DNA of 64,000 nucleotides from Candidatus Tectomicrobia bacterium (GTDB lineage Bacteria > UBA8248). Position 1 is the stretch's first letter. Each line of letters begins with the position of its first letter. The stretch covers positions 54,535-118,534 of the forward strand of contig JACPUR010000037.1 in NCBI GenBank assembly GCA_016192135.1. Reading direction: 5' to 3'. Below are positions 1 to 64,000 of the stretch, piece by piece. A program made the translations under genes and the position numbers. The notes under the pieces are model-generated. The model was not told the DNA's origin, ran no database searches, and saw only the letters and a program-made list of their open reading frames with translations.

Positions 1-348
1 GGCTTCAAGAAGAGCGGGCTGGGCTACTTCAAGCACTTCACCGGCCCCATCATCTGGCTCGCCCCCCTGATGGTGCCCATCGAGCTCATCTCGCACCTCG
101 CCCGGCCCCTCTCCCTCACGCTGCGGCTGTTCGGGAACATCACGGGAGAGGAGCTCGTCCTCGGCGTCCTCATGCTGCTGTGCCTGCAGATCTTCCTCCC
201 GCTGCCCTGGGCCATGCAGCTTTTCGCCATGTTCGGAAGCTTCATCCAGGCCTTTGTTTTCGTCCTCCTGTCCATGATATACATCGCCGGTTCGCTGGAA
301 GGCCACGAACACGATGAGCACGGGCATGAGGGCGCGCACGCCCACTAG
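1..348 (+). CDS. atpB: ATP synthase F0 subunit a (partial, C-terminal part)
   Basis: The reading frame is open from the first base, so the gene begins upstream of the window. The visible 115 residues are the C-terminal half of the membrane subunit a, which carries protons past the c-ring. The motif SLTLRLFGN contains the essential arginine that faces the c-ring carboxylate, and it is followed by [12 protein letters not shown] and two hydrophobic helices. The protein ends in a His/Glu-rich tail (about the last 17 residues, ending in HAH). atpE follows after 43 bases. The catalytic F1 genes do not follow, so the F0 a/c genes are split from the rest, as in many Deltaproteobacteria. Confidence 0.95.
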
Positions 349-391
349 CATCGGCGCCCGGCCGAAAAACCAGCACAAGGAGAAGAAACGG

Positions 392-715
392 ATGAAACTG
401 CTGACGAGTCTCGGACTTGCGCTCACCGCCCTGGCGGTCCTGGCTGGCGACGCCCTCGCTGCCGCAGCGGCGGACGCCGCTTCCGGGGCCCAGGTCCTGC
501 AGTGGAGGATCATCTCCTCCTCCTTCGCCCTGGCCATCGCCGCCGCCGCGGGCGCCTTCGCCCAGAGCCGGAGCATCGCCTCCGCCCTCGAGGGCTCGGC
601 CCGCAACCCCGGCGCGGCCGGCGACCTGCGCGTTTCGATGATCATCGGTCTGGCCCTCATCGAGTCGCTGGTCATCTACACGTTCGTCATCTGCCTCATC
701 ATCATCCTCGGCTAG
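392..715 (+). CDS. atpE: ATP synthase F0 subunit c (with signal-like N-terminus)
   Basis: This 107-residue protein is the proteolipid that forms the proton-driven rotor ring. It has two long hydrophobic helices joined by a polar loop with ARNPGAAG, and the proton-binding glutamate lies in LALIESLVIY of helix 2. Before helix 1 there is an extra hydrophobic segment (residues about 3-25, ending ALAAAAAD) that looks like a cleavable signal peptide. Long c subunits of this kind are known in several non-gammaproteobacterial groups. The ATG at 392 was chosen because GGAGAAG-like sequence (about 379-386) precedes it; an in-frame start at 314 would overlap atpB. Confidence 0.93.
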   Translation: MKLLTSLGLALTALAVLAGDALAAAAADAASGAQVLQWRIISSSFALAIAAAAGAFAQSRSIASALEGSARNPGAAGDLRVSMIIGLALIESLVIYTFVICLIIILG

Positions 716-781
716 GCGGTTTCCGGAGGATCGGGGGGAGGCGCCGCCGCCTCCCCCCGGCCTCCCGCCGGCGGCGCCCCC

Positions 782-1723
782 ATGGCAGGCAAGCGGAAGA
801 AGGCGAGCCCGGCCCGGCGGGGCCGGGGAGCGCCCTCCGCGCGCCCCAAGGGCCCGCCGAAGCCCTCCCGCGACCTCCATCAGCGCCTCGCCGCCTACGC
901 CTCGGCTCTGCGCGCCCTCGCGAAAGACGCCTCCGCCCGCGCCCTCCCCGCCGAGGTCGCCCGCCGCGCGGGCGTCCGCGTGGAGCGGTTCCTCGATGAC
1001 CTGGGCTATTCCCCGGCCGCGGCCGGGCGCAAGGGGGGTATCCCCCTCCGGCAGCTCCAGGAGCGGCTGGGGCGCCTCCGCGAGCCGAGGTCCCGGATAC
1101 CCGGCGTCACCGTGGGGCGGCTCTCCACCTACGCCCGGGTGCTGAACCGCATCGAGGAGGAAGGAAGCCGCGTCGTCTCCTCGGCCGAGCTCGCCCGCCG
1201 CTGCGGCCTGAACCCCGCCCAGATCCGCAAGGACCTGGCCTACTTCGGCGAGTTCGGGGTGCGCGGCAAGGGCTACGAGGTGCGCGACCTGAAGGCCAAC
1301 CTGCGCAGCATCCTGGGCGTCACCCGGGTCTGGAAGGTGGCGCTCGTCGGGGCGGGCAACCTGGGGCTGGCGCTGCTCTCCTATCGGGGGTTCCTCGCCC
1401 ACGGCTTCACCATCGATGCCGTGTTCGACAAGTTCCCGGACCAGGTCGCGCCGCTCAAGCCGGGCTGGCCGGCCGTGCGCCCGATGGAGGAGCTGGCGAA
1501 GGTGATCCGCGAGACGGGCATCCGCATCGGCATCGTTGCCGTGCCGAGCGAGAGCGCCCAGACGGTGGCGAACCAGCTCGTCGAGGCGGGGGTGAAGGGC
1601 ATCCTCAACTTCGCCCCCACGCAGATCACCGCGCCGCCCCACATCAAGGTGCAGACGGTCGAGCTCGGCAGCGAGCTCGAGCGGCTGGCCTTCTACGTCT
1701 CCCAGGAGCCGGGGGCCCATTGA
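782..1723 (+). CDS. rex: Redox-sensing transcriptional repressor Rex with an extra N-terminal winged-helix-like domain
   Basis: Rex repressors bind operators of respiratory and fermentative genes and release them when the NADH/NAD+ ratio rises. Residues about 110-177 are the canonical winged helix (ARRCGLNPAQIRKDL, then YFGEFGVRGKGYEV). Residues about 184-313 are the Rossmann domain with GAGNLGLALL. The protein is 313 residues, about 100 longer than usual. The additional part, residues about 31-98, aligns with the normal DNA-binding domain (RLAAYASALRAL against RLSTYARVLNRI; AEVARRAG against AELARRCG; DLGY against DLAY), so it looks like a diverged duplicate. The first 30 residues are Lys/Arg/Pro-rich. 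Its position after atpE fits control of energy genes. Confidence 0.9.
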   Translation: MAGKRKKASPARRGRGAPSARPKGPPKPSRDLHQRLAAYASALRALAKDASARALPAEVARRAGVRVERFLDDLGYSPAAAGRKGGIPLRQLQERLGRLREPRSRIPGVTVGRLSTYARVLNRIEEEGSRVVSSAELARRCGLNPAQIRKDLAYFGEFGVRGKGYEVRDLKANLRSILGVTRVWKVALVGAGNLGLALLSYRGFLAHGFTIDAVFDKFPDQVAPLKPGWPAVRPMEELAKVIRETGIRIGIVAVPSESAQTVANQLVEAGVKGILNFAPTQITAPPHIKVQTVELGSELERLAFYVSQEPGAH

Positions 1724-1734
1724 GAGAGGACGCC

Positions 1735-2487
1735 GTGGCCTCCCCCGCCCGCTCCTGGATCCTGGGGATCGACACCTCCGGGGCGGCCGGGGGGCTCGCC
1801 CTGCTCGCCGTGGAGGGAGAGAGGCTCGCCGCGCGGCAGCTCGAGACGCGCGCGCGCGGGGCGCGGGCCCTTCTCCCGGCGCTCGACGCGCTCCTCCGCG
1901 AAGCCGGTGTCCGCCGGGAGGATTTGGCCGCCATCGGCGCGGCGATCGGGCCCGGGACCTTCACCGGCCTGCGGATCGGCCTCTCCACCGCCAAGGGGCT
2001 CGCGCTGGGCTTGGGGATTCCGCTCTACGGCGTCCCCTCTCTCGATGCGCTCGCGCTCGAGGCCTGGCTCGAATGGAGGGGCGCGCCGGAGGGGGAAGCT
2101 CCGCGCTGGATACTCGCTTTCCGGGACGCCCGGCAAGGGGAGCTCTTTTGGGCGTTGTTCGCCGCGCCGGCCCGGCCGGACCGCCTCCCCCGCCGCGAGA
2201 GCGAGGACGGCGTGGATGCGCCCCCGAAAATCCCGCTCCCCGCTGGGGGCCCCATCCTGGCGGCGGGGTCGGATGCGCCGTTCCCGTCGGCGTGGGAGGA
2301 TGCCCGGGTCCGGCACGCGGCGTTCTCGACGGCCGCCCCGGCGGCGGCCCGGCTGGCCCGGGAGGCGCTGCGGCGGGGGGATCCGCCCGCCCCGCCGGGC
2401 CTCGAGCCGCGCTATGGGCGGTTGCCCCGCGCCATGACTCAATGGGGGCCTCCGCCGGGTATTGACCCCGGGCGCACTTTGGCCTAG
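1735..2487 (+). CDS. tsaB: tRNA threonylcarbamoyladenosine biosynthesis protein TsaB
   Basis: TsaB is the non-catalytic partner of TsaD in forming t6A37 on tRNAs reading ANN codons. The N-terminal ASKHA-fold segment is clear: ILGIDTSG, then IGPGTFTGLRIGLSTAKGLA, the family signature. The C-terminal half is Pro/Arg-rich and diverged. GTG 1735 is preferred over an upstream TTG at 1720 because GAGAGAGGA (1722-1730) sits four bases before it. The gene starts 12 bases after the rex stop, so the two are probably cotranscribed. Length is about 250 residues, normal for the family. Confidence 0.9.
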   Translation: MASPARSWILGIDTSGAAGGLALLAVEGERLAARQLETRARGARALLPALDALLREAGVRREDLAAIGAAIGPGTFTGLRIGLSTAKGLALGLGIPLYGVPSLDALALEAWLEWRGAPEGEAPRWILAFRDARQGELFWALFAAPARPDRLPRRESEDGVDAPPKIPLPAGGPILAAGSDAPFPSAWEDARVRHAAFSTAAPAAARLAREALRRGDPPAPPGLEPRYGRLPRAMTQWGPPPGIDPGRTLA

Positions 2488-2577
2488 TTTCAGACATGGA
2501 GTACCGAAAACCCCTTTCTTAGCGGCGGCTCAGCGGTTCCGCCGCGCAGACTGTCTTCCTAGCAGGGAGGGCGCGCC

Positions 2578-2793
2578 ATGCAGACCGGGCAGATGCAGGC
2601 TTCCGGGCAATGCAAAGCATCATCCGCCGACGAACTCAGCCGCCTGAAGAACGAGCACCACGATCTGGACGAGAAGATTGCCCGCCTCGAAAGCGTTCGA
2701 TTCCCTACCCCCGAGGAAGAGCGGGAGATCAAGGAGCTCAAGAAACAGAAGCTGTCCCTGAAGGACCGGATCGAGTGCCTGGCAAAGACCTAA
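2578..2793 (+). CDS. DUF465 (YdcH-like) small coiled-coil protein
   Basis: A 71-residue charged protein whose central part (LKNEHHDLDEKIARLE, then EEEREIKELKKQKLSLKDRI) matches the DUF465/YdcH family of short helical hairpins. Heptad-like spacing of Leu/Ile suggests an antiparallel coiled coil. The biological role of the family is not established. An AGGGAGG ribosome-binding site lies seven bases upstream. The gene stands alone between tsaB and the ilv operon, with about 90 bases before it and about 320 after it. Confidence 0.8.
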   Translation: MQTGQMQASGQCKASSADELSRLKNEHHDLDEKIARLESVRFPTPEEEREIKELKKQKLSLKDRIECLAKT

Positions 2794-3114
2794 AGTCCGG
2801 AACCCGGCGGGCCGACAAGCCATTGGAATGAGGGCGCTTGACCGCGAACCCTCCATTCAGTAGACTTCCGCGGTTGCCGTCACCGCCCTGGGGGGGGCAT
2901 TGAGGAGCTACCCTCTTGGCGGATTTCTCCTCCCATAAGGATCAAGGCCAGATGGATCCGAGGGCCGTTTCGAGGGTTAGGGAGTCTATCGTAGGGAGGG
3001 GATGGAGCGCCCGTGTGCTCCGTCCCCTGATCATCCCCTAGCGCATCGAAACCGGTTTCCCGGATTCACCCCATCGCCCGCGGCCACCAGATGCCCTGGC
3101 GTGGAGGAAAGGCC
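2794..3114 (+). other. Intergenic leader of the ilv operon with one hairpin
   Basis: About 320 bases without a convincing gene. An imperfect hairpin GGGGATGGAGC / GCTCCGTCCCC (2998-3008 with 3017-3027, one G-T pair) lies about 90 bases before ilvB. No U-run follows it, so it is not a typical intrinsic terminator. No T-box, SAM or other known riboswitch pattern was recognised. It may be the 5' untranslated leader of ilvB. Confidence 0.4.
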
Positions 3115-4875
3115 TTGAGCACCAAAGCGAAGCAACCCATTCCCATCAAATCGTCCAGGATCTCGGGCGCCGAGATCATCTACCGCTCCCTCGAGCGCGA
3201 GGGCGTGAAGTACGTCTTCGGCCATCCGGGGGCGGTTCTCCTGACCCTGCTGGATCTCTTTCTCAAGAAGCACGACGTCCGGCACATCCTCACCCGCCAC
3301 GAGCAATGCGCCGCCCACATGGCCGAGGGCTACGCCCGGGCGAGCGGCGGGGTGGGCGTCTGCCTCGTCACCTCGGGGCCCGGCGCGACCAACCTCATCA
3401 CCGGCATCACCGACGCCTACATGGACTCCATCCCCATCGTCTGCCTGACGGGCCAGGTGTCCACCGCCATGGTGGGCAACGACGCCTTCCAGGAAGCCGA
3501 CATCGTGGGGATGACCCGCACCGTCACGAAGCACAGCTACCTCGTGAGGCGCACGGCGGACCTCCCCCGGGCGCTCCAGGAGGCCTTCTACATCGCCCGC
3601 ACGGGGCGGCCCGGGCCCGTCCTCGTGGACATCCCCAAGGACGTGCTCCTGGGCGAGGCCGCCTTCGATCTGCCCGAGGAGCCGGACATCCGGGGCTACA
3701 AGCCCACCACGCGCGGGCACCCGCGCCAGATCGAAAAGGTGGCGGCGGCCATCGCCGAGGCGAAGCAGCCCATCCTCTACGTGGGCGGGGGGGCCATCCA
3801 CGCCGAAGCCCACGTGGAGATACTGAAGCTCGCCGAGACGGCGGACATCCCCGTGACCTACACCCTGCTGGGCGCGGGCTCCTTCCCCAGCGCGCACCCG
3901 CTCTCGCTCGGCATGCTCGGGATGCACGGCACGGCCTACGCCAACTTCGCCGTGTGCGAATGCGACCTGCTCATCGCCGTCGGGGCCCGCTTCGACGACC
4001 GGGTGACGGGCAAGCTCTCGGAATTCGCCTCCCGGGCCAAGATCATCCACATCGACATCGACCCCACCGCCATCGGCAAGAACAAGCACGCCGACATCCC
4101 CGTGGTGGGCGACGCCCGCCTGGTGCTCCACGAGCTCAACAAGCTCCTGAAGGCGCAGGAGCGCCCCCTCTGGCGCAAGCGCGTCGACAAGCTCAAGGAA
4201 GACTACCCCCTCGTCTTCGACGAGCAGCGCTCGCCCATCAAGCCCCAGGACGCCATCCTCACCCTGAGCCAGGAGGTGGGCGACCGGGCCATCATCACGA
4301 CCGAGGTGGGCCAGCACCAGATGTGGGCGGCCCAGTTCTATAACTTCACCTTCCCCCGCCAGTTCATCTCCTCGGGCGGGCTCGGCACCATGGGCTTCGG
4401 CTTCCCGGCCGCCATCGGCGCCGCCCTGGCGCGGCCCGACAAGCTGGCCATCGACATCGCCGGGGACGGGAGTTTCCAGATGGTGATGCAGGAGTTGGCG
4501 ACGGCGATGCAGTACGGCATCCCGGCCAAGGTCTTCCTGCTGAACAACGCCTCGCTCGGCATGGTCCGGCAGTGGCAGGACCTCTTCATGGATCGCCGCT
4601 TCAGCGAGGTGGGCCTGGAGGTCTCGCCCGACTACGTCAAGCTGGCCGAGGCCTTCGGCGCCTCGGGCCTGCGCATCACCGACCGGGAGGAGCTGCGCCC
4701 CGCCATCCGGAAGATGATCGAGACGCCGGGCCCCTTCATCCTCGACGTGGTGGTGGACCCGGACGAGCTGGTCTTCCCGATGGTGCCCGCCGGTGCGGCG
4801 CTCAAGGACATGATCGTCCGCGACGGCCGCAAGCCGAGCCTCAGCGGCAAGCTCAGCGCCCTGCCGGACAACTAG
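3115..4875 (+). CDS. ilvB: Acetolactate synthase large subunit, copy 1
   Basis: ThDP-, FAD- and Mg-dependent enzyme joining two pyruvates (or pyruvate and 2-ketobutyrate) in the first common step of Val/Leu/Ile synthesis. The catalytic glutamate is in LTRHEQCAAHMAEGYARASG. The ThDP/Mg motif is AGDGSFQMVMQELATAMQYG with downstream LLNN. LGMVRQWQDLF carries the tryptophan associated with 2-ketobutyrate preference. TTG 3115 is chosen as start because GGAGGAAA (3103-3110) sits at the right distance; an in-frame ATG at 3091 lacks a ribosome-binding site. Eleven bases separate it from a second, clearly related large-subunit gene. Confidence 0.93.
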   Translation: MSTKAKQPIPIKSSRISGAEIIYRSLEREGVKYVFGHPGAVLLTLLDLFLKKHDVRHILTRHEQCAAHMAEGYARASGGVGVCLVTSGPGATNLITGITDAYMDSIPIVCLTGQVSTAMVGNDAFQEADIVGMTRTVTKHSYLVRRTADLPRALQEAFYIARTGRPGPVLVDIPKDVLLGEAAFDLPEEPDIRGYKPTTRGHPRQIEKVAAAIAEAKQPILYVGGGAIHAEAHVEILKLAETADIPVTYTLLGAGSFPSAHPLSLGMLGMHGTAYANFAVCECDLLIAVGARFDDRVTGKLSEFASRAKIIHIDIDPTAIGKNKHADIPVVGDARLVLHELNKLLKAQERPLWRKRVDKLKEDYPLVFDEQRSPIKPQDAILTLSQEVGDRAIITTEVGQHQMWAAQFYNFTFPRQFISSGGLGTMGFGFPAAIGAALARPDKLAIDIAGDGSFQMVMQELATAMQYGIPAKVFLLNNASLGMVRQWQDLFMDRRFSEVGLEVSPDYVKLAEAFGASGLRITDREELRPAIRKMIETPGPFILDVVVDPDELVFPMVPAGAALKDMIVRDGRKPSLSGKLSALPDN

Positions 4876-4886
4876 GAGAAACGGAC

Positions 4887-6577
<1,691 letters not shown>

Positions 6578-6581
<4 letters not shown>

Positions 6582-7081
6582 GGCAGATCTACTCGATCCT
6601 CGTGAACAACCACCCGGGCGTCCTCTCCCACGTGGCGGGGCTGTTCACGCGCCGGGGCTACAACATCGAGAGCATCGCGGCCGGGCCCACGGAGAACACC
6701 AGCGTCACCCGAATCGTCATCGTCGCGTTCGGCGAGCAGCACGAGCTCGAGCAGATCGCCAAGCAGCTCCGCAAGCTCTACGACGTCCGCGACGTCCAGC
6801 AGGTGCCCTACAACCGCTCGGTCACGCGGGAGCTCCTGCTGGCCACGATCAACGCCGGCCCGGAGAGGCGGGGCGAAGTGTTCCAGCTCGCCACCGCCTT
6901 CGGGGCCCACGTCGTCAGCGTCTCGGACGAGAGCGTCACCCTCGAGGCGAGCGGCAACGACCACAAGATCCGCACCCTGCTCAAGAGTTTCGAGCGCTAC
7001 GGCATCGCCCAGGTGGCGCGGACGGGCATGATCGCCCTCCCCTACACCGGCATGCCTTCCGATTGGGAGCCCCCGGCCTGA
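6578..7081 (+). CDS. ilvN: Acetolactate synthase small (regulatory) subunit, copy 1
   Basis: Regulatory ACT-domain subunit that stimulates the large subunit and confers end-product (valine-type) inhibition. The N-terminal ACT domain reads [20 protein letters not shown], with [15 protein letters not shown] following. The C-terminal ALS_ss_C part includes [11 protein letters not shown] and [15 protein letters not shown]. At 167 residues it has the usual length. It overlaps the previous gene by four bases and the next by one (TGATG), so all four ilv genes are probably coupled. Confidence 0.93.
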
Positions 7082-7608
7082 TGAGCGAGGAAGAGAAGAA
7101 CGGCGGCCCGAGCCACACCATCGCCGTCCTCGTGGAGAACAAGTTCGGCGTCCTGGCCAAGGTGGCCAGCCTGTTCAGCGCCCGCGGCTACAACATCGAC
7201 AGCCTCTCGGTGGGCACGACGCAGGACCCGACCGTCTCCCGCATCACCCTGGTGACGCGCGGCGACGAGCGCGTCCTCGAGCAGATCCGCAAGCAGCTCA
7301 GCAAGCTCATCGACACCATCAAGGTGATGGACATGGTGAAGGAGGACACCGTCCAGCGCGAGATGATGCTGGTCAAGGTGTCCGCCCCCCGGACCGCGCG
7401 GGCCGAGATTCTCCAGATCGTCGAGGTGTTCCGGGCGCGCATCGTGGATCTCTCGGCCGAGACGCTCATCATCGAGATCACCGGCGACGACGGGAAGATC
7501 GGCGCCTTCCTCGAGCTCCTCGCCCCGTTCGGCATCAAGGAGATCGCCCGGACGGGCAAGGCGGCGCTCAGCCGGGGGCCCAAGACCCTCAAGAGCGCCA
7601 AAGGTTGA
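7081..7608 (+). CDS. ilvN: Acetolactate synthase small (regulatory) subunit, copy 2
   Basis: A 175-residue second regulatory subunit: [20 protein letters not shown] in the ACT domain, then [17 protein letters not shown], and a C-terminal half with [13 protein letters not shown] and [14 protein letters not shown]. It diverges from copy 1 mainly in the C-terminal half and has an extended Lys-rich tail. The ATG overlaps the stop of copy 1 by one base, which fixes this start rather than the in-frame ATG at 7063. The order large-large-small-small suggests each small subunit could pair with one large subunit, but which pairs with which is unknown. Confidence 0.93.
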
Positions 7609-7613
7609 CCGCC

Positions 7614-8267
7614 GTGGCCGAACCGAAGCAGGCGCGCAAGCGCCCCCCCATCGCGCGCGAGGGGTGGGGCTATCTCATCGCGTTCACCCTGCTCGCCCTC
7701 ATCTCGGCCTACTGGGAAGGGTGGATCTGGTCGGCCGCCTTCGCCGCGGCGGCCCTGCTCATCGCCGGCTTCTTCCGCGACCCCGAGCGGACCCCTCCCC
7801 GGGAGCCGGGGGCCGTCCTCGCCCCGGCGGACGGGCGGGTCGTGGCGGTCGAAAGGCTGGAGGGGGGCGGGAGCGCCGTCGCCATCTTCCTCTCGCCCCT
7901 GGACGTGCACATCAATCGCTCCCCCGTCGCCGGCCGCATCCTCTGCGCGGAGCACCAAAGGGGGCGCTTCCTGGCCGCGTACAACCCGGAGTGCAAGGAC
8001 GTCAACGAGCGGAACACGCTCGACATCGGGACCGCTTCGGGGGAGAATTTCCAGGTGGTGCAGATCGCCGGCGTCCTCGCCCGCCGGATCGTCACCTGGT
8101 GCCGGGTCGGCGACGAGCTCGAGGCGGGCGAGCGCTTCGGCCTCATCCAGTTCGGCTCGCGGACGGACCTGCACCTCCCCCCGGGCTACGCACCTTGCAT
8201 CGAGCCAGGGGCGAAGGTCCGCGGAGGAGAGACCATCGTTGCAAGAAAACGTCCGCATCCGGGATAG
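7614..8267 (+). CDS. psd: Phosphatidylserine decarboxylase (short, pyruvoyl-dependent type)
   Basis: Converts phosphatidylserine to phosphatidylethanolamine at the inner membrane. The 217-residue protein is the short archaeal-like form: a membrane-anchoring hydrophobic N-terminus (residues about 18-53), the substrate-site region FLSPLDVHINRSPV, and the self-cleavage site QFGSRTDLHLPPG. Ser182 there should become the pyruvoyl group. GTG 7614 is preferred; a TTG at 7605 would leave no space after AAAGG. The gene abuts ilvN and overlaps pssA by 29 bases, so the two phospholipid enzymes are made together. Confidence 0.92.
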   Translation: MAEPKQARKRPPIAREGWGYLIAFTLLALISAYWEGWIWSAAFAAAALLIAGFFRDPERTPPREPGAVLAPADGRVVAVERLEGGGSAVAIFLSPLDVHINRSPVAGRILCAEHQRGRFLAAYNPECKDVNERNTLDIGTASGENFQVVQIAGVLARRIVTWCRVGDELEAGERFGLIQFGSRTDLHLPPGYAPCIEPGAKVRGGETIVARKRPHPG

Positions 8268-9060
8268 GTTCCGCGGGCGGTTCCGCCGCAGGAGGCGCCG
8301 GGGCCGGGGCTCCTTCAAGCGCGGCGTCTTCCTGCTCCCGAACCTCCTGACGACGGGGAGCCTGTTCATCGGCTTCTACGCCATCATCGCGTCCATCCAG
8401 GGGAACTACTGGCACGCCTCCCTGGCCATCCTCGGCGCCATCATCCTCGACGGGATGGACGGCACTGTCGCGCGCCTCACGAAGAGCGCGAGCCCCTTCG
8501 GGCTTCAGTACGACTCCCTGTGCGACCTCACCGCCTTCGGCGTCGCGCCCGCCATCCTCATCTACAACTGGGCGCTGGCCCCCTTCGGCCGCTTCGGCTG
8601 GCTGGCCGCCTTCGTCTTCGTCGCCTGCGGCGCCCTCCGCCTGGCGCGCTTCAACGTGCTGGCCCAGAGCGGCGAGGGCGCGAGCGACTTCCGGGGCCTG
8701 CCGATCCCGGCGGCGGCGGGCGTGCTGGCCTCCACGATCTACCTCACGGAGGACTTCCGCCTTCACGCGCTCGTCCCTCATGCCCTCGTGGCGGCCGCCG
8801 CCTATGCACTCGCCTTCCTCATGGTGAGCACCGTCCGCTACCGGAGCTTCAAGAAGCTCGACGGCCCGCTGCGGCGGCCCTTCCGCGTCCTGGTCGGGGC
8901 CGTGCTGGCCCTCTTCGTCGCCGCGGCGGCGCCCCAGGTGGTGGCCTTCGCGGTCATGACGGGCTATGCGGCCTCCGGGCCCCTGCTGGTTCTCCTGCGG
9001 ATGCGCCGCCCCCGGGAGGGCGCCTCCCAGCCGGAAGAGGCCTCCCCCCCCGGCCCCTGA
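8239..9060 (+). CDS. pssA: CDP-diacylglycerol-serine O-phosphatidyltransferase
   Basis: Makes phosphatidylserine from CDP-diacylglycerol and serine, feeding the adjacent decarboxylase. The CDP-alcohol phosphotransferase signature is complete: DGMDGTVARLTK, then SPFGLQYDSLCD with its conserved aspartates. About seven hydrophobic helices follow a strongly basic N-terminus (residues 6-23 are nearly all Arg/Gly/Lys). The TTG start at 8239 is supported by GCGGAGGAGA about six bases upstream. Length 273 residues. The C-terminal tail after the last helix is Arg/Pro-rich. Confidence 0.92.
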   Translation: MQENVRIRDRFRGRFRRRRRRGRGSFKRGVFLLPNLLTTGSLFIGFYAIIASIQGNYWHASLAILGAIILDGMDGTVARLTKSASPFGLQYDSLCDLTAFGVAPAILIYNWALAPFGRFGWLAAFVFVACGALRLARFNVLAQSGEGASDFRGLPIPAAAGVLASTIYLTEDFRLHALVPHALVAAAAYALAFLMVSTVRYRSFKKLDGPLRRPFRVLVGAVLALFVAAAAPQVVAFAVMTGYAASGPLLVLLRMRRPREGASQPEEASPPGP

Positions 9061-9105
9061 GCTTTTTGGCCCCTCGCGCTTCGGGCCCACCCTCGGCTGC
9101 GCATC

Positions 9106-9139
9106 TTGACAAGGCTTCCGCCCCTGCCATATTTGGCAG
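9106..9139 (+). promoter_or_regulatory. Sigma-70-like promoter with dyad over the -10, before ugd
   Basis: TTGACA at 9106-9111 and CATATT at 9128-9133 with a 16-base spacer resemble a sigma-70 promoter. A perfect 6-bp inverted repeat, CTGCCA (9124-9129) and TGGCAG (9134-9139), spans the -10 element and could be an operator. This is the first clear promoter after the ilv-psd-pssA block, and it lies 70-100 bases before the ugd start. Confidence 0.5.
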
Positions 9140-9205
9140 CGGCTTTATGGAGAGGAAAACACTCCCTCTCAGGTATTTCCCTGAGCAGGAAAGGATTTTA
9201 TACAA

Positions 9206-10542
9206 ATGAATATATGCGTCATCGGCTCCGGCTACGTGGGTCTGGTCACCGGAGCCGTATTCGCCGACATGGGCAACGATGTCATTTGCGTGGACGTCGA
9301 CGAGAACCGGATCAGGACCCTCCAGAAGGGCGAATGCCCCATCTACGAACCCCGCCTCCCCGAGATGATCTCCCACAACCGCCGCGAGGGCCGGCTCGAA
9401 TTCACCACCTCGACCGCCTTCGCCGTCCGCCGCAGCGAGATTGTCTTCATCTGCGTGGGCACCCCGCCCAAGGAAGACGGACGGACGGATCTCTCCCAGG
9501 TCGAGGCCGCCTCCAGGGACATCGCCGAGGCCCTGCACGAGTCCAAGATCATCGTGACCAAGAGCACCGTCCCCGTGGGGACGGGGGACTTCGTCCGCAA
9601 TGTCATCGAGGCCCACCGGCACAACGGCACCCCCTTCGAGGTGGTCAGCAACCCCGAGTTCCTGCGGGAGGGCCAGGCCATCCGGGACACGCTCCAGCCG
9701 GACCGCATCGTGATCGGCACCTCCTCCAAGGAGGCCGCGGCCCGCTTGTCGGAGCTGTACCGCCCGCTGGAGCGCCCCATCCTCATCACGGACATGCACA
9801 GCGCGGAGATCATCAAGTACGCCTCGAACGCCTTCCTCGCCACCAAGATCAGCTTCATCAATTCGGTCGCGAATCTCTGCGAGCGCGCGGGGGCGGACGT
9901 CAAGGCCGTGGCCAAGGGGATCGGGGCCGACGCGCGCATCGGCAGCGCCTTCCTCGAGGCGGGGCTGGGCTACGGGGGCTCGTGCTTCCCCAAGGACGTG
10001 GACTCACTCCTGCACACCTCGCAGGATTTCGGCGCGCCCTTCGAGATTCTCACGAGCGTCACCGCGGAGAACGACTCCCGCGTCCCCCGTTTCGCGCAGC
10101 GCGTCATCGACCGCCTGAGCAACGGCGGCCCCAGGCCGCTCTCGGGACGGAGCATCGCCATCCTCGGCCTCGCCTTCAAGCCCGACACCGACGACATGCG
10201 CGAGGCCAAGAGCGTGGAGATCTGCTCCCTGCTCCAGAAGGCCGGGGCGGCCCTCCGCGCCTACGACCCCGTCGCCGTCGAGAAGGCCAAGCCCATCATC
10301 GGCGAGGAGAACGTCGAGTACTGCCGGAACGCCTACGAGGCGGTCCAGGGGGCTGACGCCGCCGTCATCGTCACCGAGTGGCGCGAGTTCATCCAGCTCA
10401 ACCTCTCGCGGCTGCGCGACGCCATGAGCCAGCCCATCATCTTCGACGGGCGCAACATCTACCCTCCCGAGCAGGTGGCCGCCGCCGGCATCGAGTACCA
10501 CAGCATCGGACGGCCCTCGGCCGCCCCCAAGGAGAACGCATA

Positions 10543-10543
<1 letters not shown>
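9206..10543 (+). CDS. ugd: UDP-glucose 6-dehydrogenase
   Basis: Oxidises UDP-glucose to UDP-glucuronate using two NAD+. The N-terminal Rossmann motif is [20 protein letters not shown]. The catalytic cysteine is Cys260 in [11 protein letters not shown], with the conserved substrate-site NPEFLREG and the C-terminal UDP-binding domain ([15 protein letters not shown]). Length 445 residues is normal. An AGGAAAGG ribosome-binding site precedes the ATG. The next gene uses the product, so the two form a short UDP-glucuronate to UDP-xylose route for surface polysaccharide or LPS. Confidence 0.95.
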
Positions 10544-11495
<952 letters not shown>

Positions 11496-11499
<4 letters not shown>

Positions 11500-12188
11500 C
11501 CTCGGGGCGGCGGCCCATCAAGCATTGGCCGAGCGCCGAGCGCCCCCGCGAGCGCCTGATCGAAAAGGGCGCGGACTCCCTCAGCGACGCCCAACTCCTC
11601 GCCATCCTCCTGCGCACCGGCGACACTTCGCGCTCCGCCCTCGATCTCGCCCTGGCCCTCCTCGCCCAGTTCGGCGGCCTCGCTGGCCTCGCGGCCGCCT
11701 CGGTGGCCGAGCTCTGCGAGATCAAGGGCCTGGGGCCGGCCAAGGCCTCCCAGCTCAAGGCGGGCATCGAGCTCGCCCGGCGGCTCGGGAACCACGACGG
11801 CGCCGGCCGCCCCGCCTTCCACGGCGGGGAGGACGTCTTCCGCCACCTCAGCGCCCCGATGTCCGGCCTCCCCCACGAGGAGTTCCGCCTCCTCCTCCTC
11901 GACACCAAGCACCGCCTGAACCGGGAGATGACCATCTCGCGCGGCACCCTGGCCGGGACGGCCGTGGACCCGCGCGAGGTTTTCAGCGCGGCCCTGCGGG
12001 AGCGGGCGGCCGCCGTCGTCTGCGTCCACAACCATCCGAGCGGCGACCCCGGGCCCTCCCCCGAGGACCGGGCCCTCACCTCCCGCCTGCGCCAGAGCGG
12101 CCAGCTCGTGGGGGTGCCGCTGCTGGACCACGTCATCGTGGGCCGGGGCGCCTTCTTCAGTTTCGCCGAGGCGGGATGGCCTCCTTGA
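11496..12188 (+). CDS. radC: RadC family JAB/MPN-domain protein
   Basis: A 230-residue RadC protein. The N-terminal half holds a helix-hairpin-helix-like segment ([20 protein letters not shown]). The C-terminal MPN+/JAMM domain carries the metal-binding motif [17 protein letters not shown] around residues 175-191. RadC was first linked to DNA repair, but its biochemical activity is unsettled. It overlaps the preceding sugar gene by four bases and sits inside a cell-surface sugar cluster, so its location says little about function. Confidence 0.93.
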
Positions 12189-12292
12189 AATTCCGGGGGC
12201 GGATCGGCTAGATTGGCCCCGTCGAAACCGCCCGCCACCACGCCTGAGAAGCCTTCGCCCGCTCGCTCCAGCGAGATAATGCGAGGAAAGCG

Positions 12293-12871
12293 GTGGATCT
12301 CTCGGCACGGGAATTCCTGGCTGACCGCGCCCGCCGCTTCGAGGCCGCGTCGGCGGGCGAATACCCCCGCCAACTCGAGGCTTTGGCCGAGGCCGCCCTG
12401 GCCTGCCTGCGGGCCGGGGGGAAGATCCTCGTTTTCGGGAACGGCGGGAGCGCCTCCCTCGCCCAGCACTTCGCGGGGGAGCTGACGGGCCGATTCCTCA
12501 GTAACCGCCGACCCCTTCCAGCCCTCTCCCTCACGGCGGAGACCGCCTCCCTGACCGCCATCGCCAACGACTTCGGCTACGAGCACGTCTTCTCCCGCCA
12601 AATCGAGGCCCTGGCCCGGCCCGGCGACCTGGCCCTGGGCCTCTCCACGAGCGGAAAATCCCCCAACGTGGCGGCCGCCCTCGACCGCGCCCGCAGAATC
12701 GGGGCCAGGACCGCCCTCCTCACCGGAGAGGGCGGAGGCTCGGCCGCGGCCGGGATCGTCCTGGCCGTTCCCTCGCGCGACACCGACTTCATCCAGGAAG
12801 CCCACGAGGCCGCCCTGCACTACCTCTGCCACCGGCTGGACGCGGCCTTCCCGGACGAGGGGGCACAATGA
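12293..12871 (+). CDS. gmhA: Sedoheptulose-7-phosphate isomerase (phosphoheptose isomerase)
   Basis: First enzyme of ADP-heptose synthesis, converting sedoheptulose 7-phosphate to D-glycero-D-manno-heptose 7-phosphate. The SIS-domain motifs FGNGGSASLAQHFAGELTGR and LSTSGKSPNVAAAL are present; AQHFAGEL holds the His and Glu that bind zinc in known GmhA. The family usually reads SAADAQH where this protein has SASLAQH. Start GTG 12293 follows GAGGAAA at a good distance. It overlaps hldE by four bases. Confidence 0.9.
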   Translation: MDLSAREFLADRARRFEAASAGEYPRQLEALAEAALACLRAGGKILVFGNGGSASLAQHFAGELTGRFLSNRRPLPALSLTAETASLTAIANDFGYEHVFSRQIEALARPGDLALGLSTSGKSPNVAAALDRARRIGARTALLTGEGGGSAAAGIVLAVPSRDTDFIQEAHEAALHYLCHRLDAAFPDEGAQ

Positions 12872-14346
12872 CCTCCACCCTCTCCCGCCTCCTCGGCAAG
12901 ACCCCTCCCCGCCTCCTCGTGGCCGGGGACCTCATGCTGGACCGCTACGTCTGGGGCGACGTGGATCGCATCTCGCCCGAGGCCCCCGTCCAGGTGCTCC
13001 GCTGGCGGGCCGAGAACGAGGCCCTGGGCGGCGCCGCGAACGTGGCGCACAACCTGGCCGCCCTGGGCTGCGAGGTGCGCCTGCTCGGCAGCGTCGGCGA
13101 GGACGCCGAGGGGGATCGCCTCCTCGCCCTGGCCGGGGAGGCGGGGATCGACACCCGCTTCGTCCGGCGCGCCGCGGGCAGGCCCACCATCTCCAAGACG
13201 CGCCTCCTGGCCCGGAGCCAGCACGTCCTGCGGGTGGACAAGGAGGCGGATGCCCCTCCGCCCCCCGCCGCCGAGGAGGCGCTCCTCGGCGCCCTCCCCG
13301 GCGCGCTCGAAGGGGTGCAGGGCGTACTCTGCTCGGACTACCTCAAGGGCGTCCTGAGCCCCCCGCTCGCCCAGGCGCTCCTCGCCCGGGCGAGAAGCAT
13401 GAAGATCCCTGCCGTCGTGGACCCCAAGGGGCGCGACTACGCCAAGTACCGGGGCGCCCGGGCCTTGACCCCCAACCTGGCCGAGGTGGCCCTGGCGTCG
13501 GGGCTCCCGGTGGACACGGAGGACAACCTGGAGAAAGCGGCCCGGAAACTCCTGGCCGAGACCCAGGCCGAGCTCATCCTCGTGACGCGCGGGGCGGCCG
13601 GGATGACGCTCTTCGGCCGCGAGGGCCGCATCGCCCACGAGGCCGCCCGGGCCCTCGAGGTGTACGACGTGACCGGGGCGGGGGACACCGCCGCCGCCCT
13701 CTTCGGCCTTGCCCTCATCGGGGGCGCCTCCCCGGCCGAGGCCGCGCACCTGGCGAACCTGGGGGCGGGCATCGCGGTCGGCAAGGTGGGCACCGCCGTG
13801 GTGACTCCGGCCGAGCTCGAGTCCGCGCTCGACGGGAAGCGCGAGGGGGCCGGGGAGAAGGTGCTCTCCCTCGCCGACCTCCAGCGCCGCCTGAACCGCG
13901 AGCGGGCGATGGGCCGCAAGATCGTCTTCACGAACGGCTGCTTCGACCTCATCCACGTGGGCCACATCCAGTACCTCCAGCAGGCGCGGCGGCTGGGGGA
14001 CCTCCTGGTCATCGGCCTGAACGACGACGGCTCGGTGCGGCGCCTCAAGGGTCCGGGCCGGCCCCTCATCGGCGGGCGCCAGCGGGCCGAGCTCCTCGGG
14101 GCGCTCGCCTGCGTGGACTTCGTGGTCTTCTTCGCCGAGGACACCCCCCTCAAGCTCATCGAGGCCGTGCGCCCGGACATCCTGGTCAAGGGCGGGGACT
14201 ACGGCCCGGACCAGGTGGTGGGGAAGGACGCGGTCGAATCCTACGGCGGGCGGGTCGAGGTACTCCCCTACGTCGAGGGTTTCTCGACCACCCAGATCGT
14301 CGAGACCATCGTGGAGCGCTACGCCCCGGCGAAGGAGACGCGATGA
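12868..14346 (+). CDS. hldE: Bifunctional heptose 7-phosphate kinase / heptose 1-phosphate adenylyltransferase
   Basis: A 492-residue two-domain enzyme. The N-terminal ribokinase-type domain (about 1-325) has VAGDLMLDRYVWGDVDRISP, GGAANVAHNLAALG and the catalytic VTGAGDTAAALF. The C-terminal nucleotidyltransferase domain (about 345-490) has VFTNGCFDLIHVGHIQYL with the HxGH signature and later VKGGDY. It phosphorylates D-glycero-beta-manno-heptose 7-phosphate and later attaches ADP. The intermediate phosphatase GmhB is not in this cluster. It overlaps both neighbours by four bases. Confidence 0.95.
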   Translation: MTSTLSRLLGKTPPRLLVAGDLMLDRYVWGDVDRISPEAPVQVLRWRAENEALGGAANVAHNLAALGCEVRLLGSVGEDAEGDRLLALAGEAGIDTRFVRRAAGRPTISKTRLLARSQHVLRVDKEADAPPPPAAEEALLGALPGALEGVQGVLCSDYLKGVLSPPLAQALLARARSMKIPAVVDPKGRDYAKYRGARALTPNLAEVALASGLPVDTEDNLEKAARKLLAETQAELILVTRGAAGMTLFGREGRIAHEAARALEVYDVTGAGDTAAALFGLALIGGASPAEAAHLANLGAGIAVGKVGTAVVTPAELESALDGKREGAGEKVLSLADLQRRLNRERAMGRKIVFTNGCFDLIHVGHIQYLQQARRLGDLLVIGLNDDGSVRRLKGPGRPLIGGRQRAELLGALACVDFVVFFAEDTPLKLIEAVRPDILVKGGDYGPDQVVGKDAVESYGGRVEVLPYVEGFSTTQIVETIVERYAPAKETR

Positions 14347-15338
14347 GCCGCCCCCTCCTCCTCGTGACGGGCGCCGCGGGCTTCATCGGGGCGCGCCTGG
14401 CCGAGCGGCTCGCGGAAGAGGGCGCGCGCGTCGTCGCGGCCGACGCCCCGGGCCACTTCCGGTCGCGGCCCGAGATCGCCGCCATCTTCAAGGCGAATCC
14501 CCCGGCCGAGATCGTGGACCGCGAGAAGCTCCCGGCCTGGCTCGCCGGGCGGCGCCCCGGGGACGTGGAGGCCATCTTCCACATGGGGGCCTGCACCGAC
14601 ACGACGAACTACGACGAGGCCTACATGGACCGCATGAACACGGCCTACACCCGGACCCTGTGGGGCCTGGCGGCTCGCCTCGAGGCGCCCTTCCTCTACG
14701 CGAGCAGCGCCGCCGTCTATGGGGACGGCTCCCAGGGCTACGACGACTCGACCCCTCCGGGGGCCTTCTCGCCCCTCAACCCCTACGGCGCCTCCAAGCA
14801 GCGCTTCGACGAATGGGCGCTGGGGGAGCTGGGGCAGTCGGCCAGGCCCCCGCGCTGGGCCGGGTTCCGCTTCTTCAACGTCTACGGCTTCGGCGAGACC
14901 CACAAGGGCAAGATGTCGAGCGTGCTGCGCCAGGCCTTCACCCAGATCAAGGCGGGCGGACGGGTACGGCTCTTCCGCTCCCACAGGGAAGGCATCCCGG
15001 ACGGCCACCAGAAGCGCGACTTCATCCTGGCGGACGACCTCGTGGAGGCGCTCATCCACGCCTGGCGCCAGGGCCTACCGGACGGCATCTACAACCTGGG
15101 GACGGGCCGGGCGCGCACCTTCCTGGACCTCGTCCATGCGGCCTTCGCCGCCGTGGGGGCCGAGCCCCGGGTCGACTTCATCGACACTCCGCCCCCCATC
15201 CGGGAGCGCTACCAGTACTTCACCGAGGCCCGGATGGAGAAGCTGCGCGCGGCCGGCTGGCGCCGCGCCTTCACCCCGATCGAGGAGGGCGCGGCGCGCT
15301 ACTGGGAGCGCCAGCGGCCCGCCCTCGTCCACGGCTGA
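14343..15338 (+). CDS. hldD: ADP-L-glycero-D-manno-heptose 6-epimerase
   Basis: Last step of ADP-heptose synthesis for LPS inner core. It is an extended SDR with VTGAAGFIGARLAERL. The HldD-specific GACTDTT precedes NPYGASKQRFDEWA, where the Tyr-x-x-x-Lys pair lies. RFFNVYGFGETHKGKMSSV and HQKRDFILADDLV follow. Length 331 residues matches the family. It overlaps hldE by four bases, so gmhA, hldE and hldD are one transcription unit. Confidence 0.95.
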   Translation: MSRPLLLVTGAAGFIGARLAERLAEEGARVVAADAPGHFRSRPEIAAIFKANPPAEIVDREKLPAWLAGRRPGDVEAIFHMGACTDTTNYDEAYMDRMNTAYTRTLWGLAARLEAPFLYASSAAVYGDGSQGYDDSTPPGAFSPLNPYGASKQRFDEWALGELGQSARPPRWAGFRFFNVYGFGETHKGKMSSVLRQAFTQIKAGGRVRLFRSHREGIPDGHQKRDFILADDLVEALIHAWRQGLPDGIYNLGTGRARTFLDLVHAAFAAVGAEPRVDFIDTPPPIRERYQYFTEARMEKLRAAGWRRAFTPIEEGAARYWERQRPALVHG

Positions 15339-15354
15339 TCGAAAAGGGGCGCCT

Positions 15355-16149
15355 GTGGAAATCGCTCTTCTCGCAAGCGGGAGCCAGGGGAACGCCATCC
15401 TCGTAAGGGGGAGCGAGGGGGCCTTCCTCATCGACGCGGGGCTGAGCGCCCGCCAGATCGCCGGGCGCCTGGCGGCCTTCGGCGTCTCTCCCTCCGAGCT
15501 GGCCGGGCTGGTGGTGACGCACGAGCACATCGACCACGTGCGCGGGGCGGGGGCCCTGGCCCGCAAGTGGGGGCTTCCCATTTGGACGAACCGGGCCACG
15601 CGGGAGGCGGGGGCGGGGCTTCTGGGCCCCATCGGGCGATGGCACGAGGTCGAGATCGGGGCACCCTTCGAGCTGGCGGGCGTCCGGCTCGAGCCCTTCA
15701 GCGTCCCCCACGACGCGGCGGACCCCTTCGGCCTCCTCCTCGAGAACGGTGACGGCTACCGGGTGGGCCTGGCGACCGACATGGGCTTCGTCACCCGCCT
15801 CGTGCGGGAGCGGATGAAGGGGGTGCAGGGGCTCATCCTCGAGTTCAACCACGAGCTCGACATGCTGCTCTCGGGGCCCTACCCCTGGCCCCTCAAGCAG
15901 CGCATCCGCGGGAAGCTCGGCCATCTCTCGAACGAGGACGCGGCCGGCCTCCTCGCCGAAGTGGCGGGGCCGGACCTCGAGTGGGTGGTGTGCGCCCACA
16001 TCAGCCAGGAGAACAACGAGGAGCGCATCGTGCTGGAGCGGGCCTCGGACGCCCTGAACGGGTGCGCCTTCGCGCCCTTCGCCGCGAGCCAGGACCGGGC
16101 CACCCCCCGCTTCGGCCCGGGCGGCCCGCTGAGCGAGGCGGCCCCATGA
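15355..16149 (+). CDS. MBL-fold metallohydrolase (YycJ/WalJ-like)
   Basis: A 264-residue metallo-beta-lactamase-fold hydrolase. Metal ligands are visible in VVTHEHIDHVRG (HxHxDH), with further histidines in SVPHDAADPFG, LEFNHELDML and VVCAHISQENN. The opening EIALLASGSQGNAILV, followed by IDAGLSARQI, is typical of the YycJ/WalJ group, whose members are 5'-exonuclease-like or of undefined substrate. Start GTG 15355, just after hldD. The stop overlaps purB (ATGA), so it is likely translated with the purine genes. Confidence 0.85.
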   Translation: MEIALLASGSQGNAILVRGSEGAFLIDAGLSARQIAGRLAAFGVSPSELAGLVVTHEHIDHVRGAGALARKWGLPIWTNRATREAGAGLLGPIGRWHEVEIGAPFELAGVRLEPFSVPHDAADPFGLLLENGDGYRVGLATDMGFVTRLVRERMKGVQGLILEFNHELDMLLSGPYPWPLKQRIRGKLGHLSNEDAAGLLAEVAGPDLEWVVCAHISQENNEERIVLERASDALNGCAFAPFAASQDRATPRFGPGGPLSEAAP

Positions 16150-17447
16150 TCCCGCGCTACGCCCGGCCCGAGATGGCCCGAGTCTGGGAGGAGCGCGAGC
16201 GCCTCCAGCGGATGCTCGATGTGGAGATCGCCGTCTGCGAGGAGCTGGCCGAGCGCGGCGAGATCCCGAAGGAGGCGGTGGCCGAGATCAAGGCCAAGGC
16301 GGCCTTCGACCCCGCCCGGGTGCGCGAGATCGAGCGCGTCACCAAGCACGACGTCATCGCCTTCCTCACCAACGTGGCCGAGAACGTGGGCCCCGCCTCG
16401 CGCTTCATCCACATGGGGCTCACGAGCAGCGACGCGCTCGACACGGCGCTGGCCCTCCAGCTCGTCCGGGCGGCGGACATCCTCCTGGACGACATCGCCC
16501 GCCTCCGGGCCGTGCTCAAGCGCCGGGCGCACGAGCACAAGCGCACCCTCATCGCCGGGCGCACCCACGGCATGCATGCCGAGCCCACCACCCTGGGGCT
16601 CAAGATCGCCGTCTGGCACGCCGAGTTCGGCCGCGCCGGGGAGAGGGTGCGGCGGGCGCGCGAGACGGTGCGGGTGGGGAAGATTTCGGGGGCGGTGGGG
16701 GTCAGCCCCCACATCGCTCCCGAGGTGGAGGAGGCCATCCTTCGCCGCCTGGGGCTCGAGGCCGAGCCCGCGAGCGGCCAGATCGTCCAGCGCGACCGGC
16801 ACGCCGAGTACCATGCCGCGCTGGCCCTCGTCTCGGCGAGCATCGCCCGGGTGGCGACGGAGGTGCGGCACCTCCAGCGGACCGAGGTGGGCGAGGCCGA
16901 GGAGTATTTCAGCCCCGGCCAGAAGGGCAGCTCCGCCATGCCCCACAAGCGGAACCCGGTGGTCTCGGAGCAGCTCTGCGGCCTGGCCCGGGTGGTGCAG
17001 GGGAACGCCATGGCGGCGCTCCAGAACGTCCCCCTCTGGCACGAGCGCGACATCAGCCACTCCTCGGTCGAGCGGGTCATCCTGCCGGACAGCGCCATCC
17101 TGGTGGACTACATGCTGGCCAAGCTCGAGGAGCTGATGGACCGCTGGGTGGTCTATCCGGAGCGGATGAAGGAGAATCTCGAGCGCTCGCGGGGCCTCCT
17201 CCTGAGCGAGCACGTGATGCTGGCCCTCATCCGGAAGGGCCTCACCCGGGAGGAGGCCTACGCCCGGGTGCAGGGGCCCGCCATGGAGGTCTGGGCCAAG
17301 GGTGGGGACTTCCAGGCCCGGCTCCTGGCCGACCCTGGGGTGGGGGGGGTGCTCGGGGAGGCGGAGCTCGCGCGGTGCTTCGACCTGGACTCACATTTCC
17401 GCCATGTGGACGGCATTTTCCGCCGGGTTTTCGCGGAGGAGGACTGA
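16146..17447 (+). CDS. purB: Adenylosuccinate lyase
   Basis: Catalyses two beta-eliminations in purine synthesis: SAICAR to AICAR and adenylosuccinate to AMP. The fumarase/aspartase superfamily signature is GQKGSSAMPHKRNPV, with the catalytic loop just before it. Upstream are MGLTSSDALDTALALQ and AGRTHGMHAEPTTLG. Length is 433 residues, the short bacterial form. It starts inside the stop of the MBL gene. About 145 bases separate it from purC, so a second promoter there is possible, though none was clear. Confidence 0.95.
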   Translation: MIPRYARPEMARVWEERERLQRMLDVEIAVCEELAERGEIPKEAVAEIKAKAAFDPARVREIERVTKHDVIAFLTNVAENVGPASRFIHMGLTSSDALDTALALQLVRAADILLDDIARLRAVLKRRAHEHKRTLIAGRTHGMHAEPTTLGLKIAVWHAEFGRAGERVRRARETVRVGKISGAVGVSPHIAPEVEEAILRRLGLEAEPASGQIVQRDRHAEYHAALALVSASIARVATEVRHLQRTEVGEAEEYFSPGQKGSSAMPHKRNPVVSEQLCGLARVVQGNAMAALQNVPLWHERDISHSSVERVILPDSAILVDYMLAKLEELMDRWVVYPERMKENLERSRGLLLSEHVMLALIRKGLTREEAYARVQGPAMEVWAKGGDFQARLLADPGVGGVLGEAELARCFDLDSHFRHVDGIFRRVFAEED

Positions 17448-17591
17448 CCGTTTCGGGGCCGTTGTGGTAGGATAAGAAGCGCTCGGGGATGCCTTCCCCG
17501 CCCTTCCCTCCACCGTGTGCCCGACGCAAGGCGGAAAACGGCCCTGGAAACCCGCCACGGCCCCCCGGGAGGCCGATGGGAGAGATGCCTC

Positions 17592-18305
17592 ATGGAGCGA
17601 AAAGCCAAGATTTACGAGGGAAAAGCCAAGGCAGTCTACGAGACCGGCGACCCGGCCTATTACATCCAATTCTTCAAGGACGACGCCACCGCATTCAACG
17701 CGAGAAAGCGGGGGACCATCGAGTCGAAGGGAATCTTTAACAATCACATCTCGTCCCGGCTCTTCCAGGTGGTGGAGAAGGAGGGCATCCCCACCCACTT
17801 CGTCAAAACCCTCTCGGACCGCGAGATGCTGGTGAAGCGGCTCGACATCATCAAGGTCGAGGTGGTGGTGCGGAACATCGCCGCCGGGAACCTCGCCAAG
17901 CGGATGGGGGTCGAGGAGGGGATGAAGCTCCCCCACCCCATCATCGACCTCCACCTCAAGAACGACGCCCTGGACGACCCGATGATCAACGAGGACACCG
18001 TCTCGGCCTTCGGCCTGGGCACCCGCGAGGAGCTGGCCCAGATGCGCGCCTACGCCCTCAAGGTGAACCAGATCCTCCAGGCTTTCTTCGGCGAGCGGAA
18101 CGTGGATCTCGTGGACTTCAAGCTCGAGTTCGGCCGCTGCCCGGCCGAGGGCGGGAAGCTCCTCCTCGGGGACGAGATCACCCCCGACGGCTGCCGCCTC
18201 TGGGAGAAGGGCACGGGCCGCAAGCTCGACAAGGATCGCTTCCGCCGCGATCTGGGCCAGGTCGAGGAGGCCTACGCCGAGGTGGAGCGGATCGTCTCCC
18301 GCTGA
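17592..18305 (+). CDS. purC: Phosphoribosylaminoimidazole-succinocarboxamide synthase (SAICAR synthetase)
   Basis: ATP-dependent joining of CAIR and aspartate. The N-terminus reads IYEGKAKAVYET, followed by the signature VEVVVRNIAAGNLAKRMG and DEITPDGCRLW near the C-terminus. Length is 237 residues. ATG 17592 is supported by GGGAGAG (17579-17585); upstream in-frame starts have no good ribosome-binding site. The next gene, purS, begins 17 bases after the stop, and purC to purF then run nearly without gaps. Confidence 0.95.
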   Translation: MERKAKIYEGKAKAVYETGDPAYYIQFFKDDATAFNARKRGTIESKGIFNNHISSRLFQVVEKEGIPTHFVKTLSDREMLVKRLDIIKVEVVVRNIAAGNLAKRMGVEEGMKLPHPIIDLHLKNDALDDPMINEDTVSAFGLGTREELAQMRAYALKVNQILQAFFGERNVDLVDFKLEFGRCPAEGGKLLLGDEITPDGCRLWEKGTGRKLDKDRFRRDLGQVEEAYAEVERIVSR

Positions 18306-18322
18306 GGCGGAAAGGGATTCCG

Positions 18323-18583
18323 GTGGCGAAAGCCGTCGTCTACGTGACGTACAAGCGGGGCGTCCTCGACCCCCAGGGCGAGGCCGTCCGCGGCGCGCTC
18401 TCCTCCCTCGGCTTCCAGGACGTCGAGGGGGTGCGGGTGGGCCGCTACATCGAGATCGAGCTGGCCAACGGCCGGCCCGAGGAGCAGCGCGCCCAGGTGG
18501 AGAAGATGTGCCGCCAGCTCCTCGCGAACCCCGTCCTGGAGGACTTCCGGATCGAGATCAACGCCCCCGCCCCCGCCGAATAG
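18323..18583 (+). CDS. purS: Phosphoribosylformylglycinamidine synthase subunit PurS
   Basis: An 86-residue small subunit of the three-part FGAM synthase, which bridges PurQ and PurL for ammonia transfer. The sequence [20 protein letters not shown] followed by [10 protein letters not shown] is typical. Start is GTG 18323, preceded by GCGGAAAGG. Its presence, together with separate PurQ and a short PurL, shows the multi-subunit enzyme rather than the long single-chain PurL of enterics. Confidence 0.93.
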
Positions 18584-18590
18584 GTTGAAG

Positions 18591-19283
18591 ATGCGCTTCG
18601 CCGTGCTGGTTTTCCCGGGTTCCAACTGCGACCACGACTCCTACCACGCCGTCAAGCACGTCCTCGGCGCCGACGCGCACTTCGTCTGGCACAAGGAGGG
18701 CGGCCTCGGCGGCGCCGACGTGGTGATCGTCCCCGGCGGTTTCAGCTACGGGGACTACCTCCGCGCGGGCGCCATTGCGCGCTTCTCGCCCGTGATGGAG
18801 GCGGTGCGCCGCCATGCGGCCCAGGGGCGCCCCGTGCTCGGCACCTGCAACGGCTTTCAGATCCTGACCGAGGCGGGCCTCCTGCCGGGGGCGCTGCGGC
18901 GGAACGCCTCCCTACGCTTCATCTGCGACGACGTCTGGCTCCGCTGCGAGACCTCCCGCACCCCCTTCACCCAGGCCATCGACGCGGGGGAGCGCCTCAA
19001 GATGCCTATCGCCCACGGTGAGGGCAGCTTCTTCTGCGCCCCGGAGACCCTGGCCGAGATGGAGGTGCACGGGCAGGTCGTCTTCCGCTACTGCGACGCC
19101 GAGGGGGGGCTCACCCCGGAGGCCAACCCCAACGGCTCGACCGCCCACATCGCCGGCGTATGCAACCGGGCGGGGAACGTCCTCGGCCTCATGCCCCACC
19201 CCGAGCGCGCCAGCGAGCCCGACATGGGGAGCGAGGACGGGCTCAGGCTCTTCCAGTCCGTCCTCTCCGTCGTCACCGCATGA
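18591..19283 (+). CDS. purQ: Phosphoribosylformylglycinamidine synthase glutaminase subunit PurQ
   Basis: Class I glutamine amidotransferase subunit that supplies ammonia to Pur[10 protein letters not shown] near the N-terminus is typical. The nucleophile is Cys86 in [11 protein letters not shown], and the His/Glu pair is in LMPHPERAS near the C-terminus. ATG 18591 is preferred to an in-frame TTG at 18585. The stop overlaps the purL start (ATGA). 230 residues. Confidence 0.95.
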
Positions 19284-21535
19284 GCACGGCCGGCGCCTGG
19301 GCGAACGCCCCCGCCACCCTGGACACCGCGCGAGAGCACGGCCTCTCGGAGGAGGAGTGGCGCCGCATCGCCGGGCTTCTGGGCCGGGAGCCCAACCTGA
19401 CCGAACTGGGCGTCTTCTCCGCCATGTGGAACGAGCATTGCTCCTACAAGAGCAGCCGCGTCCATCTCAAGAAGTTCCCCACCAAGGGCCCCCGCGTCCT
19501 CCAGGGCCCGGGGGAGAACGCGGGCGTCGTGGACGTGGGGGACGGCCTGGCCGTCGCCTTCAAGATGGAGAGCCACAACCACCCCTCCTTCATCGAGCCC
19601 TACCAGGGCGCGGCCACGGGGGTGGGGGGCATCCTCCGGGACGTCTTCACCATGGGCGCCCGGCCCATCGCCCTGCTCGACAGCCTGCGCTTCGGCGCCG
19701 TGGGCCACGACCGCACCCCCTATCTCGCGGGCGGGGTGGTGGCCGGCATCGCGGGCTACGGCAACTGCATGGGCGTTCCCACGGTGGGAGGAGAAACCTG
19801 CTTCCATCCCTGCTACAACGGGAACATCCTGGTCAACGTCATGTGCGCGGGCGTCATGCGCTCGGACGCCATCTTCCGGGGCACGGCCTCCGGCGTGGGC
19901 AACCCGGTCATCTACGTGGGCGCCGCCACCGGCCGGGACGGCATCCACGGCGCCTCGATGGCCTCGGCGGGCTTCGACGAGAAGGCCTTGGAAAAGCGTC
20001 CCACCGTCCAGGTGGGCGACCCTTTCCGGGAGAAGCTCCTCCTGGAGGCCTGCCTCGAGCTCATGAAGAGGGGCTCGGTCGTCGGCATCCAGGACATGGG
20101 GGCGGCGGGCCTCACCTCCTCCTCGGTCGAGATGGCCGGCCGGGCGGGCACGGGTCTCCTCCTGCGGCTCGACGCCGTCCCCCGGCGCGAGGAGGGTATG
20201 ACCCCCTACGAGCTCATGCTCTCCGAGAGCCAGGAGCGGATGCTCCTCGTGGCCCAGCGGGGGCGCGAGGGCGAGGTGCGGGAGATCTTCGAGCGCTGGG
20301 ACCTCCCGATGGCGGTGGTCGGCGAGGTGACGGCGGACGGGCGCCTGCGGGTGGAGTCCGGGGGCCGGACCGTGGCCGATCTGCCGGTGAGGGCCCTCAC
20401 GGACGAGGCTCCGGCCTACGAGCGGCCCCTGCGGCCCGGGCGGGGGCTCCCCTCGGCCGACCCCCTCGAAACCCTGCCCGCGGAGAAGGACCTCGGGCCC
20501 TCTCTCCTCGCCCTGCTGGCCCACCCCAACCAGGGGCTCAAGAAGGCCATCTGGCGCCAGTACGACTACATGGTCCGCACCAACACCCTGACGCCCCCGG
20601 GCGGGGACGCCGCGCTCCTCCGCCTCAAGGGCACCTCCAAGGCCCTCGCCCTCGCGACCGACGGGAACGCGCGCTATTGCATGCTCGATCCCTATGCGGG
20701 CGGGATGCTCGCCGTGGCCGAGGCCGCCCGCAACGTGAGCTGCACCGGGGCCCTCCCCATCGCCATGACGAACTGCCTCAATTTCGGGAACCCCGAGCGG
20801 CCCGCCGTCATGGCCCAGTTCTCGGCCGCCATCGAGGGCATGGCCGAGGCCTGCCGCGTGCTGGGCGTGCCCGTCGTCAGCGGGAACGTAAGCTTCTATA
20901 ATGAGACGCAAGGCGTGGATATTTATCCCACGCCGATCGTCGGCATGGTGGGCCTCTTGGAGGAGGCCGGCCGGCGGGCGGGCATCGGGCTGGCGCGCGA
21001 GGGGGACATTCTCTACCTCCTGCACCCGGGCCGGGAGGCGCCGCTCCCCTCCGGGGGCGCGCACGAGTACGTCTGGGTGCGCTGCGGCCGGGAGGGCGGA
21101 CGGCCCCCTTCCATCTCTCTCCCCGCGGAGGCTGCCGTCCAGGGGCTGTGCCGGGAGGGGATACTGGGCGGCTTCATCCGCTCGGCGCACGACCTATCGG
21201 ACGGTGGGTTGGCCCTCGCCCTGGCCGAGGCCTGCCTGGCCTCTCCCTCCTCCCGCCTGGGGGCGCACATCCGGCTCCCCGAGGGGGTGGGGCGGCTGGA
21301 CGGGAGGCTTTTCGGGGAAGCGGCCTCCCGGATACTGATCTCGGCCCCTCCCGAGGCGGAGGGGCGGCTGCACGAGGCGGCGGGACGGCGGGAGGTGGGC
21401 CTCCTGGCCCTCGGCGCGGTAACGGGCCCCCATCTCCGGGTCGAGGCGCCGGACGGCTTCCCGGCCATGGACGTGGAGCTGAGCGAGCTACGGGCGGCCT
21501 GGGCGGGCGCCCTGGATGAGGTCTTTGGAGCATGA
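19280..21535 (+). CDS. purL: Phosphoribosylformylglycinamidine synthase subunit PurL (short form)
   Basis: A 751-residue ATP-dependent synthetase subunit of FGAM synthase, containing two AIRS-related halves. Typical stretches are [40 protein letters not shown] and [14 protein letters not shown]. The second half has LNFGNPERP and [14 protein letters not shown]. The start at 19280 overlaps purQ; longer in-frame openings reach back into purQ and are not real. The stop overlaps purF by four bases. Confidence 0.95.
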
Positions 21536-22974
21536 CACCTTTCGACGATCACCCGCACGAGGAATGTGCCGTCTTCGGGATCTACGGCCATCCCGAGGCA
21601 GCGAACCTCACCTACCTGGGCCTTTACGCCCTCCAGCACCGCGGGCAAGAGAGCTCGGGCATCGTGGCCTCGGACGGCGAGCGCGTCCACAGCGAGGTCG
21701 GCATGGGCCACGTCGCCGACATCTTCACCGAGGCGCGCCTCGACAGGCTCAAGGGCCACCTCGCCATCGGCCACAACCGCTACTCGACGGCCGGGCAGTC
21801 CCACATCGTCAACGCGCAGCCCTTCCTCGTGACCTACTCGAGGGGGATCATCGCCCTGGGGCACAACGGAAACCTCGTCAACGCCGGCGACCTGCGGCGG
21901 GAACTCGAGGCGACCGGCTCCATCTTCCGCAGCACGACGGACAGCGAGGTCATCCTCCACCTCATCGCCCGTTCGCTCGAGCAGGAGACCGAGGGCGCCA
22001 TCGTGGACGCCCTGAACCGCCTGGAGGGCGCCTTCACCCTCATGATGATGACCCGCGACAAGCTCGTCGGGGTGCGCGACCCGAACGGCTTCCGGCCCCT
22101 CGTCCTGGGCCGGATGAGCGCGCCGGCCGGCGGCGAGGTATGGGTGCTGGCGAGCGAGACGTGCGCGCTCGACCTGATCGAGGCGGATTTCGTGCGGGAG
22201 GTGGCGCCGGGGGAGATGATCGTGGTGGACGAGGAGGGGCTGCACAGCATGTTCCCCTTCCCGCCGATCCGGCCCACCCAGTGCATTTTCGAGTTCATCT
22301 ACTTCGCCCGGCCGGACAGCTACATCTTCGGCGAGAACGTCTATACGGTCCGGCGCCAGCTGGGCGTCGAGCTGGCGCGAGAGAGCCCGGTGGACGCCGA
22401 CATCGTCATTCCCGTGCCCGACTCGGGGCTCGCCGCCGCCCTCGGCTACTCGGCGGAGTCGGGGCTCCCGCTGGAGTGGGGCCTGGTGCGGAACCATTAT
22501 GTCGGGCGCACCTTCATCGAGCCCCAGCAGTCCATCCGGCATTTCGGGGTGAAGGTGAAGCTCAACCCCATGAGGGCCTACCTCGATGGGAAGCGGGTGG
22601 TGGTGGTGGACGACTCCATCGTCCGGGGGACGACCAGCCGCAAGATCGTCGAGATGATCCGGAAGGCGGGCGCCTCGGAGGTCCACATGCGCATCAGCTC
22701 CCCGCCCATCACCCACCCGTGCTTCTTCGGCATCGACATGCCTACCCGGAAGGAGCTCATCGCCTCGGCCAAGTCGGTCGAGGAGACGCGCCTCTATCTC
22801 AACGCCGACAGCCTGGCCTACCTCTCGCTCGAGGGCCTCCTGCGGTGCGTGCATCCCCGGGGGGGCGAGTTCTGCGCCGCCTGCTTCACGGGCAACTATC
22901 CCATTCCCGTCCACCGGGTGGAGCCCCAGCTGTGGCTCTTCCAGGAACTCAAGGCGAGCGAACATAGAGCGTAA
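21532..22974 (+). CDS. purF: Amidophosphoribosyltransferase
   Basis: Committed step of purine synthesis, making phosphoribosylamine from PRPP and glutamine. A short propeptide precedes Cys12 ([13 protein letters not shown]), the glutamine-site nucleophile exposed after cleavage. The PRPP-binding loop is [14 protein letters not shown]. Cysteines in the C-terminal half ([22 protein letters not shown]) fit the [4Fe-4S]-containing Bacillus-type enzyme. Length is 480 residues. It is the last gene of the pur run and is followed by about 130 non-coding bases. Confidence 0.95.
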
Positions 22975-23103
22975 ATTCGCCGCTTTTTTCCGGCCCCGCC
23001 GAATTGCCCCGTAAACGAATCGTTGCTACCATCTTCCCGCCTAATTCGGCTTGGTTTGTCGTCAATGTGAGGCGTGCGCCCGTACCGCCTCGGCGGAAGG
23101 TGG

Positions 23104-24597
23104 ATGAGCTCGACCTCGAAGTGGGCCGGTTTGCTCATATGCGGGCTGTTGGCGGCGGGCTGCTCCGGGTGGGCCTCCGGCTTGCCCGGGGAGGAAGGGG
23201 GGAATCCGGCCCTCTCGGCCCTTCCCCCCCCACGCCATCCTTCGGATGTCCGTCTGCCCGCCCCTTATCGTCCGTCCGCTCCGTCCTCTCCCTCTTCCGC
23301 CGTCTCGCTTCCGCCCTTCATCGATTTGGGCTTCCCGCGCCAGGAGCTCGAATCGGGCGCCGTCCCGCCGCACGACCTGAACCTCCCGGTGCCCGAGGGG
23401 GAGAGCGCCGACGAGGCGCCGCAGGCCCAGCCCGCTTCCCCAGGCGGGGAGCAGACGCCCAGCTTCGTCTTTGAGGTTCCCATCCTGCGCAACGCCCTGG
23501 TCGAGCGCTGGGTGGACTACTTCACCGGCCCCGGCCGCGACCTCTTCGCCGTCTGGCTTCAGCGGGGCGGGCGCTATCTTCCCTACATCCGCCAGATACT
23601 GAAGGAAGAAGGCGTCCCCGAGGACTTGGCCTACGTTCCGCTCATCGAAAGCGGCTTCAGCCTGCGCGCCCGCTCCCGGGCCGGAGCGGTGGGGCCCTGG
23701 CAGTTCATGGAGGGGACGGCCCGGCGCATGGGCCTCCGGGTGGATCGCTATCTCGACGAGCGGCGCGACCCGATGAAATCCACCCGCGCGGCCGCCAGCT
23801 ATCTCACCTACCTCCACAAAGAGTTCGGGGACTGGCACCTCGCCTTGGCCGCCTACAACGCCGGGGAGAACCGCATCCGCAGCGCCATCCGCGAGTCCGG
23901 CCTGTCCACCTACTGGGCCCTCGCCCGGACCTCCCATCTTCCGATCGAGACCAAGAACTACGTGGGCAAGTTCATCGCCGGCATGATGCTCGCCAAGCAC
24001 CCCGAGGTCTTCGGCTTCGCGGGGCTGGAATACGACGAGCCCCTGCGCTACGACATGGCGAAGCTGCCTCACGCCGTTTCACTGAGGATGATCTCCCAGC
24101 TCGCGGGAGTCCCCATCCAGGAGCTCGCCGACCTCAATCCCCACCTCCGGCTCGGCATCACCCCGCCCGGCGGCGGCTTCGGCCTGAGGCTCCCTCCCGG
24201 GAAGACGGTGCTTCTCCTGCAGCGGCTGGCCAAGGCCCCCCGGGAGGCTCATCCCGCACCCAGCGGCTACCGCATCCAGCCGGGCGATACCCTCTCGGGC
24301 ATCGCCAAGCGCTTCAATCTGCCCCTGAGGCAGCTCCTCGAGCTGAACCCCCGCCTCGACCCGCGCCGCCTGCGCCCCGGGACTCAGGTGAACCTGCCGG
24401 CCTCCGGGACGCGGGCCGAAGCCGAGCCTCCCGCCTCTCCCCCGCAGGAAACCCACCACGTGGTGGGGCCGGGCGAGAACATCTGGACCATCTCCCGCAT
24501 TTACGGCGTCTCGCCCGAGGACATCATCCGCTGGAACAGCCTCTCCACCAGCTCGGTCATCTTCCCCGGCGACCGCCTTCTCGTCCGCCGGCAATAA
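23104..24597 (+). CDS. mltD: Membrane-bound lytic murein transglycosylase (MltD-like lipoprotein) with two LysM domains
   Basis: Cleaves peptidoglycan glycan strands to 1,6-anhydro products. The N-terminus is a lipoprotein signal ending in GLLAAGC. A Pro-rich linker leads to an SLT domain with catalytic Glu182 in PLIESGFSLRARS, then GAVGPWQFMEGTARRMGL and LALAAYNAGENRI. Two C-terminal LysM peptidoglycan-binding modules start near residues 389 (YRIQPGDTLSGIAKRF) and 451 (HVVGPGENIWTISRIYG). ATG 23104 was chosen because GGAAGG lies just upstream and it places the lipobox correctly; a GTG at 23074 is possible. Confidence 0.92.
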   Translation: MSSTSKWAGLLICGLLAAGCSGWASGLPGEEGGNPALSALPPPRHPSDVRLPAPYRPSAPSSPSSAVSLPPFIDLGFPRQELESGAVPPHDLNLPVPEGESADEAPQAQPASPGGEQTPSFVFEVPILRNALVERWVDYFTGPGRDLFAVWLQRGGRYLPYIRQILKEEGVPEDLAYVPLIESGFSLRARSRAGAVGPWQFMEGTARRMGLRVDRYLDERRDPMKSTRAAASYLTYLHKEFGDWHLALAAYNAGENRIRSAIRESGLSTYWALARTSHLPIETKNYVGKFIAGMMLAKHPEVFGFAGLEYDEPLRYDMAKLPHAVSLRMISQLAGVPIQELADLNPHLRLGITPPGGGFGLRLPPGKTVLLLQRLAKAPREAHPAPSGYRIQPGDTLSGIAKRFNLPLRQLLELNPRLDPRRLRPGTQVNLPASGTRAEAEPPASPPQETHHVVGPGENIWTISRIYGVSPEDIIRWNSLSTSSVIFPGDRLLVRRQ

Positions 24598-24645
24598 GAA
24601 ACTCCGGCCGGCTCCCGCTTTCGCCCCCCTTCCATCGTGGCTTCC

Positions 24646-24675
24646 TTGACACTTCTCGCCCCCCTCTCCTAAGAT
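24646..24675 (+). promoter_or_regulatory. Sigma-70-like promoter before bamD
   Basis: TTGACA at 24646-24651 and TAAGAT at 24670-24675 with an 18-base spacer form a good housekeeping promoter in the 159-base gap between mltD and bamD. Transcription would start about 75 bases before the bamD ATG. Confidence 0.6.
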
Positions 24676-24756
24676 CATGCGGTCGCTGCCGGCCGCTCGT
24701 CCCTCCCATCGCCGCGGCTGATTGCCCTGCGGCCGTCACACGGTGGAGCCCGACAC

Positions 24757-25512
24757 ATGCGAAGTCGCCGATATTCTCTCCTCCTCCTAGCGGGGGCCCT
24801 CCTCATCGGGGGATGCACCGTCCGCCAGGCGGACAAGAGCTCGCCCGGCGAGCTCATGCTCCTCGGCCAGGAGGACTTGCGGGCGGAGCGCTATGAGAGC
24901 GCGCGCCAGGCCTTCCAGCGCCTCCTGCGCGAATACCCGGACAGCGCCCACCGCCGCCAGGCCCTGCTGAACCTGGCCGACTCCTACTTCAAGGGGGAGG
25001 AGTACATCGAGTCGCGGGTGCAGTACGCCGAGTACGTCCAGCTCTATCCCGTCAGCCGGGAGACGGCGCGCGCCTACTACTACCTGGGGATGTCGGACTA
25101 CAACCGCATCCTGGAGCCGGACCAGGAGCAGTCCGTCACGCGCGACGCGCTCAAGACCTTCCAGGAGCTGCTCCGGCGCTTCCCCCGCTCGGAGTTCACG
25201 GCCCAGTCCAAGGAGAAGGTCGAGATTCTCCGCGACCGGCTGGCCCGCCACCATCTCTTCATCGCCCACTTCTACCTGACGAAGGGCAAGCGCGTTTCCG
25301 CCATCCCCCGCTTCCAGGAGGTCATCCGGGAGTTCGGCGATCAGCCCGCCCTGCGCGCCGAGGCCATGTACTACCTGGGGGAGAGCTACGTCCAGGAGGA
25401 GAGCTACAAGAAAGCAGGCGATACCTTTCGCGGCCTGATCAAGGAATACCCGGACAACCCGTTGTCGCAGCGCGCCTACCAGCGCCTCGTCAACCTATCC
25501 GGAATCCGATGA
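24757..25512 (+). CDS. bamD: Outer membrane protein assembly factor BamD
   Basis: Lipoprotein of the BAM complex that inserts beta-barrel proteins in the outer membrane. It has a signal peptide ending in the lipobox LLIGGC, then TPR-like repeats: ERYESARQAFQRLLREYPDS, ALLNLADSYFKGEEYIESRV, and C-terminal EAMYYLGESYVQEESYKKAG. Length is 251 residues, normal for BamD. A related periplasmic TPR protein such as CpoB is less likely given the length and single lipobox. The sigma factor gene follows after 61 bases. Confidence 0.87.
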   Translation: MRSRRYSLLLLAGALLIGGCTVRQADKSSPGELMLLGQEDLRAERYESARQAFQRLLREYPDSAHRRQALLNLADSYFKGEEYIESRVQYAEYVQLYPVSRETARAYYYLGMSDYNRILEPDQEQSVTRDALKTFQELLRRFPRSEFTAQSKEKVEILRDRLARHHLFIAHFYLTKGKRVSAIPRFQEVIREFGDQPALRAEAMYYLGESYVQEESYKKAGDTFRGLIKEYPDNPLSQRAYQRLVNLSGIR

Positions 25513-25573
25513 AGGTGCCGCTTCATCTCTCCGTCCGCCGCTCCGCCGCCGGGCCGGCTACAGGATCGGTCTG

Positions 25574-26575
25574 ATGGCCAAGAAACGGACTTCCTCCGGC
25601 ATTCCGAAGACGAAGCGCCCGCGGAAGAAGCCCGCGGTTTCCGAGTCTCCCGCCGCCGAATTGGAGGAGGAAACCCGCGCCGAGGAGGCGCCCGAGGCGG
25701 GGGGCGGGTCCTTCCTCGAGGAGATGGAGCGCGAGCCGGCCTCCCAGCCTCCCAGCGAGGACACCCTCGCCATCTACCTCCGCGAGATCGGCCAATACCC
25801 CATCCTGACCCGCGAGGAGGAGCACGAGCTCGCCGTCCGGGCCAAGGACGGGGACATGGAGGCCTTCAACCGGCTCGTCCGCTGCAACCTCCGCTACGTC
25901 GTGAGCGTCGCGAACCGCTACAAGGGCTTCGGCCTGTCGCTCGAGGACCTCATCAACGAGGGCAACATCGGCCTCATCCACGCGATCCGGCGCTTCGACC
26001 CGTACCGGGGCGTGAAGCTCATCACCTACGCCGTCTGGTGGATACGCCAGTCCATCATGCACGCGATCGCCGACCACACGGGCACGGTGCGCCTACCGAT
26101 CAAGCAGGCGGGCCTCATCCACAAGATCGGGCAGACCTACCAGCGGCTCCGCCAGGAGATGGACCGCGAGCCCTCCTCGGAGGAGCTGGCCGAGGGCCTC
26201 AACATGAAGATGGACGACGTGGAGAACATCCTCCGCGTCCACCGCAACTACCTTTCGCTCGACACCCCCATCGCGGGGAGCGAGGAGACGAGCTACCTCG
26301 ACCTGCTCGAGGCGAAGGATGTCCTCACCGCCGAGGACAACCTGGTGCAGCACTCCCTCGAGGAAGAGATCGAGGACCTTCTCGCGGGCCTCGACCCGCG
26401 CGAGCGCGAGATCATCCGCCTGCGCTTCGGCTTCGACGGCGACCCCATGACGCTCGAGGAGATCGGCCAGCGCATCGGCCTCTCCCGCGAGCGCATCCGG
26501 CAGATCGAGAAGAAGATCATCCGCCGCTTCCGGGCGCGCGCCAAGAACAAGCCGCTGCTCGACTACCTGAGGTAG
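25574..26575 (+). CDS. RNA polymerase sigma factor, sigma-70 family (group 1/2, no region 1.1)
   Basis: A 333-residue sigma factor. After an acidic and Lys-rich leader (about 1-60) it has region 1.2 (DTLAIYLREIGQYPILTREE) and region 2 (RYVVSVANRYKGFGLSLEDL with NEGNIGLIHAIRRFDPYRG). The -10-reading segment is YAVWWIRQSIMHAI. Region 4.2 has MTLEEIGQRIGLSRERIRQI. It lacks the large non-conserved insert and region 1.1 of a classical RpoD. Position after a LysM protein and bamD recalls nlpD-rpoS loci, so an RpoS-like stress role is possible, but a SigA-like primary role cannot be excluded. Confidence 0.85.
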   Translation: MAKKRTSSGIPKTKRPRKKPAVSESPAAELEEETRAEEAPEAGGGSFLEEMEREPASQPPSEDTLAIYLREIGQYPILTREEEHELAVRAKDGDMEAFNRLVRCNLRYVVSVANRYKGFGLSLEDLINEGNIGLIHAIRRFDPYRGVKLITYAVWWIRQSIMHAIADHTGTVRLPIKQAGLIHKIGQTYQRLRQEMDREPSSEELAEGLNMKMDDVENILRVHRNYLSLDTPIAGSEETSYLDLLEAKDVLTAEDNLVQHSLEEEIEDLLAGLDPREREIIRLRFGFDGDPMTLEEIGQRIGLSRERIRQIEKKIIRRFRARAKNKPLLDYLR

Positions 26576-26577
26576 CC

Positions 26578-27207
26578 ATGTCTCCGGCCGAGCCCACCAA
26601 CGCGGCGTTTGGAGGGGCCCCCGCCTCCGCCCCCCGTTCCGGCTGGCGCAGGGCCGCCTCGCGGCTCCTGACCGGCGAGGGCTGGCGGTCCCTGAACGTC
26701 TCGAACCGCCTCACCCTCGCCCGCATCCTCATGCTCCCCCTGCTGGTCCTCTTCCTGGTCGAGGGCTCGAATTTCTCCCGCACCGTGGCCGCCGCGCTGT
26801 TCGGAGCCGCCGCCTTCACCGACTGGCTGGACGGCCACCTGGCCCGCGCCCGCGGCCAGGTCACGCCCCTGGGCGAGATCCTGGACCCGGTGGCCGACAA
26901 GCTGCTCATGGTGGCCGCGCTCCTGCCCCTGGTGGCCCTCGGCGAGGTGGGCTCCTGGATCGTCGGGATCATCCTGGGCCGGGAGTTCCTGGTGACGGCG
27001 CTGCGCGCGGTGGCCCTGCGGCACGGGAAGGTGGTGCCCGCGAGCCGGCTCGGCAAGTGGAAGATGGGCCTTCAGACCGCCGCCGTCCTCTTCTTGATCC
27101 TGGAGGTGCTGCCGCCGGCGGGGACCATCCTCATCTGGGCGGCGATGGCCGTGGCGGTCGTCTCGGGCGTGGATTATTTCCGCAAGCTCCTCCAGGAATT
27201 CACGTGA
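26578..27207 (+). CDS. pgsA: CDP-diacylglycerol-glycerol-3-phosphate 3-phosphatidyltransferase
   Basis: Forms phosphatidylglycerophosphate, precursor of phosphatidylglycerol and cardiolipin. The CDP-alcohol phosphotransferase motif is DWLDGHLARARGQVTPLG, then EILDPVADKLL. The start of the catalytic part, NVSNRLTLARILMLPLLVLF, is typical. About 40 extra N-terminal residues precede it. Four or more hydrophobic helices are visible. It begins two bases after the sigma factor stop and overlaps plsY (GTGA). Confidence 0.93.
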   Translation: MSPAEPTNAAFGGAPASAPRSGWRRAASRLLTGEGWRSLNVSNRLTLARILMLPLLVLFLVEGSNFSRTVAAALFGAAAFTDWLDGHLARARGQVTPLGEILDPVADKLLMVAALLPLVALGEVGSWIVGIILGREFLVTALRAVALRHGKVVPASRLGKWKMGLQTAAVLFLILEVLPPAGTILIWAAMAVAVVSGVDYFRKLLQEFT

Positions 27208-27830
27208 GCCTCTCGATATTCCTCGTCTTCTTCGCCGCCGCCCTGCTCGGCTCGATCCCCTTCGGCGTCCTCGTCACCCGCCTCCTCGGCCTCTCCGATC
27301 CGCGCGCGGCCGGGAGCGGAAACATCGGCGCGACCAACGTCATCCGCACGAGCGGCTGGCTGCCCGGCCTCCTGACCCTGGCCGGAGACGTCCTCAAGGG
27401 CATCCTCGCCGCCGCCTGGATTCCCGCGCTCGCCGCCCCGGGGAGCCCTCCCCTTCCCTTCCACCTGCCGGCCGCCGCCCTGGGGGCGGTCGTGGGCCAC
27501 ATGTTCTCCCCCTTCACCGGCTTCAAGGGCGGAAAGGGGGTGGCCACGGGGTTCGGCGTCTTCCTCTACTGGACTCCTCTCGCGGCCGCCTGGGCCGCGC
27601 TGGTCTTCGCGGGGGCGGTGGCCGCGACCCGCTACGTCTCGCTGGGCTCGATCCTGGCCGCCCTCGCCCTGCCCGTCGCCGGCGCGGCGGCGGGCTATCC
27701 CGAGCCCGCCGTCCTCACCTCGGCCCTCGTCGCCGCCTTCATCGTCCGCCGCCATGCGGACAACATCCGGCGCCTCTTCCGGGGGGAGGAGCACCGCCTC
27801 GGCCGCAAGCGCACCGAGAGGAGCGCCTAG
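27204..27830 (+). CDS. plsY: Acyl-phosphate glycerol-3-phosphate acyltransferase PlsY
   Basis: Integral membrane enzyme placing the first acyl chain on glycerol 3-phosphate. The three family motifs are seen: LLGSIPFGVLVTRLLG, GSGNIGATNVIRTSG and FTGFKGGKGVATGFG. Five or so membrane helices. Start GTG 27204 overlaps the pgsA stop. The tail RLGRKRTERSA is basic. Together with pgsA it makes a two-gene phospholipid unit. Confidence 0.94.
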   Translation: MSLSIFLVFFAAALLGSIPFGVLVTRLLGLSDPRAAGSGNIGATNVIRTSGWLPGLLTLAGDVLKGILAAAWIPALAAPGSPPLPFHLPAAALGAVVGHMFSPFTGFKGGKGVATGFGVFLYWTPLAAAWAALVFAGAVAATRYVSLGSILAALALPVAGAAAGYPEPAVLTSALVAAFIVRRHADNIRRLFRGEEHRLGRKRTERSA

Positions 27831-27833
27831 CGG

Positions 27834-28163
27834 ATGGTCACGGGCTGCGCCCCGTTCTTCCTGCTCGCCCTCGCCGGCGTCGCCCTGGGGAGCTGGCTCT
27901 TCGGGAGCCACGCCGCGGCCCGTTTCATGGGCCTCGGCGGCCTCCTCCTTTTCCTGCTCTACTTCGCCCTCCTGAACTGGACTGCCCAGAGCCGCCTCCG
28001 GCTGCGCCCGTTCAGGCAGGAGGAGATCCCCCCGGAGAAGGGAGCGGAAGGCGAGGCCCGGGCCGAATGGGCCGGCTACCTGCGCACCGAGGGCCGCATG
28101 CTCTGGCTGGGGGTGGGGCTGCTCCTCGCCGTGATCCTCATCCTCGTCCTGAAGGGGCGCTGA
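27834..28163 (+). CDS. Small membrane protein of unknown function
   Basis: A 109-residue protein with three predicted membrane segments: residues about 5-25 (FFLLALAGVALGSWLF), about 29-49 (MGLGGLLLFLLYFALL) and about 88-105 (LWLGVGLLLAVILILVL). A charged stretch of about 35 residues lies between helices 2 and 3. It starts three bases after the plsY stop and is probably cotranscribed. I do not recognise the family. GC-rich third codon positions like its neighbours support a real gene. Confidence 0.65.
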   Translation: MVTGCAPFFLLALAGVALGSWLFGSHAAARFMGLGGLLLFLLYFALLNWTAQSRLRLRPFRQEEIPPEKGAEGEARAEWAGYLRTEGRMLWLGVGLLLAVILILVLKGR

Positions 28164-28265
28164 GGAAGCGCCGCCCGCTCTCCCGCCCCTCCGCCGGCCG
28201 CGTTTTCCCGGCATTTCCCCCGTTCCGGCGCTGGGCGGATTCCTGCCCCGCGGCAGGCTCATTTT

Positions 28266-28274
28266 TGGTACAAT
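28266..28274 (+). promoter_or_regulatory. Extended -10 promoter before the binding-protein gene
   Basis: TGG followed by TACAAT (28266-28274) is an extended -10 element (TGN-TATAAT type) in the only AT-rich patch of the 200-base gap. No good -35 lies 17 bases upstream, as is common for extended -10 promoters. The next ATG is about 90 bases downstream. Confidence 0.4.
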
Positions 28275-28365
28275 CCACTCATCTCGCCGCTTGAACGGGA
28301 AACGCCGGATGAGGGGCTGCCCTTCGCCCGGCAGAAGCCGAAGCATCCCCAGAGGAGGAGAAGGC

Positions 28366-29388
28366 ATGCCGCTCCGATTTGCCGTGCGAGTTGGGTTGGC
28401 CCTCGTGGCCGCCGGGATCATCGCCGCTTCCGCCGCTCCGGCGCCGGCCGCGGACATGCAGGCCGCGAAGAAGGAAGGCGAGGTGATGTGGTATTCCTCG
28501 CTCTCGCTCTCCGTCGCCCAGAAAGTCTGCAAGCAGTTCAACGACAAGAAGACCGGGATCACCTGCGTCCTCCACCGGGACGGCTCGGGCAAGATCTACC
28601 AGCGCTACCTGCAGGAGGCCAAGGGCAACGTGTTCAAGGCCGACGTCATCCACACCTCGAACATCGGCCATTTTGTCAACATGAAGAAGAATCACCTCCG
28701 GCCCTACAAGCCCAAGGGGACCGAGAAGTTCATCCCCGCCTTCACGACCCCGGACGGCTCCTGGAACATCCTCCGGGCCAGCGTCTACGTGCTCGCCTAC
28801 AACACCAAGCTCGTGAAACCCGAGGACGCCCCCAAGAGCTGGGCCGACGTGCTCAACCCGCGCTGGAAGGGCCTCATCGCCCACGCCCACCCCGCCTACA
28901 GCGGGGTCATCACGGTCGGGATGCTCTCGCTGGTGAACATGCACGGCTGGGCCTACTACGATAAGCTCGCCGCCCTGCAGCCCAAGATCGTGCAGTCCGC
29001 CGTGGCCGTCATTCCGCTGGTCGCCCGGGGCGAGGCCCACGTCGTCGCCGGCACCGCCGCCTACAACACCTTCGGCGACATCAAGAAGGGCGAGCCCATC
29101 AAGATGGTGCTTCCCAAGGAGGGCGTGGCGTTCATTTCCTCTCCCCACTCCGTGCTCAAAAAGGCGCCCCATCCCAACGCGGCCGAGGTGTTCACCGACT
29201 TCCTCTTCAGCCAGGAGGCGCAGCAGACGCTCGTGGAGAACGGCCTCCACGTCGGCCATCCAGGCGTCAAGTACCCCGAGGGCCTGCCCTCCCTCCAAGG
29301 GCTGAAAATCATTGACTTCACCCCGGAGGAGGTTCAGAAGAAGTCGAAGGAAATCCAGGAGATGTTCCGGAAAAAGTTCGGCGTGTAA
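28366..29388 (+). CDS. Periplasmic extracellular solute-binding protein (iron(III)/family 1-type)
   Basis: A 340-residue secreted binding protein of an ABC importer. The signal peptide has VGLALVAAGIIAASAAPAPAA before a mature N-terminus ADMQAAKKEGEVMWYSSLS, a start typical of the Fe(III)/AfuA-like family. Later stretches NTKLVKPEDAPKSWADVLNP and AAYNTFGDIKKGEPI also fit. The ligand cannot be named; relatives bind ferric iron, phosphonates or small organics. No permease or ATPase gene is adjacent, so it is an orphan here. ATG 28366 follows GAGGAGAAGG. A strong terminator ends the unit. Confidence 0.85.
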   Translation: MPLRFAVRVGLALVAAGIIAASAAPAPAADMQAAKKEGEVMWYSSLSLSVAQKVCKQFNDKKTGITCVLHRDGSGKIYQRYLQEAKGNVFKADVIHTSNIGHFVNMKKNHLRPYKPKGTEKFIPAFTTPDGSWNILRASVYVLAYNTKLVKPEDAPKSWADVLNPRWKGLIAHAHPAYSGVITVGMLSLVNMHGWAYYDKLAALQPKIVQSAVAVIPLVARGEAHVVAGTAAYNTFGDIKKGEPIKMVLPKEGVAFISSPHSVLKKAPHPNAAEVFTDFLFSQEAQQTLVENGLHVGHPGVKYPEGLPSLQGLKIIDFTPEEVQKKSKEIQEMFRKKFGV

Positions 29389-29413
29389 GCACGCGCCGGG
29401 CGCCGATCGGCTT

Positions 29414-30259
29414 TCACCGGGGCGGGGGGTGACCCGCCCCGGTTTTTTCTTTCCACTCCGTCCGCTCGTGCCACCGCCGCAGGAACTCCGTCAGCTCCCC
29501 CGGGGGGCGGAGCCAGGCGCGGGCGCTGGAGGGCCGCCACGCCTCCCGCACCAGGACGGGCAGCCCCCGAGACCCGAGCGCCCGGAAGGCGTCCTCGTCC
29601 GTCTCGTCGTCGCCCAGGTAGGCGGCGGGGCAGCCCGGCGGCGCCTCCTTCAGGATGGCCCGCACCGCGTCCCCCTTCGTCCAGCCGGGCGCCCGCAGCT
29701 CGAGGCCCCCGTCGAAGGGCAGGAGCTCGAGCCCCGAGGCCTGGGCCACCTCTTCCCACAGCCCCTGGACCGCCCGGAGAGCCTCCTCCCCCCGCCCCGG
29801 CGGAAGCCCCCGGACGTGATACGCGAGCGAGAAGGGTTTCTTCTCCCGCCGCGAGGGGAGCCCAAACCCGCCGAGGCGGCGCTCCGCCTCCTCCAGCCCC
29901 CGGGCCTGCTCCGGGGAGGGAGGGATGACCCGGGTCCTCCCGTCCGCCAGGCGCCGCTCGCGCCCGTGCGAGGCCCACACCTCGGGCAGGGGGTCCACCC
30001 CCAGCATGGGGAGGAGCCCGTTCAGGCTGCGGCCGCTGATAAGGGCGACGCGGGTGCGGCCCTCCCCCCGGATGGCCTGGAGCAAAGGCAAGACCCCCGG
30101 ATAGGGGGCGGCCTCGGCCGGCTCCGTCCGGAAGGGGGCGAGGGTGCCGTCGTAATCCAGGAGGAGCAGGGCGGCGCGCGCGCCCTTCAGGCCGCCAAGG
30201 AAGCGGGCGGCCTCGGAGCCCTCGGGCCCCGGGAGGGGAGGGTCCGCTCTTCTCGTCAC
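29414..30259 (-). CDS. otsB: Trehalose-6-phosphate phosphatase (HAD superfamily)
   Basis: A 281-residue HAD phosphatase of the trehalose-phosphatase family. Motif I is LLLDYDGTLAPF, motif II VALISGRS, and motif IV GDDETDEDAFRALG. The cap region has FSLAYHVRGLPP. It would hydrolyse trehalose 6-phosphate or a similar sugar phosphate. It overlaps the glycosyltransferase upstream (GTG start at 30259 within the stop, GTGA). No otsA is visible, which is odd because the adjacent TreT-like enzyme should make free trehalose. The last residues (EKTGAGHPPPR) are encoded by the opposite-strand terminator. Confidence 0.87.
   Translation of the reverse strand: MTRRADPPLPGPEGSEAARFLGGLKGARAALLLLDYDGTLAPFRTEPAEAAPYPGVLPLLQAIRGEGRTRVALISGRSLNGLLPMLGVDPLPEVWASHGRERRLADGRTRVIPPSPEQARGLEEAERRLGGFGLPSRREKKPFSLAYHVRGLPPGRGEEALRAVQGLWEEVAQASGLELLPFDGGLELRAPGWTKGDAVRAILKEAPPGCPAAYLGDDETDEDAFRALGSRGLPVLVREAWRPSSARAWLRPPGELTEFLRRWHERTEWKEKTGAGHPPPR
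29417..29452 (+). terminator. Rho-independent terminator
   Basis: Perfect 10-bp stem CCGGGGCGGG / CCCGCCCCGG (29417-29426 with 29433-29442), six-base loop, then TTTTTTCTTT. It ends the binding-protein transcript. It lies inside the last codons of the convergent phosphatase gene. Confidence 0.9.
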
Positions 30260-31500
30260 AGCGGAATCTCCCGGCCCGGGTCCCCTCCCCTCTGGAGGCT
30301 CAGCATGAGGGCCAGGTACTCCCGGAGGTGGCGGGTCACCAGGAAGTTGTCGCGCACGAAGCCGTGGGCCTGGGCGGCCATGCGCGCGTAGAGGCGGGGG
30401 TGCTGCAAGAGATAGCGGATGCGCAGGGCCGCCCCCTCGGGGGTGTTCACGAGGAAGCCCGTGTGGAAGTCGTGCACCTGGAGGCGGATGCCGCCCGTGT
30501 CCCCGCCGATGACGGGCTTGCCCTTCCACAAGCCCTCGGTGACGGTGAGGCCGAAGCCCTCGCGGGTGGATTTCTGGATGATGACGAAGGAGGCCCGCTG
30601 CAGGGCGTTGATGGTCAGGTGGGCGTCCGGGGCCAGGCTGAGCACATGGATGTCCGGGTCGTCCCCGGCGCAGGCCCGCACCTCGCCGAACATGCGTCCG
30701 CCCTCGGGGTCGTCCGCCGCGCCGCCCCCCGCCAGCACGAGCTGGGGACGGGGCCGGGTGCGGAGCATCCGGAAGGCCCGGATGACGCCGATGGGATCCT
30801 TGAAGCGGTCGAAGCGGGACACCTGCGTGAGGATGGGCCGCTTCGGGTCCAGCTGGAACCTGTCGAGCGCCGCCCGGATGTCCGCCTCCGTCAGGGGGCG
30901 GTTCTTGTCGCTCAGGGGATCGATGCTGGGCGCGATGAGGAACTGCGGGTGGGGCAGCGCCCGCGCGAACTGCGGCATGGAGAAGATGCTGGCGTCGTAC
31001 TTTCCGGCGATGGGCTCCAGCCACCGCCACACGGCGCGGTGGGGGCGGCTCGCGTCCACGTGGCAGCGCCACACCCATTTCCCCCGGCGCTCCGGGCACT
31101 TCGCGATCAGCCCGGCCGGCTGGGGGTCGTGGATGAAGACGAAGTCCGCCTCGCAGAGCCTCTCGCGCAGCGCCTGGGCGTTCCGCTCCGTCACGTCGTC
31201 GTAGGCGGCGATGTCCCCTGAGGTGAAGTCCTCCTGGAAGCCCTGGAGGCCGTTGTGGATCTTCTTGGTGGCCTGGAAGAAGGCGTCGTTGCCGACGATG
31301 ACCTCCCAGGACACCTCGAGGCCCAGGTCGCTCATTAGGGGGGTGAGCCACGCCAGTATCTCGGCCACCCCGCCGCCGTAGCGCGTCGAGTTCACGTGGA
31401 CGACCTTCCGCCCCTGCAGGCCCTCGGCGAGCTGGTGGAGCTGCGAGATGCTCTCCTGGCCCACCACCTTCGCGTAGGAGGAGATCCGCATCTCCCTCAT
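30256..31500 (-). CDS. treT: TreT-like trehalose glycosyltransferring synthase (GT4)
   Basis: A 414-residue GT-B glycosyltransferase resembling TreT, which couples NDP-glucose and glucose to trehalose. Features: VVHVNSTRYGGGVAEILAWL near the N-terminus, HDPQPAGLI, WRCHVDASRP, LTQVSRFDRFKDPIGVI, and the donor-site EGFGLTVTEGLWKGKPVIGG with its glutamates. The stretch APSIDPLSDKNRPL is also family-like. The ATG overlaps the stop of the DUF5752 gene (ATGA), with a possible alternative ATG three codons later. Context supports compatible-solute or storage sugar synthesis. The true acceptor is not proven. Confidence 0.85.
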   Translation of the reverse strand: MREMRISSYAKVVGQESISQLHQLAEGLQGRKVVHVNSTRYGGGVAEILAWLTPLMSDLGLEVSWEVIVGNDAFFQATKKIHNGLQGFQEDFTSGDIAAYDDVTERNAQALRERLCEADFVFIHDPQPAGLIAKCPERRGKWVWRCHVDASRPHRAVWRWLEPIAGKYDASIFSMPQFARALPHPQFLIAPSIDPLSDKNRPLTEADIRAALDRFQLDPKRPILTQVSRFDRFKDPIGVIRAFRMLRTRPRPQLVLAGGGAADDPEGGRMFGEVRACAGDDPDIHVLSLAPDAHLTINALQRASFVIIQKSTREGFGLTVTEGLWKGKPVIGGDTGGIRLQVHDFHTGFLVNTPEGAALRIRYLLQHPRLYARMAAQAHGFVRDNFLVTRHLREYLALMLSLQRGGDPGREIPL

Positions 31501-32162
31501 GCCTCCGCTCCGCCGCCGATGACCCCGCGGGCGCGCCGGATCATCTCCTGCTTCAGGTCCCGCAGGTTGAAGAACTGCACGTCCACCCCGGCCAGCGCCC
31601 CGGCCAGCCGCCGCCCCAGCTCCCCCTGCGCCTGGAGCCAGTCCGAGAAATCGTCCGGCCCCTGATGACGGGACCGGCCCTCGACGAAGTGGAAGTACAG
31701 GCTCCGGCGGGTCATCTTGCGGAGGGCGCCGAGGATGTCCTCCGGCCTCCCGATGCGCATCCCCGTATCGAACACCACGATGGACGCCTGCATGAAGTAG
31801 AAGCCCTTGCCCCAGGGCACCGAGGGGAGATGCTCGATCTCCGCGAGGCGCTCCTCCAGGATATCGAGGATGTCCGCGCGGAGGCTCTCGATGGAGGAGG
31901 CCGCGAACGGATCCAGGTTGGCGAGGCGCTCGGCCAGGATCTGGTCGCCCAGGGAGCGGTAGGCCCAGGCGGCGAAGTCGTTGGTGAACTCGGGCTCGTC
32001 GAAGCCGGGCCGGATCAGGCGCTCGATGGTGTGATGGTAGATGCTCTTGTCGGAGCAGCGGCCCGTCCGGTCGCGCAGCTCGCGAAGGTTGACGGCCGAG
32101 GGCAGGCCGTCCATCCGCACGATCAAGGCGCAGGATTTGACCTCGAACGGGCCGGCTGCCAT
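31497..32162 (-). CDS. DUF5752 family protein with internal duplication
   Basis: A 221-residue soluble protein of unknown function, recognised as DUF5752, a family I recall beside trehalose glycosyltransferases. It seems built from two related halves. Residues about 6-105 contain LRELRDR, SIYHHT, NDFAAW and IESLRADIL. Residues about 121-212 contain LGALRKM, SLYFHF, DDFSDW and NLRDLKQEM in the same order. VPWGKGFYFMQASIVVFDTG links them. ATG 32162 is chosen over 32189 because GGAGGGA lies about six bases upstream. It is the first gene of the DUF5752-treT-otsB operon. Confidence 0.8.
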   Translation of the reverse strand: MAAGPFEVKSCALIVRMDGLPSAVNLRELRDRTGRCSDKSIYHHTIERLIRPGFDEPEFTNDFAAWAYRSLGDQILAERLANLDPFAASSIESLRADILDILEERLAEIEHLPSVPWGKGFYFMQASIVVFDTGMRIGRPEDILGALRKMTRRSLYFHFVEGRSRHQGPDDFSDWLQAQGELGRRLAGALAGVDVQFFNLRDLKQEMIRRARGVIGGGAEA

Positions 32163-32442
32163 CCCGGTCCCTCCAACCGGCGGCGTCATGGAGGCGGTGG
32201 CGGAACGAGAAGAAAACCTTTTCTTCGCCCGGCCGGAGGCCGGTGGACGAGCCGACCCTCATCCTGACACATGGCGGCGCTTTTTTACACCCCCTTTGAT
32301 CCCGCACCCTCCACCCGCTAAAATATCCGTGATTCGGCCTTTTAAGCCCGCCCGGCGCGGTTCCGCCTCTCTCGTCAGGATGACCGCCTCTCCTGGGGGA
32401 TGCCCGCCGCCGGACCTCCCGCTCCCCGCCCAAGGAATGATG
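32163..32442. other. Divergent control region between trehalose operon and MscS gene
   Basis: About 280 bases. It holds an 18-bp palindrome, GAAGAAAA / TTTTCTTC around a CC centre (32209-32226), close to the DUF5752 start, and a promoter for the channel gene. Both outward genes are of an osmotic-stress type, so shared control is plausible. No clear minus-strand promoter was found. Confidence 0.5.
32296..32324 (+). promoter_or_regulatory. Sigma-70-like promoter for the MscS-type channel gene
   Basis: TTGATC (32296-32301) and TAAAAT (32319-32324) with a 17-base spacer. It faces the channel gene, whose likely ATG is about 120 bases downstream. Confidence 0.55.
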
Positions 32443-34740
32443 ATGCCCCGGACGATACGCCTGACGCTCAATTCTCTCGCCCTCGGGCTCGCCTGCGCCG
32501 CCGGGCTGGCGCTGTGCCTGCCGGAAGGGGCCCTCGCGGCGCCGGCGTCCTCCCCGCCCGCGGAAGGGATCCAGCGGCAGGAGATCGAGTCGCTCATCCG
32601 GCGCATCGAGAACCCCAAGGAGCGGGAGGCCCTCGTCCGCCAGCTCCGCCTCCTCCTCGGCGCCCAGCGCGGGGAGGCGCCCCCGGCGCCCCCGAAAGAA
32701 GATACCTCCTCCTTCGACCATTTCTTCGCCGAGACGGTGCAACGGCTGAACCAGACCGTCCGGGAGACCCTGGCCTCCTTCGAGATGGTGCCCGAGAAGC
32801 TGGCCCGCATCCCGGAGCGGTGGGAAGAAGCCTTCTCCCGCCACGGCGGGCTGCAGGCGGGCCTGCGGTTCCTCGTCGCGCTGGCCGCGGCCCTCGCCTT
32901 CCTGGCCGCCGCCCGGTTCCTCCTGCGGAGGCTCCTGCCCAAGCCCTCGGGCGACGGGACGGGCCACGGCTGGTTCTTCCGCGTCCTGGCGGCCCTCAGG
33001 GAGTGGCTGGAGCGGGTCCTCCCGGCCGGGGCCCTGCTGGCCGGGGGCTCCCTTCTCGTGGTGCTCCTCGGCCTGGGGCGGACGGAGGAGGGCCTCCTCC
33101 TCATCTTCCTCTGGGCCGTCTTCCTGCAGCTGTTCCTGCAGGGGGCGGTGGCGGCCTTCCTGGCGCCCGAGCGGCCGGGATGGCGGCCCGTGCCGGTAGA
33201 AGACGAAACGGCCGTCTACTTCTCCCTCTGGTCCAACCGTTTCATCCTCGTGGGGGTGTGGGGGGAGGCGCTCGCCCAGGTGTGCCGCGCCCTGGACCTG
33301 GGGCCGGAGCTCCCTCTCCTCGTCTCCCACGCCTACCGCTTCATCCTCCTGCTCCAGATCCTCGTGATGGTGTTCCAGCAGCGCGACCGGGCGCGCGCCT
33401 TCCTCTCGCTCCGGGAGCCGGAGAACGCCCCGGGCCCGGTCCGCGTCGCCGTCCACGCCTGGAACATCGCCGCCGCCCGCTGGCACCTCATCGCGGTCCC
33501 CTATTTCGTGATCTTCTACCTGTTCTGGACGGGAGGCTCCCGGGCCCGGCTCCGCCTGCTCATCGAGGCCACCGTCCTCACCGTCGTCATCGCCGCGGCG
33601 GCCCTCGCCTTGAGCCGGCTGGCCCAGCTCGGCACCCGGCGCCTGTTCGCCGTGAACGAGCGCCTCCGCCGGCTCGTGCCCGGCATCGAGTACCGGGTGA
33701 ACCTCTACACCCCGGTCATCACAACCGCCCTGGTCGTCCTCGTCTGGGCCGGGGCCGCGCTCCTCATCCTGGACGCCTGGGGCGTGCCCACGCTGGCCCT
33801 CCTCTTCTCCCGGGCCGGGCTGGCCCTCCTCGGAAGCCTCCTCGGCATCGCCCTGACCACCGCCGTCGCCGCCCTTCTCATCGAGGCGGCCCGCGCCGCC
33901 CTGGAGTACTTCCTCACCGGGCGGAGGCGGGCGGACGGCACGCCCCGCATCCCCACGCCGCAGCAGCGCACCCTCCTCCCGCTCGCCTTCTCGGTCTTCA
34001 AGTGGGCCGTCATCGTGGGCGCCTCGATCAGCATCATGGCCAACGTGGGGGTGAACGTGGCCCCCATCCTGGCCGGCGCCGGCATCATCGGCCTGGCGGT
34101 GGGCTTCGGGGCCCAGTCCCTCGTCAAGGACGTGATCACCGGCGTCTTCATGCTCCTCGAGAACAACATCGCCGTGGGGGACGTGGTGAAGGTGAAGGAC
34201 ATCGGCGGCTTCGTCGAGGGCTTCAACCTGCGCTCGGTGCGCCTGCGGGACTACGACGGCAACGTGCACGTCATCCCCAACGGCTCCATCGACGTGGTGA
34301 CCAACTTCACCAAGGAGTTCAGCCAGGCCGTCTTCGAGATCGGGGTGGCCTACCGGGAGAACGTGGACGAGGTCATCGAGGTCATCCGGGAGGTCGCCGA
34401 GGGGATGCGCGCCGACCCCGAGTGGAGCTCCATGATCCTCGAGCCGGTAGAGATCGCCGGGCTCGACAAGTTCGCCGACTCGGCCGTCGTCATCAAGGGG
34501 CGCTTCAAGACCCGGCCCATCAAGCAGTGGTCCGTGCGGCGCGAGTTCTACCGCCGCATCAAGAACACCTTCGACGCCCGGGGCATCGAGATCCCCTTCC
34601 CCTACCGCACCCTCGCCTGGGCCCAGCCCAAGGGGGGCGAGGGAGGCTCGGGCGACGGCCAGAAAGCGGCCGGAGCGCCCTTCCCCGCCGCGACCGGAAA
34701 GGGCGAGCGCCCGCAGGAGGGCCGCAAGGAGGGGGCCTAG
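32443..34740 (+). CDS. Large MscS-family mechanosensitive ion channel
   Basis: A 765-residue channel of the extended MscS type. A signal peptide (residues about 1-33, ending GALAAP) precedes a periplasmic helical stretch (QRQEIESLIRRIENPKERE). About nine or ten membrane helices follow. The MscS core is AGAGIIGLAVGFGAQSLVKD with VITGVFMLLENNIAVGD and, in the beta domain, VIPNGSIDVVTNFTKEF. The C-terminus is a cytoplasmic alpha/beta domain with a Gly/Lys-rich tail. Such channels release solutes on osmotic downshock. ATG 32443 follows AAGGA at six bases; two adjacent in-frame ATGs at 32437 and 32440 are alternatives. Confidence 0.88.
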   Translation: MPRTIRLTLNSLALGLACAAGLALCLPEGALAAPASSPPAEGIQRQEIESLIRRIENPKEREALVRQLRLLLGAQRGEAPPAPPKEDTSSFDHFFAETVQRLNQTVRETLASFEMVPEKLARIPERWEEAFSRHGGLQAGLRFLVALAAALAFLAAARFLLRRLLPKPSGDGTGHGWFFRVLAALREWLERVLPAGALLAGGSLLVVLLGLGRTEEGLLLIFLWAVFLQLFLQGAVAAFLAPERPGWRPVPVEDETAVYFSLWSNRFILVGVWGEALAQVCRALDLGPELPLLVSHAYRFILLLQILVMVFQQRDRARAFLSLREPENAPGPVRVAVHAWNIAAARWHLIAVPYFVIFYLFWTGGSRARLRLLIEATVLTVVIAAAALALSRLAQLGTRRLFAVNERLRRLVPGIEYRVNLYTPVITTALVVLVWAGAALLILDAWGVPTLALLFSRAGLALLGSLLGIALTTAVAALLIEAARAALEYFLTGRRRADGTPRIPTPQQRTLLPLAFSVFKWAVIVGASISIMANVGVNVAPILAGAGIIGLAVGFGAQSLVKDVITGVFMLLENNIAVGDVVKVKDIGGFVEGFNLRSVRLRDYDGNVHVIPNGSIDVVTNFTKEFSQAVFEIGVAYRENVDEVIEVIREVAEGMRADPEWSSMILEPVEIAGLDKFADSAVVIKGRFKTRPIKQWSVRREFYRRIKNTFDARGIEIPFPYRTLAWAQPKGGEGGSGDGQKAAGAPFPAATGKGERPQEGRKEGA

Positions 34741-35210
34741 CCGCGCGACACAGCGCCCTCCCGACAGTCGACTGTCTTTCCCCCCTTTAAATGCTCTTTT
34801 TCCATTAATATCCGTTACTAACCGTTACTTCCCCCATTTGAAACTCTCTTCAAAACTCCTTTTTCATGCCCTTTTTCCCTCAATATCCCTTATTAACCGT
34901 GACAAAAGGGCCAGCGGCTTCCCGCTCTGCAGGGGCAGCCTTCCCCCCAAAAGGCGATGCCCGCCCTCGGGCAAGATACATCCATCCTCCCCTGAGCCAT
35001 TTACCGCAATTTCGCGCAAATCGCGCCATTTTCCGTCACGGGATGAATTTCGGGGGCCGTGCCCTCAATTCGGCATGCTTCGCCCCCTACAGACCCCCGC
35101 CCCCCCGCAAACCGCCGAACCCCCTCGCCCCGGCCCCAAAAATCGGATAAAATATTCCCCTATTTAGGACCGGGGCCTCCGGCCCCCCGACGAGGAAAGG
35201 GAGGATCCCC
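34741..35210. other. AT-rich intergenic island with a palindrome and a 38-bp direct repeat
   Basis: About 470 bases with no supported gene and much lower GC than the surroundings. It holds a perfect 14-bp palindrome GACAGTCGACTGTC (34763-34776) just after the channel gene. It also holds an imperfect direct repeat (34791-34828 and 34866-34903, about six differences in 38). A TAAAAT -10-like box lies at 35148-35153. A GC hairpin (GGGGCC/GGCCCC) lies near 35173-35187 in the likely leader of the next gene. Confidence 0.6.
34791..34903. repeat. Imperfect direct repeat, two 38-bp copies 75 bp apart
   Basis: Copy 1 (34791-34828) and copy 2 (34866-34903) both begin ATGC, contain CTTTTTCC and AATATCC, and end in TAACCGTTAC or TAACCGTGAC. 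The unit is rich in A, T and C-tracts. No coding potential was seen. It could be a pair of protein-binding sites or the remains of a mobile element. Confidence 0.6.
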
Positions 35211-35840
35211 ATGGCAGAGCCCGAGATCGCGGCCCAGATCGACACGCAGGAAGAGCTCCGCGCCCACTACGGCGAGGTCAACTACCGCGCCCGCCTGAAG
35301 CAGCTTCCCAAGCTGGAGAAGCACAGCAAGCGCTTCATCTCCCTCTCCCCCTTCTTCGTCCTCTCGACCGCGAGCGGCAAGGGCACCGACGCCTCCCCCC
35401 GGGGCGACGCCCCCGGCTTCGTGAAGATCCTGGACGACCGAACCCTCGCCATCCCCGACCGCCCCGGCAACAACCGGGTGGATTCCTTCTCCAACATCCT
35501 CGAGAACCCCAGCGTCGGCCTCCTCTTCCTCGTCCCCGGCATCAACGAGACCCTGCGCGTGAACGGCAGGGCCCGCATCACCACCGACCCGGCCGTCCTC
35601 GCCGGGCACGCCTTCCAGGGCAAGCTCCCGCGCTCGGTCATGCTGGTCGAGGTGGAGGAGGTCTTCCTCCACTGCGCCAAGGCCCTCATGCGCTCGAAGC
35701 TCTGGGACCCCGCCCGCCACGTGGACCGCAAGGACTTCCCCTCCATGGGCGAGTGCCTGGCCGAGCAGATCGGCGGCGGCCTCGATCCCAGGAAGGTCGA
35801 GGAGGAGGTCTTCGAGGGCTACCGGAAAAATCTGTACTGA
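35211..35840 (+). CDS. Pyridoxamine 5'-phosphate oxidase-family FMN-binding protein
   Basis: A 209-residue split-barrel flavoprotein of the PPOX type (MSMEG_1061-like). FFVLSTASGKGTDASPRGD and IPDRPGNNRVDSFSNILENP are typical of this group. VGLLFLVPGINETLRVNGRA follows. These proteins bind FMN or F420 and reduce or bind diverse small molecules; the substrate is unknown. GAGGAAAGGGAGG precedes the ATG. A strong terminator follows directly, so it is probably monocistronic. Confidence 0.82.
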   Translation: MAEPEIAAQIDTQEELRAHYGEVNYRARLKQLPKLEKHSKRFISLSPFFVLSTASGKGTDASPRGDAPGFVKILDDRTLAIPDRPGNNRVDSFSNILENPSVGLLFLVPGINETLRVNGRARITTDPAVLAGHAFQGKLPRSVMLVEVEEVFLHCAKALMRSKLWDPARHVDRKDFPSMGECLAEQIGGGLDPRKVEEEVFEGYRKNLY

Positions 35841-35862
35841 GAACCCAACAGCGCGAAAACGA

Positions 35863-35891
35863 GAGGCGCCCCGCAAGGGCGCCTCTTTTTT
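35863..35891 (+). terminator. Rho-independent terminator
   Basis: Perfect 9-bp stem GAGGCGCCC / GGGCGCCTC (35863-35871 with 35877-35885), loop CGCAA, followed by six T. It ends the PPOX-family gene. Confidence 0.9.
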
Positions 35892-35935
35892 GTCCATTCC
35901 CGGTGCACGGGGGGATCGAACCGGTGGCTTGCACG

Positions 35936-36094
35936 ATGCGCTTTAAAAGCGAGGACCAGATCGACCTGGAGGAGGGGTTGAAGGCGCTGGAGGCCATCAA
36001 GGCGGGGAAGGAAGTCCCCGTCCCCATCGAGGAGGCCCTCAAGCGCATCGGCTACAAGCCGCGCAAGAAGAAGGCCCGCGCCAAAAAGAAATAG
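35936..36094 (+). CDS. Small basic-tailed hypothetical protein
   Basis: A 52-residue protein: an acidic amphipathic N-terminal part (QIDLEEGLKALEAIKAGKEV), a middle VPIEEALKRIGYKP, and an all-basic tail RKKKARAKKK. Third codon positions are strongly G/C, as in true genes here. The ribosome-binding site is weak, and a GTG four codons upstream (35924) is an alternative start. I do not recognise a family. The tail suggests nucleic-acid contact, but that is a guess. Confidence 0.5.
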   Translation: MRFKSEDQIDLEEGLKALEAIKAGKEVPVPIEEALKRIGYKPRKKKARAKKK

Positions 36095-36207
36095 AAACCG
36101 CCTTGCGCCACAGGTATTCCTCCGATTCGACCCCTCGCATCGTTCGGACGCCCTGAGGGAAATTCGCCTCGTCCCCGGCGGTTTTTCCGCCCATCCGAAT
36201 TTCGGAC

Positions 36208-36245
36208 TTGACGGGGGATATGGGTGTATCTACACTTAAATGATG
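36208..36245 (+). promoter_or_regulatory. Promoter and candidate operator of the marR-like gene; probable leaderless start
   Basis: TTGACG (36208-36213), 17 bases, TACACT (36231-36236). The dyad GTGTA-TC-TACAC (36224-36235) covers the -10. The coding region begins with two consecutive ATGs (36240 and 36243), so transcription would start at about the second ATG. There is no room for a ribosome-binding site, implying a leaderless mRNA. Confidence 0.6.
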
Positions 36246-36653
36246 CGCGCCGCCATCGATCTCGCCGAATGCAGGGCGTGCCACTGCCTCGCCGCGCGCC
36301 GGCGGGCCCGGGCGATCACCCGGCTGTACGAGGAGAAGCTGCGCCCGCACGGCCTGCGCGCGACGCAGTTCTCCATCCTCGCCGCCCTGGCGTTGAAAGG
36401 ACGGGCGCCGATTGGGGAGCTCGCCCGGGTGCTCGGGCTCGAGCGCACCACCCTCACCCGGAGCGCGGCGCTGCTCGAGCGGAACGGCTGGATCGCCGCC
36501 GGCCCGTCCCGGGACGCGCGGGAGCGCCCCCTCCGCCTGACTCCGGCGGGGCGCCGGAAGCTCAAGGAGGCCTTCCCCGCCTGGAAGGAGGCGCAGGACC
36601 GCATCGGCCGGGAAGGCAAGCCGGGCACGGCGAAGAATCATGCGGCCCAATGA
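36240..36653 (+). CDS. MarR-family transcriptional regulator
   Basis: A 137-residue winged-helix repressor. The core is LRPHGLRATQFSILAALALK, then PIGELARVLGLERTTLTRSA, ALLERNGWI and the wing with DARERPLRLTPAGRRKL. Near the N-terminus ECRACHCLAARR holds three cysteines that could sense oxidants or metal, which is inference. The tandem ATGs at 36240/36243 sit directly after a promoter, so the mRNA may be leaderless. A palindrome over the -10 suggests autoregulation. It precedes a VOC-family gene by about 140 bases. Confidence 0.87.
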   Translation: MMRAAIDLAECRACHCLAARRRARAITRLYEEKLRPHGLRATQFSILAALALKGRAPIGELARVLGLERTTLTRSAALLERNGWIAAGPSRDARERPLRLTPAGRRKLKEAFPAWKEAQDRIGREGKPGTAKNHAAQ

Positions 36654-36794
36654 CCGCCTGAGGCGCGAAACCTGAAGGGTGCGGATTTATGATGTAGAAT
36701 GGCTTTTTCCGGAACATACGGCCCCAGCCTGACCCATATTGAGCTCTTCCGCCTCAACCCAATGCCGCCGAGATCATCGAAGAAGGAAGTCATC

Positions 36795-37274
36795 ATGGCC
36801 AAGCCCATCCCCGACGGATTCCACGCCGTGACGCCGACCCTGACTCTCGACGACGCCGCCCAGGCGCTCGACTTCTACAAGCGCGCCCTGGGCGCCCAAG
36901 AGCTGATGCGGATGCCCGGCCCCGGCGGCCGCATCATGCACGCCATGATCAAGCTCGGCGACTCCATCGTCATGATGGGCGATGAGTCCCCCGACATGCC
37001 CGAGTGCCGCTCGCCGAAATCCGCCGGCGCCCGCACGGCCGGGCTCTACGTGTACGTGCCCGACGCGGATGCCGCCTTCAAGCGCGCGGCGGACGCCGGG
37101 GCGAAGGTCGTACAGCCGCCGGCCGACATGTTCTGGGGAGACCGCGCCGCCACCATCGAGGACCCCTCCGGGCACCAGTGGACGCTGGCCACCCACCGGG
37201 AGGACCTCACGCCCGAGGAGATCGGCCGGCGCCAGAAGGAGTTCTTCGCCTCGATGAGCCAGCAGAAGGCGTAG
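36795..37274 (+). CDS. VOC-family protein (glyoxalase/bleomycin-resistance fold)
   Basis: A 159-residue vicinal-oxygen-chelate protein of the PhnB/YdcH-like kind. It has two beta-alpha-beta-beta-beta modules: TPTLTLDDAAQALDFYKRAL, then GGRIMHAMIKLGDSIVMMGD. The second module has TAGLYVYVPDADAAFKRAAD and WGDRAATIEDPSGHQWTLAT. Metal-ligand candidates are the His of FHAVTP or MHAMI and the Glu of IEDPSG. The substrate is unknown. ATG 36795 follows GAAGGAAG; longer in-frame openings to 36699 lack one. A weak TAGAAT box lies at 36695. Confidence 0.85.
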   Translation: MAKPIPDGFHAVTPTLTLDDAAQALDFYKRALGAQELMRMPGPGGRIMHAMIKLGDSIVMMGDESPDMPECRSPKSAGARTAGLYVYVPDADAAFKRAADAGAKVVQPPADMFWGDRAATIEDPSGHQWTLATHREDLTPEEIGRRQKEFFASMSQQKA

Positions 37275-37353
37275 GGTTATGCGTGAGGCCAGGTATTCTA
37301 GGTGCCGCCTTCTGCCCCCCTCGTGAGAGGGCAAGCCCGGGAAGGAACGGGAT

Positions 37354-38529
37354 ATGAGCCAAGTGAGATTGCTGGTCGGCACCCGCAAGGGCGCCTTCGT
37401 CCTGACCTCGGACGGGAAGCGCGGGCGCTGGGACGTGGCCGGCCCCCACTTCGGGGGCTGGGAGATCTACCACATGAAGGGCTCCCCGGCCGACCCGGAC
37501 CGACTGTACGCCTCCCAGACGAGCGCCTGGTTCGGCCAGATCATCCAGCGCTCGAGCGACGGCGGGAAGACCTGGGAGACGCCCGGCGGGGAGAAGATGC
37601 CCGACCCCTACGGCCCGCCCGCCGGGGTGAGCAATAAGTTCGTCTACGACACCTCCCCCGAGACCGGCAAGCCCCTCACCACGCACCAGTGGTACGACGG
37701 CACGCAGCACCCGTGGGAGTTCAAGCGGGTCTGGCACCTCGAGCCCTCCCTGACCGATCCGGACACGGTGTACGCCGGCGTGGAGGACGCTTCCCTCTTC
37801 CGCACGGCGGACGGCGGCCGCTCATGGCAGGAACTCCCCGGGCTGCGCGGCACGCAGGGGAACCTCTGGGCGCCGGGAGCGGGGGGCATGTGCTTGCACA
37901 CCATCCTGCTCGATCCGGGCAACCCCAAGCGGATATTCATCGCCATCTCGGCCGCGGGCGCCTTCCGGTCGGACGACGCCGGCCGGACGTGGCGGCCGGT
38001 GAACCGCGGGTTGAAGTCTCAATACATCCCAAACCCCGAGGCGGAGGTGGGCCACTGCGTCCACCGCATCGCCATGCACCCCTCTCGCCCCGGCGTCCTC
38101 TTCATGCAGAAACACTGGGACGTGATGCGCAGCGACGACGCGGGCGATTCGTGGCGGGAGGTGAGCGGGGATCTGCCCACCGACTTCGGTTTCCCCATCG
38201 AGGTCCACGCCCACGAGCCCGAGACCGTCTACGTCGTCCCCATCAAGAGCGACTCCGAGCACTATCCCCCCGAGGGCAAGCTGCGCGTCTACCGCAGCCG
38301 CTCGGGCGGGAACGAATGGGAGCCCCTCGCGAAGGGCCTGCCTCAGCGCGACTGCTACGTGAACGTGCTGCGCGACGCGATGGCCGTGGACAGGCTCGAC
38401 CCCTGCGGCGTCTACTTCGGAACGACCGGCGGGCAGGTCTACGCCTCGGCGGACGGCGGAGACAACTGGGCGCCCATCGTCCGGGACCTCCCGGCCGTGC
38501 TCTCGGTCGAAGCCCAGACGCTGCCGTGA
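37354..38529 (+). CDS. BNR/Asp-box repeat beta-propeller protein (sialidase-like fold)
   Basis: A 391-residue beta-propeller with five Asp-box motifs: [32 protein letters not shown] and SADGGDNW. It has no signal peptide, so it is probably cytoplasmic. Proteins of this group are often annotated exo-alpha-sialidase or glycosyl hydrolase, but the catalytic residues of true sialidases were not identified, so activity is unproven. GGAAGGAA precedes the ATG. Similar proteins tend, as I recall, to be encoded beside a MoaD/ThiS-like protein; here one is found two genes downstream. Confidence 0.85.
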
Positions 38530-38570
38530 CCAATATGAAGATGGCGGGATGAATGAAGGAGGGAAAATCC

Positions 38571-39056
38571 ATGCAGCAGTTCACTCCATGCCTGTGGTTC
38601 GATGACCAAGCCGAAGAAGCGGCGAACTTTCATGTATCGGTTTTCAAGAACTCCAAAATCGGGAGCGTTTCTTACTATGGCGACGCGGGCGCGAATGTCT
38701 CCGGAAGGCCGAAGGGGACCGTGATGACGGTGACGTTCCAGCTCGACGGGCAAGAATTCATGGCGCTGAACGGCGGCCCGGTGTTCAAGTTTTCGCCTGC
38801 CATATCCTTCATGGTGAACCGCGAGACGCAGCAGGAAGTAGACCGATTGTGGGAAAAACTCTCCGAGGGCGGAGAAAAAGAGCAATGCGGCTGGCTGAAG
38901 GACAAGTATGGGGTGTCCTGGCAGATCATTCCAACGGAGCTGGGCGAGATGATGCAGGACGGGGACCCGGAGAAGTCCGAAAGGGTCATGAAGGCGCTGC
39001 TTCAGATGAATAAGATTGACATCGAAAGCTTAAAGCAAGCGTGCGAACAACGATAA
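38571..39056 (+). CDS. VOC-family protein (PhnB-like, 3-demethylubiquinone methyltransferase-like fold)
   Basis: A 161-residue VOC protein: [20 protein letters not shown] at the N-terminus, [18 protein letters not shown], and [19 protein letters not shown] near the C-terminus, the usual PhnB-like signature. A strong AAGGAGGGA ribosome-binding site fixes ATG 38571. Its base composition is visibly lower in GC and its third positions are mixed, unlike both neighbours, which suggests recent acquisition. The stop overlaps the next start (TAATG), so it is coupled to the MoaD-like gene. Confidence 0.87.
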
Positions 39057-39358
39057 TGGCCATGATCCGCGTCGTCCTCCCCGAGCACCTGCGCACCCTC
39101 GCGCGCGCCGCGGGCGAGGAGGTGGAGGTCGAGGCCGAGCGGGCCACGCTGGGCGCGCTCCTCGACGCCGTCGAGGCCCGCTACCCGGCCCTGCGCGGCA
39201 CCATCCGCGACCACGCCACACTGAAGCGGCGTCCCTTCGTGCGCTTCTTCGCCTGCGGGGAGGACCTCTCCCACGAGCCCCCGGAGGCGCCCCTGCCCGA
39301 TGCCGTGGTCTCCGGGGCCGAGCCCTTCCTCATCGTGGGGGCCCTCGCGGGGGGGTAG
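39056..39358 (+). CDS. MoaD/ThiS-family sulfur-carrier-like protein
   Basis: A 100-residue ubiquitin-fold protein ending in the hallmark Gly-Gly ([10 protein letters not shown]), the site of thiocarboxylate formation in MoaD and ThiS. The N-terminus [20 protein letters not shown] and the central [20 protein letters not shown] fit the family. ATG 39056 overlaps the VOC stop; a second ATG at 39062 is an alternative. No MoaE, MoeB or ThiF is nearby, so its partner is unknown. High-GC coding like the BNR gene, unlike the VOC gene between them. Confidence 0.8.
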
Positions 39359-39425
39359 AAAGGCGGGGCAATCGCAAGGGAGCGCGGGGCCCCCCGGCGC
39401 CGGAGGAAGCCATACAAAACCAGGA

Positions 39426-39457
39426 AGGGCGCCCTTCGCGGGGGCGCCCTCTTTTTT
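39426..39457 (+). terminator. Rho-independent terminator
   Basis: Stem AGGGCGCCC / GGGCGCCCT (39426-39434 with 39442-39450), then C and six T. It ends the BNR-VOC-MoaD unit. Beyond it, to about 39718, lies an AT-rich non-coding stretch of about 260 bases with several repeats of CGGCAA-like sequence and no clear gene. Confidence 0.88.
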
Positions 39458-39718
39458 CGTCCGATGTGAAATTGCACATATGGCAAACCGGCTCATCGGC
39501 AATCTGCCAATTCGGCAAAATGACAATCCCGCCAAAATACCAATAACTCGTACTCTAATAGATATATGGGATGCGAGCGTCTCAGGGAGGAATTATCCGG
39601 CCTATATGCCGGCGAAATGAAAGTGGATGGCATTTTTATTGCTATTTCCGGTTTTGCTGCCTTTGCTCCCTCCGCGTCTCCCGGATCCCAACGCACCCCT
39701 GGCAAGAAGGAGAGAAAC

Positions 39719-39799
39719 ATGATTCTTCGCGTTGACCCTCTGACTGTCATCGCGCTGCTCGGCGTCGCGGTGGCGCTTGTGGCGGTAAGCGCCCGCTAG
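39719..39799 (+). CDS. 26-residue single-helix microprotein, copy 1
   Basis: A tiny ORF of 27 codons including the stop. A good ribosome-binding site AAGGAGAG lies about six bases before the ATG. The peptide starts MILRVD, continues as an uninterrupted hydrophobic helix (VIALLGVAVALVAVSA) and ends in Arg. It should insert in the membrane with charged residues at both ends. A second ORF of identical length and closely related sequence lies 54 bases downstream. No known microprotein family was recognised. Confidence 0.6.
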   Translation: MILRVDPLTVIALLGVAVALVAVSAR

Positions 39800-39853
39800 G
39801 AAACCCCGGCCGCTCTCGCGGAAGCCGGGCGGCCCGCAAAAGGGAGGACGACC

Positions 39854-39934
39854 ATGATACTGCGCGTTGATGCATTGCTCGTCATCGCCGTGCTCGGCAT
39901 CGCGGTCGCCATCGTGGCACTGGCCACGCGCTAG
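39854..39934 (+). CDS. 26-residue single-helix microprotein, copy 2
   Basis: Same length and design as the preceding ORF, starting MILRVD, with hydrophobic VIAVLGIAVAIVALAT and a final Arg. A GGGAGG ribosome-binding site lies six bases upstream. By hand alignment 18 of 26 residues are identical and the rest are mostly conservative (Leu/Val, Val/Ile, Ser/Ala). About eight codons differ only silently. This pattern suggests selection on the protein, making both ORFs likely real. Confidence 0.6.
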   Translation: MILRVDALLVIAVLGIAVAIVALATR

Positions 39935-40250
39935 TAAGGCCGCCCGCCTTCGGATTTGAGGGCCGGCCTCGCCTCGATGAAGAGGTGAGGGGGGGGTGCT
40001 TCGCGCCGAAAAGCCCTCGCCGCGGAGCGGCCCGCCCCCGGCGCTCTTGGGCCGCGCGGCGGGCACCGGATTCCCGCCGGATTCGCCTGGTGCCGGAGGC
40101 GGACTCGACCTCCCCTAATGGGCTTGCTCCCGGAATCTGGGCGGAGGCCGATCCTTGCAAATCTTCCAGCTCATGTAAGATTTGCAAGGATATTTGCGGA
40201 TTTTTCGGTTTATCCTTGTATTTCTTCCATCAGATGGATAAAATACAAGG
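39935..40250. other. Intergenic region before the DUF4143 ATPase with two matched hairpins
   Basis: About 316 bases without a gene. The first 200 are GC-rich. The last 100 are AT-rich and carry two 41-base dyads (listed separately). A weak promoter (TTGCGG at 40194-40199, 17 bases, TGTATT) may sit between or within the dyads. Confidence 0.5.
40151..40191. repeat. Hairpin/dyad 1 before DUF4143 ATPase
   Basis: Perfect 15-bp inverted repeat: ATCCTTGCAAATCTT (40151-40165) and AAGATTTGCAAGGAT (40177-40191) with an 11-base loop. It is the same total length (41 bases) as dyad 2, and its outer seven pairs are identical to that dyad. Confidence 0.85.
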
Positions 40251-40252
40251 AT
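40212..40252. repeat. Hairpin/dyad 2 overlapping the ATPase start
   Basis: 12-bp arms ATCCTTGTATTT (40212-40223) and AAATACAAGGAT (40241-40252), with five further inner pairs beyond two mismatches. The right arm includes the first two bases of the ATPase ATG. Compared with dyad 1, stem positions 8, 10 and 11 differ on both strands so that pairing is kept. Confidence 0.85.
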
Positions 40253-41423
40253 GATAGACCGGCGGATCAGGGAAAAGGTCAAGCAAGCTCTGGCCTATCA
40301 GGCCGCCGTGGCCATCATCGGGCCGCGGCAAGTGGGGAAAACCACCCTCGCCCTCGAAATCGGGAGCGAGACGGGCGCGACCTATCTCGATCTCGAAGAC
40401 CGGACGGATCGGGAAAAGCTGAGCGACCCGAAGCTGTTCCTCGAACGCTACGAGGACAGCCTCGTCATCCTGGACGAGATCCACCGCGTGCCGGAATTGT
40501 TCCAGGACCTAAGAGGCATCATCGACCGGGGGCGCCGCAAGGGAAAACGGACCGGGCGCTTCCTCGTGCTCGGCTCGGCCTCCATCGACCTGTTGCGGCA
40601 GTCCGGCGAAAGCCTGGCGGGCCGGATCGCCTACGTGGACATGGGGCCGCTCGATATTCTCGAAGTGCCCGCAGGCGCGGACGCCCTCAATACGCTCTGG
40701 GTGCGCGGCGGGTATCCCGACAGCTACCTCGCCCCGGACGACGAGCGGAGCCTTCAAATCCGCAAGGATTTCATCCGAACCTACCTCCAGCGGGACGTAG
40801 GGTTGTTCGCGCCGCGCCTTCCGGCGGAGACGCTGGAGCGGCTCTGGACGATGCTGGCGCACAGCCAGGGCAGTCTTCTCAATGCGTCACGCCTGGCGAG
40901 CGGCCTCGGCGTCAGCACCCAGACCGTGACGCGCTATATCGATCTTCTCGCGGACCTTTTGCTTGTGCGCCGCCTGCCGCCCTTCCGCGCCAATATCGGC
41001 AAGCGCCTGGTGAAGTCGCCCAAGACCTATGTGCGGGACAGCGGCCTGGTCCACGCCCTGCTCGGCATTGCGGATCACAACGCCCTGGCGGGCCACCCCG
41101 TGGTCGGCGCGAGTTGGGAGGGCTTCGTGATCGAGAATCTTCTGGCGGCGGCCCCGCCCCGGACCATGGCGAGCTTTTACCGCACCTCCGCGGGCGCGGA
41201 AATCGACCTCGTGCTCGAGCTTCCGGGCAAGCGCGGCCTCTGGGCCATCGAGATCAAGCGCGGACTCTCGGCGAGCCCCGGCAAGGGATTCCATAACGCC
41301 CGGGAGGACCTGAAGCCGAAGCGATCCTTCGTCGTCTACTCGGGCGAGGAACACCACCCGGCGGCCAAGGGCGTCGAGGCCATCGGCCTCCGCGAAATGG
41401 CGTCGCTGCTGGCGGAGGGGTGA
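40251..41423 (+). CDS. AAA-type ATP-binding protein with DUF4143 domain
   Basis: A 390-residue ATPase. The N-terminal AAA_14-type domain has Walker A IGPRQVGKTTL and Walker B SLVILDEIHRVPE. The arginine-rich middle has LVLGSASIDLLRQSGESLAG. The C-terminal DUF4143 part includes an HTH-like stretch (NASRLASGLGVSTQTVTRY) and a PD-(D/E)XK-like end (AGAEIDLVLELPGKRGLWAI with EIKRG). These widespread genes have no established function. The ATG at 40251 overlaps dyad 2 and has no spaced ribosome-binding site, so expression may be controlled there. A tRNA-Leu gene follows on the other strand. Confidence 0.85.
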   Translation: MIDRRIREKVKQALAYQAAVAIIGPRQVGKTTLALEIGSETGATYLDLEDRTDREKLSDPKLFLERYEDSLVILDEIHRVPELFQDLRGIIDRGRRKGKRTGRFLVLGSASIDLLRQSGESLAGRIAYVDMGPLDILEVPAGADALNTLWVRGGYPDSYLAPDDERSLQIRKDFIRTYLQRDVGLFAPRLPAETLERLWTMLAHSQGSLLNASRLASGLGVSTQTVTRYIDLLADLLLVRRLPPFRANIGKRLVKSPKTYVRDSGLVHALLGIADHNALAGHPVVGASWEGFVIENLLAAAPPRTMASFYRTSAGAEIDLVLELPGKRGLWAIEIKRGLSASPGKGFHNAREDLKPKRSFVVYSGEEHHPAAKGVEAIGLREMASLLAEG

Positions 41424-41505
41424 GGGGCGGGAAAAACGGGAAGCGCCCGGAAAAGATGCCTCTTGTTTCGGACAAGCCCTCCATCGTCCAACATTGCAAA
41501 ATACT

Positions 41506-41591
41506 TGGTGCCGGAGGGGGGAATCGAACCCCCATGGGCTTGCGCCCGGCGGATTTTGAGTCCGCTGCGTCTACCGTTCCGCCACTCCGGC
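41506..41591 (-). tRNA. tRNA-Leu (anticodon CAA)
   Basis: 86 bases on the minus strand with a 7-bp acceptor stem GCCGGAG / CTCCGGC, then A and encoded CCA (41506-41508). The anticodon stem GCGGA / TCCGC encloses loop CTCAAAA, giving anticodon CAA for UUG codons. The T-arm GGGGGTTCGATTCCCCC is standard, and the long variable arm marks a class II tRNA. Confidence 0.95.
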
Positions 41592-41608
41592 GGGGCTAGG
41601 GCCGTCAA

Positions 41609-41637
41609 CATGTACCGGAATTTCCCCCTCCCGGCAA
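41609..41637 (-). promoter_or_regulatory. Possible promoter of the tRNA-Leu gene
   Basis: On the minus strand TTGCCG (41637-41632) and TACATG (41614-41609) are 17 bases apart, about 17 bases before the tRNA 5' end. Confidence 0.4.
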
Positions 41638-41703
41638 TCTAGCGGGCTCCCCCGGGCTTTGGTAGCCTCCCCTGTCGGCCAACCCCCCGGAGGAGTGCGC
41701 GCC

Positions 41704-42486
41704 ATGCTCATCGACACGGACCGCCTGGACGACTACGAGCTCGTCGACCTCAGCCACCCCTGGGGCCACGGCGCCCCTCTCTGGCCCTACTTCCCGGACA
41801 TCAGGATCGAGCGCTTCCACTACCACGCGAAGAGCCAGGTGCTCAGCCAGCAGATCACCACCTTCATGCACTGCACCACCCACACCGACGCCCCCGCCCA
41901 CGTCATCGAGGGGAAGCCCTTCATGGACGAGGTCCCGCTGCGGAGCTTCTTCGGGAGCGCCGTGTGCGTGGACATCCCCAAGGAGGAGTGGGGGGTCATC
42001 ACCGCCCAGGACCTGGAGGGCGCCCGCCCTGAGATCCGTCCCGGCGACATCGTCCTCATCCACACCGGCTGGCATCACCACTACGGGGACAACACCAAGT
42101 ACTTCATCTACTCGCCGGGCCTCTACCGGGAGGCGGGGGAGTGGCTCGTCCGGCGCGGGGTGAAGGGGGTGGGGGTGGACCAGCAGGCCCTCGATCACCC
42201 CCTCGGCACGAAGATCGCCTGGGGGCCCCAGCCCATCTGCCCCTTCACGATCGACGAGTACCGGGCCCGCACCGGCCGCCACCCCGGGGAAGACTTCCCG
42301 GATTGGGAGCCCTGCCACCGGCTCCTGCTCGGAAACGGCATCGCGGGCTTCGAGAACGTGGGCGGAGACTTGGACCGGGTGGTGGGCAGGCGTTTCGCCC
42401 TCGCCGCCTTCCCCTGGCGGTGGCGAGGCGGGGACGGCTGCATCGTCCGGATGGTGGCTTTCCTGACGAAGGAAGAGGCTCGGTAG
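41704..42486 (+). CDS. Cyclase-family protein (kynurenine formamidase-like hydrolase)
   Basis: A 260-residue metal-dependent amidohydrolase-like protein. The fold signature is LVDLSHPWGHGAPLWP near the N-terminus, then the metal-binding motif CTTHTDAPAHVIEG (HxDxPxH). GDIVLIHTGWHHHYGD and GVDQQALDHPLG follow. Relatives hydrolyse N-formylkynurenine or cyclic amides and esters; the substrate here is unknown. GGAGGAG precedes the ATG. No kynurenine-pathway genes are adjacent. It converges on fmdB with three bases between the stops. Confidence 0.85.
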   Translation: MLIDTDRLDDYELVDLSHPWGHGAPLWPYFPDIRIERFHYHAKSQVLSQQITTFMHCTTHTDAPAHVIEGKPFMDEVPLRSFFGSAVCVDIPKEEWGVITAQDLEGARPEIRPGDIVLIHTGWHHHYGDNTKYFIYSPGLYREAGEWLVRRGVKGVGVDQQALDHPLGTKIAWGPQPICPFTIDEYRARTGRHPGEDFPDWEPCHRLLLGNGIAGFENVGGDLDRVVGRRFALAAFPWRWRGGDGCIVRMVAFLTKEEAR

Positions 42487-42489
42487 GGC

Positions 42490-42843
42490 TCAATCCTTCT
42501 TCTTGCCCGCGGGCTTGCTCTCTGGTTTGCTCTCCGGCTTGCTCTCGGCCTTCGCCTCGGTCTTGGGCTCGGGCTTGGCGTCGGCTTTCTTCTCGCTTGC
42601 GCCGTCGCCGCCTCCGCCCTCGGAGGCGCTCTCGGATTTCTTCTTGTCCTTGCCGTTCGAGCCGTAGCCGCCGGTGGCGTACCAGCCCGCGCCCTTGAGG
42701 TGGAAGGCGGAGCGCGAGACCTTGCGGCGGAGCCTCAGCGCCCCGCAGGCGGGGCACTTGCGGATGGGCTTATCGGTGGCCTTCTGGATCTTCTCGGTCC
42801 CTTCGCCGCAGGCCTGGCATTCGTACTCGTAGATCGGTGTCAC
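42490..42843 (-). CDS. FmdB-family zinc-ribbon protein with low-complexity tail
   Basis: A 117-residue protein. The N-terminal 40 residues form a zinc ribbon (PIYEYECQACGEGTEKIQ and RKCPACGALRLRRKV, four Cys in two CxxC knuckles). A short FmdB core (FHLKGAGWYATGGYG) follows. From about residue 63 the chain is low-complexity Lys/Glu/Pro/Ser with repeats of ESKP. The family is sometimes called a putative regulatory protein; its role is not proven. It may share a transcript with ilvE, whose stop lies about 60 bases upstream. Confidence 0.87.
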   Translation of the reverse strand: MTPIYEYECQACGEGTEKIQKATDKPIRKCPACGALRLRRKVSRSAFHLKGAGWYATGGYGSNGKDKKKSESASEGGGGDGASEKKADAKPEPKTEAKAESKPESKPESKPAGKKKD

Positions 42844-42901
42844 GGTGCCGCTTCCTCCCGTCTTCCCCGGCTCCGCCGAAGGCGGCCGGCCGTGGAAAAC
42901 G

Positions 42902-43816
42902 TCAAACGGATGTGAGCCACTTGAGCCGGCCCTCGTCCTCGCCGTTCACCACGGCGAAGAAGGCTGTCTGGAGACGCTGGGTGACGGGGCCGGGCCTGCC
43001 CTCGCCCACCTGGCGGCCGTCCACCTCGCGGATGGGGGTGACCTCGGCGGCGGTGCCGGTGAAGAAGGCCTCGTCGGCGGTGTAGACCTCGTCGCGCGTG
43101 ATCGAGCCCACCTCGAAGGGCACGCCCTGCTCGCGGGCCAGGTCGATGACGGTGTCGCGCGTCACGCCCCGCAGGACGCCGTGCAGGGGCGGGGTCTTGA
43201 GCACCCCGTCGCGGACGATGAAGATGTTCTCGCCCGAGCCCTGGGCCACGAGGCCCTCCGGGTCGAGCATGATGGCCTCGTCGAAGCCCGCCTTGATGGC
43301 CTCCACCTTGGCCATCTGGCTGACGGCGTAGTTGCCGGTGGTCTTGGCCTTGGTCATGTAGCTGTTCGGGTGGTGGCTGGTGAAGGAGGATATCTTGCAG
43401 CGGATGCCTTTCTTGAGCCCCTCCTCCCCGAGGTAGGCCCCCCAGTGCCACACGGCCACGAGGCAGTTCACCGGGGCGCCCATCGGGTTCACCCCCATCG
43501 AGCCGTAGCCCAGCCAGACGAGGGGCCGGATGTAGCACGACTCGACCTTGTTCCGGCGGATGGTTTCGAGGACGGCCTCGGTGAACGCCTTGCGCTCGAA
43601 GGGGATGTCGAGCCCCGTGATGCGGGCCGAGTCGTAGAGCCGCCGCATATGCTCGTGGAGGCGGAACACGGCCGGGCCCCGGCGCGTCTTGTAGCAGCGG
43701 ATGCCCTCGAACACCCCGAGCCCGTAGTGGAGGCTGTGGGTGAGGACGTGGATTTTGGCCTCGTCCCAGGGGACGAACTTCCCGTCGATCCAGATCTGCT
43801 CGGTCGCGCCTTTCAA
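42902..43816 (-). CDS. ilvE: Branched-chain amino acid aminotransferase
   Basis: A 304-residue class IV PLP-dependent transaminase for the last step of Leu/Ile/Val synthesis. LTHSLHYGLGVFEGIRCYKT is typical. The PLP lysine is within SYMTKAKTTGNYAVSQMAK. DEAIMLDPEGLVAQGSGENI and the GVTRDTVIDLA phosphate cup follow. The TTG start at 43816 is supported by TAGGAGGCGGAC immediately upstream. It complements the ilv genes near the left end of the window. Confidence 0.93.
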   Translation of the reverse strand: MKGATEQIWIDGKFVPWDEAKIHVLTHSLHYGLGVFEGIRCYKTRRGPAVFRLHEHMRRLYDSARITGLDIPFERKAFTEAVLETIRRNKVESCYIRPLVWLGYGSMGVNPMGAPVNCLVAVWHWGAYLGEEGLKKGIRCKISSFTSHHPNSYMTKAKTTGNYAVSQMAKVEAIKAGFDEAIMLDPEGLVAQGSGENIFIVRDGVLKTPPLHGVLRGVTRDTVIDLAREQGVPFEVGSITRDEVYTADEAFFTGTAAEVTPIREVDGRQVGEGRPGPVTQRLQTAFFAVVNGEDEGRLKWLTSV

Positions 43817-43902
43817 GTCCGCCTCCTAGGAAAAAACCATCCCGCAAGCCGGCAAAACCGGCCAAGTATAGGGGGGGAGGCCCACGGGCGCAAGCGCCCA
43901 CG

Positions 43903-43955
43903 TCACGCCCCGTAGACCTCTGGATTCAACAGCATGGCGGGATGTTCCGTCCATG
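43903..43955 (-). pseudogene. 3' remnant of a second hydroxyacid dehydrogenase gene
   Basis: On the minus strand this reads PAMLLNPEVYGA and a stop, nearly identical to the end of the intact dehydrogenase next door (SMLLNPEVYKA and stop). At DNA level 24 of 25 bases match (43913-43937 against 44133-44157). The rest of the gene is missing, so this is probably the tail of a lost paralogue or a recombination scar. Confidence 0.6.
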
Positions 43956-44003
43956 AAAAAAGCCAGGGCCGTGAAGCTCTCTCCACTTCTCCATCACCCC
44001 CTG

Positions 44004-44104
44004 CCCCTCTCCTAAGGGGAGAGGGGGGTGGCAAGCTCCTCGCCGTCACGTGCAACCGGCCGCGGCGCCCTCTCCCTATGGGAGAGGGCCGGGGTGAGGG
44101 GACA
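44004..44104. repeat. Family-A palindromic repeats (two copies)
   Basis: A CCCCTCTCC/GGAGAGGGG palindrome at 44004-44026. A second copy, GCCCTCTCCC/GGGAGAGGGC (44067-44076 with 44080-44089), is followed by CGGGGTGAGGGG. The second copy shares GGGAGAGGGCCGGGGTGAGG exactly with the copy near 49.5 kb. Confidence 0.8.
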
Positions 44105-44122
44105 CCGTGATCTCCCCTCGCC

Positions 44123-45106
44123 CTATGCCTTATACACCTCTGGATTCAACAGCATGGAAGCGTCGGGCCGCTCCCCCCGCAGGGCGCGGAGCACGCCGTC
44201 GGCGGCCATCTCGTTGATGCGCTCGCGCGCCTGGTGGGTGGCCCCGGCCTGGTGGGGGGTGAAGACCACGTTGGGAAGGGAGAACAGCGGGGTGTCCTTC
44301 GAGGCCGGCTCCTCCTCGAAGACATCGAGCCCCGCCCCGGCGATCACCCCCTCCCGAAGCGCCCGGACGAGCGCCGCTTCGTCGATGACCGCCCCCCGGG
44401 CGCAGTTCACGAGGATGGCCCTCCGCTTCATCATCCGCAGGCGGGCCGCGCCGAACATGTGGCGGGTCTCGGGGGTGAGGCTGCAGTGGATGGAGACGAT
44501 ATCGGATTCTCGGGTGAGGGTGTCCAGGTCCGCCGGCTCGGCCCCGCCCGCCCGCACCCGCTCCGGCGAAAGGAAGGCGTCGTAGGCCAGGATGCGCCCC
44601 TCGAAGCCCCGGAGGAGCCGCGCGAGCTGCCGCCCGACGTTGCCGAAGCCCACGATGCCGAAGGTGGCGCCCGTCAGCTCCCAGCGGATGTTCACCTTGT
44701 CGCGCCAGTGGCCCCGGCGCAGGTTCTCCATCCCCTGGGGGATCTCCCGCACCGCGGCGAGAATCAGCCCCAGGGCCATCTCGGCGACCGAGACGGCGTT
44801 CGAGCCGGGGCAGTTCACCACCGGCACCCCGCGGCGGGTGGCGGCCGGGATGTCGATGTTCTCGACCCCTACGCCGATCTTGGCGATGATCCGCAGCTTG
44901 TCCGCCGTCTCGATGACGGGCGCCGTGATCTGCTCGCGCGAGGTCACGATGAGGGCGTCCCAGCCCTTGGCGTCGCGGAGGAGCTCCGCCTCGGACCACT
45001 TCCGGGCGCCGCCGTCGCGGATCTCGCCGTGCGGCGAGAGGAGCCGCCGCAGCGTCTCGCGGGGCTCCCGGAACTCCGGGATGAAGAAGACAGGCTTCGC
45101 GCTCAA
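44123..45106 (-). CDS. D-isomer-specific 2-hydroxyacid dehydrogenase (SerA-like)
   Basis: A 327-residue NAD-dependent dehydrogenase. The nucleotide fold is TFGIVGFGNVGRQLARLL. The catalytic Arg is in LVNCARGAVIDEAAL, the Glu in LDVFEEEPA, and the His in FTPHQAGATHQA. It has no C-terminal ACT domain, so it is shorter than classical SerA. The substrate could be 3-phosphoglycerate or another 2-hydroxyacid. The TTG start at 45106 is supported by GGGAGGAGCC. It follows nadX with 13 bases between the genes, so they probably form one unit. Confidence 0.87.
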   Translation of the reverse strand: MSAKPVFFIPEFREPRETLRRLLSPHGEIRDGGARKWSEAELLRDAKGWDALIVTSREQITAPVIETADKLRIIAKIGVGVENIDIPAATRRGVPVVNCPGSNAVSVAEMALGLILAAVREIPQGMENLRRGHWRDKVNIRWELTGATFGIVGFGNVGRQLARLLRGFEGRILAYDAFLSPERVRAGGAEPADLDTLTRESDIVSIHCSLTPETRHMFGAARLRMMKRRAILVNCARGAVIDEAALVRALREGVIAGAGLDVFEEEPASKDTPLFSLPNVVFTPHQAGATHQARERINEMAADGVLRALRGERPDASMLLNPEVYKA

Positions 45107-45119
45107 GGCTCCTCCCGGG

Positions 45120-45917
45120 TCAGGTGCCCACCACCAGGTGCGCCTCGCGCCCCCGCAGGAAGGCGATGGTGGAGAGGAAGGTCAGGATGCCCGTCTTCGG
45201 GTTCTCCGAGGGCACGTTCTCGATCCGGATGAAGGAGCGCCCGAACTCCCCCGCCGCCTCGACCTCGTGAATGTTCCTGCCGATGGACGGGTCGCACACG
45301 ATCCGGATGGTGGTGCGGCGCGGGCCGATGCCGGCCAGGCTCACCGCCGCCGAGACGTTCACGTTCTCGGGGAAGCCGCGGCAGGCCTCGACCGGGCTTC
45401 CCTCGAAGATCACCGTGGGCTCCCGCAGGGCGTCGAGGTCCAGGCCGCGCTCCACCACGTAGGGCGCCCCCTTGAGCCCCGCCGGGGGCTTGCGGGTGGT
45501 CATGGTGACGGAGTCCAGGCGCCCCGCGGCGGCGCCCTTGAGCCCGTCCAGGCCGATGATGGCGCCCGAGGGGACGTAGATGCGAGATCCGCTCGCCCGG
45601 GCCAGCTCGAGCAGGTCCTCGCGCTCCAGCAGGGCCCCCGCCGAGAGCACGAGCACGTCCCGCCCCCGGGGCAGGGCCGCCCGGCAGATGGCCTCGACCG
45701 TCGGGCCGCCCGAGGCTTCGGCCACCACCTCGGAGGCCTCCACCACGCCCGCGAGATCGGTCAGGTGCGGGCGCGCCTTGAGCCCGGCCAGGAAGGCCTC
45801 GGCTTTGGCGGGGGTGCGGGTGGTCACCGCGGCGACGGAGGCCGGCACCCTGCCCTCGTCGGCGGCCCGCACCATGGCCCGCCCGATCACCCCCAGCCCG
45901 ACCACCCCCAGCCTCAT
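45120..45917 (-). CDS. nadX: L-aspartate dehydrogenase
   Basis: A 265-residue enzyme oxidising aspartate to iminoaspartate, usually for NAD synthesis. N-terminal RLGVVGLGVIGRAMVRAA binds NAD. The DUF108 part is typical: YVPSGAIIGLDGLKGAAAG, PENVNVSAAVSLAGIG and the C-terminal IRIENVPSENPKTGIL. No nadA or nadC is adjacent. The pairing with a hydroxyacid dehydrogenase suggests a catabolic or salvage role instead, which is inference. Confidence 0.88.
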   Translation of the reverse strand: MRLGVVGLGVIGRAMVRAADEGRVPASVAAVTTRTPAKAEAFLAGLKARPHLTDLAGVVEASEVVAEASGGPTVEAICRAALPRGRDVLVLSAGALLEREDLLELARASGSRIYVPSGAIIGLDGLKGAAAGRLDSVTMTTRKPPAGLKGAPYVVERGLDLDALREPTVIFEGSPVEACRGFPENVNVSAAVSLAGIGPRRTTIRIVCDPSIGRNIHEVEAAGEFGRSFIRIENVPSENPKTGILTFLSTIAFLRGREAHLVVGT

Positions 45918-45999
45918 GCCCCGCCCCCCAGGCCCGTTCCCGGCGCCCGATCCGCCCCCCAGGCCGGAGTCAAGCCGCCCGGCCGGACTTTCGCGCCGT

Positions 46000-46029
46000 T
46001 TGGCATCCGGCCCGCATCCCTGCTAGAGT
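46000..46029 (+). promoter_or_regulatory. Possible promoter of the CRP/FNR gene
   Basis: TTGGCA (46000-46005) and TAGAGT (46024-46029) with an 18-base spacer, in the 156-base divergent gap between nadX and the regulator. The -10 is weak. Confidence 0.4.
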
Positions 46030-46073
46030 ACCGCGATACGGAAGTTCCCCGCTCGGGCCGGAGAGGCACCGCC

Positions 46074-46757
46074 ATGGGATTCGAATCCGTTCTCGGACAG
46101 GTTTCCCTCTTTGCCCATCTGCCGAACGAGAGCCTGGAGGTGCTCGGCAAGCAGCTCCAGCACCGGCGCTTCGACCGGGAGCAGATCATCTTCCACAAGA
46201 ACGACCCCGGCTCGACGCTGTACATCATCATCTCGGGGAAGGTGAAGATCCTGCTCCCCTCGGCCGAGGGCGAGAACGTCATCGTGGCCCTCCTCTCGAC
46301 CGGCGAGTTCTTCGGCGAGCTCTCGCTCTTCGACGGCGCCCCCCGCTCGGCCACGGCCGTCGCGGCGGAGTCGACCGAGATCCTCACCCTCGACAAGGAC
46401 GACTTCAACCGCTACATCCTGGAGAATCCGCGGGCGGCCATCGTCATCCTCTCCGAGCTGAGCCTGCGCCTCCGGCGCACGGACGAGCTGCTGAGCGACG
46501 CCGCCTTCTGCAATCTCGCCACCCGCCTCGCCAAGCGCCTGACCGACCTCGCCAGCCGCTACGGGCAGCCCGGGCCCCAGGGGGCCGTCCGCATCAACCT
46601 CAGGCTCAAGCAGCAGGACCTGGCCGACATGTCCGGCGCCACCCGCGAGAGCGTCAACAAGGTGCTCAAGGCGTTCAAGGAGCAGCGCCTCATCCACTGG
46701 AGCAAGGGCATCATCACCCTGATGGAGCCCGGCACCATGCGCCACAAGGCGCGCTGA
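46074..46757 (+). CDS. CRP/FNR-family transcriptional regulator
   Basis: A 227-residue regulator. The N-terminal cyclic-nucleotide-type sensor has IFHKNDPGSTLYIIISGKVK and LSTGEFFGELSLFDGAPRSA. The phosphate-cup Glu and Arg pattern (GEL, PRSA) resembles cAMP-binding CRP. The C-terminal winged helix has LRLKQQDLADMSGATRESVN and KVLKAFKEQRLI. There is no N-terminal Cys cluster, so it is not an Fe-S FNR. The ATG is preceded by GGAGAGG. The regulon is unknown. Confidence 0.9.
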   Translation: MGFESVLGQVSLFAHLPNESLEVLGKQLQHRRFDREQIIFHKNDPGSTLYIIISGKVKILLPSAEGENVIVALLSTGEFFGELSLFDGAPRSATAVAAESTEILTLDKDDFNRYILENPRAAIVILSELSLRLRRTDELLSDAAFCNLATRLAKRLTDLASRYGQPGPQGAVRINLRLKQQDLADMSGATRESVNKVLKAFKEQRLIHWSKGIITLMEPGTMRHKAR

Positions 46758-46801
46758 CCGCTGGAGGACGACGAGGCGTCCGGTCCGGACTCGCCTCTCC
46801 C

Positions 46802-47875
46802 CTAGACCACCCGTACCCCCAGGCTCAGCCGCCAGTGGTCGGCCAGCACCACCGCCATCATCGCCTCCCCGATGGGCACCGCGCGCGGCGCGACGCAGGG
46901 GTCGTGCCTCCCCTCCACCTTCACCGTCCGGCGCTCCCCCTTGATCGAAACCGTCTCCTGCTCCAGCAGGATGGAAGAGGTGGGCTTCACCGCGAAGCGC
47001 ACCACGATGGGCGCCCCCGAGGAGATGCCGCCCAGGATGCCCCCGGCGTGGTTCGTCCGGGGCGTCACCTTCCCCTCCACGAAGTCGAAGGGATCGTTGT
47101 GCTCGGAGCCCCGCATGGAGGCCGCCCGGAAGCCCGCCCCGATCTCCACCCCCTTGGCCGCGTGGATGCCCATCATGGCCGAGGCGAGGTCCGAGTCGAG
47201 CCGCGCGTAATACGGCTCGCCCCAGCCCGCGGGGACGCCCGTGGCCACCACCGTGACCACCCCGCCGACCGAGTCCCCCGCCTTCCGGGCGGCGAGGATG
47301 GCCTCCTCCATCCGCTCGGCCGTCCCGGGGTCGGGGCAGCGCACGGGGTTGCTCTCGATGACGGCGGGATCGAAGGACTCCCCCTCCCAGGCCACATCCC
47401 CCACCCGGCTCACGAAGCCCACGATGGAGATGCCCTGCCGGGCGAGGAGCTTCTTGGCGATGGCGCCCGCCGCCACCCGGCCCGCCGACTCCCTGGCGCT
47501 GGAGCGCCCGCCCCCCCGGTGGTCCCTCCGGCCCCAGCGGGCCATGTAGGTGAAGTCCGCGTGGCCGGGCCGGTAGAGCTCCCGCAGGGGCTCGTACTTG
47601 GAGGAGTCGGCGTCCTTGTTGCGGATGAGGATGGAGATGGGCGTCCCGGCCGTGTGGCCCTCGAAGACGCCCGAGAGTATCTCGCCCCGGTCCTCCTCCT
47701 GGCGCTGGGTGGTGACCCGGCTCTGGCCCGGCCGGCGCCGGTCGAGCTCCCGCTGGATGTCCGCCTCCTCCAGGGGCAGCCCGGCCGGGCAGCCGTCCAC
47801 CACGACGCCCACGGCGGGGCCGTGCGACTCCCCCCAGGTGGTGAAGCGGAACACCCGCCCGAACGTGTTGGACAC
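46802..47875 (-). CDS. aroC: Chorismate synthase
   Basis: FMNH2-dependent conversion of EPSP to chorismate. Signatures: FRFTTWGESHGPAVGVVVDG, MARWGRRDHRGGGRSSARES, and the C-terminal VEGRHDPCVAPRAVPIGEAM. Length 357 residues is normal. The GTG at 47875 has GAGAGG about five bases upstream; longer openings run into the aroK gene in another frame. It is the last gene of miaA-aroK-aroC and converges on the CRP/FNR gene. Confidence 0.94.
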   Translation of the reverse strand: MSNTFGRVFRFTTWGESHGPAVGVVVDGCPAGLPLEEADIQRELDRRRPGQSRVTTQRQEEDRGEILSGVFEGHTAGTPISILIRNKDADSSKYEPLRELYRPGHADFTYMARWGRRDHRGGGRSSARESAGRVAAGAIAKKLLARQGISIVGFVSRVGDVAWEGESFDPAVIESNPVRCPDPGTAERMEEAILAARKAGDSVGGVVTVVATGVPAGWGEPYYARLDSDLASAMMGIHAAKGVEIGAGFRAASMRGSEHNDPFDFVEGKVTPRTNHAGGILGGISSGAPIVVRFAVKPTSSILLEQETVSIKGERRTVKVEGRHDPCVAPRAVPIGEAMMAVVLADHWRLSLGVRVV

Positions 47876-47892
47876 GATGGCCTCTCTTCCCG

Positions 47893-48435
47893 TCAGCGCC
47901 GCTGGTCGAGCCAGCTCCGCACCCCGCGCTCGGCCTCGGCGGCGGCCTCCGCGGGGTCCCGCCCGTCGGGGTTCTCGACCACCACCCCGGCCAGGCGCTC
48001 GTAGCGCGGGAGCCTCGCCGCGAGGACGCCCCGCAGGGCGCCCTCCTTGTCCGCCTCCGCGTCCAGGTAGGCGGGCCAGCCGTCTTCCCGCACCCGCCGC
48101 ACCAAGTCCTCCTCCGGCACCCGAAGATACACCACGCAGTGGCCCTCGAGCGAAGCCTGCGCGGCCGGGTCGAGCGGCGCCCCCCCGCCCAGGGCGAGCA
48201 CCATCTCCCCCTCCGCCAGGGCCCCGGCCAGGAGGGTCCGCTCCAGCGCCCGGAAGGCCTCCCCGCCCAGGCGCCGGAAGGCCTCCCGGAAGCCTGCCTT
48301 CTCGCCCAGGCGCGCCTCGGCGGCCGCCTCGACCCGGCGGTCCAGGTCGTCGAAGGGGAGCCCCAGGCGCGAGGCCAGCAGCGGCCCCACCGTCGTCTTC
48401 CCCGCCCCCTTGAACCCGATCAGCACCACGCTCAA
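47893..48435 (-). CDS. aroK: Shikimate kinase
   Basis: Phosphorylates shikimate at the 3-hydroxyl. The P-loop is LIGFKGAGKTTVG, the shikimate site DDLDRRVE, then GFREAFRRLGGEAFRALERT and LALGGGAPL. Length is about 180 residues. Start is TTG 48435 overlapping the miaA stop, with GTG 48429 as an alternative. It is followed by aroC after 17 bases, giving two successive shikimate-pathway steps minus aroA. Confidence 0.92.
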   Translation of the reverse strand: MSVVLIGFKGAGKTTVGPLLASRLGLPFDDLDRRVEAAAEARLGEKAGFREAFRRLGGEAFRALERTLLAGALAEGEMVLALGGGAPLDPAAQASLEGHCVVYLRVPEEDLVRRVREDGWPAYLDAEADKEGALRGVLAARLPRYERLAGVVVENPDGRDPAEAAAEAERGVRSWLDQRR

Positions 48436-49442
48436 CCGGCCGCCCCCTTCCGCAGCCCCGGGAACCCGGCGAGGTAGGCCTCGACCGCCCGGGCACCCTC
48501 CTCCGCCGCCCGCTCCACGCCCTCCGCGGGCCGGAGCCAGCGGATACCCTCGACCCGCCGGAACCAGGTGCGCTGGCGCTTGGCGTAGCCGCGGTGGAGG
48601 CGGCAGATGAGCTCCACCGTCTCCTCGAGACCCGCCTCCCCGCGTCCGAAGGCCAGCGCCTCGGCGTAGCCCAGCCCCTCGAAGGCGGGCGCCCCCGCGA
48701 GCCCTTGCCGCGCGAGCGTCTCGGCCTCCTCGACCATCCCCCCCGCGAGCATGGCGCGGACCCGCCCCTCGATGCGCCGGGCGTGAAGTTCGGGCGGCCA
48801 GTCTACTCCGAGCCACAAGGGGCGCTCAAAGCCCTTCGCGGGGGCTTCGGCGCGCAGGGAGGAGATGGGGCGGCCGGTGGCCTCGTACACCTCCAGGGCG
48901 CGGACGATGCGCTTGCGATCGTTGGGATGGATCCGGGCCGCCGCCCGGGGGTCGCACCCGGCCAAGCGCCGGTGGAGGGCGGCGGGGCCCTCCCGGTCCG
49001 CCTCCGCCTCGAGCCGCTCGCGGAGGGCGGGCTGGGCGCCGGGGCCCTCGAAGAGGCCCTCCGCCAGGGCGCGCAGGTAGAGGCCGCTCCCTCCCACGGC
49101 GAGGGGCACCGCGCCCCGGGCGTAGACGCCCTCGGCGCAGGCCCTGGCCTCTCGGGCGTAGCGGGCGGCGTCAAAGGTTTCGGCCGGATCGGCCACGTCG
49201 ATCATGTGGTGGGGGAGCGTCCGCCGCTCGGCCTCGGTGGGCTTGGCGGTGCCGGCGGAGAGGCCACGGTAGATCTGTCGGGCGTCGGCGCCGATGACTT
49301 CCAGGGGGATCGAGAGCCGCGCCGCAATGGCGATGGCCAGGGCGGTCTTGCCTGAGGCCGTGGAGCCGGCCAGGACGGCGAGGGGCCTGGGGTCGGGGCC
49401 TTCGAAGGGGTATCGCGGCGGCGCGCCAGCGGCGGATTCCAT
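48432..49442 (-). CDS. miaA: tRNA dimethylallyltransferase
   Basis: Adds dimethylallyl to A37 of tRNAs reading UNN codons. The P-loop is LAGSTASGKTALAIAI (residues 26-33 core), then VIGADARQIYRGLSAGTAKP, LPHHMIDVADP, and AVGGSGLYLRALAEGL. The C-terminal tRNA-binding part has QRTWFRRV. Length is 336 residues. Upstream lies a gap full of palindromic repeats, so it may have its own promoter. Confidence 0.94.
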   Translation of the reverse strand: MESAAGAPPRYPFEGPDPRPLAVLAGSTASGKTALAIAIAARLSIPLEVIGADARQIYRGLSAGTAKPTEAERRTLPHHMIDVADPAETFDAARYAREARACAEGVYARGAVPLAVGGSGLYLRALAEGLFEGPGAQPALRERLEAEADREGPAALHRRLAGCDPRAAARIHPNDRKRIVRALEVYEATGRPISSLRAEAPAKGFERPLWLGVDWPPELHARRIEGRVRAMLAGGMVEEAETLARQGLAGAPAFEGLGYAEALAFGRGEAGLEETVELICRLHRGYAKRQRTWFRRVEGIRWLRPAEGVERAAEEGARAVEAYLAGFPGLRKGAAG

Positions 49443-49672
49443 CAGCGGCGTTCACCCCCCGAGGTTGTGGCCATCTCCCTCTCCCTCCGGGAGAGGGCCG
49501 GGGTGAGGGAGACTTTGCAGGACGAGCCTTAAGCCCACCTTGGGCAGGGCAGCCGCGGGGCTGCCCCTACACCCTCACCCCCTTCCCCTCTCCCAGGGGG
49601 GGAGGGGAGCCGTTGGCATTTGCCCGGTTGCACAGGCCCGCAAGGAAGTTCCTCGGGCCCTGCTCCGCGCCC
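49443..49672. repeat. Cluster of family-A and family-B palindromic repeats
   Basis: Copy A: CCCTCTCCC / GGGAGAGGG (49477-49485 with 49489-49497) followed by CCGGGGTGAGGG. A degenerate family-B palindrome, AGGGCAGCC / GGCTGCCCCT, lies near 49546-49568. A further inverted family-A copy (CCCTCACCCCC, CCCTCTCCC) spans about 49571-49611. They fill the gap between the macrodomain gene and miaA. Confidence 0.8.
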
Positions 49673-50203
49673 TTACCCCGCATCGGCGAGGGCCGCCTCG
49701 AAGGCGCGGAGGTCCGCTTCGCTGAAGAGGACGAACTCGATGCGGCGGAGGGTGCCTTCTTCCCGGGCGAGGTGCCCGGCGGCGGCGCGGAGCATGCGCC
49801 CGGCCGCCCGGGCGGCGGGGAGCCCTCCCACGCCGGTGCCGATGGCGGGAAAGGCGATGCTGGTGAGCTTGAGCTCCTCGGCCCGGCGGAGGCTGGCCCG
49901 GGTGCAAGCCTCGACGAGGTCCTCCGAGGTCCGCAGGTCCTGTCCCATGCCAGCCGCGTGGATGACGTAGCGGGCCTTGAGCGCCCCCGCCCCGGTGGCG
50001 ACCGCCTCACCCACGGGGATGGGCCCCTTGGCCACGGCCTCCTCCTCGATGGAGGCGCCGCCCTTGCGCTTGATGGCGCCCGCGACCCCCGCCCCCATCC
50101 AGAGGTGGTTGTTGGCGGCGTTCACGACGGCGTCGGCCGCGCTCTCGGTGATGTCGCCTTGGGAGAGGGAGATGAGGCCCCTGCCGATGCGCTTTTCTCG
50201 CAT
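49673..50203 (-). CDS. Macrodomain protein (ADP-ribose-binding, O-acetyl-ADP-ribose deacetylase-like)
   Basis: A 176-residue stand-alone macrodomain. LSQGDITESAADAVVNAANN and the glycine-rich MGAGVAGAIKRKGG form the ADP-ribose site. YVIHAAGMGQDL and IAFPAIGTGVGGLPAARAA follow, all typical of the YmdB/TTHA0132-like group. It probably hydrolyses ADP-ribose derivatives, such as O-acetyl-ADP-ribose or ADP-ribosyl groups. No NAD-consuming toxin or sirtuin gene is adjacent. It is the distal gene of the sppA-ihfB run. Confidence 0.9.
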   Translation of the reverse strand: MREKRIGRGLISLSQGDITESAADAVVNAANNHLWMGAGVAGAIKRKGGASIEEEAVAKGPIPVGEAVATGAGALKARYVIHAAGMGQDLRTSEDLVEACTRASLRRAEELKLTSIAFPAIGTGVGGLPAARAAGRMLRAAAGHLAREEGTLRRIEFVLFSEADLRAFEAALADAG

Positions 50204-50255
50204 GGGAGGAATCCCGCCGGCCGGCGGGGGCGGAAGGCTCCCCCGGCGGTACGGG

Positions 50256-50624
50256 CTAGAAGGGCTTTTCCTCGGTGCCGCCGGCCCGGGGGACGGACGC
50301 GGAGGCCCGGACGCCGTCCGAGGAGACGGCGGAACCGTTCTCCTCCGGCTTGCCGTCCACCAGCTCGCGGAGCTCTTTGCCCGCCTTGAAGAAGGGGACT
50401 TTCTTGGGCGGGATGGCCACCTTGTCGCCCGTCCGGGGGTTCCGCCCGTCGCGGCTCTCGCGGGAGCGCACCCGGAAGCTGCCGAAGCCCCTCAGCTCCA
50501 CCTTGTCGGAGCCGGCGAGCGACTGGATGATGCTCCCGAAGACGATGTTGACCACGCGCTCGGTGTCTTTCTTCGTGAGGTTGATCTTCGCGGCGATCCG
50601 CTCCACCAGCTCCGCCTTGGTCAT
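50256..50624 (-). CDS. ihfB: Integration host factor beta / HU-type DNA-binding protein with a C-terminal extension
   Basis: A DNA-bending protein of the HU/IHF family: MTKAELVERIAAKINLTKKD, then VELRGFGSFRVRSRESRDGR and NPRTGDKVAIPPKKVPFFKA. Position next to rpsA and sppA fits ihfB. The core of about 92 residues is followed by some 30 extra residues (GKPEENGSAVSSDGVRASAS onward) not usual for the family. ATG 50624 is preferred; a GGAGG lies 12 bases upstream, a long spacing. Confidence 0.88.
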   Translation of the reverse strand: MTKAELVERIAAKINLTKKDTERVVNIVFGSIIQSLAGSDKVELRGFGSFRVRSRESRDGRNPRTGDKVAIPPKKVPFFKAGKELRELVDGKPEENGSAVSSDGVRASASVPRAGGTEEKPF

Positions 50625-50727
50625 GGGAAACGGCAACCTCCATGGCGAGTGCGACGGTCGCGGGGCCCGCCCTCTGCCTTCCGGGCGGCGGGAAATCGGT
50701 TGCCGTGCGGCTCCCTCGCGGCGACGG

Positions 50728-51651
50728 TCACGAAAGTCTCCACATATACTCTAGCACGGCGGGCGTCCCTCCGAAAAAGCGCCCGCCCTCCGTCCCGAAC
50801 CATCCGGACCACGGCCCGGCCCAGTTCTGCAGGAGGCTCCAGAGGCCCGCCTCCGGCTTCAGCTCGATGAGCCGGGGCTCGCCCTTGATGCCGCCGAGCC
50901 GGGCCGCCTCCAGGATCGCCTCGCGCTCGGTGCCCAGCGCATCGACGAGGCCTATCTCCTTCGCGCGCTCGCCGCTGTAGATGCTCCCGTCGGCGATCTC
51001 GCGCACCCTCTCCTGCGGCATCTTGCGGCCTTCCGCCACCGCGCGGACGAACTGGGCGTACGTGTCGTCCACCAGCCGCTGGAGGATCTCCCTGTCCTTG
51101 TCCGTCATCGGGCGGAAGGGCGAGGCCACATCCTTGTTCGGCCCGCTCTTGATCACGTTCATGCGAAGCCCGAGCGTCCCCATGGCCTTCTGGACGTCGG
51201 GCAGGACCATCACGACCCCGATGCTCCCGGTGATGGTGCCGGGATTGGCGTAGATCTTGTCGGCCGCCGCCGCCACGTAGTAGCCGCCCGAGGCGGCCAC
51301 GCTCCCCATGGAGGCGACCACCTTGACGCCCGCCTTCCGCAGCCGGAGCACCTCCTGGTAGATCTCCTGCGTGGGCGACACCGCGCCGCCCGGGCTGTCG
51401 ATCCGGAGGAGGACGGCCTTGACGCCGGGCCGCCTCCCGAGGCGCTCCAGCGAGCGGACGGCCGCCCGGGCGTCGAAGATACCCCCCTGGATCCGAAGGA
51501 TGGCCACCGCCTCCGGCTGCCCGGCCCCGTCCGCGTCCGGATCGCCCAGCAGCGACTCCACCAGAAGCCGGGAGAAGGCCCAGACCCCCCCCGCCACCAC
51601 AAGGAACGCGATCAGCGAGAGCAGGACCCCGCGGGGCAAGGATCGGCGCAT
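50728..51651 (-). CDS. sppA: Signal peptide peptidase SppA (short form)
   Basis: A membrane-anchored serine protease degrading cleaved signal peptides. The anchor helix is residues about 8-26. The catalytic Ser121 lies in MGSVAASGGYYVAAAADKIY and the general-base Lys173 in SGPNKDVASPFRPMTD. LRIDSPGGAVSPTQEIYQEV is also typical. At 307 residues it is the half-size, Bacillus-like form that works as a larger oligomer. It follows rpsA after 30 bases. Confidence 0.93.
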   Translation of the reverse strand: MRRSLPRGVLLSLIAFLVVAGGVWAFSRLLVESLLGDPDADGAGQPEAVAILRIQGGIFDARAAVRSLERLGRRPGVKAVLLRIDSPGGAVSPTQEIYQEVLRLRKAGVKVVASMGSVAASGGYYVAAAADKIYANPGTITGSIGVVMVLPDVQKAMGTLGLRMNVIKSGPNKDVASPFRPMTDKDREILQRLVDDTYAQFVRAVAEGRKMPQERVREIADGSIYSGERAKEIGLVDALGTEREAILEAARLGGIKGEPRLIELKPEAGLWSLLQNWAGPWSGWFGTEGGRFFGGTPAVLEYMWRLS

Positions 51652-51681
51652 GGCATCACCTTCCGGCGCGGGCGTCGGCCC

Positions 51682-53418
<1,737 letters not shown>

Positions 53419-53558
53419 CTGCGAGGCCAGCCTCAAGAAGTGAAAAGGGGGGAAACAGCCGCCCCTCGAATGGCGCCCCAAGCGCCCGTCGAGCCGACGG
53501 CGACCAGTGACAGCGGTACGTCCATCTTATTTCAGGGTTGGGGGGGCGTCAACACAAC

Positions 53559-54251
53559 TCAAGTCGCCTCAATCACTTCCCCGTACACCTGGCGGATTTT
53601 GTCTAGCATGAAGGCCAGCACTTGGTCAATGGACCGGCGGGAGGTGTCGATGCAAACCGCGTCCCCCGCGGGCAAGAGGGGCGCCTCCGCCCGCTCCCGG
53701 TCGCGCCGGTCCCGGGCCCGGATGTCCTCGGCCAGCCGTTTTTGGTCGAAGGAGATTCCCTTTTCCTCGAGCTCCCGGAAGCGCCGTTCGATCCGGACCT
53801 CAATGTCCGCATCCAAGAAAAACTTCAGCCGGGCCTCGGGAAACACCACCGTCCCGATGTCCCGGCCGTCCATCACCGCCCCCCGGCGGCCCTTGTAGGC
53901 CCGCTGGAAGCCCAGGAGGGCCTGCCGGACCTCCGGAATGGCCGACACCCGGGAGGCGGCGTCGCTCACCCGCTCCTCCCGCAGGGCCTGGGTCGCGTCC
54001 CGCCCTTCCAGGAAGTTCCGCCAGCCGTCCGGGGTGCGGCGGCACTCGAAGCGCATCTCCCGGGCGCACCGGGCCGCCGCCTCGGGGTCGTCGGGGTCCC
54101 CGCCCCGCTCCAGGACGAGGAGTCCCACCGCCCGGTAGAGCGCCCCCGTCTCCAGGTAATCCCACCCGAGGCGCTCGGCGACCCCCTTGGCGGCGGTGCT
54201 CTTGCCCGAGCCGGCCGGGCCGTCCACCGGGATGACGATGCCCGCGCTCAT
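53559..54251 (-). CDS. cmk: Cytidylate kinase
   Basis: Phosphorylates CMP and dCMP. The P-loop is PVDGPAGSGKSTAAKGVAER, followed by YLETGALYRAVGLL. The conserved AVMDGRDIGTVVFPEA and DADIEVRIERRFREL motifs are also present. Length is 230 residues. The ATG overlaps the tyrA stop (ATGA). In related genomes aroA normally lies between tyrA and cmk, but it is missing here. Confidence 0.94.
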   Translation of the reverse strand: MSAGIVIPVDGPAGSGKSTAAKGVAERLGWDYLETGALYRAVGLLVLERGGDPDDPEAAARCAREMRFECRRTPDGWRNFLEGRDATQALREERVSDAASRVSAIPEVRQALLGFQRAYKGRRGAVMDGRDIGTVVFPEARLKFFLDADIEVRIERRFRELEEKGISFDQKRLAEDIRARDRRDRERAEAPLLPAGDAVCIDTSRRSIDQVLAFMLDKIRQVYGEVIEAT

Positions 54252-55114
54252 GCCCAGCCCTTGTCCCTGAGCCAGCCGTCCCGGCCCGCCTTGGCCCGCC
54301 GGAAGACCTCGTCCAGGGTCCGGCCGTCCCCGGCCTCCACCGCACGCCGCAAGACGGCCAGGTGCGCCTCGAACGCTCCCAGCGAGGCCAGGAGGGCCTC
54401 CCGGTTGTCCAGGCAGATTTCGCGCCACATCTCGGGGCTGCTCGAGGCGATCCGGGTGAAGTCGCGGAAGCCCCCGGCCGCGTAGGGGAGACCCTCCCCC
54501 TTCAGCGCGGCATCCACCAAAGCATATGCAACAAGGTGGGGTAAATGGCTGATATCGGCCAGGATCCGATCATGCGTCCCGGGGTCCATCAGGTCCACCC
54601 GGGCCCCCACCTCCTCCCAGAGCGCCTTGAGCGCCTCGATCGCCCTTGGGTCCGTCCTCGGGGTGGGGGTGAGGATGACCCGCCGGCCCTCGAAAAGCTC
54701 CGGGAAGCTCGCTTCCACCCCGGATTTCTCGGTGCCGGCGATAGGATGGCCCCCGACGAAGCGTACTCCCCCTATGTCCATCCCCTCCACCGCCCGGACG
54801 AAGGGCCCCTTCACGCTCCCCACATCCGTCAGGACGGCCCCCGGGCGCATGGCCGGGAGGATGGCCCGGGCCACCTCGATGGCGGCCTGGACCGGGGTGC
54901 CGATCACCACTAGGTCCGAGTCCCCCACCGCCTCCCGGTGGTCCGCCGAGACCCGGTCCACCACCCTCAGGGCGAGGGCGCGCTCCAGATTCGCGGCACC
55001 CCTCCCGGCACCCACGAAGCGGCGGATGAGCCCTCGCCCGCGCGCCGCCCGGGCCAAGGAGCCCCCGATGAGCCCCACCCCGATGATGGTCGCCTGCTCG
55101 AAGAGAAATGGCAT
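54248..55114 (-). CDS. tyrA: Prephenate dehydrogenase
   Basis: NAD(P)-dependent oxidative decarboxylation of prephenate for tyrosine synthesis. N-terminal ATIIGVGLIGGSLARAARGR, then LTDVGSVKGPFV, FVGGHPIAGTEKSGVEA with the catalytic His, and ISHLPHLVAYALVDAAL. No ACT or chorismate mutase domain is fused. Length is 288 residues. It overlaps cmk by four bases, and hisC ends 72 bases upstream. Confidence 0.93.
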   Translation of the reverse strand: MPFLFEQATIIGVGLIGGSLARAARGRGLIRRFVGAGRGAANLERALALRVVDRVSADHREAVGDSDLVVIGTPVQAAIEVARAILPAMRPGAVLTDVGSVKGPFVRAVEGMDIGGVRFVGGHPIAGTEKSGVEASFPELFEGRRVILTPTPRTDPRAIEALKALWEEVGARVDLMDPGTHDRILADISHLPHLVAYALVDAALKGEGLPYAAGGFRDFTRIASSSPEMWREICLDNREALLASLGAFEAHLAVLRRAVEAGDGRTLDEVFRRAKAGRDGWLRDKGWA

Positions 55115-55186
55115 GAAGCCCCCGAAAACAAAAAATCGGATGAGGTTAACCCGTTCAACCCGTTGTTAGATTGTCGGTTCCACAGC

Positions 55187-56275
55187 TTATTTTGCCATGA
55201 TTTCGGCGAGGGATTCCACCACCCGGCGGTTCTCCTCGGGCGTGCCAATGGAAATCCGCAGGTGCCTCGGAAAGCCGTACCCGGCCACCGGGCGGACGAT
55301 GACTCCGTCCCGCAAGAGGGCCTCGTAGACCTCCTTGGCGTCCCCCACCTCGGCCATGATGAAGTTCCCCTGGGTGGGGACGAAGGGCAGCCCCAGCGCC
55401 GCGAGCTCCCGGACGAAGAACTCCCGCCCCTCGGCGTTCACCCGGACCCCCCGCTCGACGTGGGCGTGGTCCTCCAGGGCGGCCTCGGCCGCCACCAGGG
55501 CCAGGGAGTTCACGTTGAAGGGCTCCCGCACCCGCTCCATGGCCGCCGCCACCTCGGGATGGGCCACCCCGTAGCCCACCCGCAGCCCCGCCAGGCCGTA
55601 CACCTTGGAGAAGGTCCGCATGGCCACCAGGTTGGGGTGCTCCCGGAGCATCTTCACCGCGTCCGGGTAGTCTTCCCGGTGGGCGAAGTGGCAGTAGGCC
55701 TCGTCCACCACCACGAGGGTGCGCTCCGGCACCCGCTCCAGCAGGCCGCGCAGAGCCTTCTCTCCCACCGCCGTCCCCGTCGGATTGTTCGGGTTGGCGA
55801 TGAAGACCGCCTTCGTCCGCTCGTCCACCTTGGCCGTCATGGCGTCCAGGTCGTGGGTGAAGTCCCGCATGGGGGTGGTGCGCATCTCGCAGGAGCTGAG
55901 CTGGGCGACGATGAGGTACACGATGAAGGCCCCCTCCGAGAACACCACCGGGTCGCCCGGGTCGAGGAAGGCGTGGGCCAGGAGCTCCAGCACCTCGTTC
56001 GTCCCGTTCCCCAGCACGAAGTTCTCGGGCGCGAGCCCGTGGTGGCGGGCCAGGGCGCGCTTGAGGTAGTAGCCCCCGCCGTCCGGGTAGCGGTTGAGGT
56101 CCCCCAGCGCCTTCCGGACCGCCTCCAGCGCCTTGGGCGAGGGCCCGAGCGGGTTCTCGTTCGAGGCGAGCTTGATGGAGCCGCTGATCCCCAGCTCCCG
56201 CTCCACCTCCTCGATGGGCTTCCCCGGCTGGTAGACCGTGATGCCCGCCACCGGCTGCGCCGTCTGGAATTTCAT
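55187..56275 (-). CDS. hisC: Histidinol-phosphate aminotransferase (probably also aromatic aminotransferase)
   Basis: A 362-residue PLP enzyme of fold type I. IKLASNENPLGPSPKALEAV is the HisC start. FIANPNNPTGTAV and VVVDEAYCHFA follow, and the PLP lysine is in MRTFSKVYGLAGLRVGYG. Lying between pheA and tyrA rather than in a his operon, it may mainly act on phenylpyruvate or prephenate-derived keto acids, as inferred for similar loci. ATG 56275 follows GGGAGGTAGCG. Confidence 0.92.
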   Translation of the reverse strand: MKFQTAQPVAGITVYQPGKPIEEVERELGISGSIKLASNENPLGPSPKALEAVRKALGDLNRYPDGGGYYLKRALARHHGLAPENFVLGNGTNEVLELLAHAFLDPGDPVVFSEGAFIVYLIVAQLSSCEMRTTPMRDFTHDLDAMTAKVDERTKAVFIANPNNPTGTAVGEKALRGLLERVPERTLVVVDEAYCHFAHREDYPDAVKMLREHPNLVAMRTFSKVYGLAGLRVGYGVAHPEVAAAMERVREPFNVNSLALVAAEAALEDHAHVERGVRVNAEGREFFVRELAALGLPFVPTQGNFIMAEVGDAKEVYEALLRDGVIVRPVAGYGFPRHLRISIGTPEENRRVVESLAEIMAK

Positions 56276-56642
56276 CGCTACCTCCCACATGCGCTGCAGC
56301 CGCCGCCGGGGCGCCTTTTCCCTCTCCCCCTGGGAGAGGGGGGAGCATTCAAGCGCCTGCCGCTTGAACGCTCCGGGTGAGGGCACCCCAAAAATCTTCG
56401 ATTTTTGGGGACCCCGGGTGAGGGAGGCTCGCGGCGCCGCCCCCGTGCTTGCTCCTCCCCTTTCCGCCGGGCCTTCGCCCGCCGCAGCGAAGCTTCCCGG
56501 AGGTGGGAGGTCTTCGGCCCGCGCAGGCGGGAGGGGGTTAGGGGGAAGTCCACCAGCGGCCTTTCCCCCACCCCACCCTCCCCCGGAGGGGGAGGGAAAG
56601 ACAAAAGCGGCGGGAGCCGGTCCCACATTCGCGGTTCCGCGC
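56276..56642. repeat. Composite block of palindromic repeats between pheA and hisC
   Basis: About 367 bases without a gene. A family-A core CCCTCTCCC / GGGAGAGGG (56320-56340) is followed by two added hairpins. The first is TTCAAGCG / CGCTTGAA (56348-56368). The second is CCCCAAAAAT / ATTTTTGGGG (56386-56410). Each is followed by GGGTGAGGG. A further GC palindrome, CCCTCCCCC / GGGGGAGGG, lies at about 56576-56597. Confidence 0.8.
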
Positions 56643-57476
56643 CTACTCCTCCGCCGGATAGGACCCCAGCACCCGCAGGTACTCCACCTCCCCCCGCAGG
56701 CACTCCAGGCAGCCCGCCAGGGGGGGCTCCCCGGCGTGCCCCTCCACGTCCATGAAGAACACGTAGTCCCAGGCCTTCCGCCGGGAGGGCCGGGACTCGA
56801 TCTTGGTCATGTTCACCCCAGCCCCGGCGATGGGCCCCATGGCCCGGTAGAGCGAGCCCGGCTCGTTCTTCACGACGAAGAGGAGGCTCGTGCGCGCGCG
56901 GCCTTTCTTGGGGACGGGCTCCTTGGCCAGGACGAAGAAGCGCGTCACGTTGATGCTCTCGGTGTCGAGCTTCTCGGCCAGCACCTTCAGCCCGTAGTGC
57001 CCCGCCGCCATCCGGCTCCCCAGGGCGGCCAGGGAGGGGTCCAGGGAGGCCTCCCGCGCGGCCCGGGAGGTGCTCGCCACCTCCTCCACCGCCACCCCCG
57101 GCAGGTGCTTCTGGAGCCACCGCCGGCACTGGGCCACGGCGTGGGGGTGGCTCAGCACCCGCCGGATGTCCCGCATCCCCTCCGCCTTGGTCAGGAGGTG
57201 GATGTCGATGGGCAGCCGCACCTCCCCCGCGATGACCAGGGGGGAGTCCACGAGCCGGTCCAGGGTGACATTGACCGTGCCCTCCAGGGCGTTCTCGACC
57301 GGCACCACCCCCCGGTCCGCCCGGCCCACCTCCACCTCGTCGAAGATGGCCGCAATGGAGTCCGCCGGCAGGTACTCCGCCTCTTTGCCGAAGTGGCGCA
57401 GGGCCGCTTCGTGGGTGAAGGTGGCCTCCGGCCCCAGGTAGCTCACCCGGATGGGCTTGGTCCCGGCCTTCGGCAT
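56643..57476 (-). CDS. pheA: Prephenate dehydratase (monofunctional, with ACT domain)
   Basis: Converts prephenate to phenylpyruvate. The catalytic domain has VSYLGPEATFTHEAALRHFG, RGVVPVENALEGTVNVTLDR and the TRF motif in INVTRFFVLA. The C-terminal ACT domain (about residues 197-277) has TSLLFVVKNEPGSLYRAMGP, then NMTKIESRPSRRKAWDYVFF, the phenylalanine-sensing ESRP. The 277-residue length leaves no room for the chorismate mutase domain common in proteobacterial P-proteins. ATG 57476 follows GGAGGGGATTCG. Confidence 0.92.
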   Translation of the reverse strand: MPKAGTKPIRVSYLGPEATFTHEAALRHFGKEAEYLPADSIAAIFDEVEVGRADRGVVPVENALEGTVNVTLDRLVDSPLVIAGEVRLPIDIHLLTKAEGMRDIRRVLSHPHAVAQCRRWLQKHLPGVAVEEVASTSRAAREASLDPSLAALGSRMAAGHYGLKVLAEKLDTESINVTRFFVLAKEPVPKKGRARTSLLFVVKNEPGSLYRAMGPIAGAGVNMTKIESRPSRRKAWDYVFFMDVEGHAGEPPLAGCLECLRGEVEYLRVLGSYPAEE

Positions 57477-57685
57477 CGAATCCCCTCCGTTGGAACCCGC
57501 GAAACGCGGCATCCTACCCCAGAGGGGGGCGGGGATGAAGGGCGGGAGGGATGGGCGGATTCGAGTGTCCGCCCCCGATTGCACGTGTAGGGGCGGTTCG
57601 CGAACCGCCCCTACGGGATCAGGTCCGACGCCCACGCCTGTGGCAGAAGGCCCCTGTGCCTGCCTCCTCGAGAGGGGCCCCCCGC
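57477..57685. repeat. Family-B palindrome between the hydrolase and pheA
   Basis: A perfect 28-bp palindrome with half-site GTAGGGGCGGTTCG (57587-57600, mirrored 57601-57614). A weaker GGCCCCT / AGGGGCC stem lies near 57650-57680. The rest of the 209-base gap shows no gene. Confidence 0.85.
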
Positions 57686-58576
57686 CTACAGATGCCGCCC
57701 GAACCAGTCCACCGCCTCCCGCATCCCAATCTCGTGGAGGGCGGGGTTGCAGAACTTGTAGGACTCGTAGTGCTCCGCCCCGGGCAGCTTGATCAGCTTC
57801 TTGGGCTCCCCGCAGGCGGCGTAGCAGGAGAGCTGCTCCTGGACGGGCACGAGGTGGTCATGCTCGGCGTAGATGAAGAGCACGGGCCTGGGCGCGATGC
57901 GCCCCGCCACCCACTCGGGCTTGTAGCGCCAGCAGGCCTCGGCGCTTTCCAGATCATAGTCCTTCACGTAGTGCGGGTGCCGCTGGTGATGGCCCTTGAG
58001 CACCATCTCGGTGTGAGGGTCGCAGAGCATCATCTCGGGGAGGGGCACGGTGGCGGCCTCGCCCGTCGTTACGCGCCGCCGGGCCGCCGCCATGACCTTC
58101 TCCCGGAAGGCCGTCCATTCGTAGGGGCGGCGCACCGAGCGCATCCAGCGCTCCCCATCGAACACCCCCACCGAGGTGACCACCACCCTCACCCGCTCGT
58201 CGAAGGCGGCCACCCAGACGGCGTTCGCCCCGCCGAAGCTGGTCCCGAAGATGCCGATGCGGCCTGGGTCCACCCCCTCCACCGTCTCCAGGTAGGTGAT
58301 GGCGTCATAGGTGTCCTGGGCCTGCTCGAGGGGGCGGTGGCGGCCCCGCTGGCCCTCGCTCTTGCCGAAGCCGCGGTGGTCAGGCGCGAGGACGAAGTAG
58401 CCCTCCTCCCACAGCCTCCGCGGGACGTCCATCCCGTAGACCTCCTTCATCCCGCTGTAGCCGTGGAGGCAGAGGATGGCGGGCCGGGGCGGATCGCCCT
58501 TCTTCCAGTCCTTGGGGGTGTACATGTGCGCCGCGATTTTCAGGCCATCACTGTAGTACATGATCTCCTGGTACAT
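57686..58576 (-). CDS. Alpha/beta-hydrolase family protein
   Basis: A 296-residue alpha/beta hydrolase. The nucleophile Ser is in GIFGTSFGGANAVW (GxSxG), the acid in FIYAEHDHLVP, and the His in LPGAEHYESYKF. The oxyanion region is AILCLHGYSGMKEVYG. Esterase, lipase-like or dienelactone-hydrolase-like activity is possible; the substrate cannot be named. ATG 58576 follows GGGAGGAGGTC, a strong site. It sits between trpC and pheA in an aromatic amino acid run without an obvious pathway role. Confidence 0.87.
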   Translation of the reverse strand: MYQEIMYYSDGLKIAAHMYTPKDWKKGDPPRPAILCLHGYSGMKEVYGMDVPRRLWEEGYFVLAPDHRGFGKSEGQRGRHRPLEQAQDTYDAITYLETVEGVDPGRIGIFGTSFGGANAVWVAAFDERVRVVVTSVGVFDGERWMRSVRRPYEWTAFREKVMAAARRRVTTGEAATVPLPEMMLCDPHTEMVLKGHHQRHPHYVKDYDLESAEACWRYKPEWVAGRIAPRPVLFIYAEHDHLVPVQEQLSCYAACGEPKKLIKLPGAEHYESYKFCNPALHEIGMREAVDWFGRHL

Positions 58577-58619
58577 GACCTCCTCCCTTGCCCGCACCCT
58601 TCATCCCCCACCCACGAAT

Positions 58620-59465
58620 CTAACCCGCGCGGGCCGGAAGCCCCCGCAGCTCGGCCAAGAGCCCCTCGGGCGAGGGAGCGCGCATGAGGGCCTCCCCGAC
58701 GAGGACGGCGTCCACCCGGGCCCCGGCCAGGGGGGCCACGTCTTTCCAGCCGAGGATGCCGCTCTCGGAAACCAGGACGAGCTGCCCCCGCCGGGGGGCG
58801 GGGAGGCGGCTGAAGACGCGCAGGGTGTGGCCCGCGTCCACCTCGAAGGTCTTGAGGTTGCGGTTGTTCACCCCGAGGAGGCGCGCCCCGGCCGCGAGCG
58901 CCCGGTCCATCTCCTCCCCGGCGTAGACCTCGACCAGGGCGTCCATCCCCAGATCCTCGGCCTGGAGCCGCAGGTCCTCCATCTCGTGGGTTTCGAGGAT
59001 GGCCGCGATGAGGAGGATGGCGTCCGCCCCGCCCGCCCGGGCCTCCACCACCTGGTAGGGGTCGAAGATGAAATCCTTGCGCAACACGGGGAGCCGGACC
59101 GCCGCCCGCACCGCCCGCAGGTGGTCCATGCTCCCGAGGAAGCGCCGCCGCTCGGTCAGCACCGAGATGGCCGCCGCACCCCCCGCCTCGTAGCGGCGGG
59201 CGATGGCCCCCGGGTCGAAGGCCCAGGCGATCACCCCCTGGGAGGGAGAAGCCTGCTTCACCTCGGCGATGACCCTCACCCGGCCTCCGTCCGGGTCCAG
59301 GCCCGAGGGCGGCATCCGCAGCGCGTTCAGGAGCCCCTGGGCCGGGGGGGCGTCCTTGGCCCGGGCGGAGAGCTCCCGCTCGGGCAGGGCGGCCTGGTCG
59401 GCCGCCAGGTCCTCGCGGACGCCCGCCACCAGCTCGTCCAGGACGGTGAGGGACTGAAGGGTCAT
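58620..59465 (-). CDS. trpC: Indole-3-glycerol phosphate synthase
   Basis: A 281-residue TIM-barrel enzyme ring-closing CdRP to indole-3-glycerol phosphate. Catalytic residues are in VIAEVKQASPSQGVI (Glu, Lys), LPVLRKDFIFDPYQV (Lys) and LVEVYAGEEM (Glu). LGVNNRNLKTFEVD and LVSESGI follow. It overlaps trpD by four bases. No trpF, trpB or trpA follows; they must be elsewhere. Confidence 0.94.
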   Translation of the reverse strand: MTLQSLTVLDELVAGVREDLAADQAALPERELSARAKDAPPAQGLLNALRMPPSGLDPDGGRVRVIAEVKQASPSQGVIAWAFDPGAIARRYEAGGAAAISVLTERRRFLGSMDHLRAVRAAVRLPVLRKDFIFDPYQVVEARAGGADAILLIAAILETHEMEDLRLQAEDLGMDALVEVYAGEEMDRALAAGARLLGVNNRNLKTFEVDAGHTLRVFSRLPAPRRGQLVLVSESGILGWKDVAPLAGARVDAVLVGEALMRAPSPEGLLAELRGLPARAG

Positions 59466-60472
59466 GCGTTCGAGAGCTCGACGAGGCGGTCGAGCGCCCG
59501 CAGGGCGGCGCCGGAGTCGATGGCCTTCCCGGCCAGCTCGGCGCCCTCCCTGAGGCCCTGGGCCTTTCCCCCGGCCATGAGCGCCGCGGCGGCGTTCAGG
59601 AGCACCACGTCACGCCGGGGGCCCTTCTCGCCCGAGAGGATGCTCCGGGAAATCTCGGCGTTCTGCGCGGGATCGCCCCCGGCGAGCTCCTTCGCGGGAA
59701 CGCTCTTGAGACCCGCCGCCTCGGGCTTCACATCGTAGGTCTTGACCCGGTGGCCGTCCCACTCGGAGACCCGGGTGGGGCCGGTCAGGGTGAGCTCGTC
59801 CATCCCGTCGTGGCCGTGGACGACGAGGGCGCGCTTCGCGCCGAGCTTCCCGAGCACCTCCGCCACGAGCTCGGTGAGGGAGGCGTCGTACACCCCCACG
59901 AGCTGGCACTGCGCCCCCGCCGGGTTGGTGAGGGGACCCATGACGTTGAAGATGCTCCGCATGGCGAGCTCCCGCCGGGGGCCGATGGCGTGCTTCATCG
60001 CCCCGTGGAGCATCGGGGCGAAGAGGAAGCCGTAGCCGGCCTCGTCCAGGCAGAGGCCCACCCGCTCGGGCGCCGCCTCGATGTTCACCCCCAGGGCCTT
60101 GAGCACGTCGGCGCTCCCGCACTTGCTCGACACCGAGCGGTTCCCGTGCTTGGCGACGGGCAGGCCCGCCCCCGCCACCGCGAAGGCGGCGGTGGTCGAG
60201 ATGTTGAAGGTGTGGGCGCCGTCCCCGCCCGTGCCGCAGGTGTCCACCACCAGGGGGTGCTTGGTGGAGACGCGGGTGGCCTTGGCCCGCATCGAGCGGA
60301 CGCTCCCGGCGATCTCCTCGGGGGTCTCCCCCGCCATCCGAAGGGCCACGAGGTAGCCCCCGATCTGGGCCGGGGTGGCCTCCCCCGTCATGATCTGATC
60401 CATCACCTGCTCGGCCTCGGCGGCCGAGAGGTGCTGGTTCTGCACGAGCTTGGCGATGGCTTGCTGGATCAT
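59462..60472 (-). CDS. trpD: Anthranilate phosphoribosyltransferase
   Basis: Transfers phosphoribosyl from PRPP to anthranilate. VDTCGTGGDGAHTFNISTTA is the PRPP/Mg loop, followed by VAKHGNRSVSSKCGSADVLK and FNVMGPLTNPAGAQCQLVGV. Length is 336 residues. ATG 60472. The gap before it contains two family-B palindromes. Confidence 0.95.
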   Translation of the reverse strand: MIQQAIAKLVQNQHLSAAEAEQVMDQIMTGEATPAQIGGYLVALRMAGETPEEIAGSVRSMRAKATRVSTKHPLVVDTCGTGGDGAHTFNISTTAAFAVAGAGLPVAKHGNRSVSSKCGSADVLKALGVNIEAAPERVGLCLDEAGYGFLFAPMLHGAMKHAIGPRRELAMRSIFNVMGPLTNPAGAQCQLVGVYDASLTELVAEVLGKLGAKRALVVHGHDGMDELTLTGPTRVSEWDGHRVKTYDVKPEAAGLKSVPAKELAGGDPAQNAEISRSILSGEKGPRRDVVLLNAAAALMAGGKAQGLREGAELAGKAIDSGAALRALDRLVELSNA

Positions 60473-60633
60473 GCGAACACCCCTTCCCCTTTGCCGATGC
60501 AGGGGCGCATTGCCATGCGCCCCTACGCCTCCACCACGCCTTCTGCAGGGGCGAGGCATGCTTCGCCCCTACGGACCCTGTTCGGAACCGGACGATGGGG
60601 AACCATACCCCCGCCCCGGGCCCGCCTCAAGCC
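60473..60633. repeat. Two family-B palindromes between trpG and trpD
   Basis: AGGGGCGCAT / ATGCGCCCCT (60501-60510 with 60515-60524), and AGGGGCGA / TCGCCCCT (60547-60554 with 60563-60570) around an inner GCATGC. Both are flanked by TGCAGGGGCG or GCAGGGGCG on the left and CCCCTACG on the right. Confidence 0.8.
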
Positions 60634-61215
60634 TCAGGCCCGGACGCCGCCCTCGAGCGCGTTCTTGAGGAGCGACTTTCCGTCGGGCGTCAGGATGGAC
60701 TCGGGGTGGAACTGCACCCCGGCGACGGGCACCCCCTTCACCCGCACCCCCATGATCTCGCCCTCGGCCGTGTGGGCGCAGACCTCGATCTCCCCGGGCA
60801 GGCCGGCGTGGTCGATGAGGAGGCTGTGGTAGCGGGTGGCCGTCATGGGGTCCGGGAGGCCCTCGAAGACCCCCTGGCCGTCGTGGAGCACCTCGGAGGT
60901 CTTCCCGTGCATGATCCGCTGGGCGCGCACCACCTTGGCGCCGAAGGCGGCGCCGATGGCCTGGTGCCCCAGGCACACCCCCAGGATGGGATAGCGCCCG
61001 GCGTAGCGCTCGATGAGGGGCATGGAGAGCCCTGCGCTCTCGGGGCGGCCCGGCCCCGGCGAGATGACGATGAGGTCCGGCCCGAGCCTCTCCACGTCCT
61101 CAAGCCGGAACCGGTCGTTCCGCCAGACCGTCACCTCCGCCCCCAGCTCGGCCAGGTACTGGACGAGGTTGTAGGTGAAGGAGTCATAGTTGTCGATCAT
61201 CAGGACGCGCGGCAT
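60634..61215 (-). CDS. trpG: Anthranilate synthase component II (glutamine amidotransferase)
   Basis: Supplies ammonia to Trp[17 protein letters not shown] is the family start, the nucleophile Cys81 lies in [11 protein letters not shown], and His170 and Glu172 lie in [13 protein letters not shown]. Length is 193 residues, and it is not fused to trpD. It might also serve folate synthesis (PabA), which is common when only one copy exists. Confidence 0.94.
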
Positions 61216-61350
61216 GGCATGTCGTCTCCCAAAGCCACTGGATAAGGGCCGTGTCCGTAGGGGCGGGTTTGAAACCCGCCCCTACGGAATCCCCTCACCC
61301 TACCCTCTCCCAGAGGGAGAGGGAAAAATCCAAACCTTCACAGCGGGCCG
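61216..61350. repeat. Family-B and family-A palindromes between trpE and trpG
   Basis: A family-B element with 16-bp arms, CCGTAGGGGCGGGTTT / AAACCCGCCCCTACGG around one base (61255-61287). It is followed by an inverted family-A copy CCCTCTCCC / GGGAGAGGG (61303-61311 with 61315-61323). Together they fill most of the gap. Confidence 0.85.
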
Positions 61351-62871
61351 CTACAGCAGCCCCGTCCGCGCCAGCTCGAGCGCGCGGAGGGTACCCCGGG
61401 CCTTGTTGATGGTTTCCTCGTACTCGAACTCGGGTTTCGAGTCCGCCACGATCCCCGCCCCCACCTGGAGGTAGAGCTTCCCCTCCCGGGCGAAGAGGGT
61501 GCGGATGGCGATGCAGGTGTCCATGTTGCCGCCGAAGCCGAAATAGCCCACCGCCCCGGCGTAGGGCCCCCGGCGGACGGGCTCCAGCTCCTCGATGATC
61601 TCCATCGCCCGCACCTTGGGGGCGCCCGAGACCGTGCCCGCCGGAAAGGCGGCGCGCAGGACGTCGAAGGCGTCCTTGCCCTCGTCCAATTTGCCCACCA
61701 CGTTGCTCACGATGTGCATGACGTGGCTGTAGCGCTCGACCGTCATCTGCTCCGTGACGCGCACCGTGCCCCGCTCGCACACCCGGCCCACGTCGTTGCG
61801 GCCCAGGTCCACGAGCATGATGTGCTCGGCGCGCTCCTTCTCGTCCGCGAGGAGTTCCTCGGCGAGGGCGCGGTCCTCCTCCTCCGTTTTTCCCCGGCGC
61901 CGCGTGCCCGCGATGGGCCGCACCTCGACCTTCTCTCCCTCGAGGCGCACCAGCACCTCGGGAGAGGCGCCGACGAGGGTGGTCTCGCCCAGCGCCAGGT
62001 AGAACATGTAGGGCGAGGGGTTCACCGTCCGGAGCGCCCGGTAGATGGAGAAAGGATGCACGTCCAGCGCGCTCTCCAGCCGCTGGGCCAGCACCACCTG
62101 GATGGCCTCTCCGGCGTGGATCATCTCCACCGCCCGGGCGACCGCCTTCTCGAAGCCCGCGCGCGGGAAAGAAGAATGCAGCCCCTTAGCCCCGGTCACG
62201 GGATGGCCCGAGAGCCTCGTGGCGGGGGGGGCGGGCGGCTCCTGGGGCGGGGCCGCCGGGGCGTCCTGGAGGCGCGAGACCAGCCGCTCGATCCGGGCCA
62301 CCGCCTCGCGGTAGGCGGCCTCGGGCTCCGCCCCGTCGAGGTGGGCGTGGGCCACCACCTTCATCCGCTGGGTGACGTGGTCGAAGATGATCAGGCTGTC
62401 CGTGATCATGAAGACCAGCTCGGGCAGCCCCAGGTCGTCCCCCGCCCGCCCGGGCAGCCGCTCGATGAAGCGCACCGCGTCGTAGGCCATGTAGCCCACG
62501 GCGCCGCCCCAGAAGCGGGGCAGGCCGGGCACCTCGACGGCCTTGTACTGGCGCATGAACTCCCGCAGGGCCTCGATGGGGTCCTCGGCCTCGAAGGACT
62601 CGGCCCGGCCCCCCCGCGTGAGGCGCACCTTCCGCCCCTTGCTCTCGAAGACGGCCGCCGGGCGGCTGCCGAGGAAGCAGTAGCGGCCCCACTTCTCCCC
62701 TCCCTCCACGCTCTCGAGCAGGAAGGCGTAGGGGCCGTCCGCGACCTTCAGGTAGGCCGAGACGGGGGTTTCGAGGTCGGCGAGGACCTCGCGGTACACG
62801 GGGACGACGTTCCCCTGCTGGGCGAGCCGGAGGAAGGTCTCCCGGTCGGGCACGTAGCGTTCGCTCTTCAT
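61351..62871 (-). CDS. trpE: Anthranilate synthase component I
   Basis: A 506-residue chorismate-using enzyme. The N-terminal part has PYAFLLESVEGGEKWGRYCF, with the LLES feedback motif. The catalytic half has VRPIAGTRRRGKTEEEDRAL, VDLGRNDVGRV, AAFPAGTVSGAPKVRAMEII and VGAGIVADSKPEFEYEET. ATG 62871 follows GAGGAGACC; the longer in-frame opening to 62946 runs through the attenuator hairpin and is not real. A leader peptide and terminator precede it. Confidence 0.95.
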   Translation of the reverse strand: MKSERYVPDRETFLRLAQQGNVVPVYREVLADLETPVSAYLKVADGPYAFLLESVEGGEKWGRYCFLGSRPAAVFESKGRKVRLTRGGRAESFEAEDPIEALREFMRQYKAVEVPGLPRFWGGAVGYMAYDAVRFIERLPGRAGDDLGLPELVFMITDSLIIFDHVTQRMKVVAHAHLDGAEPEAAYREAVARIERLVSRLQDAPAAPPQEPPAPPATRLSGHPVTGAKGLHSSFPRAGFEKAVARAVEMIHAGEAIQVVLAQRLESALDVHPFSIYRALRTVNPSPYMFYLALGETTLVGASPEVLVRLEGEKVEVRPIAGTRRRGKTEEEDRALAEELLADEKERAEHIMLVDLGRNDVGRVCERGTVRVTEQMTVERYSHVMHIVSNVVGKLDEGKDAFDVLRAAFPAGTVSGAPKVRAMEIIEELEPVRRGPYAGAVGYFGFGGNMDTCIAIRTLFAREGKLYLQVGAGIVADSKPEFEYEETINKARGTLRALELARTGLL

Positions 62872-62910
62872 GGTCTCCTCGGAGGCCGCCCCGCGGCGGC
62901 GGCCCAGGCA

Positions 62911-62951
62911 AACAAAAACGCCATGGGAACCTGGGAGGTCCGCCATGGCGT
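62911..62951 (-). terminator. Transcription attenuator of the trp operon
   Basis: On the minus strand, arms ACGCCATGG (62951-62943) and CCATGGCGT (62926-62918) with inner pairs GACCT / AGGTT, followed by TTTTTGTTT. It lies between the leader peptide and trpE. A competing pairing (62991-63002 with 62933-62944) would prevent it forming. Confidence 0.8.
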
Positions 62952-62977
62952 CGCCGTCGGCGCGAGAGGAAATGCGG

Positions 62978-63064
62978 CTACGTCCCCCTGGGCGGATCCC
63001 CCTTCCGGAGCCGGGTGATGCATCGCCAGGGCCAAGCCCCCGGGAGGAGAAACCGCTCGCTCAT
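62978..63064 (-). CDS. trpL: trp leader peptide with WPW
   Basis: A 28-codon ORF between truA and trpE. It reads MSERFLLPGAWPWRCITR at the start, with Trp at positions 11 and 13, and stops at 62978. Trp codons are rare, so a WPW pair in a short ORF just before an attenuator is the hallmark of ribosome-mediated trp control. GAGGG lies about five bases before the ATG. Codons 21-25 form one strand of the predicted antiterminator, so a ribosome that reads through would block it. Confidence 0.8.
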   Translation of the reverse strand: MSERFLLPGAWPWRCITRLRKGDPPRGT

Positions 63065-63108
63065 GCCGCCCTCAATCTGGGTGAAAGAAGCCACCCCGCG
63101 GACCTTAC

Positions 63109-63930
63109 CTACAAACCCTCGCCGGCGTCAAGGGTGGCCTCGGCGGCGTCCGGCTCGGGGGGAGCGGGCGGGGGCGTCCGGGGGCCGTAGTCCACGGAGA
63201 CGAGGTAGAGCCCCTGCGGGGGGGCCGTGGGCCCCGCCTGGGTCCTGTCCAGCGACTCCAGCGCCCGCCGCACCGACTCGGGCGTCCGATCCCCGCGCCC
63301 CGCCTGGGCCAGCGTCCCCGCGATGGTGCGCACCATGTGCCGCAGGAAGCCGTTCCCGGCCGCCTCGATGACCACCTCGTCCTCCTCCCGCCGCACCTCC
63401 AGGCGGTCCAGCCGCCGGACGGTCGAGGCGGGCCTCCCCTGCTCCCGGCAGAAGGCCGCGAAGTCGTGCTCCCCGGCGAGGAAGGCCGCCGCCTCCCGCA
63501 TCCGCTCCACGCCGAGCGGGGCCCGCAGGTGCCAGGTGCGGGCGCGGCGGAGGGGGCTCGGGGCCCGCCGGTTGAGGATGCGGTAGCGGTAGGTCTTGCC
63601 GAGGGCATCGTGCTGGGCGTGGAAGTCCGCCGCCTCGCGGCAGTCCAGCACGGCGAGGTCCTTGCCGATCAAGCCGCCCGCGCCGAGGCGGATCTTCAGG
63701 AGCTCGATGCCGGAGCAGGTGTCGAAGTGGGCCACCTGGCCCAGGGCGTGGACGCCCGAGTCCGTGCGGCCCGAGCCCACGATGCGGATCTCCTCGCCGC
63801 ACAGGGTGGAGAGGGCGCGCTCGAGTTCTCCCTGCACGGTGCGGGCGCCCGGCTGGACCTGCCACCCCTGGAACTCCGCGCCGTCGTACTCGACCCAGAT
63901 GGCGAGGCGGCGGAGGCCCTTCTCACGCAT
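63109..63930 (-). CDS. truA: tRNA pseudouridine(38-40) synthase
   Basis: A 273-residue pseudouridine synthase modifying the anticodon arm. Catalytic Asp57 is in VGSGRTDSGVHALGQVAHF. WVEYDGAEFQGWQVQPGART, then GKTYRYRILNRRAPSP and GNGFLRHMVRTIAGTLAQ are typical. The last 25 residues are a Pro/Ala-rich tail. It is upstream of the trp leader by 44 bases and may share its promoter with earlier genes. Confidence 0.94.
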   Translation of the reverse strand: MREKGLRRLAIWVEYDGAEFQGWQVQPGARTVQGELERALSTLCGEEIRIVGSGRTDSGVHALGQVAHFDTCSGIELLKIRLGAGGLIGKDLAVLDCREAADFHAQHDALGKTYRYRILNRRAPSPLRRARTWHLRAPLGVERMREAAAFLAGEHDFAAFCREQGRPASTVRRLDRLEVRREEDEVVIEAAGNGFLRHMVRTIAGTLAQAGRGDRTPESVRRALESLDRTQAGPTAPPQGLYLVSVDYGPRTPPPAPPEPDAAEATLDAGEGL

Positions 63931-64000
63931 GGCCCGCGGGGGCTCCCCGGAGGGCCTGCCGGAGGTGCGCCCCCGTGTGGGAGCCCTCCGCCAATGCCAC
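63923..64000 (-). CDS. Possible C-terminal end of an upstream gene (partial)
   Basis: On the minus strand a frame is open from the window edge for 25 codons and stops at 63923, overlapping the truA start by eight bases (like other overlaps here). It ends HLRQALRGAPAGHA. G/C at third positions is high, but the other frames are similar, so the call is weak. No family can be named. Confidence 0.25.
   Translation of the reverse strand: MALAEGSHTGAHLRQALRGAPAGHA

Follow-up and report, generated by a model that had tools for sequence, protein, structure and literature searches.

A tandem pair of putative 26-residue single-helix membrane microproteins with a possible toxin-like role beside tRNA-Leu

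Single-span regulatory microproteins such as AcrZ, KdpF, CydX, MgtS, and MgrB consist of one hydrophobic helix, about 20 residues long, between short polar ends, and small regulatory subunits usually adjoin the gene of their target or are conserved along with it. The Ldr and Ibs toxins occur as clustered paralogs. Tandem duplication of small hydrophobic open reading frames (ORFs) was the search criterion that led to ZorO, a toxin of 29 aa (PMC8309996; PMC3919570). Together with OrzO/OrzP, ZorO/ZorP form a type I toxin-antitoxin system of Escherichia coli O157:H7 that is tandemly duplicated and not present in all strains, and every zor gene is accompanied by a divergent sRNA having 18 to 19 nt of complementarity (PMC3919570). 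Traits of the Fst/Ldr toxins include an APXXXGXXX or PXXXGC motif and paired C-terminal cationic residues (PMC8309996).

Within a 64,000-nucleotide window (the whole stretch of “Candidatus Tectomicrobia” DNA that was analyzed), we studied two consecutive small ORFs, twins A and B. The coordinates, lengths, and sequences given for them in an earlier note on this DNA proved exact on recheck, and each ORF has, as described there, a good ribosome-binding site of its own (located by reading):

39707..39712, + strand: Shine-Dalgarno sequence AAGGAG of twin A, 6 nt 5' of the ATG
39719..39799, + strand: twin A ORF, 26 aa, MILRVDPLTVIALLGVAVALVAVSAR, TAG stop
39842..39847, + strand: Shine-Dalgarno sequence GGGAGG of twin B, 6 nt 5' of the ATG
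39854..39934, + strand: twin B ORF, 26 aa, MILRVDALLVIAVLGIAVAIVALATR, TAG stop

The stop of twin A and the start of twin B are separated by 54 bases. The ORFs lie in a common frame, 135 nt from start to start, with no further stop in between, an arrangement that may have arisen by chance.

Alignment of the peptides confirmed that 18/26 residues are identical, and the “about eight” silent codon differences reported earlier were counted as exactly 8, alongside 8 residue-changing differences and 10 identical sense codons plus the identical TAG stop. The description of the remaining changes as conservative holds in the helix core (L/V, V/I, L/I, V/L), but P7A, T9L, S24A, and A25T do not fit it. 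Among 628 same-strand neighboring small-ORF pairs of similar length within the window, the twin pair is an extreme outlier, with 69% identity versus 27% for the next pair and a local score of 85 versus 51 for the runner-up. A BLAST search of the intergenic region against itself aligned the copies at 75.8% over 66 bp (E value, 1.9e-9); the DNA similarity ends at the ORF borders, and none was detected outside the ORFs. The 23 nucleotide differences are distributed 9/2/12 over codon positions 1/2/3, and NG86 estimates for the pair were a dN of 0.21 and a dS of 1.00 (dN/dS, about 0.21). When 23 random substitutions were simulated in twin A, at least 18 residues were kept with no stop in 0.23% of trials (P, ∼0.002), and agreement between the copies was higher in the + strand frame than in every other frame. 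Based on the outlier rank, the codon-position pattern, the dN/dS ratio, the simulation, and the ending of similarity at the ORF borders, duplication followed by amino acid constraint in the + frame, the history that the earlier note had proposed, is well supported as judged from one pair of ∼78 bases.

Residues 7 to 25 form a hydrophobic core bounded by R4/D6 and R26, with a mean hydropathy of 2.43 in twin A and 2.91 in twin B (GRAVY, 1.85 and 2.20, respectively). Most simply, each twin is predicted to form one membrane-spanning helix. At 26 aa each and with this core hydropathy, the twins have the small (<60 aa), hydrophobic, one-helix form used as a criterion for type I toxins. The core substitutions between the copies, at positions 9, 13, 16, 20, and 23, all fall within 80 degrees on a helical wheel (resultant, 0.88 at 100 degrees per residue), and the opposite face (A12, G15, A19, and A22) is invariant. 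Equally concentrated arrangements numbered 8/4368, with a best-fitting angle of 102 degrees per residue; the resulting P value of 0.002 is post hoc, the tested range having been picked after the data were seen, and it becomes 0.10 when the end positions are included. The pattern is suggestive of one packed face and one lipid face.

Several described systems come close to the twins. Like ZorO/ZorP, they form a tandem locus of small single-helix hydrophobic proteins (about 29 aa there and 26 here) with patchy occurrence; unlike them, no sequence similarity was established, and OrzO/OrzP-like complementarity was not found in the window. With Ldr/Rdl, Ibs/Sib, and Fst, the twins share the length class and the hydrophobic helix, as well as the paralog clustering of Ldr and Ibs. 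They differ from this group in that no antisense RNA was found and in that the Fst/Ldr superfamily motif (APXXXGXXX/PXXXGC) and the paired C-terminal cationic residues are, by reading, absent from both peptides. AcrZ, KdpF, CydX, MgtS, and MgrB resemble the twins in having one hydrophobic helix with short polar ends, but the twins have no adjacent target complex and no family model match, and they are laid out in tandem.

Only two copies, twins A and B, occur in the entire genome. Sequence and profile searches found no homolog in the 17 other family genomes, and a profile search of 386 genomes found none in about 370 further genomes; in these searches, relatives of such short peptides may escape detection below roughly 60% identity. 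Weak profile matches in five distant genomes (E values, 2.7e-4 to 0.025) were rejected because most of them are membrane-spanning parts of longer proteins (transporter permeases, for example) or fall in long open frames rather than small genes; two of the weak matches, on the minus strand, were judged in a frame other than the matching one. Scanning two peptide patterns across a genome contig collection confirmed nothing, and the four matches to the tandem MI.R.D pattern there proved to be simple repeats and CRISPR-like spacer-repeat arrays. No relatives of the twins came from viral contigs, phages, or plasmids. The peptides had no match in Pfam, PHROGs, or PADLOC up to an E value of 10 and a single meaningless match in NCBIfam (E value, 1.9), and none of these four libraries linked them to a known toxin family model, in keeping with the earlier expectation that such peptides are missed. 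A possible degenerate third copy upstream (MKVDGIFIAISGFAAFA, 39617) was discarded, its score being reached by 12% of shuffles against twin A and 1.3% against twin B. The twins are an orphan, lineage-specific microprotein family of a known general kind.

Eight neighboring genes have a Pfam match, and none of them encodes a membrane complex; the families represented (PNPOx, MarR, glyoxalase, Vps10/BNR, 3-dmu-9, ThiS, and AAA_14/DUF4143) are of soluble type. The Vps10/BNR-repeat gene (37354-38529) and the ThiS-like gene (39062-39358) are kept as a pair in five family members, where they abut or overlap and where no twins were found nearby. In the window, a 3-dmu-9-type (PhnB-like) gene of lower GC content (38553-39056), with no family counterpart at the limit used, is interposed between them. 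The features that frame the segment are as follows:

35211-35840: PNPOx gene
40088..40141, - strand: degenerate tRNA-Leu 3' half, aligned with the intact tRNA-Leu; right border of the accessory segment
41506-41591, - strand: intact tRNA-Leu(CAA), beyond the AAA_14/DUF4143 gene

In a congeneric relative (G002), a terminator and a tRNA-Leu 3' half come directly after the PNPOx gene, and we therefore consider the 35.9- to 40.1-kb segment to be missing at that place. The G002 contig stops there, breaking within that tRNA-Leu 3' half (L064, about 100-160) at the position that corresponds to the window. The segment bearing the twins is accordingly lacking at matching places in the nearest relative. 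Given this absence, the inserted 3-dmu-9-type gene, and the adjoining tRNA-Leu remnant, sequence comparison indicates that the setting of the twins is a species-specific accessory mosaic region beside tRNA-Leu.

The DNA upstream of twin A has a GC content of 49 to 51%, versus about 68% in the surroundings. Two further elements, one upstream of twin A and one around twin B, may bear on expression:

39478..39546, + strand: array with a period of about 8 bp (NNNGSCAA), with CAA at 39484, 39500, 39508, 39516, 39524, 39533, and 39541
39821-39834 / 39938-39951, + strand: GC-rich 14-nt arms, 93% complementary

The octamer array showed a lag-16 match of 57% (P, 0.0002; any lag, P, 0.003), has no second occurrence in the genome at the tested length, and could serve as an operator array or belong to the leader. 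In the mRNA, the 14-nt arms would bracket twin B together with its ribosome-binding site, a pairing of weak significance; local RNA folding gave an unexceptional z of +0.93 for unit A and a weak z of -1.6 for unit B. We also noted a very stable GC-rich hairpin cluster at 39960-40066, 3' of twin B and without a U-tract (fold of 39930-40070; z, -2.1). Rfam gave no match at the locus. The only minus-strand promoter-like site there is weak (39750-39722; 9/12, with 0.4 such sites expected by chance) and, by reading, has no equivalent in twin B. Nonlocal complementarity in the window was at chance level, with no stretch of at least 14 nt, and a short-complementarity sRNA partner of the ZorO/OrzO type was rejected as not above chance within the window.

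Our preferred, though tentative, reading is that the twins may be real, recently acquired or born paralogs for single-span inner-membrane peptides on one short transcript, most likely acting like tandem type I toxins. The two ORFs would be cotranscribed, each with its separate ribosome-binding site, and each peptide would insert in the membrane as one alpha-helix. The small-residue face (A12, G15, A19, and A22) would pack on another helix, giving homo- or hetero-oligomers, and the opposite face (9, 13, 16, 20, and 23) would meet lipid and drift among I, V, and L. Synthesis would normally be limited, perhaps by an overlapping cis-antisense RNA or by mRNA structure; on a rise in synthesis, the helices would oligomerize and the membrane would be depolarized or slowed, as for ZorO/ZorP. 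We favor toxin-like action because of the anatomy, the tandem duplication, the patchy distribution, the island-like setting, and the lack of an adjacent membrane complex. Because we saw no antitoxin RNA and the peptides lack known toxin motifs, we stop short of assigning the twins, with their putative toxicity, to the type I toxins as a family. A more elaborate version, in which the two diverged helices represent a new lineage-specific family that assembles as heteromers in the membrane to act as a toxin, pore, or stress effector, carried on a species-specific tRNA-Leu island under octamer-repeat operator control, appears unlikely.

Almost as likely as toxin-like action is a regulatory role at an unlinked membrane protein. 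The twins could plausibly be nontoxic membrane proteins that bind an unlinked transporter, kinase, or oxidase and tune its activity or stability, in the manner of AcrZ, KdpF, CydX, MgtS, or MgrB, with the copies serving as dose or specificity variants. The single-helix anatomy, the protein-level constraint, and the conserved small-residue face, which fits helix-helix contact, are all consistent with this role, as is the finding of no antitoxin in the promoter, Rfam, and window complementarity searches. Against it, the neighbors are of soluble-type families and close relatives lack the peptides, so neither target adjacency nor conservation along with a target was seen. The transporter-regulator option raised in the earlier note is weakened for the related reason that no membrane complex occurs among the eight Pfam-matched neighbors. 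Rather doubtful, in our judgment, is an origin of the twins as recent orphan or de novo mini-genes with no settled function, translated hydrophobic peptides that were duplicated once and are mildly constrained for membrane tolerance. The accessory, mosaic location and the absence of homologs anywhere searched would be expected of such genes, but the replacement rate is low although silent sites are saturated (dS, about 1), which implies that constraint has acted for some time, and both start codons, Shine-Dalgarno sites, and stops have been kept.

The in-frame layout with its open 18-codon linker, together with the border formed by the tRNA-Leu remnant, would also suit decayed mobile-element remnants or a split helix-linker-helix ancestor, with a single TAG between in-frame A and B. 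We regard this origin as improbable: the in-frame layout has a substantial probability of arising by chance, the copies share the codon position and identity of their TAG stop and have a Shine-Dalgarno site each, and the constraint pattern is unlike decay. More improbable still is a reading without a + strand protein, in which the duplicated stretch either underlies an antisense ORF (39602-40066, minus strand, 154 aa) or forms a structured RNA. That ORF is open through both copies, but GC-rich DNA commonly contains long antisense ORFs. The copies agree at 12/26 positions in the minus frame versus 18/26 on the + strand, on which ground we rejected it as a real gene; by reading, no purine-rich ribosome-binding site lies 5' of its GTG, and the Rfam result speaks against a structured RNA.

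If translated, the twins would be a duplicated pair of very short membrane genes in which constraint at the protein level can be measured, and the poorly charted one-helix microproteins would gain a family. Their lineage is sparsely sampled, and gene finders would pass over such genes. They also offer a small, easily tested case, consisting of two 26-residue peptides with a defined conserved face.

Beyond the tRNA-Leu remnant, we observed two 41-nt inverted repeats (40151-40191 and 40212-40252), which are 71% alike and whose arms are 94% and 90% self-complementary. A leader peptide (attenuator) role for the twins was rejected, the next + strand gene starting 317 nt downstream, past the remnant and both repeats. 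This AAA_14/DUF4143 gene (40251-41423) is flanked by the remnant and the intact tRNA-Leu(CAA), like attachment-site copies. Both inverted repeats lie directly upstream of it, the second abutting its start codon, and they are possible autoregulatory operators of the gene.

Follow-up and report, generated by a model that had tools for sequence, protein, structure and literature searches.

The DNA methyltransferase M.SsoII (PMC3978073) and the restriction endonuclease-C protein fusions (PMC3850674) are catalytic proteins with a DNA-reading region of their own that regulates the system to which they belong, an arrangement that suits mobile, potentially toxic genes. In type II toxin-antitoxin systems (PMC4803016), which often are carried on plasmids, a palindrome in the promoter is bound by the product of the gene that it controls. 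The WYL/wHTH defence regulators BrxR (PMC9122601, PMC9122589) and CapW (PMC9122588) use a winged helix to read inverted repeats in the promoters of defence genes. Here we describe a locus that shares these features, found in a 64,000-nucleotide stretch of DNA from a Candidatus Tectomicrobia bacterium (the window), where two dyads precede the gene for an ATPase. On the evidence of sequence comparison, we consider it probable (about 0.83) that the ATPase recognises the dyads as operators of its gene and through them represses its own promoter. Unlike M.SsoII and the endonuclease-C fusions, the ATPase combines a STAND-like AAA domain with a winged helix-turn-helix (HTH) and a PD-(D/E)XK-like domain and has no methyltransferase or partner gene; its proposed operator extends over the entire promoter of a gene predicted to be leaderless, and the operator code varies with residue 224 of the protein. 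Unlike type II toxin-antitoxin systems, the locus consists of one gene, and no antitoxin neighbour was found in 86 loci. Unlike BrxR and CapW, which are encoded by separate regulator genes, the ATPase would be regulator and effector in one protein.

Pfam analysis of the window protein revealed DUF4143 (PF13635; E = 1.9e-46) and AAA_14 (PF13173; E = 5.6e-26) domains, which scored 158.2 bits (curated cut-off, 28.1) and 91.5 bits (cut-off, 27), respectively; the protein is a member of the AAA_14-DUF4143 family (PF13173 plus PF13635; COG1373). Residues G24, G29-K30-T31, D75-E76, E290, D319 and K336 are invariant in 54 sequences, and E334 is nearly so; the Walker A/B and PD-(D/E)XK-type residues are intact in the window protein. 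An AlphaFold model (pLDDT 91.7) has HTH helices at residues 192 to 204, 212 to 219 and 223 to 235. A PDB sequence search gave generic ATPase matches only. At the level of structure, residues 1 to 272 (AAA plus winged helix) have the fold of STAND ATPases, the best matches being PABY2304 (2qen; Z = 17.0) and SSO1545 (2fna; Z = 15.9), followed by entries for AVAST5, a plant NLR (RPP1) and CED-4. In NLR and CED-4 proteins the winged helix is a regulatory part and is not known to read DNA, whereas that of the ATPase appears to read a specific operator; the comparison concerns the fold alone.

Seven PADLOC models for PDC-S01 matched the window protein (best E = 1.6e-92). PDC-S01 is reported to rank fourth in frequency among (candidate) defence systems of prokaryotes. 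It was detected 29,494 times in bacteria and 9,986 times in archaea, no experimental validation is noted for it, and most such candidate families await validation (PMC12988326). The product of the window gene, which is the sole family member in its genome, is thus a candidate phage-defence protein of a very widespread, uncharacterised kind. A search of the literature available without subscription found no paper on the regulation of the PDC-S01/DUF4143 family.

The first-pass annotation of the window had reported two matched 41-base dyads with starts 61 bases apart, and both were found as described (Table 1). We designate the proximal dyad O1 and the distal dyad O2. Both have the form ATCCTTG...CAAGGAT, with identical outer arms. 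The number of such arms expected by chance in the window is 0.00, and dinucleotide-preserving shuffles of the window never matched them. Reading of the sequence also bore out the compensatory changes claimed for stem positions 8, 10 and 11, where both partners are swapped between the dyads (C-G to T-A once, A-T to T-A twice). Stem positions 13 and 14 are unpaired in O1 and paired in O2. Also borne out was the claim that the second dyad overlaps an ATG with no spaced Shine-Dalgarno motif: O1 extends two bases into the ATG (40251 to 40253), and a Shine-Dalgarno-like motif was present upstream of only 1 of 160 homologs. The offsets of 61 and 52 disagree on a clear helical phase between the dyads, so we make no claim about phasing.

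Table 1. Features of the ATPase locus, in window coordinates
Feature	Position	Strand	Remarks
Dyad 1, distal, auxiliary operator O2 (predicted)	40151..40191	+	41 nt; without -10 element
Dyad 2, proximal, main operator O1 (predicted)	40212..40252	+	41 nt; inner arms TCCA/TGGA; abuts and overlaps ATG
-35 element TTGTAT	40216..40221	+	Within left arm of O1; TTG at -35 to -33 in most homologs
CC of left inner half-site (TCCA)	40227..40228	+	Predicted reader Q224/R228
GG of right inner half-site (TGGA)	40236..40237	+	Class covariation with recognition helix
-10 element TAAAAT	40239..40244	+	17 bp past -35; where O1 loses symmetry
Predicted transcription start (A of ATG)	40251..40251	+	7 nt from -10; without Shine-Dalgarno
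ATPase, AAA_14 - winged HTH - DUF4143 (PD-(D/E)XK-like)	40251..41423	+	390 aa; Pfam, PADLOC PDC-S01, AlphaFold
HTH codons, residues 192-235	40824..40955	+	Model helices; HTH_11 match
Recognition helix codons, residues 223-235	40917..40955	+	Q224 40920-40922, R228 40932-40934; top covariation columns

Further inspection of O1 revealed a sigma70-type promoter inside the dyad (TTGNNN, a 17-bp spacer and TAnnnT). With the A of the ATG numbered 0, the conserved elements are TTG (-35 to -33) and TAnnnT (-12 to -7): among the 110 homologs that carry the CAAGGAT arm at the ATG, both elements occur at the set spacing in 52 on the coding strand, versus 11 on the mirror strand. O1 departs from symmetry exactly at -12 (T) and -11 (A), the first two bases of its -10 element. 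From the distance between this element and the ATG, together with the absence of a Shine-Dalgarno motif, we infer a leaderless start. As the -35 and -10 elements lie inside the dyad, the main transcript should begin at the ATG, and the ATPase mRNA likely is leaderless with the hairpin absent from it.

The position of the promoter bears on another proposal of the first-pass annotation, namely, that the dyads are RNA switches hiding the start codon in the mRNA until temperature, a ligand or a protein releases it. As RNA, dyads 1 and 2 fold very stably (-21.6 and -19.6 kcal/mol; z = -6.9 and -6.4, or about -7), the stem of the second takes in the A and T of the ATG, covariation maintains pairing, and a hairpin could form in read-through transcripts from upstream. 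A main mRNA beginning at the ATG would not contain it, however. Furthermore, RNA stems tolerate G·U, yet no excess of G·T was found in stem cells of the relatives' dyads (98 G·T versus 113 A·C); Rfam matches were to tRNA only, with no family for the dyads; and the inner arm follows an HTH residue of the protein, as described below. An RNA switch is very unlikely on these grounds, and we rejected it as the main reading because of the promoter position, the lack of G·T excess and the lack of an Rfam family.

The spread of the dyad was assessed in a near set of 80 loci with 61 to 86% identity, drawn from proteobacteria, Acidobacteriota, Gemmatimonadota, Verrucomicrobia, Nitrospirota and others, to which plasmid copies were added. 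Most near relatives (60 to 86% identity) have a dyad whose right end falls on the ATG; its consensus is ATCCTTGCAAATTnAAA-N8-TTTTAATATGCAAGGATG. The mean dyad score over 85 homologs was 10.1, compared with 5.5 for shuffled sequence, 5.3 within the gene and 5.5 farther upstream, and 55 of the 85 dyads outscored all 20 of their own shuffles. The absence of similar dyads near relatives' genes, named beforehand as the result that would count against the first-pass annotation, was not what we observed: an ATG-abutting dyad is present in most relatives across many phyla. A clear dyad at the ATG is absent in a few (L065, L073, L141 and L142). Of 25 distant relatives (27 to 49% identity), 14 outscored 20 shuffles. 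Their dyads frequently are unrelated in sequence, and several relatives at 30 to 49% identity keep such a dyad; the copy on a Moraxella plasmid (30% identity) has 21-bp arms, and a Runella copy (31% identity) has a dyad abutting the ATG. The distal dyad is a minority trait, found in the window and in L003, L004, L015, L083 and L120, and by eye also in L006, L065 and L073. Within the bacterium's own order a match was obtained in 4 of 18 genomes, two of these at only 70 to 71%, and unrelated proteobacteria carry copies of the ATPase gene with 84 to 86% identity. This patchy spread is consistent with horizontal transfer.

In order to describe covariation within the dyad, 90 distinct dyads were compared. 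The outer pairs are near-fixed, and the inner pairs (-26 to -22 with -16 to -12) vary yet remain complementary. At pair -24/-14, for example, Watson-Crick cells numbered 71 versus 37 expected (A-T, 48; C-G, 14; G-C, 8). Double-changed cells totalled 166; 1,000 column shuffles gave 86 on average and 109 at most, and pairings slid by 1 to 3 bases gave 65 to 114. The check for covariation in relatives' upstream regions that had been proposed at the outset thus came out in favour of paired change in the inner arms. The accompanying claim of selection on the paired form stands as regards the symmetry; this most likely stems from a protein that is itself symmetric and sits on the DNA, and not from RNA pairing.

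The inner arms were then grouped into classes and compared with every column of the protein alignment by mutual information. Operators of Q224 proteins have TCC/GGA inner arms, those of K224 proteins GGA/TCC, and those of P224 proteins AAA/TTT. Residue 224, which comes second in the recognition helix of the AlphaFold model, was the top column in the first run (z = 30.9; next column, 14.8). In the training set, all 17 cases of CC/GG arms belonged to Q224 proteins and none to another residue, K224 went with GG/CC in 6 of 7, and P224 went with neither in 53. Seven Q224 rows fell outside the strict class; by eye, each of these either retains a half-site or does not fit the register. The class rule was fixed before 69 further relatives were fetched as a held-out set, in which Q224 went with CC/GG in 7 of 8 cases and K224 with GG/CC in 18 of 24; the class-calling code was made register-tolerant only after the held-out sequences had been viewed. 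Some Q224 or K224 rows have a single matching half-site or lie off register. Residue 224 was the leading column whichever set was used (training, z = 33; held-out, z = 17; combined, z = 61, with a runner-up of 26.5). When the dyad was resolved by position, offsets 4 to 6 pointed to residue 224, offset 4 also to residue 228, offsets 6 to 7 to residues 222/223 and offset 13 to residue 227; in the model, all of these residues belong to the turn or the recognition helix. The distal dyads of L003, L004, L083 and L120 obey the same class rule, though they are separate from the ATG; that of L015 breaks it.

Shared ancestry was addressed with a neutral control, in which the three-state operator class was evolved under a fitted Markov model in 3,000 simulations on a tree built without the HTH columns. 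None of the 3,000 simulations reached the observed value of residue 224 in any of the 358 columns, and residues 222, 228 and 227 likewise were among those with the lowest simulation p-values. As many as 33 of the 358 columns had p < 0.01, which indicates that some shared ancestry remains in the covariation signal. Strictly independent phylogenetic contrasts on well-supported branches were all in the expected direction, with none opposite, and were too few for significance (p = 0.125 to 0.5). Within the dyad, conservation is highest in the outer arms (TCCTTGCA). These sit roughly one turn of the helix farther from the axis than the inner arms and, residue 227 excepted, show no covariation with the recognition helix; a different region of the protein, or a second pair of subunits, may read them.

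The placement of the operator was surveyed with a strict pattern and a control pattern in 369 genomes of one class. The strict pattern gave 11 sites and the control none. Ten of the 11 sites end exactly at family genes, and the eleventh precedes a relative with a broken reading frame. A wider regulon was rejected, since all 11 strict sites in the 369 genomes lie at relatives of the ATPase gene. A looser pattern applied to the genome from which the window comes matched O1 only.

Promoter palindromes usually are bound by dedicated repressors, of which BrxR and CapW are examples, and the dyad might accordingly be the operator of a different regulator encoded by the host or by a neighbouring gene. 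This is less probable still than an RNA switch. No neighbour family occurs in more than 6 of 86 loci, the commonest being another DUF4143 gene, so there is no conserved partner among these loci; the dyad accompanies the gene across many phyla and plasmids; and the inner-arm class is predicted by the ATPase's own recognition helix.

The gene itself is patchy in distribution and also occurs on plasmids, an imperfect copy of the 3' half of a tRNA-Leu gene flanks the window unit, and in a few loci direct repeats of 34 to 57 bp flank the gene; all of this would suit dyads that are ends or target sites (for recombination or hairpin transposition) of a mobile element carrying the ATPase gene. Such an element would not explain why the dyad is found on the 5' side only, tied to the ATG and the promoter rather than to the flanking repeats, or why its inner bases follow the recognition helix, and flanking repeats were detected in just 8 of 156 loci (control, 1). 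We regard mobile-element ends as the least probable of the alternatives and rejected them because there is no fixed 3' dyad and flanking repeats are rare.

Since the inner arms track the gene's own recognition helix and the strict operator pattern was found only at these genes in the 369 genomes, we favour the reading of the dyads as operators of the ATPase itself. Its computed support consists of the conservation of the dyad, the embedded promoter, the covariation within the dyad and between dyad and helix, and the near-exclusive placement. Two properties of an autogenous operator were found, namely, a symmetric site over the gene's own promoter and, by computational covariation, a DNA-reading specificity of the gene product that matches the site. 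Two of the functions first suggested for the dyads, operators for autoregulation and targets of the ATPase itself, thereby appear to be one and the same, with strong support from the helix covariation and the near-exclusive placement. The ATPase would bind the dyad via its winged HTH, presumably as a symmetric dimer or larger assembly, with recognition-helix residues 222 to 224, 227 and 228 reading the inner arms about 4 to 7 bp on each side of the axis. Because O1 covers the region from the -35 element through the start codon, bound protein should exclude RNA polymerase and so would repress the leaderless gene. O2, which is missing from most relatives, would be an extra binding site. Self-recognition would give the winged HTH of PDC-S01 a job, makes residue 224 versus inner arm a simple reading rule, offers a concrete and cheap assay for PDC-S01 (bind or break the dyad) and raises the question of which signal derepresses the gene.

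A more tentative extension, which we think doubtful but worth stating, is that PDC-S01 is sensor, regulator and effector in a single gene. A trigger such as invading DNA or phage might alter the ATP state of the STAND-like ATPase sitting as a repressor on its own promoter; the promoter would be freed, a leaderless burst of expression would follow, and the nuclease-like domain would be released. Residue 224 would set a private operator for each copy, and divergence of these operators would let many copies share a genome without cross-talk. Family members reach up to 14 in one genome: fourteen and thirteen DUF4143 relatives, respectively, were seen in two genomes, and the three operators read from these genomes (L124, L130 and L115) differ from one another. 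Such paralogs provide a natural test of insulation.

We also considered TT_P0211, a distant Thermus member of the family that is reported to be 6.6-fold upregulated with plasmid DNA in the presence of Argonaute (PMC4406477). After reading its upstream region, we set it aside as a supporting case because it is too distant. At three of the more distant DUF4143 genes (L101, L102 and L104), direct repeats such as CTTTCAATTGGTC precede the gene in place of a dyad, which suggests another mode of self-recognition.

A search of viruses for solo dyads matched 23 stretches, none with this ATPase gene. These were judged to be unrelated or chance matches, the 39-bp ones being mostly the hairpin of one phage lineage and the others lying within coding sequence. 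In five members of that lineage, the 39-bp TCCTTG...CAAGGA hairpin lies between scaffold-like and capsid genes and has varying inner arms; it probably is unrelated to the ATPase dyads.

Inspection of the surroundings revealed a tRNA-Leu(CAA) gene (41506 to 41591, minus strand) on the 3' side of the ATPase gene and an imperfect copy of its 3' half just upstream of the dyads (40088 to 40133 versus 41506 to 41549; alignment score 57, compared with at most 38 in 300 shuffles). The dyads and the ATPase gene thus sit between tRNA repeats, and O1, O2 and the gene resemble a tiny integrated unit without an integrase. Relatives keep the tRNA-cyclase order with other genes on the 3' side of the tRNA. 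In Fodinicurvata the homologous ATPase gene (at 4001) has a tRNA-Leu(CAA) gene (5247 to 5331) immediately downstream in the same orientation, with no upstream repeat. Exact direct repeats of the kind mentioned above (34 to 57 bp) flank the gene in five loci (L072, L080, L159, L187 and L189), which suggests recent insertion or duplication of the ATPase unit there. Upstream of the dyads, the window contains two tandem hydrophobic open reading frames of 26 amino acids (39719 to 39799, MILRVDPLTVIALLGVAVALVAVSAR; 39854 to 39934, MILRVDALLVIAVLGIAVAIVALATR), each with a Shine-Dalgarno-like motif. Their only DNA matches were partial (27 bp), in one relative, and they possibly encode single-helix membrane microproteins.
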